26,676 bases of DNA from a virus. The stretch lies in IMG/VR virus record IMGVR_UViG_3300000117_000195, positions 1 through 26,676 of that record. One strand, given 5' to 3'. The position numbers were made by a program, and so were the translations under genes. Positions 1-26,676 of this stretch are shown in pieces. The notes below the pieces were generated by a model, which was not told the DNA's origin, did no database searches, and was given only the letters and a program-made list of their open reading frames with translations. The first letter of the stretch is position 1, and every line of letters begins with the position of its first letter.

Positions 1-2
1 GA

Positions 3-8
3 TATAAT
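3..8 (+). promoter_or_regulatory. possible -10 box, rest outside window
   Basis: A perfect TATAAT lies at bases 3-8; any -35 element would lie left of the window. Its distance to the AGGAAG ribosome binding site (35-40) and TTG start (49) of the terminase gene resembles the other promoters here. A chance match inside coding sequence is quite possible, because the terminase frame is open through it. Confidence 0.2.
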
Positions 9-48
9 CTCTGATTATATTTGTGATTACACACAGGAAGACAAGTTT

Positions 49-1281
49 TTGAAGTTGCCTATCGATCCTTATTTGGACTTGCTAGGTATTACACCACTAC
101 CTTCCCAGACAGCGATCATTAATGCTATTAATAGCCCTAAATATCGATTTGTCTGTGCGGCTGTTTCTCGTAGACAGGGAAAGACTTACATTGCCAATAT
201 TATTGGACAACTAGTATCTCTTATTCCTAATTCTAACATTCTAATTATGTCGCCTAACTATGCTTTGTCGCAAATATCTTTCGACTTGCAAAGAACACTG
301 ATTAAACATTTTGATCTTGAAGTAGTCAAAGATAATGCAAAAGATAAAGTTATAGAACTATCGAACGGATCTACTGTGCGTATGGGGTCAGTGAATCAAG
401 TTGACTCCTGTGTAGGTAGATCCTACGATTTGATTATTTTTGATGAAGCAGCTCTTGCCGATGGTAGGGATGCTTTTAATGTGGCACTGAGACCCACGCT
501 TGACAAAGACAACTCCAAAGCAATTTTTATTTCTACTCCTCGTGGAAAAAACAACTGGTTCTCAGAGTTTTTTCATAGAGGCTTTGATCCTGAGTTTCCT
601 GAGTGGGCATCTATTCGTGCCACTTACAAATCAAACCCCCGAATGTCCGAACTAGATATAGCAGAAGCCCGTAAGAGCATGTCTGAGGCCGAATTTCGTC
701 AAGAATATGAGGCTGACTTTAATACTTACGAAGGCCAGGTCTGGAGCTATAACTACGAAGAATGTACGGGGTCGTTCCAAGATATGGATATGAGCAAGAT
801 GGATGTCTTTGCAGGACTTGACGTAGGGTATAGAGATCCTACTGCTCTGTGTGTAATTGCCTATGACTGGGACGAAGAAAAGTATTACTTAGTAGACGAG
901 TATTTAGATGCAGAGCGTACCACCGAGCAACATGCAGGAGAAATACAAAGACTCATAGATAAGTGGGATATTGACTACATATTTATTGACTCTGCTGCAC
1001 AGCAAACTCGTTTTGACTTTGCCCAAAATTATGATATTAGCACTAACAATGCCAAAAAATCCGTCCTAGATGGAATTGCTCATGTAGAAGGAATTGTAGA
1101 TAACGATAAGTTGCATGTTGATCAAGACTGCAAAGAAACTCTAGCAGCACTAGATCAGTATCAGTGGGACCCCAACCCTAACCTTCTTAAAGAAAAGCCA
1201 AAACATAATAAAGCTTCGCACATGGCAGATGCTCTCAGATACGCTTTATACTCATTTGAAACATCAAACAGTGGCTTTTAA
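49..1281 (+). CDS. terL: terminase large subunit (packaging ATPase and nuclease)
   Basis: Motor that drives phage DNA into the prohead through the portal and cuts the concatemer. Visible motifs are an adenine-contact region PLPSQ (16-20), Walker A SRRQGKT (40-46), Walker B LIIFDEA (128-134, with D132 and E133), a coupling motif STPRG (162-166), and an RNase H-like nuclease with acidic residues D258 (GLDVGYRDP), D314 (FIDSAA) and D394 (HMADALRYA). At 410 residues it has both domains, at the short end of the family. The start used is TTG with AGGAAG 8 bases upstream. The frame is open back to base 1 and reads plausibly (YTQEDKFLKLP), so the true start may lie outside the window. No small terminase gene is visible; it would be to the left. 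The product is certain, the start is not. Confidence 0.93.
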   Translation: MKLPIDPYLDLLGITPLPSQTAIINAINSPKYRFVCAAVSRRQGKTYIANIIGQLVSLIPNSNILIMSPNYALSQISFDLQRTLIKHFDLEVVKDNAKDKVIELSNGSTVRMGSVNQVDSCVGRSYDLIIFDEAALADGRDAFNVALRPTLDKDNSKAIFISTPRGKNNWFSEFFHRGFDPEFPEWASIRATYKSNPRMSELDIAEARKSMSEAEFRQEYEADFNTYEGQVWSYNYEECTGSFQDMDMSKMDVFAGLDVGYRDPTALCVIAYDWDEEKYYLVDEYLDAERTTEQHAGEIQRLIDKWDIDYIFIDSAAQQTRFDFAQNYDISTNNAKKSVLDGIAHVEGIVDNDKLHVDQDCKETLAALDQYQWDPNPNLLKEKPKHNKASHMADALRYALYSFETSNSGF

Positions 1282-1304
1282 TGACACCATCTTAAAAATA
1301 ATAT

Positions 1305-1333
1305 TTGACATGGTACCCCAAACTCGATATAAT
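1305..1333 (+). promoter_or_regulatory. consensus housekeeping promoter before HNH gene
   Basis: TTGACA at 1305-1310 and TATAAT at 1328-1333 are separated by exactly 17 bases; both hexamers match the sigma-70 consensus perfectly. It lies in the 66-base gap between terL and the HNH gene. Transcription is expected to begin near 1340, only about 8 bases before the ATG at 1348. It would drive the HNH, portal and capsid genes. Confidence 0.8.
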
Positions 1334-1347
1334 TCTGGTATTAGAAA

Positions 1348-1710
1348 ATGGATTTAAAAAGAGACGTTGTAAAATACATAAGAGATAAAGCAAAAAATGC
1401 TTATGAAAAAGGCACTGAGTGCGAAATTTGTGGATCAAAAGTAAAATTAGACTTTCACCACTATTATACTCTTAGCCCATTGGTTCATACTTATATAGCA
1501 AAAAACCAATTAGATCCAAAAAATATTTTATCTTTTAGAGATGAATTTATATATAAGCATAGAGAAGAACTTTACAAACATACAGTTACTCTTTGCCATG
1601 AGCACCACTTACAGCTGCACTCCATTTACGGAAGAAACCCGGGACTAGGTACTGCTAATAAGCAAAAGAACTGGGTAAAAATACAAAGAGAAAAACATGG
1701 CATGGTATGA
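1348..1710 (+). CDS. HNH endonuclease, probably packaging-associated
   Basis: A 120-residue protein with an HNH/treble-clef pattern: CEIC (C25, C28), then DFHHYY (H37, H38), and a final CHEHHLQLH (C83, H84, H86, H87, H91). The cysteine pairs probably hold a structural zinc and the histidines a catalytic metal. The distance between the DFHH and CHEHH motifs is rather long, about 45 residues. HNH proteins beside terminase genes are known to assist DNA cleavage during packaging in HK97-like phages, and the position between terL and portal suggests that role; a homing endonuclease is the main alternative. No Shine-Dalgarno sequence precedes the ATG, and the predicted transcript start leaves almost no leader. 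The 3' end overlaps the portal gene by 14 bases. Confidence 0.82.
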   Translation: MDLKRDVVKYIRDKAKNAYEKGTECEICGSKVKLDFHHYYTLSPLVHTYIAKNQLDPKNILSFRDEFIYKHREELYKHTVTLCHEHHLQLHSIYGRNPGLGTANKQKNWVKIQREKHGMV

Positions 1711-2893
1711 TAGAGTATTAGGACGAAAGCCGGAGGTAGAGGAAAAACTTAACCCTGCTCAACCCTATTATGACCATAAAATAGATTCCTCTAGAGAGTT
1801 TATATTTAACTACGAAAGAGCCTACGAAGAACTAGAAATAGTAAATAGAGGCGTTAATCTTATTGTAGATGATGCTTCAGAGATACCTATTTCAGTAGGC
1901 CCAGGTATTCAAGGACTGCAAAGTGTTACAAAAGGGGTAAAGCGCTCCAGAGTAGCTCTTTTACTTAATAAAGAGCCCAACCCTTTTCAAGATATTAGTA
2001 GTTTTAGAAGAAATCTTATAACAGACTTTCTACTGGATGGAAATATTTTTATTTATTTTGATGGAGTTCACTTATACCATCTTCCGGCGAATAAAGTCAC
2101 AATTCATGCGAGTGACACTACTTATATAGAGAAGTATACTTTTAATGAAACTATCTCTTATAGGCCGAGTGAAATTATACACGTTAAAGATAATTCTTTT
2201 TACTCTATCTATAGAGGGATTTCACGGCTTAAGCCTGCATTACGGACAATGATATTAATGTCTCGTATGAGACAATTTCAGGATAACTTTTTCAAAAATG
2301 GAGCAGTACCTGGATTGGTACTTAAATCCCCTAATACTTTATCTGAAAAAATTAAAGAGCGAATGATACAGTCATGGACAGCTCGATACAGTCCAGACTC
2401 TGGAGGTAAAAGACCCCTAATCCTGGATGGAGGTATAGAACTGGATAAAGTTTCAAATGTAAACTTTAAAGAATTGGACTTTCAAACAGCAATAGCTGAA
2501 AATGAAAAGATTATTCTAAAAGCTCTAGGCGTACCTCCTATTATGCTAGACTCTGGTAATAATGCAAATATCAGACCTAACATGAGAATGTACTATCTTG
2601 AAACTGTCTTACCTATAGTTAGAAAGATAAATTTTGCAGCAGAAAGATACTTTGGTTATCATCTGTCAGAGGATATTACAGATATTCCGGCTCTACAGCC
2701 TGAATTACGAGATGCTGCGGCTTTTTATACTTCTTTAGTAAATGGAGGAGTCATCTCTCCAAATGAAGCTAGAGAAAGGCTGGGTATGGATCGTATAGAG
2801 GGACATGATGATATACGAGTTCCTGCTAATATTGCAGGCAGCGCTACAGACCCCTTAGAAGGGGGAAGACCCCAAGACGGAGGAGAAGAGTAA
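1697..2893 (+). CDS. portal protein (HK97-type)
   Basis: Forms the ring at one capsid vertex through which DNA enters and leaves and to which the connector and tail attach. At 398 residues it has the length and layout of the HK97 gp3-like portal family: an N-terminal head domain (ERAYEELEIVNRGVNLIVDD at about 41-60), a central part with HLPANKVTI and IIHVKDNSFYSIYRGIS, and a helical part with KIILKALGVPPIML followed by the NGGVISPNEARERLGMD region near residues 350-370. The C-terminus is acidic and glycine-rich. The ATG at 1697 lies inside the end of the HNH gene, so translation is probably coupled. The next gene starts immediately after its stop codon. Assignment rests on recognisable family motifs and position before the protease and capsid genes. 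Confidence 0.9.
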   Translation: MAWYDRVLGRKPEVEEKLNPAQPYYDHKIDSSREFIFNYERAYEELEIVNRGVNLIVDDASEIPISVGPGIQGLQSVTKGVKRSRVALLLNKEPNPFQDISSFRRNLITDFLLDGNIFIYFDGVHLYHLPANKVTIHASDTTYIEKYTFNETISYRPSEIIHVKDNSFYSIYRGISRLKPALRTMILMSRMRQFQDNFFKNGAVPGLVLKSPNTLSEKIKERMIQSWTARYSPDSGGKRPLILDGGIELDKVSNVNFKELDFQTAIAENEKIILKALGVPPIMLDSGNNANIRPNMRMYYLETVLPIVRKINFAAERYFGYHLSEDITDIPALQPELRDAAAFYTSLVNGGVISPNEARERLGMDRIEGHDDIRVPANIAGSATDPLEGGRPQDGGEE

Positions 2894-3208
2894 ATGGCAG
2901 TTCGTCAAAAGCAGACAATATTGAATACTGCATACAAGCAATTTAAAGAGTTTGAACTACCTTTAGATATAGAGTATAAAAATTATGTTGATATTGTTGG
3001 CCCAGGCCAGGCAATTCACCCTATTTCCGTAAAGAGGAGTTTTAAAAGCTGGAAGTATATTCTTCACGCTTTAAGACTAAACTATCCTGAGCTTTCACAG
3101 GCTCCAGTTGTAGTTTCGGAGCCTCCTGCTCCAGAGCCAAAAAGTGACCCTTTAACGGCTCTGAGCAAAGCTGCTGTACCCACAGCAGATCTTGAGAGTG
3201 ATGAGTAA
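2894..3208 (+). CDS. small unknown protein between portal and protease
   Basis: I do not recognise this 104-residue protein. The first 75 residues are mixed and basic-aromatic (FKSWKYILHALRLNYPEL) and could form a small helical domain. The last 30 are proline- and acid-rich (EPPAPEPKSDP) and likely disordered. It begins directly after the portal stop codon and ends in a UAAUG overlap with the protease-capsid gene, so it is co-translated with the head genes. The codon pattern and tight packing support a real gene. A head-assembly or packaging accessory role is inferred from position only. Confidence 0.75.
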   Translation: MAVRQKQTILNTAYKQFKEFELPLDIEYKNYVDIVGPGQAIHPISVKRSFKSWKYILHALRLNYPELSQAPVVVSEPPAPEPKSDPLTALSKAAVPTADLESDE

Positions 3209-5262
3209 TGAATAAAATTTTTAACCTCACCTCTACTTTTAAATCCCATGCAGCCGATGATGGCTCTGTCACAATTAAAGGTATGGCAAGTACCGTTGAT
3301 TTTGACCGTGCAGGAGATTCGATTTCTGCGGAAGCATGGACAAAAGGTGGATTAAAGAATTTTGAAAAGAATCCTATTATTCTTTTCAACCATGATTATG
3401 ACCGACCAATTGGTCGGGCCACAGGCCTAAAAGCAACAGAAAATGGTCTAGAGTTAGAAGCAAAAATTAGCAAATCTGCACCTGCTAATGTTTGCGAATT
3501 AGTTAAAGAAGGTATCCTTGGAGCATTTTCTGTTGGTTTCCGAGTCAAGGATGCTGATTATCTATCGGAAACTGACGGACTAAAGATAAAGGACGCTGAG
3601 TTGTTTGAAGTATCGGTTGTATCCGTTCCTTGCAATCAAGAGGCTACTTTCTCACTAGCGAAATCTTTTGACTCTATGGATGAGTATGAAGAATTCAAGA
3701 AAACTTTCACAAATCGTGTAGATCTAGCCGGTCAGACTCTGGCTAAAGACGAAGTTAATACTTCTAGCGTAGCTAGTGATACACCGGACGGAACCGAAGA
3801 GGTTCAAAAGGAGATCCAAATGTCTGAAGTTAATACTCCAGAAATCGACTTGGAAGCATTTGCTAAGAAAGTAGCAGAAGAAACTGCTGCAAAGATTGCA
3901 ATGAAGCAAGCCGAACAAAAAGCTGCGGATGAAGCCGTAGCACAAGAACTTGCTGAAAAAGCTCAAGCTGAAGCTGAAGCAAAAACTCAACAAGAAGAGC
4001 AAGTTAAAAGCGCAGTAGTAACTGCGGTTGAGACGGGCGCAGAAAAACTAATGGCCGACGTAGAGAAGAAGCTGTTTGAAAAAGATGCCCAAATCGAAGA
4101 AGTTGTTCTTCAGCATCAAAAAGAACTTCAAGAGAAATCTGAAGAAATCACCAAGATGCGTGAATCTAAGCGTGTTTTTACGGATCGTAACGTTAGCCGT
4201 TCCGATGCTATCCAAAAGAATAGCAAAGAACTTATGTATGCGCACCTTTTGGGTGTTATGACCAACAAAGGTTGGGAAACTGCATACGCTAAAGACGTTA
4301 TGGAAAAAGCCGGTCTTGAGTGGGACTCTGGTCTAGGTAGTGTAACTACTGGTGCTCCTGATATTGCTCAGGGTGTATCTACTCAAATCGAGCAGGAAAT
4401 CATGCTTGAGCTTAGACTGGCCCAAGCTTTCCGTGAAATTACCATTAACTCTGCTACTCAAGTGTTGCCTATCCAAACGGATGCACTGCCCGCAACTTGG
4501 GGCTCTAACACTGTAGCTGGTGGTAACTTGACTAACCGTCCTCAAATTGATGCAAATCAATTTAACGCTCGTCAAGTAATCTTGAAGGCTACGCGTCTTG
4601 TTTCTACTACGTTCATGGATAATGACGTTGATGAGCAAGTACTTGTTAACCTAATGCCTATGTTGACCGAATCTGTTGCTCGTGCTCACGCTCGCGCAGT
4701 TGATGCCTCCATTCTTAATGGTACGGCTGGCGGCAACGAAGGTTTTGATGGCTTGGAAGCTCTTGCAGGCAGCAACTTAGTATCAGCTCTTGATCTGGAT
4801 GCAACCGGCGGTACTGACTCAGCCGTAACCGCAGCAGAATTTCTTGCTGCTCGTAAGCTGATGGGTAAGTATGGCATGAATCCTTCTGATTTGGTCTACA
4901 TCGTTTCCCAGAAGCGTTACTATGATCTTATTGCCGATGCTGGCTTTGCTGATATTACTGATGTCGGCTCCGATATCGCTACCAAGATCATCGGTTCAGT
5001 AGGTGCAATCTACGGTACTCCTGTAGTTGTATCCGACGCTCTGGAAGGTGACGGCACGGATGGAAACTCTATCGGTTACGCAGTTAACGTTCGTAACCAT
5101 GTTATCCCACGTCTGCGCGGTGTAGCGGTAGAGCAGGACTATGAAGTTCTAAATCAGCGACGCGTAATTGTTGCTAGCCAATCTCTTGGCTTCAACCAGC
5201 TTGTCCCTAACAACGGTACTACTGACGTATCTGTTGTTAAACTGGTTCGTACTGACGCCTAA
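3208..5262 (+). CDS. prohead protease fused to major capsid protein
   Basis: A 684-residue single frame combining two proteins that are separate in HK97. Residues 1-150 are an S78-type prohead protease with the expected triad: H62 (FNHDYDRPIG), S108 (GAFSVGF) and E134 (ELFEVSVVSVP). Residues 160-205 are an acidic linker. Residues 206-325 form an alanine/glutamate/lysine-rich coiled-coil region that matches the scaffolding delta domain of HK97 capsid proteins. From about residue 335 onward is the HK97-fold capsid protein. In the family the protease digests the delta domain and itself after the shell forms; cleavage near residues 320-340 is inferred. An in-frame ATG at 3820 (M205) has AAGGAG six bases upstream, so a protease-free 480-residue capsid precursor can be made in excess. 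Arginine is almost all CGN in the capsid part, as in highly expressed genes. A terminator follows. Confidence 0.93.
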   Translation: MNKIFNLTSTFKSHAADDGSVTIKGMASTVDFDRAGDSISAEAWTKGGLKNFEKNPIILFNHDYDRPIGRATGLKATENGLELEAKISKSAPANVCELVKEGILGAFSVGFRVKDADYLSETDGLKIKDAELFEVSVVSVPCNQEATFSLAKSFDSMDEYEEFKKTFTNRVDLAGQTLAKDEVNTSSVASDTPDGTEEVQKEIQMSEVNTPEIDLEAFAKKVAEETAAKIAMKQAEQKAADEAVAQELAEKAQAEAEAKTQQEEQVKSAVVTAVETGAEKLMADVEKKLFEKDAQIEEVVLQHQKELQEKSEEITKMRESKRVFTDRNVSRSDAIQKNSKELMYAHLLGVMTNKGWETAYAKDVMEKAGLEWDSGLGSVTTGAPDIAQGVSTQIEQEIMLELRLAQAFREITINSATQVLPIQTDALPATWGSNTVAGGNLTNRPQIDANQFNARQVILKATRLVSTTFMDNDVDEQVLVNLMPMLTESVARAHARAVDASILNGTAGGNEGFDGLEALAGSNLVSALDLDATGGTDSAVTAAEFLAARKLMGKYGMNPSDLVYIVSQKRYYDLIADAGFADITDVGSDIATKIIGSVGAIYGTPVVVSDALEGDGTDGNSIGYAVNVRNHVIPRLRGVAVEQDYEVLNQRRVIVASQSLGFNQLVPNNGTTDVSVVKLVRTDA
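3806..3822 (+). promoter_or_regulatory. internal ribosome binding site and ATG inside protease-capsid gene
   Basis: AAAAGGAGA at 3806-3814 contains a full AAGGAG, followed after six bases by an in-frame ATG at 3820-3822. The position is exactly between the protease and the delta domain. The fusion's own start at 3208 has only weak purine-rich sequence upstream and depends on UAAUG coupling. This site probably sets a high ratio of capsid subunit to protease. Confidence 0.75.
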
Positions 5263-5284
5263 TTTTTAATTAGGAGATATAAAC

Positions 5285-5311
5285 TGGGGCGGTTCGCCGC
5301 CCCAAGTTTTT
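5285..5311 (+). terminator. intrinsic terminator after capsid gene
   Basis: A perfect stem GGGGCGG (5286-5292) / CCGCCCC (5297-5303) closes a TTCG tetraloop, with one more T-A pair below it, and a run of five T follows at 5307-5311. It lies 22 bases after the capsid stop and only 12 bases before the next start codon. No promoter is visible after it, so it is probably leaky, letting a fraction of transcripts reach the connector genes. Confidence 0.88.
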
Positions 5312-5323
5312 ACTAATATACTT

Positions 5324-5905
5324 ATGGCAGATTTAATTACATTAGCGCAGTATAAAGAGGCAGAGGGTATGTCTAATCCTAAGGATGATCTGCGTATCCA
5401 AACTCTCATTCCTTCTATAAGTGAATTAGTAAAGACTTATTGTGGTAATTCTTTTGTTGATTTTTTCTCTAGTAATAAAGTAGAGGAATTCTCTATTAAC
5501 TGGGGTACTCATGTTGTTCAGCTTACAGAGAGTCCTGTAAATTCAATTGTATCCGTAGAGACAAGAGATTCTGTGACAGAAAGTTACACTACTCTTGCAA
5601 GTACGGATTATTATTTAGACTCAGATACAGATAGTGTTTTCTATGTTTTAGGTAGTGGTTACAGAAATTGGCCTAAAGGAGCTGGCTCTGTAAAAGTAAC
5701 TTATACTGCAGGCTATGCTACTTTGCCTACAGATCTTAAACTGGCAGTAATTGATTTAATTACATATTATTTTAAGAGAGAACATAGAGAAAGAAAAACT
5801 CTAGGAGGAGCATCTATACAAAATTCTGCTACTACTAGTGTTGCAGGAAACGTGGGCTTTCCAGACCATATAAAAAGAGTTTTAGACTTATATAAAAACT
5901 TCTAA
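5324..5905 (+). CDS. head-tail connector (HK97 gp6-like adaptor)
   Basis: A 193-residue protein matching the phage connector family that docks under the portal. The N-terminal helices (LITLAQYKEAEGM, RIQTLIPSISELVKTYCG) carry the usual start of gp6/gp15-like adaptors. A beta-rich middle ends in VKVTYTAGYATLPTDLKLAVIDLITYY (about 124-150), the typical helix that follows the G-Y-x-x-x-P motif. The ATG has no Shine-Dalgarno sequence and sits 12 bases after a terminator U-tract, so expression should be much lower than capsid, fitting a 12-copy ring. Its 3' end forms a UAAUG overlap with the next gene. Confidence 0.85.
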   Translation: MADLITLAQYKEAEGMSNPKDDLRIQTLIPSISELVKTYCGNSFVDFFSSNKVEEFSINWGTHVVQLTESPVNSIVSVETRDSVTESYTTLASTDYYLDSDTDSVFYVLGSGYRNWPKGAGSVKVTYTAGYATLPTDLKLAVIDLITYYFKREHRERKTLGGASIQNSATTSVAGNVGFPDHIKRVLDLYKNF

Positions 5906-7329
5906 TGAGTAAGTCTTCTATAAGAAAAAATATATCGAATCAGTTATTAAAGAAACTGAGTGCAGAAGAGAATACAAGAGTAAGAAAGTCTTTGCAGAGA
6001 TCTGGACGTCCTCAAGTATTGTTCCTAGAGGATCTTAGCTTTGTTAATGAATCAATAAAAGAGCTAAATAAACGACACGGAGAAAGATTAGGTAAGTTAA
6101 ATACTATTAGACCGACTAAGTCCATGTTAACTTATGCTCGATCTCAGGCCAAAGTATTACAAGATAAATTTATTTCAAATAATTATTTTCATACAAAAGG
6201 GTCTCAGACAATTGAAAACACTCTTGCGGGACGTACTATAAAAGAACGCGACCCAAGAACTTTTAAATTAATTCTAGAAGGGAAAGCTTTTGTTGTTCCT
6301 TCTTTTGGCTCGCTATCTAGGCTTAAACGAAAAATTATTGAGCACGTAGTTGAAGGTACCGAAGATCAGCTAAAAAAGCTAAAATCTTCGGTGGATAGAG
6401 GGCACGGAGCAGGACGAGGTTCTCCTGTTTCTAACCTTACGATACAACAAGGATTACAGCAAGCTAGCACTATTGCAGATGATCCCGAAACAGCACTTCA
6501 GATAGGGCAGGATCTAAGAAGCTACCTTAGTACAAAAGTAGAAGAAGGAGAGCTCGATGTCGGAGCCCTTACTGAAATAGATGCTGTATTGTTAGAGTAT
6601 GACTCTAATGTCACGAAAACAAAAGGGGTATCTGCAAATTATATTCCTTATATTACTTATCAGAATAAGTATCAAAATAGAGGAATAGATGCAGCCAGGG
6701 AAAAGCAAACCCTAAAGTTAGTAAGACAGTATTTTGAAGAAATAGGAATACAGAAACTTATAGATGTTGAAGGCTCTAGCTCTATTAGAGATAAAACTTT
6801 TTCCGTACTTGTAGAGCCTATTGTTAATGTAAAAATAAAAGACAAAAAAGTAAAGATAGATAAGAAAATAAATCCTAGAAAAGTTAAGCTAAAAACAGAA
6901 GGATTTATTAAAGAGCGCACTAAGAAGTCCTCAAGCAAAGGCGGAGTGAAAAGACGCAAAAAGACCTTAGCTACATCTGCGCCTTTACAGACTCGGGCCA
7001 CACAAAGCTCCGCTTCTTTAGCAAATATTTTAGGAGTTCTTAATGCTAGGCTTCCTGATACGGTTTTATCAAATATGGGACCGCCAGGACTAGAGAATAG
7101 AACAGGAAGATTTGCAGCTAGCGTTAAAGCAACAGATGTTTCTTTAACAAAACAAGGCTTTCCTAGTGTAGGGTATACTTATAGAAAAGATCCATACCAA
7201 GTGTATGAAACTACAAGTGGCAGTAGATTTTCTGACTCGAATAGAGATCCTAGACCTCTTATTGATAAGTCTATTAGAGAGATAATGGCTCAATACTTTT
7301 TAGGAAGAATATATACTAGGAGACAATAA
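5905..7329 (+). CDS. large neck or head-tail joining structural protein
   Basis: A 474-residue protein much longer than usual neck proteins. The last 80 or so residues (from about 392: GLENRTGRFAASV, then a short beta stretch VGYTYRKDPYQVYE, and a helix DKSIREIMAQYFLGR) resemble the HK97 gp10-like tail-completion or head-closure fold. The first 390 residues are unfamiliar: basic, helix-rich, with a lysine-rich linker near 310-355. It lies between the connector and tail-terminator genes, with UAAUG overlaps on both sides. A neck role is inferred from position and the C-terminal resemblance. Arginine codons are mainly AGA, unlike the capsid gene. Confidence 0.65.
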   Translation: MSKSSIRKNISNQLLKKLSAEENTRVRKSLQRSGRPQVLFLEDLSFVNESIKELNKRHGERLGKLNTIRPTKSMLTYARSQAKVLQDKFISNNYFHTKGSQTIENTLAGRTIKERDPRTFKLILEGKAFVVPSFGSLSRLKRKIIEHVVEGTEDQLKKLKSSVDRGHGAGRGSPVSNLTIQQGLQQASTIADDPETALQIGQDLRSYLSTKVEEGELDVGALTEIDAVLLEYDSNVTKTKGVSANYIPYITYQNKYQNRGIDAAREKQTLKLVRQYFEEIGIQKLIDVEGSSSIRDKTFSVLVEPIVNVKIKDKKVKIDKKINPRKVKLKTEGFIKERTKKSSSKGGVKRRKKTLATSAPLQTRATQSSASLANILGVLNARLPDTVLSNMGPPGLENRTGRFAASVKATDVSLTKQGFPSVGYTYRKDPYQVYETTSGSRFSDSNRDPRPLIDKSIREIMAQYFLGRIYTRRQ

Positions 7330-7781
7330 TGGCAGCAAGAGATTATACCTCCAGGCGTTCTAATATTATAGAAGCTTTAGTAACTAAACTAAAAGATATT
7401 AATGGAGCAGGACAGTTTTTAGTAGACTTAGACGGAAATGTATTTCCTAGACTATTGTTCTGGGATGAGGTAGAAGATTTTCCTGCAGTTCATTTGAATG
7501 CTGGAAGCGAGACTCGTCAATATCAGGGCGGTGGTTATAAAGATAGATTTTTATCTGTAACTATTCGCTGCTATGTTAACGAAGAAGAGGCTCAAGAAGC
7601 TCTAAATGCGTTAATGGAAGATATAGAAACTGTTTTAGAGGAAAACTCAAATTTACAGTATTCTGATAAGCAGAATAACTTATTTAGAACACAACAAATT
7701 TCCGTAATCAGTATAGATACTGATGAGGGAGTATTAGAACCTCTAGGTGTTGGAGAAATGCTAATAGAGGTTCGATATTAG
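7329..7781 (+). CDS. tail terminator / tail completion protein
   Basis: A 150-residue protein with the layout of the gpU/SPP1 gp17-like tail terminator family. An N-terminal helix (RRSNIIEALVTKLKDI) is followed by a strand with FPAVHLNAGSET, a strand RFLSVTIRCYVN, a helix EEAQEALNALMEDIETVLEE, and a final strand. Such proteins form a hexameric ring that caps the finished tail and joins it to the head. The position just before the tail tube gene is the usual one. It starts by UAAUG overlap with the neck gene. Confidence 0.8.
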   Translation: MAARDYTSRRSNIIEALVTKLKDINGAGQFLVDLDGNVFPRLLFWDEVEDFPAVHLNAGSETRQYQGGGYKDRFLSVTIRCYVNEEEAQEALNALMEDIETVLEENSNLQYSDKQNNLFRTQQISVISIDTDEGVLEPLGVGEMLIEVRY

Positions 7782-7842
7782 AAAATACTGGCACGAACAA
7801 ATGTTCACGTCCAAGTCTTTTCAAGATTCATAGGAGAAAACT

Positions 7843-9126
7843 ATGGCAGAGCAATTATATTTTAGCCGGGACTCGAAACTTTACATCGAGTTTGACAGCT
7901 ATGTATGGGAAGTACCTGTTCTAGATGGATTCAGCTTTTCGCAAGCTACCAACAGTTCAGAGATTACCTTAAATGAGATGGAGAGCTCGGGTGGAGTTAG
8001 TCGTCGAGGCCGTAGAGCTTTTAACGACTCCTTAGCTGCGGGTGAGTGGAGCCTATCTACTTATGTTCGTCCTTTTACTGCCGCTGGAGCCGCTCAGGGC
8101 ACTGGATCAGCGGATACCGCAGCAGAAGTTCATGCAGTTGAAGAGATTCTCTGGGCTATGATGGCTGGGGCAAAAAACTATGCTTCCGCTAAATACGACG
8201 ATGCGGCAAGTAGTCCTACAGATGTGTTAGTTCCTGGTGGCTCTAACATGACGGTATCTTTTGCACAGTCAAACAGTTCTACGTTAGGCACGTTCAATAT
8301 GTATTTTGTATTGGGCGAGGCTAACCGTAAGGTAATGAAGCTAAAAGGCTGCACAGTAAATGAAGCTTCCATTGATTTCGATATTGATGGTATTGCTACA
8401 ATTAACTGGTCTGGTAACTCTACTGATGTATTCGACTTTTCTGGAAAAACTATTACTCAAAATGATGCTCCAGGTACAAGTGATACAACGGCTGATGGTG
8501 CCGCAATCAGTGCTCTTACCGCAGCAGATGAAAAAGCAGTATGGCTAGATTCAAATGATAGTCACAGATTATACACTGTAGACAGCGGCGCAAATGCTTC
8601 TAGCTACATTAATGAAGCCGTTACTAGCACCAGTAACTTTATTCGTAATCGTTTAACAGTTTTGACCGCAGTACCCACAGCAGGTACTCCATACATTGGA
8701 AGCCTATCCGGTAGTGGTTATAGCTTGACTCTTACGGGAGGGAATATTACGATTAGTAATAATAATACCTATATTACTCCTGAGGAGATTGGTATTGTGA
8801 ACGTGCCAATTGGTCATGTTACTGGAACTCGAAGTGTATCAGGCTCATTTACATGTTATTTGACAGAAGATACTGGAGCTACTAATGCTTCAGCGGATCT
8901 GTTTGAAGATTTGAGAAGTATTACAAGTACTGTAACTAACTCTTTTGCTCTTACATTTAAGATTGGAGGAGCTACCGGTACAGGATTAGAAATTTCTATG
9001 CCTACATGTCATATTGAAATTCCTACTCACTCTGTAGAAGATGTTATTGCTTTGGAAACCAACTTCCAAGCACTTCCATCTACTATCTCAGGCGCAGACG
9101 AAGTTTCTTTAACATATCGTCCATAG
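7843..9126 (+). CDS. major tail tube protein
   Basis: A 427-residue protein in the position of the major tail protein. The N-terminus (KLYIEFDSYVWEVPVLDG) and the C-terminus (SGSFTCYLTED near 333, then EISMPTCHIEIP) have the beta-rich pattern of tail tube proteins. The middle, about residues 200-310, is serine/threonine-rich and looks like an inserted surface domain, making it longer than the usual 150-250 residues. A good ribosome binding site (AGGAGA) precedes the ATG. Arginine codons are mostly CGT (7 of 13 by my count), as in the capsid gene, and an intrinsic terminator follows, both fitting very high expression. It shares both ends with the product of the next gene. Confidence 0.85.
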   Translation: MAEQLYFSRDSKLYIEFDSYVWEVPVLDGFSFSQATNSSEITLNEMESSGGVSRRGRRAFNDSLAAGEWSLSTYVRPFTAAGAAQGTGSADTAAEVHAVEEILWAMMAGAKNYASAKYDDAASSPTDVLVPGGSNMTVSFAQSNSSTLGTFNMYFVLGEANRKVMKLKGCTVNEASIDFDIDGIATINWSGNSTDVFDFSGKTITQNDAPGTSDTTADGAAISALTAADEKAVWLDSNDSHRLYTVDSGANASSYINEAVTSTSNFIRNRLTVLTAVPTAGTPYIGSLSGSGYSLTLTGGNITISNNNTYITPEEIGIVNVPIGHVTGTRSVSGSFTCYLTEDTGATNASADLFEDLRSITSTVTNSFALTFKIGGATGTGLEISMPTCHIEIPTHSVEDVIALETNFQALPSTISGADEVSLTYRP

Positions 9127-9147
9127 CATCTAGAAATAGTTGTATTG

Positions 9148-9170
9148 AAAGGGGCTTCGGCCCCTTTTTA
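9148..9170 (+). terminator. intrinsic terminator after tail tube gene
   Basis: The stem AAAGGGGC (9148-9155) / GCCCCTTT (9160-9167) closes a TTCG tetraloop and runs into a T-rich tail. It lies 21 bases after the tail tube stop codon and is followed at once by a new promoter, so it separates the highly expressed tube gene from the rest of the tail genes. Confidence 0.9.
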
Positions 9171-9192
9171 TTTGACCAAACAAAAATAAATC

Positions 9193-9221
9193 TTGACATT
9201 TTTCCTCTGCTCCATTATACT
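9193..9221 (+). promoter_or_regulatory. consensus housekeeping promoter before second tube-like gene
   Basis: TTGACA at 9193-9198 and TATACT at 9216-9221 are separated by 17 bases. It directly follows a terminator in the 145-base gap between genes, and would restart transcription for the second tube-like gene, the chaperones, the tape measure and the distal tail genes. The transcript start should fall near 9228, about 44 bases before the next ATG. Confidence 0.8.
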
Positions 9222-9271
9222 ATAGGTTAATTAAAAGTGAGAGTACCTTATTCTCTTAGAGTTAAAAATCA

Positions 9272-10162
9272 ATGCCCAGCTATAATTTTAAGAGAGAAGC
9301 ACAACTATTCGTCGTACAGGGAGGAAATAGGTACAGAATAGACATTAGTGAAATAAACTTTAGCCAAACCTTTGCAGAAAGTAGTTATCCTGTAAAAACT
9401 CTTCATGCACAATCAAATTACTTTGAAGGAAGTGTTATAAATAAAGCTAATGTAGGTAATTTTTCTTTTAAGATTCCTGCTATTGAGGAGTCTGACTTTG
9501 CCATTCTGGAAACGCTTATGTTAGATACTAGTTCTTTTGACTTGTATGTAAGCACTCCTGAAGATGTTTTTAAACTTGAAAAATGTGTCATTACAAATGG
9601 TAGTTTCGTAATTGAGAAATCACGACCCCTGAGTATTGAGATTCAAGGAGAAGCATCTAAATTAACTAGAGGAGCCTCCCTTGCAGGAACCCTCCAGTCA
9701 AGATCTAGTACTAGATCTTATATAATTAATCCAATTTTGGATATAACTATAGACTCTTCTTCAATTACTGATATAATATCTGTAACAATGGAATTGCAAA
9801 ATGAAGTCTCATGGACTCCATATACTACAATTCATGCGTCTAGAGATGTTACATCAGCCTCAAACTCAATGTATCCTAGCGGCTATGTTGTGTCTAAAAA
9901 AATACTCTCTGGATCAATTTCTCAGTATCTTACAGATGCGAATACGAGCAACACGCAAGCATGGGATTCGTCTGTTTCTATTTCTATAAAAGCAGGAAAC
10001 GGACAATCAGGCTCCAATTTTAGGGGCTTCTCTATGGGCCCTGCTACGTGTGCTTTTACTAACAGAATTGGTGCAGCAGATGTATTTATTCAAAACTATG
10101 ATTGGAGACTGACAGATAATTCAACTGCTCTATCTTCAATACTTCAATATAACACAAACTAA
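9272..10162 (+). CDS. second tail-tube-like protein, diverged paralog
   Basis: A 296-residue protein that appears homologous to the preceding tail tube protein. Its N-terminus QLFVVQGGNRYRIDISEINF then SQ lines up with KLYIEFDSYVWEVPVLDGF then SFSQ. Its C-terminal SGSISQYLTDAN (from 213) lines up with SGSFTCYLTEDT, and FSMGPATCAFTN with ISMPTCHIEIPT. The long middle insertion of the major protein is missing. Arginine codons are nearly all AGA or AGG, there is no clear Shine-Dalgarno sequence, and it has its own promoter, so it is probably made in small amounts. A minor tube component, such as a ring near the tail tip or a tube-initiation protein, is inferred. Confidence 0.65.
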   Translation: MPSYNFKREAQLFVVQGGNRYRIDISEINFSQTFAESSYPVKTLHAQSNYFEGSVINKANVGNFSFKIPAIEESDFAILETLMLDTSSFDLYVSTPEDVFKLEKCVITNGSFVIEKSRPLSIEIQGEASKLTRGASLAGTLQSRSSTRSYIINPILDITIDSSSITDIISVTMELQNEVSWTPYTTIHASRDVTSASNSMYPSGYVVSKKILSGSISQYLTDANTSNTQAWDSSVSISIKAGNGQSGSNFRGFSMGPATCAFTNRIGAADVFIQNYDWRLTDNSTALSSILQYNTN

Positions 10163-10176
10163 GGAGATTTAGTTTA

Positions 10177-10623
10177 ATGGAACTTAAAAAATTAATGGTC
10201 GATAGTAAGTCTGTATGGATGGACTTTCCCGGCTTAGAGGGCTTTTCGGTAGAGGTTGCTAATCTTTCCAGAAAAGAGTTAAATGGTCTTAGAAAAAGAT
10301 GTACTACAACCAAGTTTGACAGAAAAACCCGGCAAGCTGTCGAGTCTTTAGACGAAGAAAAATTCGTTCAAGAATTCAGTAAAGCTAGTGTTAAGAACTG
10401 GAAAGGCTTAACTATATCCCATTTGGAAACATTAATTTTAATTGAAACAGATGGCCAGGAGCCCAGCAGTGAAGTAGAGTATACTTTAGATAATGCTGAA
10501 GTTTTAGTAACAAACTCAAGTGAATTTGACACATGGCTCAATGAGGTAGTCTTTGATTTAGATAATTTTCGTAGCCGAGCAAAAAAGTCTAGCACTAAAA
10601 AGACTGGAAATATTTCTTCGTAA
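10177..10623 (+). CDS. tail assembly chaperone, G product
   Basis: A 148-residue protein between the tail tube genes and the tape measure gene, the fixed place of the gpG/gpGT chaperone pair of long-tailed phages. It has a compact N-terminal domain (MELKKLMVDSKSVWMDFPG) and a charged, lysine/serine-rich C-terminus (from about 132). AAGGAG at 10161-10166 lies 10 bases before the ATG. The following frame (T) overlaps its 3' end without a Shine-Dalgarno sequence of its own. In the family G and GT coat the tape measure protein and recruit tube subunits. A slippery A6G run lies near its end. Confidence 0.75.
   Translation: MELKKLMVDSKSVWMDFPGLEGFSVEVANLSRKELNGLRKRCTTTKFDRKTRQAVESLDEEKFVQEFSKASVKNWKGLTISHLETLILIETDGQEPSSEVEYTLDNAEVLVTNSSEFDTWLNEVVFDLDNFRSRAKKSSTKKTGNISS
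10581..10587 (+). other. candidate programmed frameshift site AAAAAAG
   Basis: In the G frame the run reads gcA AAA AAG, the classic slippery heptamer. A -1 slip meets a TAG two codons later (10590-10592), so it cannot reach T. A -2 slip of lysyl-tRNA from AAG to AAA enters the T frame directly and continues AGT CTA GCA to the tape measure gene. T is open only from 10562, so any shift must occur between there and the G stop at 10621. The other candidate in that range is a +1 slip at TTT C (10567-10570). Confidence 0.5.
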
Positions 10624-10636
10624 CCTTGATTCGGGT

Positions 10637-10963
10637 ATGACGAGAGACAAGTATCTCTCGATGATGGAGCAGCTGGGAAAAGAGCCTATTGAGGATGAAA
10701 TACCTCCTGACTCCCATGATTTACCAGAGATATTTAATGCAGCAATATCTTGTTTTAGTATGCTAGGAGATAGAATATATCCAGAAATAGGGTATGTAGG
10801 CAAAGATTATACCAATCTTAATCACTTTATAGAATTTTATGACATTGAAGATATAGAATATTTCCTTGAAATTATTTATGTTTTAGAGTCCAGAGCTATC
10901 AAAAAATCTTCCGAGCAACTAAAGAGGGAGTATGATAAGCTAAAGAGAAAGTCTAATGGCTAA
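10637..10963 (+). CDS. tail assembly chaperone T part, probably made as a GT fusion
   Basis: The first ATG of this frame is at 10637, but no Shine-Dalgarno sequence precedes it. The frame is open back to 10562 and reads as real protein upstream of the ATG (SLALKRLEIFLRNLDSG). The product is therefore most likely a frameshift extension of G: about 137 residues of G plus 125 of T (262 in all) if slippage is at 10581-10587. The T segment is acidic near its start (GKEPIEDEIPPD) and lysine-rich at the end. Family knowledge: the T domain binds tube subunits while the G domain binds the tape measure protein, and the GT-to-G ratio matters for tail assembly. It overlaps the tape measure gene by 8 bases. 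Confidence 0.72.
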   Translation: MTRDKYLSMMEQLGKEPIEDEIPPDSHDLPEIFNAAISCFSMLGDRIYPEIGYVGKDYTNLNHFIEFYDIEDIEYFLEIIYVLESRAIKKSSEQLKREYDKLKRKSNG

Positions 10964-13900
10964 TACAGTAAAATTAAAGATAACCGTCGATGACGACGGA
11001 TCTCTTAATATAGTTGCAAAAGAAGCAAAAAAAGCAGCAACCGAAACTGAGAATCTAGGGACTAAAACCGAGGCTCTGAATAAAAAAAGGAATAGGTATA
11101 ATAGAACGGAGAAAGGTGTTGCTCAAATTACTAGTAATACCACTAAAGGATTCGCCAAACAAGCCCAGACAATAAGTGGGGGCTTAGTCCCTGCTTATGC
11201 AGTTTTAGCCTCAAATATTTTTGCTTTAACAGCTTTGTTTGGGTTTCTTAAAAATGCTTCCGATGTAAAGATACTGGAACAGTCTCAAGTATCCTATGCT
11301 ACCAATACCGGTATAGCTCTACAGTCTGTAACTAGCAGACTGAGAGAAGCGTCTGATGGCTTGCTTGGATTTCAACAAGCAGGGCAAGCTGCAGCTATTG
11401 GTTTGGCTAAAGGCTTTTCTCCAAAACAGCTAGAAGACTTAGCAGAAGGTGCTAGAAAGGCTTCCACTGCTTTAGGTCGTGATTTTCAAGACTCTTTTGA
11501 TAGACTGTTGCGGGGTGCGTCTAAGGCGGAGCCCGAACTTCTCGACGAGCTTGGTATTACATTAAGACTTGCTGATGCAACTGAAAAGTACGCTACCGCT
11601 ATAGGTAAGAATAGAGATCAGTTATCTGACTATGAAAGAAGCCAGGCAGTACTTATAGAAACTCAACGACAGCTCGAGAAAAACTTCGGAGCTGTAAATG
11701 CCCAAACTAATCCCTTTCTTCGCTTAGCTAAAACACTTGAAGATATAGTTAAGACTGCTACACAATTTGTACTTCCTGTTTTTGAATCTTTTGCTTCCTT
11801 AATTAATAAGTCGGGAGGCTTTGCTGTTGCCGCTTTCGGTCTATTAGCGCTAAATATTGCCAAAGCTGCAATACCTGTAGATGGGCTAAAAGCAAAAATA
11901 GAAGGAATAGAAACACAATCTAAAGAGAGTCTTGCAGGTGCCTCTAAAGCAATTGATGATTTTAAAAATAAAGTCAAAAGCGCAGATGCGGATATAGCTG
12001 CCTCCCGCGCAAAAAATGCTAAAAAATCGGCAGAAGCAATATTAAAATCAGGCGGAGGACAAGGCAGTAAGTTATTAGAGAAAGTCTCTAAAGGCCAGGA
12101 GCTAAGCCCCCAACAGAGGGGACAACTAAAGAAAATGCTAAGGCAAGCCGAGGCAGAGTATGCTAGAACTGGGACTATACTAAAAAATACCTTTAAGGGA
12201 GTAAGTATTAGTATGGTTAGAGATCTTTCCTCTGCAATGGATAAAGTTAACGCTAAATCAACCGGATTTTTCCAGAGACAAGGATTGCTTTTAAAGCGGC
12301 TTACTCTGGAAATTAATAGAGCTAGCTTAGCCCTTAGTAGGGGTATGACAAAAGCGTGGATGGGAACGGCTAGAGCTGCTACTATTGCAGGCAAAGCTTT
12401 TAGTAAGGCTTTAAGTCTTGCAGGATTTATTGGTATATTGCTGATGATATTCGAGCTGTTTAAAAAAATATGGAGAGCGCCCTATACTATTTTAGCTTCT
12501 ATAGGTGATGCCGTTGATAAAGTTTTATCCTTCTTTGCTCCGTTTATAGACCAGCTCAACATGGGATTTCTAGGATTTATAGATAGTGCTGTAAATGGCA
12601 CCAATAACCTAATTCTTTCTATAAAAACAGCAATTAATAGCTCTTTAACAAGTATACTTCAAGGTATAGATACCATAGTAAATAGTATTACAGATAAGAT
12701 GAATACTTTTTTATCTGGATTAGGCACTCTTTTGGGGAAAGATTTTGGTACCATAGATTTTCAATCAAATTTAGCTGCTATAGGTACACTACTAGATGAA
12801 ACTCCCGCTAAGGTATCAAAGCTGAAGGAAGAGTATATTCCTTTTGGAGATACTATTACAGTTACAGGCAGCGCACTAAGAAATTTAGCTGCAAGTTGGG
12901 GCCTTGATAAACATGAAATGGCTCAACGAGCTGTAGAGGCTTCTAACGAGGCTTTTGAGGCCTTTAATGAGACTCTTGGAAACACAAAGTCGGATTTAGA
13001 TGCAATTAGACAAGGATTAAAAGATACAACACTAGAAGAGAGAGGCATAGCCGGAGCGAACGCTCTTTCTTCCTTAGGAATAGCTGCTCAGTTAGCAAGT
13101 ATTTCCGCTAAAACATTCGTAAAAAATCTTCATACCGGAGACGAAACAGAAGAATTTATAATGAACGAGGACGCTAGAAAGAAAGCTCTCGAGACGTTAA
13201 TTTCTACTTTATCCGGAGTAATCGATATCTCTTCAAAATTTGCAAAAGCTATGAAGGAGAATAATCAAAAAGTTTTACAGGAGATGGAGATTTTAGCTCG
13301 CAGAGCAACTACTTCACTTCACGCTTTAGACGAAGGATTAAAAACTATACGAAAAGATTTATCAGCTTCTTTAGGAGGCGGGGATTTACTTACTTCTATA
13401 CAAACCCTCACTAAATTAAAAGAAAGATCTGATGAGGCAGCTGATGCCTTTAATAGATTAGGAGGAGCCGCAAATCAAGCCGCAGCCGCAGCCGCATTAC
13501 AAAAGTTTAGAGAAGCAGTAGGAGAGGGACAAGACGCTGAACAATTTTTAAATGACTTAATTAAGTTAGAGGCAGCAGAACGAGCAAATGCTTTAGCTAA
13601 AGCCAATTCTTTCCGTGTAGGGGGATTACTAGGGGCGCAAAGAAATAGGCTAAATGAGATTCAGGCGATCTCTATAAAGAACGCGGTTCTGGAGAAAGCA
13701 AAAACGCAAGAAAAGAATGAAGTAATAAGAGCTCAGTATGATGCACAAATAAAATTAAATGAAGCAAAAAAAGAGGAAATAAGGCTTCAGCAAGTAGGGG
13801 CTTCTCAAGGTCAGTTTATGCAAGCCTCTCAAACGGCAGCGGGAGTTGGGGACGCTGTTGGCACTGCTTTCTCAGAAGGAGATATAAAAGACAAAGTAAC

Positions 13901-14903
13901 TGCTTTAAATTCCTATATTAACCCGTTTGTAGAGACCATGAAAAAATTAGGTCCAGAAGGCGAGTATGTAGCGACTGCTATAACGGGCATGGGTAGCTTC
14001 TTGGAAAATACTCTCAGTACGGTGGATAAAATGGGCAGCATGGAAACTAAAACCCAAAAATTTGCAGCAGGATTGAGTATAGCTGCAAACGCCGTAACAA
14101 TGCTTGGTCAGATACAAGCAGCAAAATCCAATGCAGCTATAGCCGGTATAGACAAGGAAATAGCGGCCGAGAAGAAGAGAGATGGTAAGTCTGCAGCAAG
14201 TGTTGCTAAGCTTAAAGCATTGGAAGCTAAAAAAGAGGCTATGAAGAGAAAAGCCTTTAATCAAAATAAAAAGATGATGATGGCGCAAGCAGCTATGGGA
14301 ACTGCTGCAGCAATTGTTAATGCACTGCAGACGGTACCTTTTGTTCCTGCAGGCCTAGCAATGGCAGTTATTGCAGGCGCTATGGGTGCAGCTCAACTTG
14401 CTATGATTTCTGGTATGACATATCAAGGAGGGGGAAGTTCGGTATCGGCCGCTCAACCAACCTCTATCTCAATGGGCCAGCGTAGAAATAGTGTTGACTT
14501 AGCTAAATCCCAGTCTTCTAGGGGCGAGCTTGCCTACATGCGAGGAGAGCGGGGCATGGGTGGTCCCGAAAATTTCCGATCAGCATTTTCAGGATATAGA
14601 AATAGAGCCGAAGGCGGTAATACTGGACTTATTGTAGGAGAGCAGGGCCCAGAGTTATTCGTGCCCGAAGTTCCTGGTCGAGTAGTACCAAATGATGATA
14701 TAGAGGCAGGATCAGCCACAAATGTAAACTTTAATATTAATACTATAGATGCTAGTGGAGTTGAAGATATGTTACTGAACCAACAGGGGAATATTATTGG
14801 TATGATTAGACAGGCCGCAAACTCGTACGGCCAAGATTTCGTGGAAGAAGTAGATACTATGACCCTTGCTCCTAATTCCACGGGTGCTGTGAGTAGATAC
14901 TAA
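10956..14903 (+). CDS. tape measure protein
   Basis: A 1315-residue protein that fills the tail tube, sets its length and is thought to help DNA cross the host envelope. At about 0.15 nm per residue, the rule known from other phages, the tail would be close to 200 nm long (inferred). Most of the chain is alanine-rich helix and coiled coil. Hydrophobic segments near 77-98, 287-306, 486-502 and 1110-1155 could insert into membranes. The C-terminal region has the typical tape measure ending GLIVGEQGPELFVP (about 1224-1237), followed by GRVVPNDD. The start codon lies inside the end of the T frame and the stop forms a UAAUG overlap with the next gene. Confidence 0.92.
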   Translation: MANTVKLKITVDDDGSLNIVAKEAKKAATETENLGTKTEALNKKRNRYNRTEKGVAQITSNTTKGFAKQAQTISGGLVPAYAVLASNIFALTALFGFLKNASDVKILEQSQVSYATNTGIALQSVTSRLREASDGLLGFQQAGQAAAIGLAKGFSPKQLEDLAEGARKASTALGRDFQDSFDRLLRGASKAEPELLDELGITLRLADATEKYATAIGKNRDQLSDYERSQAVLIETQRQLEKNFGAVNAQTNPFLRLAKTLEDIVKTATQFVLPVFESFASLINKSGGFAVAAFGLLALNIAKAAIPVDGLKAKIEGIETQSKESLAGASKAIDDFKNKVKSADADIAASRAKNAKKSAEAILKSGGGQGSKLLEKVSKGQELSPQQRGQLKKMLRQAEAEYARTGTILKNTFKGVSISMVRDLSSAMDKVNAKSTGFFQRQGLLLKRLTLEINRASLALSRGMTKAWMGTARAATIAGKAFSKALSLAGFIGILLMIFELFKKIWRAPYTILASIGDAVDKVLSFFAPFIDQLNMGFLGFIDSAVNGTNNLILSIKTAINSSLTSILQGIDTIVNSITDKMNTFLSGLGTLLGKDFGTIDFQSNLAAIGTLLDETPAKVSKLKEEYIPFGDTITVTGSALRNLAASWGLDKHEMAQRAVEASNEAFEAFNETLGNTKSDLDAIRQGLKDTTLEERGIAGANALSSLGIAAQLASISAKTFVKNLHTGDETEEFIMNEDARKKALETLISTLSGVIDISSKFAKAMKENNQKVLQEMEILARRATTSLHALDEGLKTIRKDLSASLGGGDLLTSIQTLTKLKERSDEAADAFNRLGGAANQAAAAAALQKFREAVGEGQDAEQFLNDLIKLEAAERANALAKANSFRVGGLLGAQRNRLNEIQAISIKNAVLEKAKTQEKNEVIRAQYDAQIKLNEAKKEEIRLQQVGASQGQFMQASQTAAGVGDAVGTAFSEGDIKDKVTALNSYINPFVETMKKLGPEGEYVATAITGMGSFLENTLSTVDKMGSMETKTQKFAAGLSIAANAVTMLGQIQAAKSNAAIAGIDKEIAAEKKRDGKSAASVAKLKALEAKKEAMKRKAFNQNKKMMMAQAAMGTAAAIVNALQTVPFVPAGLAMAVIAGAMGAAQLAMISGMTYQGGGSSVSAAQPTSISMGQRRNSVDLAKSQSSRGELAYMRGERGMGGPENFRSAFSGYRNRAEGGNTGLIVGEQGPELFVPEVPGRVVPNDDIEAGSATNVNFNINTIDASGVEDMLLNQQGNIIGMIRQAANSYGQDFVEEVDTMTLAPNSTGAVSRY

Positions 14904-15628
14904 TGCCTACTTTTACTTCATTTCAAAATGTACTTCCTGACCCAAATAATACTATTGGTAGTGCGGGGCAGGTAAATGGAACTGCAGGTCCTGGCTTTGC
15001 GTCTGTAACTTTATCTTCTATTCAACCAACAATAAAAGATTTTACAAATTCAGGAAGATTATTAGCAAGAGCTATAGCTTCTCATAAATGGGAGATACAG
15101 ATTAAGTATAACCCTATGATTAGAGCAGACTTTGAAAGAATTTATACTTTTCTTCTTCAAAGACAGGGAGCTGTAAATCCTTTTTTTGTTTCTTTACCGC
15201 AACACAGAATTCCTCAAGACTCTACTTTTGCAACTTTTGCAGCAAGTAATAATCTTGAAGCAGCAGGAACAATAACTGCAGGAGCAACTACTGCGCTCCT
15301 TAGTAAGTCTGGCTATAGTAATACCACTAATAAAACTCCCTCTCCAGGGGACTTATTTACTATTGAGGGGACAAATTCAAATCATACTAAAACATACATG
15401 GTAACCCGAGTAGAGACCAGTGCAGATTACGACACCGGAGAATCTCAGCCATCCGCCACGCAAGTAAGAGTTCACTTTATACCAGGTATGGCAAAGCAGG
15501 TAGAAGCTGCCGATGATTTTATATTCCATAACCCTCTCATTAAAGTAATAGCAAAAGATTCACAAAAATATTCATTAAATACGAATAATTTATATAATTA
15601 TTCCTTGAGTTTAGAAGAAGTACAGTAA
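14903..15628 (+). CDS. minor distal tail protein (Dit/gpM-like position)
   Basis: A 241-residue protein between the tape measure and the central tail protein. The pattern HKWEIQIKYNPMIRADFERI, then a helix, then QGAVNPFFVSLP (about 63-100) resembles the Dit/gpM-type beta-barrel domain, in which a Trp strand is followed by a helix and a short G-x-x-x-F-F-x-x-x-P element. The middle (AGTITAGATTALLSKSG and GDLFTIEGTNSNHTKTYMV) looks like a small inserted beta domain. Such proteins form the ring joining the tube to the tail tip. It is flanked by UAAUG overlaps on both sides. The exact family is not certain. Confidence 0.65.
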   Translation: MPTFTSFQNVLPDPNNTIGSAGQVNGTAGPGFASVTLSSIQPTIKDFTNSGRLLARAIASHKWEIQIKYNPMIRADFERIYTFLLQRQGAVNPFFVSLPQHRIPQDSTFATFAASNNLEAAGTITAGATTALLSKSGYSNTTNKTPSPGDLFTIEGTNSNHTKTYMVTRVETSADYDTGESQPSATQVRVHFIPGMAKQVEAADDFIFHNPLIKVIAKDSQKYSLNTNNLYNYSLSLEEVQ

Positions 15629-18600
15629 TGGCAATTAGAACTTTAAATACAAATTTACGTAACTCCCTTCTTATAGAGGAGCCCTTTGCTTACGCGCACC
15701 TGGTCAAGTTTGAGAAGCCTTTAAAGACAGACGGAGGGAAAAGCGCACGAAGAGCAAAGGATTATATTTATGTAACAGATGGCTCTAGGGATATTGTCTT
15801 TAATGACGGGAGCTCCGACGTTGCAGGAAACTCTAATGGAAATCAAACTTACGTAGCCAATAAGCTTACTAAGGTAGGCGCAGTGTCGGAGACTATTCAA
15901 GCAAAAGCTTCTTCTATGACACTAAATGTGTCCTCTGCGGCATTGAAAACTACTCTTACTACTACTCTTACTACTACGGCTTCCTCTATTACAGCTACAG
16001 ACGATCTTGTGGAAGCGGGGTTTAGAGAGGGAGATTTAGTAACTATTTATAACGGCACAAATGATAGCAAATCTATAAGAATAAATACTTTCTCGAATAA
16101 TAATCTTACAGCGAATATAACTGCTATTGATACAATTAGTAGCGAGTCTTCGGCAACAAGAACTCTGCAGCTTAGTAGTCCTGAAGTAGAGGGCGTAATA
16201 AGCAATAGAAGTAGTAATAGTTACGCACGCTATATAAATAGAGATGTTTTTGTATATAAAGTACATATAGATATCTCTACAGGTGCTGCTATAGGTACTC
16301 CTTATTTAATATTCAAAGGAATTATATCCCAAGGAAAAATTTCCGAAGATATAACAAAATCTTCTATAGTATCATGGACTCTTACTAGTCATTGGGCTGA
16401 TTTTTCTAGAATCCAGGGGAGACTAACATCAGATTCTTATCATAGAGCTTTGGACGGCAATAATAAGCCTGATCCTGAAGCTCTAACTCGTCCAGCTTAT
16501 GCTAAGGATCTTGGATTTGCACACAGTGAGCAGGCAGTAAATCTTATAGCAACATATCAAGTAAATGAAACTCGCTATAAAGAGAAAAAGCGCGGAGGTT
16601 TGGCAGGAGTATTTGGCGGAAAAAAATTAGTAGAGTATGAAGTAGAGGTAGACAGGGAAACAGACTTACGATTTAATTTGGACGCAAAGTACCTTCCTGT
16701 AGTGTATGGTGTAAATAAGATAGACAGCATTCCCTTCTTTGTAGATGCTCTTAACAGTGACGCCAAAAAAGTTTTCTGCGCATATGCTCTGTGTGAGGGT
16801 GAAGTTGGAGGAATATATGACGTTTATTTAGATGATACCTCTTCTATCTGTGTTGATGAAAATGACAGAGATACTCGCAGTCAGCAAACTTCTGAGGGAA
16901 CAGTTGATGTACTTTGTGTTGGTCGAATGGATAAGGGAGATACCTTAACTGGCCAAAATGTTCTTACAGGAAGCACCTTTTCTGCTTCCGGACACTCTGA
17001 GTCTAATGGATACATAGATTGGGCTGAAGTAGATCAGGCAGAAAAAGAAACTTATCAAGTACAATATGATTATCAAGCTCCAACAGATTCTGCTTTCACT
17101 TTTGGAGCAAGTAATAGTGCAGCAGGAATAACTCATGAAAAAGGTACTAGTTTTACTAGCCCTATAAACGCGAAGCTGTTATTTCATTCTGGAAAAGAGG
17201 AGCAAAAAGCTGACCAACTACTTTTAAGAAATGCTGGTAACTTTAAAATAGGTACTGATTATTATAATGGTAGTGCAGATTATTGGGGAGGAAACCATAG
17301 GGTTCTAGATACTGCATATGCAGTTGTTGAATACACTATAGGAGAGGGGGATACCACTATTCCTTCCCTGGACTTTGTAGTCAGGGGAAAGGGATTAAAG
17401 TGCTTTAATTATGACTTTTCTTATGAACAACATCCTAGCTATACAGGTACTGATGCTGCCCTTTCTAATTTTGATTTAGGCGAAGAAGTAACTATAAAAA
17501 AGACTTCTGATAACTCTACTTTGGGCACAGTAAAAATTGCTGATATATATCAAATAACTGAAATGTCTGGGGCGGCTAAAAATCTAGTTAGATTTATGGA
17601 GAAACCTCCTATAGGTTCCACCACATCTTTTTATATGACTAGTGGCAGTGGCAGTAATACTTATCATATGCAAACTTATGATAACTTAGAAAATACTGGA
17701 GCAGTACAAACTACTCTATCCAAACAAATTACATCTGCTTCAGCGAACAGCAATGGAGTCTCTACAGATATAACTTTTGGTACTTTAAACTCCACTTTTA
17801 TAGACGCCTTTAGTCTTGGTAGTGCTATTGCTATTTCTGGTAGTGACGCTGGAACTTTCACCAAAGATAAACTTAATCATTATTCTTTTGCATATTCCGG
17901 TAGTGGTAATACTATAACAAACGTAGGCAATACGGGAACAAATGCATCTAACTTAGTAAATTCTTATGTAATATTAAAAAACTGCGTCAGACTCGCTTCT
18001 ACAGCCAGCTCTTCTGATGATGCGTATAATGGATTATTTATTGAAATCACTAAAACTTTGAATGATGGTAGTATTTTAAAACAAAAAAGAAAAATAGTTG
18101 ACTATGATGGCAGCTCTCGTATAGCAAAAGTTTCTAGTGTGTTTGAGGAAGAGCAGTTACCTACTTCAGGAGATACTTACAAGATTCTGAGCACAGATGA
18201 TGATATTCGTGTATCTACAAATCCGGCAATCCAATTATTAGACTATTTAACTAGTAAAAGGTACGGTCGGGATTTAGACATAGAAGAGGATATCGATCTT
18301 GAGTCTTTTCTAGCTTCGGCACGCGCATGTGATACCAGATCTGATGTCACTATATTAACTACTGTATCTACTGTACAAGTGGGTGCGGTTTACCAGTATG
18401 CAGCAGCTTCTGGAAAAGTCTTATTTCAAGGTGAGGTAAAAAGTATAACCAATGAGACTATAGGGGGCACTTCGTACAAATCTATAGTTTTAACTAATGT
18501 TTTGGGCAAACTTGCTCATCGTTGGGAGAACTGGAAGTATTTCTATACTGACGAACTCTACTACTATGAGGGAGCTTTACATAAGGCTTCTTCTAATGGG

Positions 18601-21384
18601 GTAATTGGTACTCCTTCTACTACTCCTAGTGTTAGTACCTTTAACATTACAAAAGTTAGTGGGTCCGGTGCTACTAATATTGTAGTAGACAGAGATCCTA
18701 CTCGAAAAACTTTCGACGGGAACCCTGTAATTAAAAAGCATTCTGGAGGAGGTTCTTTCTCTTCTGGGTATAATTTATATGATTCTGATGATGTTAAATA
18801 TTGGAGGTATTTAGGCTGGGAGTCTCAAAACCAAAGACATGTGACGCGACACCAAACAAATGCTGTTATAAATACTAATAAACCTATCTTTGATAATATT
18901 AATGGAATGCTCGGACATTTTAATGGTATGCTAAGGTACTCTAATGGTAAGTACTCCTTAGGGGTTAAAGGAACGTTTACTACCCCGTCTACTATAACCG
19001 TAAATTCTACTGATTATATAGCAGAAGATATTGACGAAGGAGATATAATTGGTAGCATATCCGTTGAAGATGCTGGACAGAAGGGAACGTATAATCAAAT
19101 TGACGTCGCTATAAATGACCCCCAAAACAGGTTTGAGTCAAGGTCAGTAGCTTTGTTTAATTCTACTTATCTCAAAGAAGATAGGATGGTCCCTAAAAAG
19201 GGGTCAATTCGCACCCCCTATATTACTAATTACTATAATGCAAGAATTAACGCAAAACAATACTTAGAAGAATCACGATCCAGTCTTAAGATAGGATTTA
19301 CTATTGGTCCAAAAGGCATTTTATTTGTTGCTGGCAATGTTATTAGAGTAACATATCCGCGCTTTGGTTGGACTAATAAGTTATTTAGGGTATCTAACTT
19401 AGCTTTTAATGAAAACTGTACAACTCAAGTAACCGCTTTTGAGCATAGTGATGATGCTTACTTAATTACTGCCCCCGTAGCAAAAGGAGTAATTCAACAG
19501 GTAGAACCGGGCATAGGTAATATACCCGTACCTGGTGCACCCTCAAGCCTAAATGCTACTCAAAACGATAGGGGAGGAATTGAGTTAACATGGACAAATT
19601 CTAGTTCCTTTAATGCCGCAACCTATAGTGTACAGATATGGAGGGGAACTGCAAATAATCTTGCTCATTCTACCACAAAACTTGTGGGAACTTCTAAGAG
19701 CGATATATACACCGATATAATTACAGGGGAAGGAGCTCAGACATTATATTATTGGATACGTTATAGTGTTCTGGTTCCTAATCAGCGAATAAATACTCGC
19801 GCACCCAGGGAAGTTTTCTCTGCTTATCACCCTGTTAGCCCCACAGGCGGTGTAGTAGGTATTTCTGATGGCGCTAGAGATGCAATTTCAGTAAATCTTA
19901 CTAACGATAATGTTAGTGTTTTAGCTGATGCATCCGGAACGCCCACTAGCTTTAATAATACAAGTATAAGCATAACCGCTTTTATAGGAACTACTGCCTT
20001 AAATTACGATGATACTGTTGCTTATGCCAAGCCTTCGTTTAGGGTTTCTAATGTAAGTATATCTTCTGGTATAACTGCGGGTACGGCTAGTAGTACTTCA
20101 ACCTCGTATACCCGCCAGAATATTTCTGCTATGTCTGCGGATACGGGCTCCATAACATATACTATTATTGTTACAGATTCTTTAGGCGGCACCACTACAT
20201 TTGAGAAGATACAAACCTTTACTAAAAGTAGAAGAGGAGTTGACGGGCAACCCGGACAAGACGGACAGGCAGGACAAGCTGGAGCTACAGGTCCCAGGAC
20301 AGCTAGTGCTGTACTATATTATCAAAGCAGTTCTTCTTCTGCCCCTACTGCCCCCACTGCTAGCGGCTATAGCTTTTCTACAGGGCTTTTTGCTTCGCAT
20401 ACTTCTGGATGGGCTGAACAAGCGCCTACATTTGCTGCTGGTAATGCGAATAAATACTGGTATGTGCGGGTAACTATTGAAGAAAGTAGCTATGCGGGAA
20501 CGCAAAGTATCTCTATTGGCAACGTTATCCAGGGAATAGGGTTTACTGGACTAGTTACCTTTACAAGCTCCCAAGAAGTGGGGGATGGAAATAATTCTCT
20601 AAGCTTCGGAGAACAAGGCACTACAACTATTGATGGTGGACAGATTACAACTGGTACAATTGATGCACAAAGACTAAACGTGGGTCAGATAAATGTAACA
20701 CAAACTTTAAACTATCAAGCTAATCCTACTCAGGTTAGTCAGCTACAGAATAATTCCGGATATCAGACTAATGCATTTACTCAACCAGCACAAATAAATG
20801 TTACTCAAACAAACAACTACTCTGCACCACCAACAAACACAAATCAGTTAACAAATGGGGCGGGGTTTCAAACTAACGCATTTACTAATCCAGGCCAAAT
20901 AAATGTTGCTCAAACTCAGAATTATCAAGCCAACCCCACGCAGATTACTCAGCTCCAGAATAATGCCAACTACCAGTCCGGCTTAAGCAATTTAAGTCAA
21001 TTTACTAATGGTCCCGGCTTTCAATCTGGTTTGAGCAATTTAAGTCAATTTCAAAATGGTCCTGGATATCAAACTAATGCACAGACTAACGCCTTTACTC
21101 AACCAGGGCAGATAAATGTTACTCAAACAACTAACTATGTTGCGCCTCCCACTCAAACAGGACAATTAAATAATAACTCTGGCTTTCAGACTGCTGCTAT
21201 TGAATTTAGTGCCACCGCTATTAGTGGAGGTAAGATTGGCTTATCCACAGCAGGCTTAATTATAGGAAATGGACAAACTTCAATTTCCTCCTCAAATACA
21301 ATTATTTTAGATACTACTTCAGGAAATAACACGATTAAGATATTTGATGGGGGAACTTTAAGAGTAAAAATTGGAAAGTTATAA
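15628..21384 (+). CDS. central tail protein / tail tip hub with fibre-like C-terminus (gpJ-like)
   Basis: A 1918-residue protein, likely the trimeric tail tip that contacts the host. The N-terminal half is beta-rich. Residues near 866-882 (NPAIQLLDYLTSKRYG) carry the signature typical of gpJ-like proteins, and residues about 1090-1290 form a hub-like domain (GSISVEDAGQKGTYNQIDVA, FGWTNKLFRVSNLAF). A fibronectin III-like domain follows at about 1303-1400 (PGAPSSLNAT, IELTWTNSS, LYYWIRYSVL). Seven Gly-X-Y triplets lie at 1537-1557, then a beta domain with NKYWYVRVTIEE. The C-terminus has four copies of a 35-residue repeat (1687-1855) and a final 60-residue cap. It starts by UAAUG overlap and ends two bases from the convergent oxygenase stop. 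Receptor binding by the repeat region is inferred. Confidence 0.87.
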   Translation: MAIRTLNTNLRNSLLIEEPFAYAHLVKFEKPLKTDGGKSARRAKDYIYVTDGSRDIVFNDGSSDVAGNSNGNQTYVANKLTKVGAVSETIQAKASSMTLNVSSAALKTTLTTTLTTTASSITATDDLVEAGFREGDLVTIYNGTNDSKSIRINTFSNNNLTANITAIDTISSESSATRTLQLSSPEVEGVISNRSSNSYARYINRDVFVYKVHIDISTGAAIGTPYLIFKGIISQGKISEDITKSSIVSWTLTSHWADFSRIQGRLTSDSYHRALDGNNKPDPEALTRPAYAKDLGFAHSEQAVNLIATYQVNETRYKEKKRGGLAGVFGGKKLVEYEVEVDRETDLRFNLDAKYLPVVYGVNKIDSIPFFVDALNSDAKKVFCAYALCEGEVGGIYDVYLDDTSSICVDENDRDTRSQQTSEGTVDVLCVGRMDKGDTLTGQNVLTGSTFSASGHSESNGYIDWAEVDQAEKETYQVQYDYQAPTDSAFTFGASNSAAGITHEKGTSFTSPINAKLLFHSGKEEQKADQLLLRNAGNFKIGTDYYNGSADYWGGNHRVLDTAYAVVEYTIGEGDTTIPSLDFVVRGKGLKCFNYDFSYEQHPSYTGTDAALSNFDLGEEVTIKKTSDNSTLGTVKIADIYQITEMSGAAKNLVRFMEKPPIGSTTSFYMTSGSGSNTYHMQTYDNLENTGAVQTTLSKQITSASANSNGVSTDITFGTLNSTFIDAFSLGSAIAISGSDAGTFTKDKLNHYSFAYSGSGNTITNVGNTGTNASNLVNSYVILKNCVRLASTASSSDDAYNGLFIEITKTLNDGSILKQKRKIVDYDGSSRIAKVSSVFEEEQLPTSGDTYKILSTDDDIRVSTNPAIQLLDYLTSKRYGRDLDIEEDIDLESFLASARACDTRSDVTILTTVSTVQVGAVYQYAAASGKVLFQGEVKSITNETIGGTSYKSIVLTNVLGKLAHRWENWKYFYTDELYYYEGALHKASSNGVIGTPSTTPSVSTFNITKVSGSGATNIVVDRDPTRKTFDGNPVIKKHSGGGSFSSGYNLYDSDDVKYWRYLGWESQNQRHVTRHQTNAVINTNKPIFDNINGMLGHFNGMLRYSNGKYSLGVKGTFTTPSTITVNSTDYIAEDIDEGDIIGSISVEDAGQKGTYNQIDVAINDPQNRFESRSVALFNSTYLKEDRMVPKKGSIRTPYITNYYNARINAKQYLEESRSSLKIGFTIGPKGILFVAGNVIRVTYPRFGWTNKLFRVSNLAFNENCTTQVTAFEHSDDAYLITAPVAKGVIQQVEPGIGNIPVPGAPSSLNATQNDRGGIELTWTNSSSFNAATYSVQIWRGTANNLAHSTTKLVGTSKSDIYTDIITGEGAQTLYYWIRYSVLVPNQRINTRAPREVFSAYHPVSPTGGVVGISDGARDAISVNLTNDNVSVLADASGTPTSFNNTSISITAFIGTTALNYDDTVAYAKPSFRVSNVSISSGITAGTASSTSTSYTRQNISAMSADTGSITYTIIVTDSLGGTTTFEKIQTFTKSRRGVDGQPGQDGQAGQAGATGPRTASAVLYYQSSSSSAPTAPTASGYSFSTGLFASHTSGWAEQAPTFAAGNANKYWYVRVTIEESSYAGTQSISIGNVIQGIGFTGLVTFTSSQEVGDGNNSLSFGEQGTTTIDGGQITTGTIDAQRLNVGQINVTQTLNYQANPTQVSQLQNNSGYQTNAFTQPAQINVTQTNNYSAPPTNTNQLTNGAGFQTNAFTNPGQINVAQTQNYQANPTQITQLQNNANYQSGLSNLSQFTNGPGFQSGLSNLSQFQNGPGYQTNAQTNAFTQPGQINVTQTTNYVAPPTQTGQLNNNSGFQTAAIEFSATAISGGKIGLSTAGLIIGNGQTSISSSNTIILDTTSGNNTIKIFDGGTLRVKIGKL
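20236..20298 (+). repeat. collagen-like Gly-X-Y segment in tail tip protein
   Basis: Residues 1537-1557 of the tail tip protein are seven Gly-X-Y triplets (GVD GQP GQD GQA GQA GAT GPR). Such short segments in phage fibres form or nucleate a trimeric stalk. It separates the hub and FN3 part from the distal repeats. Confidence 0.8.
20686..21192 (+). repeat. 35-residue tandem repeats in tail tip C-terminus
   Basis: Four units begin with QINVTQT or QINVAQT (residues 1687, 1722, 1757 and 1828). Each continues as NY.A.PTQ...QL.N..G[YF]QTNAFT.PG; the spacing is 35 residues (105 bases) for the first two. The third unit is about twice as long because it contains two copies of a shorter motif, SGLSNLSQF followed by NGPGFQ. 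Copies match well in protein but less in DNA, so they are old. Confidence 0.88.
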
Positions 21385-21386
21385 GG

Positions 21387-22016
21387 TCAAGAGTCTGTTT
21401 GGCTTTCTTCGAGAGTAACGAAAGTTGTTATGCTATACCGACCCATTCCGGATTTTTCTGGCTTTTGTAGTATTACTGGAGAGACTTCATGAATGCATGT
21501 TGAGGGAAATATAAGCATTGAGTTATTTTCACAGTTAAATCCTACTTCATCGTTTAGAGTAAGCTCTCCTCCTTCGAACTGTTTAGGCTCTTTGTAAAGC
21601 CAAGTTAAAGTAGTTAATACAGATCTGTCTCTGTGGGGTTTATATTCTCCGCTATTTTCGTAGTAAGAAAGAAGTGTTGAGAAGCGAGAGTTTTGTATTA
21701 AGTACTCAAACCATGAGTGTTCTGAAGCTAATGTTTGTGCTAAGCCGGAAGAGTATATTTTCATGTTGTGAGATAAAATTGCAGACATCTCAATCTGTTT
21801 ATATAAATGATTAATCCATAGGCCTTTATTATTTTTTAAAGCAATTTTATCAGGAGTCATTGCACTTCCGCTTTGCTCCGGATCTAGCCAAATATTTTTT
21901 CTACTTTGTAGATAGTCCAGCTCTAGAAAAAGCTCAGACAACTCTTCTTCTGAGTATAAATCTTTTATATACACATAGGGAGTTTTATTGGTTAGTTCTT
22001 TTATTTCGTATTCCAT
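21387..22016 (-). CDS. 2OG-Fe(II) oxygenase (prolyl hydroxylase-like)
   Basis: A 209-residue enzyme with the 2-oxoglutarate/iron dioxygenase signature: an iron triad H128-x-D130 (KPHRDRS) and H176 (CIHEVSP), an oxoglutarate-binding R193 (GRYSITT), and the family motif FEGGELTL at 147-154. These enzymes oxidise a protein, nucleic acid or small molecule using 2-oxoglutarate and oxygen; the substrate cannot be read from sequence. The ATG at 22016 is preceded by AAAGGA at 7 bases and by a consensus promoter. The longer frame starting at 22091 would begin upstream of that promoter and is rejected. It is the only minus-strand gene here and sits convergent to the tail tip gene, so it looks like an independently expressed insertion. 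Phage relatives are known, with roles mostly unproven. Confidence 0.88.
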   Translation of the reverse strand: MEYEIKELTNKTPYVYIKDLYSEEELSELFLELDYLQSRKNIWLDPEQSGSAMTPDKIALKNNKGLWINHLYKQIEMSAILSHNMKIYSSGLAQTLASEHSWFEYLIQNSRFSTLLSYYENSGEYKPHRDRSVLTTLTWLYKEPKQFEGGELTLNDEVGFNCENNSMLIFPSTCIHEVSPVILQKPEKSGMGRYSITTFVTLEESQTDS

Positions 22017-22041
22017 TATACATTCCTTTAAGTGAGCCGTT

Positions 22042-22070
22042 ATTATACTATAAATTAGTAAACTTGTCAA
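22042..22070 (-). promoter_or_regulatory. consensus promoter of the oxygenase gene
   Basis: Read on the minus strand, TTGACA (22070-22065) and TATAAT (22047-22042) are separated by 17 bases; both hexamers are perfect. Transcription should begin near 22035, about 19 bases before the oxygenase ATG, leaving just enough room for its AAAGGA site. Confidence 0.85.
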
Positions 22071-22105
22071 GATATTTTTTGGTATAACCACTTAAAAAAT
22101 AATTC

Positions 22106-22134
22106 TTGACTCCCCACGTCCCCTTTGTTATAAT
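22106..22134 (+). promoter_or_regulatory. consensus promoter of the fibre gene cluster
   Basis: TTGACT (22106-22111) and TATAAT (22129-22134) are separated by 17 bases. It is back to back with the oxygenase promoter; their -35 elements are 35 bases apart. It restarts rightward transcription after the minus-strand gene. The transcript should begin near 22141, followed by GGAGA and the ATG at 22154. Confidence 0.82.
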
Positions 22135-22153
22135 TTAATCATGGAGAATTTCA

Positions 22154-22507
22154 ATGAGCGCAGCTAACTATGACCTAGTGATTGACCAAGGATCGACTTT
22201 TGCCATCGACCTGATTATTAAGGAAGCCGGGGTAGCTAAAAACCTTGATGGCTACGCGGCTCGTGCAAAAATGAAAACTAGTAAGAGTGCTACTACTGTA
22301 GCGGCTACGTTTACTTGCACTATTCCTTCACCAGCAACCGATGGTAAGGTAAAAATGGAACTACTTCCAAATATTACTGCGGCTCTTGCCCCTGGCTTGT
22401 ATGTTTATGATTTAGAAATACACACTGCGGATAATGTTACAGTTAAGAGACTTATCGAAGGCACAGTAAATCTTACTGCTGGAATTACGGTGGGAGCAAG
22501 TGGCTGA
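22154..22507 (+). CDS. small beta-sandwich tail/baseplate protein (BppU N-domain-like)
   Basis: A 117-residue protein with the pattern of the immunoglobulin-like domain found at the N-terminus of baseplate upper proteins and in small phage tail proteins. It has an opening strand YDLVIDQGSTFAIDLIIKE, then NLDGYAARAKMKT, a strand pair ending in GKVKMELL, and PGLYVYDLEIHTADNVTVKR before a final GTVNLTAGIT. It probably serves as an adaptor in the tail tip or fibre attachment region. GGAGA lies 6 bases before its ATG, and it is the first gene after the fibre promoter. The fold is inferred from pattern only. It overlaps the next gene by 8 bases. Confidence 0.65.
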   Translation: MSAANYDLVIDQGSTFAIDLIIKEAGVAKNLDGYAARAKMKTSKSATTVAATFTCTIPSPATDGKVKMELLPNITAALAPGLYVYDLEIHTADNVTVKRLIEGTVNLTAGITVGASG

Positions 22508-22922
22508 TCAAGATATTACTCAGGTTAGTATTACTGAAGAAGTAAAGGAAATAACAGTAAGCAGCGAGGGTGCGGTTTCCGTAAATGTTGTTGGCGATGA
22601 AACAGACTTGGTAGTAAATAACTTTGCTTTACCTATTTCAGCTTCTGCATCGAACGTATCTTTCAGTCCTTATGGGCAAATTACGGCAACTACTATTGAT
22701 CAAGCAGTTAGGCAACTTGCAGATCTAGCCTCTTATTCACAGGATAATCAACCTGCTCCCTCAGGGGGCTCTTCTGTAAGTGAAGGAAATATTTGGTACG
22801 ATACCGACGATGATCAAATAAAAATATATCGCGAAACTAGTACTGGCACTTTTGAGTGGGTACCTATAATTGTAGGTGCAGCTGGAGGAGATTCAGACAC
22901 ACTAGATGCAGGAGCCTTTTAG
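22500..22922 (+). CDS. small fibre-associated structural protein
   Basis: A 140-residue protein beginning with GTG inside the end of the preceding gene. The first 60 residues are a beta stretch (KEITVSSEGAVSVNVVG). The middle holds TTIDQAVRQLADLASY, a short helix seen in phage fibre proteins, and the end has GNIWYDTDDDQIKIYRE followed by FEWVPI, a G-x-x-W-Y-D...W module common in tail fibres. It ends with TLDAGAF, closely matching the last residues of the next protein (TLDGGTY). No enzyme motif is present. A fibre or fibre-attachment role is inferred from these modules and neighbours. Confidence 0.62.
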   Translation: MADQDITQVSITEEVKEITVSSEGAVSVNVVGDETDLVVNNFALPISASASNVSFSPYGQITATTIDQAVRQLADLASYSQDNQPAPSGGSSVSEGNIWYDTDDDQIKIYRETSTGTFEWVPIIVGAAGGDSDTLDAGAF

Positions 22923-22941
22923 GCTACCCCGGAGTTCATAA

Positions 22942-24684
22942 ATGGCTCAGACAATTCAAATTAAAAGACGTCACGCAAGTGCAGGAACACCTAGCACTAT
23001 GGCGGTGGGTGAGTTAGCCTATAATGCTCACTCAACAGAAAATAAACTTTATATTGGACGACCTGGTGCCGGAGATAATGCAGCCAGTATTGATGTAATT
23101 GGGGGTAAATATTTTACAGACTTAATGGCCCATACTCCGGGTACTCTAAATGAAAGTGTAATAAGCGCAATTCTCGCAGATTCTTCAGGAAAGGTAAATA
23201 AGCTTAAAACTGCTAATCTTGTTATAGACGGAAATGCTATTACTGCAGCATCTGGCAATATAAAGCTTGATACAGGAAGCGGAAATCTTGATATTGATAC
23301 CGGTACTGTAGATCTATCTAGTCAAGCCACAGAGTTTAAGATTGTAGATAATTCTGCAACAGGGCTAACAATTAGTGAAGGCACTAACAATTATATTACT
23401 CTTGTTACTACTAATTCTGCTGAAGAAATTAAATTAAATAAACAGCTGCATTTAGGGGCTAATGGGTCAGCTGGATACACTTTCCCTACTGCTGATGCTA
23501 GCACTAGCGGACATGCTTTGGTTTCTGATGCGTCTGGGGCCCTTACTTTTCAAGCAGTATCTACTGTTTTAAAGGTTTCTGACGATGCAGCAGCAGAGCA
23601 AGATTTAGCACAGCTTAATGGTGAGCTGAAAATTTTGGGTACAAACCCAATCAATACAGCAGTCGCCACAAGCGGTAATGATGTAGTTCTCACTATCAGT
23701 GCCACTCCAGCTACGCAGGGAGCAAATGCTGGAGCAGCTTCTTTAGGTACTGCGTCTTTTAATAGCAGTGATTTTAATGTTTCAGGTGGATTTGTAAGCT
23801 TAGCAACATCTGTTACGAATTTCACTGCAGGAAATATTAATGTAACAGGAAATGAAATATCCTCTACTGATACTAATGGAGATATTTCTTTAAATCCAAA
23901 CGGTACCGGTGTTGTAGATGTAAACTCCAGCCGAATTACTAATGTTGTAGACCCTACTCAGGCGCAAGATGCAGCTACTAAAGCATACGTAGATGCTGTA
24001 AAGCAAGCACTAGATATAAAAGATTCGGTTCGCGTTGCCACTCAAGCTAACTTTGCATCCTCCTATAATAATTCTGCAGGAACTCTTACTGCGACAGCCA
24101 CGGGTGCACTTACTATTGATAGCGTTGCTCTATCACAAGGGGATAGAGTACTTGTCCAGAATCAAACAAGTCAAGTTGAAAACGGCATCTATGAAGTTAC
24201 AACTGTTGGTGCTACTGATCCAGCTGCAAGTGCTGTGCTTACTAGATCTTCTGATGCAAATGTAAATGCGGAAGTAACTGGCGGATTGTTTGTTTTTGTA
24301 GAGGAAGGTTCCGATGGGGACAATGGTTTCGTTCTTACTAATGTAACAGGAGAAGCTACTCTTGGTACAACTAATCTAGTATTTACTCAATTTTCGGGCG
24401 CTGGTCAAATTGTTGCTGGTGATGCACTTTCAAAAAGCGGTAACACGTTAAATGTAAACACCGATGATACTACATTAGAGGTATCGGCTGATGCTTTACG
24501 AATTAAGGGAATTTCAACAACAGCAGTTGGTGATTTACTTATTGGAGCAGCTTCTGATGGAGGATATACTCGACTTGTAAAACCTTCAGGAAATGCAAGC
24601 ACAACAAATCACGATTATATTTTAGCTATGAACGGCAGTGGAGTAGCTCAATGGTCTAATACTTTGGACGGCGGCACATACTAA
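22942..24684 (+). CDS. tail fibre protein
   Basis: A 580-residue fibre. Residues 1-55 (TIQIKRRHASAGTPS, LAVGEL-type AVGELAYN, NKLYIGR) are the N-terminal fibre module also seen in the short gene downstream. Residues about 60-335 are a serine/threonine/asparagine-rich beta region, likely a fibrous shaft. Residues about 343-500 are a widespread fibre domain: DAATKAYVD (343-351), GDRVLVQNQT, ENGIYEV (near 414), GLFVFVEEG (near 450) and FTQFSGAGQIVAGD. The C-terminus (DYILAMNGSGVAQWSNTLDG) is also a known fibre ending. It would be a trimeric side or tip fibre binding the host surface. CGGAG lies upstream of the ATG. Confidence 0.8.
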   Translation: MAQTIQIKRRHASAGTPSTMAVGELAYNAHSTENKLYIGRPGAGDNAASIDVIGGKYFTDLMAHTPGTLNESVISAILADSSGKVNKLKTANLVIDGNAITAASGNIKLDTGSGNLDIDTGTVDLSSQATEFKIVDNSATGLTISEGTNNYITLVTTNSAEEIKLNKQLHLGANGSAGYTFPTADASTSGHALVSDASGALTFQAVSTVLKVSDDAAAEQDLAQLNGELKILGTNPINTAVATSGNDVVLTISATPATQGANAGAASLGTASFNSSDFNVSGGFVSLATSVTNFTAGNINVTGNEISSTDTNGDISLNPNGTGVVDVNSSRITNVVDPTQAQDAATKAYVDAVKQALDIKDSVRVATQANFASSYNNSAGTLTATATGALTIDSVALSQGDRVLVQNQTSQVENGIYEVTTVGATDPAASAVLTRSSDANVNAEVTGGLFVFVEEGSDGDNGFVLTNVTGEATLGTTNLVFTQFSGAGQIVAGDALSKSGNTLNVNTDDTTLEVSADALRIKGISTTAVGDLLIGAASDGGYTRLVKPSGNASTTNHDYILAMNGSGVAQWSNTLDGGTY

Positions 24685-24698
24685 TATCTTTTTCTCCC

Positions 24699-24710
24699 GC
24701 GTATATACGC
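24699..24710. repeat. 12-base perfect palindrome between fibre genes
   Basis: GCGTATATACGC lies in the 44-base gap between the 580-residue fibre gene and the next gene, just before its ribosome binding site (AGGAGAG). It has no U-tract directly after it, so it is not a typical terminator. It may form a weak mRNA hairpin or be a protein-binding site. Confidence 0.4.
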
Positions 24711-24728
24711 AGCATTTAGGAGAGCCAC

Positions 24729-25037
24729 ATGGCACAAACTATCAAACTAAAGCGTTCTGCTACGGCAGGAAACGTCCCTTCTACCTCAGATTTAGCTCTG
24801 GGTGAACTCGCTATGAATACCACCGATGGTGCTATATACATGAAGAAAAATGTATCTGGTACTGAGTCTATTGAACACATTAATAGAGGAAAAGTATTTT
24901 TAATTCAAAGCGAGAATCCGCCCTCAAATCCTCAAATAGGAGATATGTGGAGATCTATTCGTGATGACAACACGGCTCTTGGAACGTTTATCTACTATGA
25001 AAATAGTAATGGTAGTGCACAGTGGGTGGAGATTTAA
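24729..25037 (+). CDS. short fibre-module protein
   Basis: A 102-residue protein made of two fibre modules without a shaft. Residues 1-55 (TIKLKRSATAGNVPS, LALGELAMNTTDGAIYM) match the N-terminus of the 580-residue fibre. Residues 56-102 (NPQIGDMWRSIRDDN, FIYYENSNGSAQWVEI) match the W...Y...W-V module at the end of the 140-residue protein. AGGAGAG precedes the ATG. The stop codon is immediately followed by the ATG of the next fibre. It may be an adaptor linking a fibre to the tail; this is inferred. Confidence 0.68.
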   Translation: MAQTIKLKRSATAGNVPSTSDLALGELAMNTTDGAIYMKKNVSGTESIEHINRGKVFLIQSENPPSNPQIGDMWRSIRDDNTALGTFIYYENSNGSAQWVEI

Positions 25038-26676
25038 ATGTCACAAATAGATTTTCCAAGCAATCCAAGTAATGGAGATACGTTAACTGCAGGAAATATT
25101 ACCTGGACGTTCAATTCAACTGTTGGTGTCTGGCAGAATAACGTTATAGGTTTGTCAGGTGCATCCATCAGTATCGCCGCCGACACCGGCACCACAGATA
25201 GTGTTACTTTAGGGGTAGACACTCTCACAATAGCCGGCAGTACCGGTCTAACAAGCACGGTTTCTAATAATCAAGTATCCTTAGCACTTGACAATACTGC
25301 AGTTTCAGCAGGGACTTACGGCACTTCTAGCTCTATTCCTCAATTTACCGTCGATTCCCAAGGACGAATAACATCTGCTACTACAGTAAGCAGTGTTCCT
25401 ACGGCAGAAATGGGAGTAGAGAGTGTTATTCTAAGTGCTTCTAATATTACAAATGGTACCGCTTATGGTATTAAGAGTTTAGGTAACACTGATTTTGCTT
25501 CTCTTGGTGCTCAAAGCGTAAATATATCTGCTACTTCCAATCCTCAATTAGTAGAGACTCGTGAATATATTATCACAAGTCTGGGAACTGCTGCGGCTGT
25601 AACTACTACTTCTAACAATAAAGTATATAAAATTGTATCCGTAGGAGAAACTGATTTTACAGCAATCGGAGCAAGCGCAAATACAGTTGGTGTTGGTTTT
25701 ACAGCAACAGGGGCAGGTAGTGGAGACGGTACTGTTGTAGAGATTACTAACTGGATTATTCTTGGAGCGGGCAGTGAGAGTACTCCTCCTTCTGTAGGAG
25801 ATAGATTCAGGGCCAGAGGCACAGGAAATGCTAGCTATGGCACGGGTACAGTATTAGAAACACTTTTCACGGCAAACGGTACAGGCTCTGGAACAGGTAC
25901 AGTAGCCCTCGATACTACGCACTTTATTACTTTTGTTGACAGCACAACTGGTACCTCCAAAATACTTTCAGAGGCAGGACTGCAGTATAATCCAGGTAAA
26001 GGTACTATATTTGCTAGCAATCTCGATGGACAGTTTACAGGTAGATTCGAAGGGACATTTAAGGGATCCTTTGATTCTACAACTACTATTGGTCAATCAG
26101 ATGCAGCCCTTACTGTAACAGTTACACAACATGATGACGGAGATACTCCGAGTGGTGATAATTTATTTCTTGTAGGCATTGAAAGCGCAGTGAGTGGAGT
26201 AGGTCAAACTCTAAAGGCAGACTCCAGAATTTACTATAGCGAAGATAATGATAAGCTGGTAGTAAATGCTATTTCAACTTCTGGAAATGTTGATGTTGGC
26301 GGCAATCTTACTGTTACAGGCACGACAACTTTTAATGGTGGTACAATCACCATGGGAGATGCAGACACTGATAATGTTGTATTTGGTGCTGATGTAAATT
26401 CGAGTATTATTCCAAATACTGACGATGCGTACGATCTTGGTAGCTCTACTCAAGAGTGGAGAAACTTATTCATTGATGGTACTGCAAATATTGATAGCCT
26501 TGTAGCAGATACGGCAGACATTAATGGTGGTACTATTGATGGTGCTACTATTGATGGTGCTACTATTGATGGCGCAACTATTGCAACTTCAGATATTACT
26601 GTAGGAGCTGGTAAAACTTTAGACGTTTCATCAGGCATTTTAACACTTGCTGATAATCAAATTAGTGGTGATAAGG
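25038..26676 (+). CDS. large tail fibre protein, 3' end outside window
   Basis: An ATG immediately after the preceding stop opens a frame with no stop to the window edge (546 codons seen). It begins with IDFPSNPSNGDTLTAGNITW and a W-Q-N segment, the usual start of phage fibres with a FPssP-x-G-T module. Residues about 140-295 contain degenerate copies of a unit like YKIVSVGETDFTAIGA followed by GVGFTATGAGSGDGTV. Further on are GQFTGRFEGTFKGSFD, the shaft motif NVDVGGNLTVTGTTTFNGG, and DAYDLGSSTQEWRNLFIDGT, a unit frequent in marine phage fibres. Tandem GATID pentapeptides lie at the right end. Host recognition is inferred; the receptor-binding tip is not in the window. Confidence 0.82.
   Translation, partial: MSQIDFPSNPSNGDTLTAGNITWTFNSTVGVWQNNVIGLSGASISIAADTGTTDSVTLGVDTLTIAGSTGLTSTVSNNQVSLALDNTAVSAGTYGTSSSIPQFTVDSQGRITSATTVSSVPTAEMGVESVILSASNITNGTAYGIKSLGNTDFASLGAQSVNISATSNPQLVETREYIITSLGTAAAVTTTSNNKVYKIVSVGETDFTAIGASANTVGVGFTATGAGSGDGTVVEITNWIILGAGSESTPPSVGDRFRARGTGNASYGTGTVLETLFTANGTGSGTGTVALDTTHFITFVDSTTGTSKILSEAGLQYNPGKGTIFASNLDGQFTGRFEGTFKGSFDSTTTIGQSDAALTVTVTQHDDGDTPSGDNLFLVGIESAVSGVGQTLKADSRIYYSEDNDKLVVNAISTSGNVDVGGNLTVTGTTTFNGGTITMGDADTDNVVFGADVNSSIIPNTDDAYDLGSSTQEWRNLFIDGTANIDSLVADTADINGGTIDGATIDGATIDGATIATSDITVGAGKTLDVSSGILTLADNQISGDK
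26526..26585 (+). repeat. 15-base tandem repeats coding GATID pentapeptides
   Basis: Four consecutive 15-base units code GGTID, GATID, GATID and GATIA in the last fibre gene. The central units (GGTGCTACTATTGAT) are identical in DNA, so the expansion is recent or prone to slip, and copy number may vary between strains. Confidence 0.88.

Follow-up and report, generated by a model that had tools for sequence, protein, structure and literature searches.

Tail chaperone frameshifts and related +1 sites

Chaperone frameshifts of the -1, the -2 and the +1 type have been listed for tailed phages by Atkins et al. (PMC5009743). In phage lambda, the gpG/gpGT pair is encoded ahead of the tape measure gene, and a -1 slip on a heptamer near the end of G yields the longer G-T product next to the short G protein (PMC5009743). 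Access to T by a shift other than -1 is represented by Mu (-2) and by the haloarchaeal virus HSTV-2 (probable +1) (PMC5009743). Forward slips also occur in other settings. The PA-X protein of influenza A depends on a +1 shift at UCC_UUU_CGU, a site that is used at a low level and has no known 3' stimulator (PMC8310308; PMC5009743). In bacteria, the prfB (RF2) gene shifts by +1 through re-pairing of the P-site tRNA at CUU_U, which is UUU_U in a minority of species (PMC5009743).

The locus analyzed here lies in a window of 26,676 nucleotides, a viral record of 26.7 kb from a marine phage with a head-tail gene order (IMG/VR record IMGVR_UViG_3300000117_000195, positions 1 to 26,676). It carries a variant of the known G/GT system, and the new element is the probable +1 access to T at UUU_C. 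Genes G and GT very probably constitute a lambda-like tail assembly chaperone pair whose fusion protein would be made by +1 programmed ribosomal frameshifting at this site. The arrangement before the tape measure gene is the same as in lambda, whereas the slip differs, being -1 on a heptamer in lambda and apparently +1 on UUU_C in the window. The likeness to Mu and HSTV-2 concerns access to T by a shift other than -1, and Mu differs in slipping by -2. The P- and A-site codons UUU_CGU of PA-X are identical to those of the window, whose probable shift is also +1, but PA-X is an unrelated protein of a eukaryotic virus, made on a eukaryotic ribosome, and CGU is rare in its hosts. At prfB the stall is caused by a stop codon, whereas the window site is followed by a sense codon and implies no autoregulation.

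Layout of the G-T locus

Gene G (10177..10623, plus strand) is an open reading frame with a ribosome binding site, which in normal reading gives a protein of 148 aa, ends at the stop codon 10621-10623 and matches phrog_313 (E 1e-14). The T frame is open for 133 codons on the same strand (10562-10963), lies in frame +1/-2 relative to G and overlaps the last ~60 bases of G, as an earlier note on this DNA had described; 137 loci share this layout. The same note had proposed that T is reached by a shift other than -1, which holds, T being in the +1 frame and the -1 frame being open for just 13 codons at the overlap. A TTT C at 10567-10570 (plus strand), followed in the zero frame by CGT, is the inferred slip site, and an A AAA AAG in phase with G lies downstream at 10581-10587. 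The T domain read after a +1 slip (10571..10963, plus strand, from VAEQK to the stop codon) matches phrog_3914 (E 5e-15), and T-frame codon periodicity begins directly after the site. The deduced translation of the fusion (10177-10569 joined to 10571-10963, plus strand) would be 261 aa long. Upstream of G and T are two genes for tube-type proteins and downstream is a tape measure gene, identified as phrog_3779 in a PHROGs search, so that the two overlapping frames, both assigned to tail assembly chaperone families, are flanked by a major tail protein gene and the tape measure gene. A lambda-type -1 heptamer was rejected for the window, where T occupies the +1 frame and a -1 slip at A AAA AAG, as noted before, meets TAG at once. 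The sequence itself shows the frames, the invariant site, the protein families and, for T, a coding constraint that sets in at the site.

An invariant TTT_C across the +1 group

Scans of IMG/VR, phage isolate records and MAG contigs yielded 248 distinct G-T loci. Of these, 137 have T in the +1 frame, and the recurrence of the same layout in so many distinct loci shows that the arrangement in the window is not due to chance. Each of the 137 has exactly one in-frame TTT_C inside the stretch that is open in both frames; at the junction of the frames, an in-phase UUU with C as the next base is conserved. This comparison among relatives favours TTT_C, mentioned in the earlier note only as the alternative, over the A-run. 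The surroundings of the site are variable. The codon before TTT can be AAC, AAT, ACT, CAC, TCT, TCC, GAG or others, the codon after it is CGT, CGC, CGA, CGG, CAC or CAA, and the distance from TTT to the G stop codon ranges from 3 to 87 nt. Pectobacterium phage My1 and Vibrio phage 70E38.1 represent the extreme, as G ends there in TTT CGT TAA, one codon past TTT, and the T frame opens just 6 nt ahead of TTC. This G end and the short overlap make downstream sites unusable and pin the shift to TTT_C.

Codon choice at the site departs from that in the rest of G. Among 131 relatives, the ratio of TTT to TTC is 131:0 at the site and 678:182 at other conserved Phe columns. The Arg codon after the site is CGN in 127 cases and AGR in none, compared to 351:278 elsewhere in G, where AGR accounts for 278 of 629 Arg codons; four relatives have His or Gln in place of Arg and keep the C. 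In Providencia phages a Phe-Arg pair five codons upstream is written TTC CGT and the site itself TTT CGT. As the loci share ancestry and are not independent, these counts describe constraint rather than exact probabilities and overstate the number of events.

The position at which coding constraint passes from G to T was followed in 75 ungapped relatives. Upstream of the site, variability is highest at third positions of the G frame (0.397 vs 0.124 and 0.090). Between TTTCG and the position of the A-run (from +6) it is highest at third positions of the T frame (0.577 vs 0.451 and 0.422), a moderate contrast over a stretch of 15 nt only, and beyond the A-run position it again peaks at T third positions. 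The case against the A-run is carried by the invariant TTT_C and the short-overlap phages and not by these 15 nt.

Other routes to T

The earlier note had preferred a Mu-like -2 slip on A AAA AAG (10581-10587), joining AKK to SLALK. The run is indeed in phase with G, a -2 slip there would reach T, and Mu does use -2 (PMC5009743). Nevertheless, this preference did not hold up. An AAAAAAG or AAAAAAA lies in phase shortly downstream in only 8 of 131 relatives, the run is missing in T5, My1, 70E38.1 and the other Demerecviridae examined although the T frame is unchanged, and a -2 slip gives no account of the invariant TTT_C upstream. A conserved site permitting a Mu-type -2 slip is thus lacking, the A-run in the window is probably unused, and a -2 shift must be considered very unlikely.

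Synthesis of T on its own from the ATG at 10637..10639, perhaps translationally coupled to G, is likewise highly improbable. T is given an internal start in the annotation of many records, and its internal Met is conserved in 74 of 75 ungapped relatives, but the ATG has no Shine-Dalgarno match in the window or in 105 of 121 relatives, as had been noted for the window, whereas G starts with a match of at least 3 bases in 111 of 113. The protein-like sequence that had been recognized ahead of this ATG proved to be conserved in the marine group as well as in the T5 group, the codon rhythm of T is present also between the G stop codon and the ATG, and a separate start offers no reason for TTT_C. 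The ATG is therefore probably no start codon. The lack of a T start with a ribosome binding site, together with the conserved slip site, is strong sequence evidence for a T that would be made solely by extending G through a frameshift.

The earlier note had named as a possible refutation a sequencing error in the A-run, by which T would have been displaced from the customary -1 frame. Errors are frequent in homopolymer runs, and the majority of lambda-type chaperones slip by -1, but this reading is practically refuted by the relatives, since T has the same +1 frame at 137 distinct loci, which come from many assemblies and also from isolate genomes such as T5.

Proposed mechanism of the +1 slip

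The +1 slip would take place with the Phe codon UUU (10567-10569) in the ribosomal P site and CGU as the next codon. With its anticodon GAA, tRNA-Phe pairs fully with UUC but needs a G-U wobble for UUU, so that a move of one base forward improves pairing. The peptidyl-tRNA-Phe may therefore sometimes release its codon and re-pair one base forward on UUC, upon which GUA would be read next and translation would continue in the T frame to give the GT protein of 261 aa. The majority of ribosomes would stay in frame and stop at 10621-10623 to give G. The slip efficiency is presumably low, and low-level slipping would fit the molar ratio of 30:1 described for the lambda chaperones (PMC5009743). In a G/GT system, G is expected to be in large excess over GT and neither protein to be present in virions; by analogy with lambda, G may bind the tape measure protein and T the tube protein. 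Codon usage in the window is 6.7 per 1000 for CGT and 19.4 per 1000 for AGA, and CGU is not known to be a slow codon in the host. A host scan returned six MAG contigs from mixed taxa (Gammaproteobacteria, Halieaceae, Betaproteobacteria, Neomarinimicrobiota, Bacteroidetes) and indicated no single host. The genome of Yersinia phage phiR2-01 carries the same site, and a +1 slip in this phage would give a tryptic junction peptide ending in ETVFQLDNFVAQSR.

A stimulatory RNA structure was not found at +6..+66 from the site. Further downstream, inside T, the stretches +45..+120 and +105..+165 of the relatives are more stable than shuffled sequences (mean z about -1.2 to -1.5), compared to a mean z of about -0.1 for a control stretch taken from G. 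When base pairs were counted at fixed offsets, no single stem covaried across all relatives at +45..+120, and the structure in T occurs in at least two registers among them. The window has a 7-bp hairpin at 10641-10660, right behind the internal ATG. It is too distant from the slip site for an ordinary stimulator and might, as a guess, block initiation at this ATG.

Distant relatives of the -1 group

The remaining 111 loci are more distant relatives that have T in the -1 frame, always together with one canonical in-phase -1 heptamer, A_AAT_TTT in 66 and A_AAA_AAC in 45. The A_AAT_TTT sites fall on the same Asn-Phe codons as the +1 site, and the A_AAA_AAC sites are located further downstream. 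The homologous Phe codon, invariably TTT_C in the +1 group (137/137), is invariably TTT_A where the heptamer is A_AAT_TTT (66/66). Where the heptamer is A_AAA_AAC and the slip lies elsewhere, it is TTT_G (19), TTT_T (16), TTC_T (9) or TTT_A (1). In the -1 relatives it is never followed by C. Taken over the groups, the frame of T and the kind of slip site agree in 248/248 loci, and the -1 cousins are a natural control for the slip site.

In unrooted trees of G, which leave the order of events unset, the -1 state appears as one or two groups; one tree needs two changes of direction and another needs one, and the direction has thus changed at least once. Ten +1 loci (L132, L136, L138, L151, L154, L155, L159, L164, L166 and L174) have GAA AAT TTT CGN at the slip site, in which both signals, A_AAT_TTT and TTT_C, overlap. 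A -1 slip at these loci would add 1 to 21 codons. They are possibly intermediates of the change in direction, or sites that slip both ways. It appears likely that one homologous family of tail chaperones, T5 included, has switched its frameshift direction in evolution, in some lineages on identical Asn-Phe codons (UUU_C for +1 and A_AAU_UUU for -1), with the ten double-signal loci as possible intermediates. Slips in opposite directions at one place in homologous genes make the evolution of frameshift direction testable.

T5, the Demerecviridae and their annotation

The genes T5.143/T5.142 of phage T5 and their counterparts in the other Demerecviridae examined are homologous to G and T and have the frame and the site of the window, in the form TTT_CGT or TTT_CGA. 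Unlike the arrangement proposed here, the records of T5 and of most Demerecviridae examined annotate G and T as two separate genes. Klebsiella phage Sugarland has been reported to be without a frameshift signal, "similar to T5" (PMC6256483), and its sequence carries the same site as ACT TTT CGT, the T frame opening 6 nt upstream. The record of Salmonella phage Sw2 annotates a frameshift product, from which it follows that others have suspected a slip. No published +1 frameshift site in T5-like chaperones was found among open papers. T is annotated from assorted internal starts in NC_041913, NC_055800, NC_018837, NC_048041, NC_042095 and other T5-like records, and in the Thalassa record its start is placed inside G. 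The internal T starts in T5-like records are probably wrong.

The model phage T5 and its family would thus gain a tail chaperone fusion that was likely missing and for which published annotation saw no signal, and T would be corrected in many records whose sampled annotations begin at internal starts. The loci also provide a large natural data set on bacterial +1 slipping at UUU_C, the site of influenza PA-X.

Other genes in the window

The frame at 3208-5262 encodes 684 aa as a single unit, with a Peptidase_S78 prohead protease domain at its start followed by ~500 aa more, and perhaps unites a protease with a capsid protein in a single gene. The sole long gene-like frame on the minus strand (21387-22091) is situated amid the tail genes, and its product, judged by eye, looks like a 2-oxoglutarate/Fe(II) hydroxylase. 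A tail-type protein of 1918 aa is encoded at 15628-21384 and has C-terminal repeats, likewise recognized by eye, of the type QINVTQTxNYxAxPTxxxQLxN.
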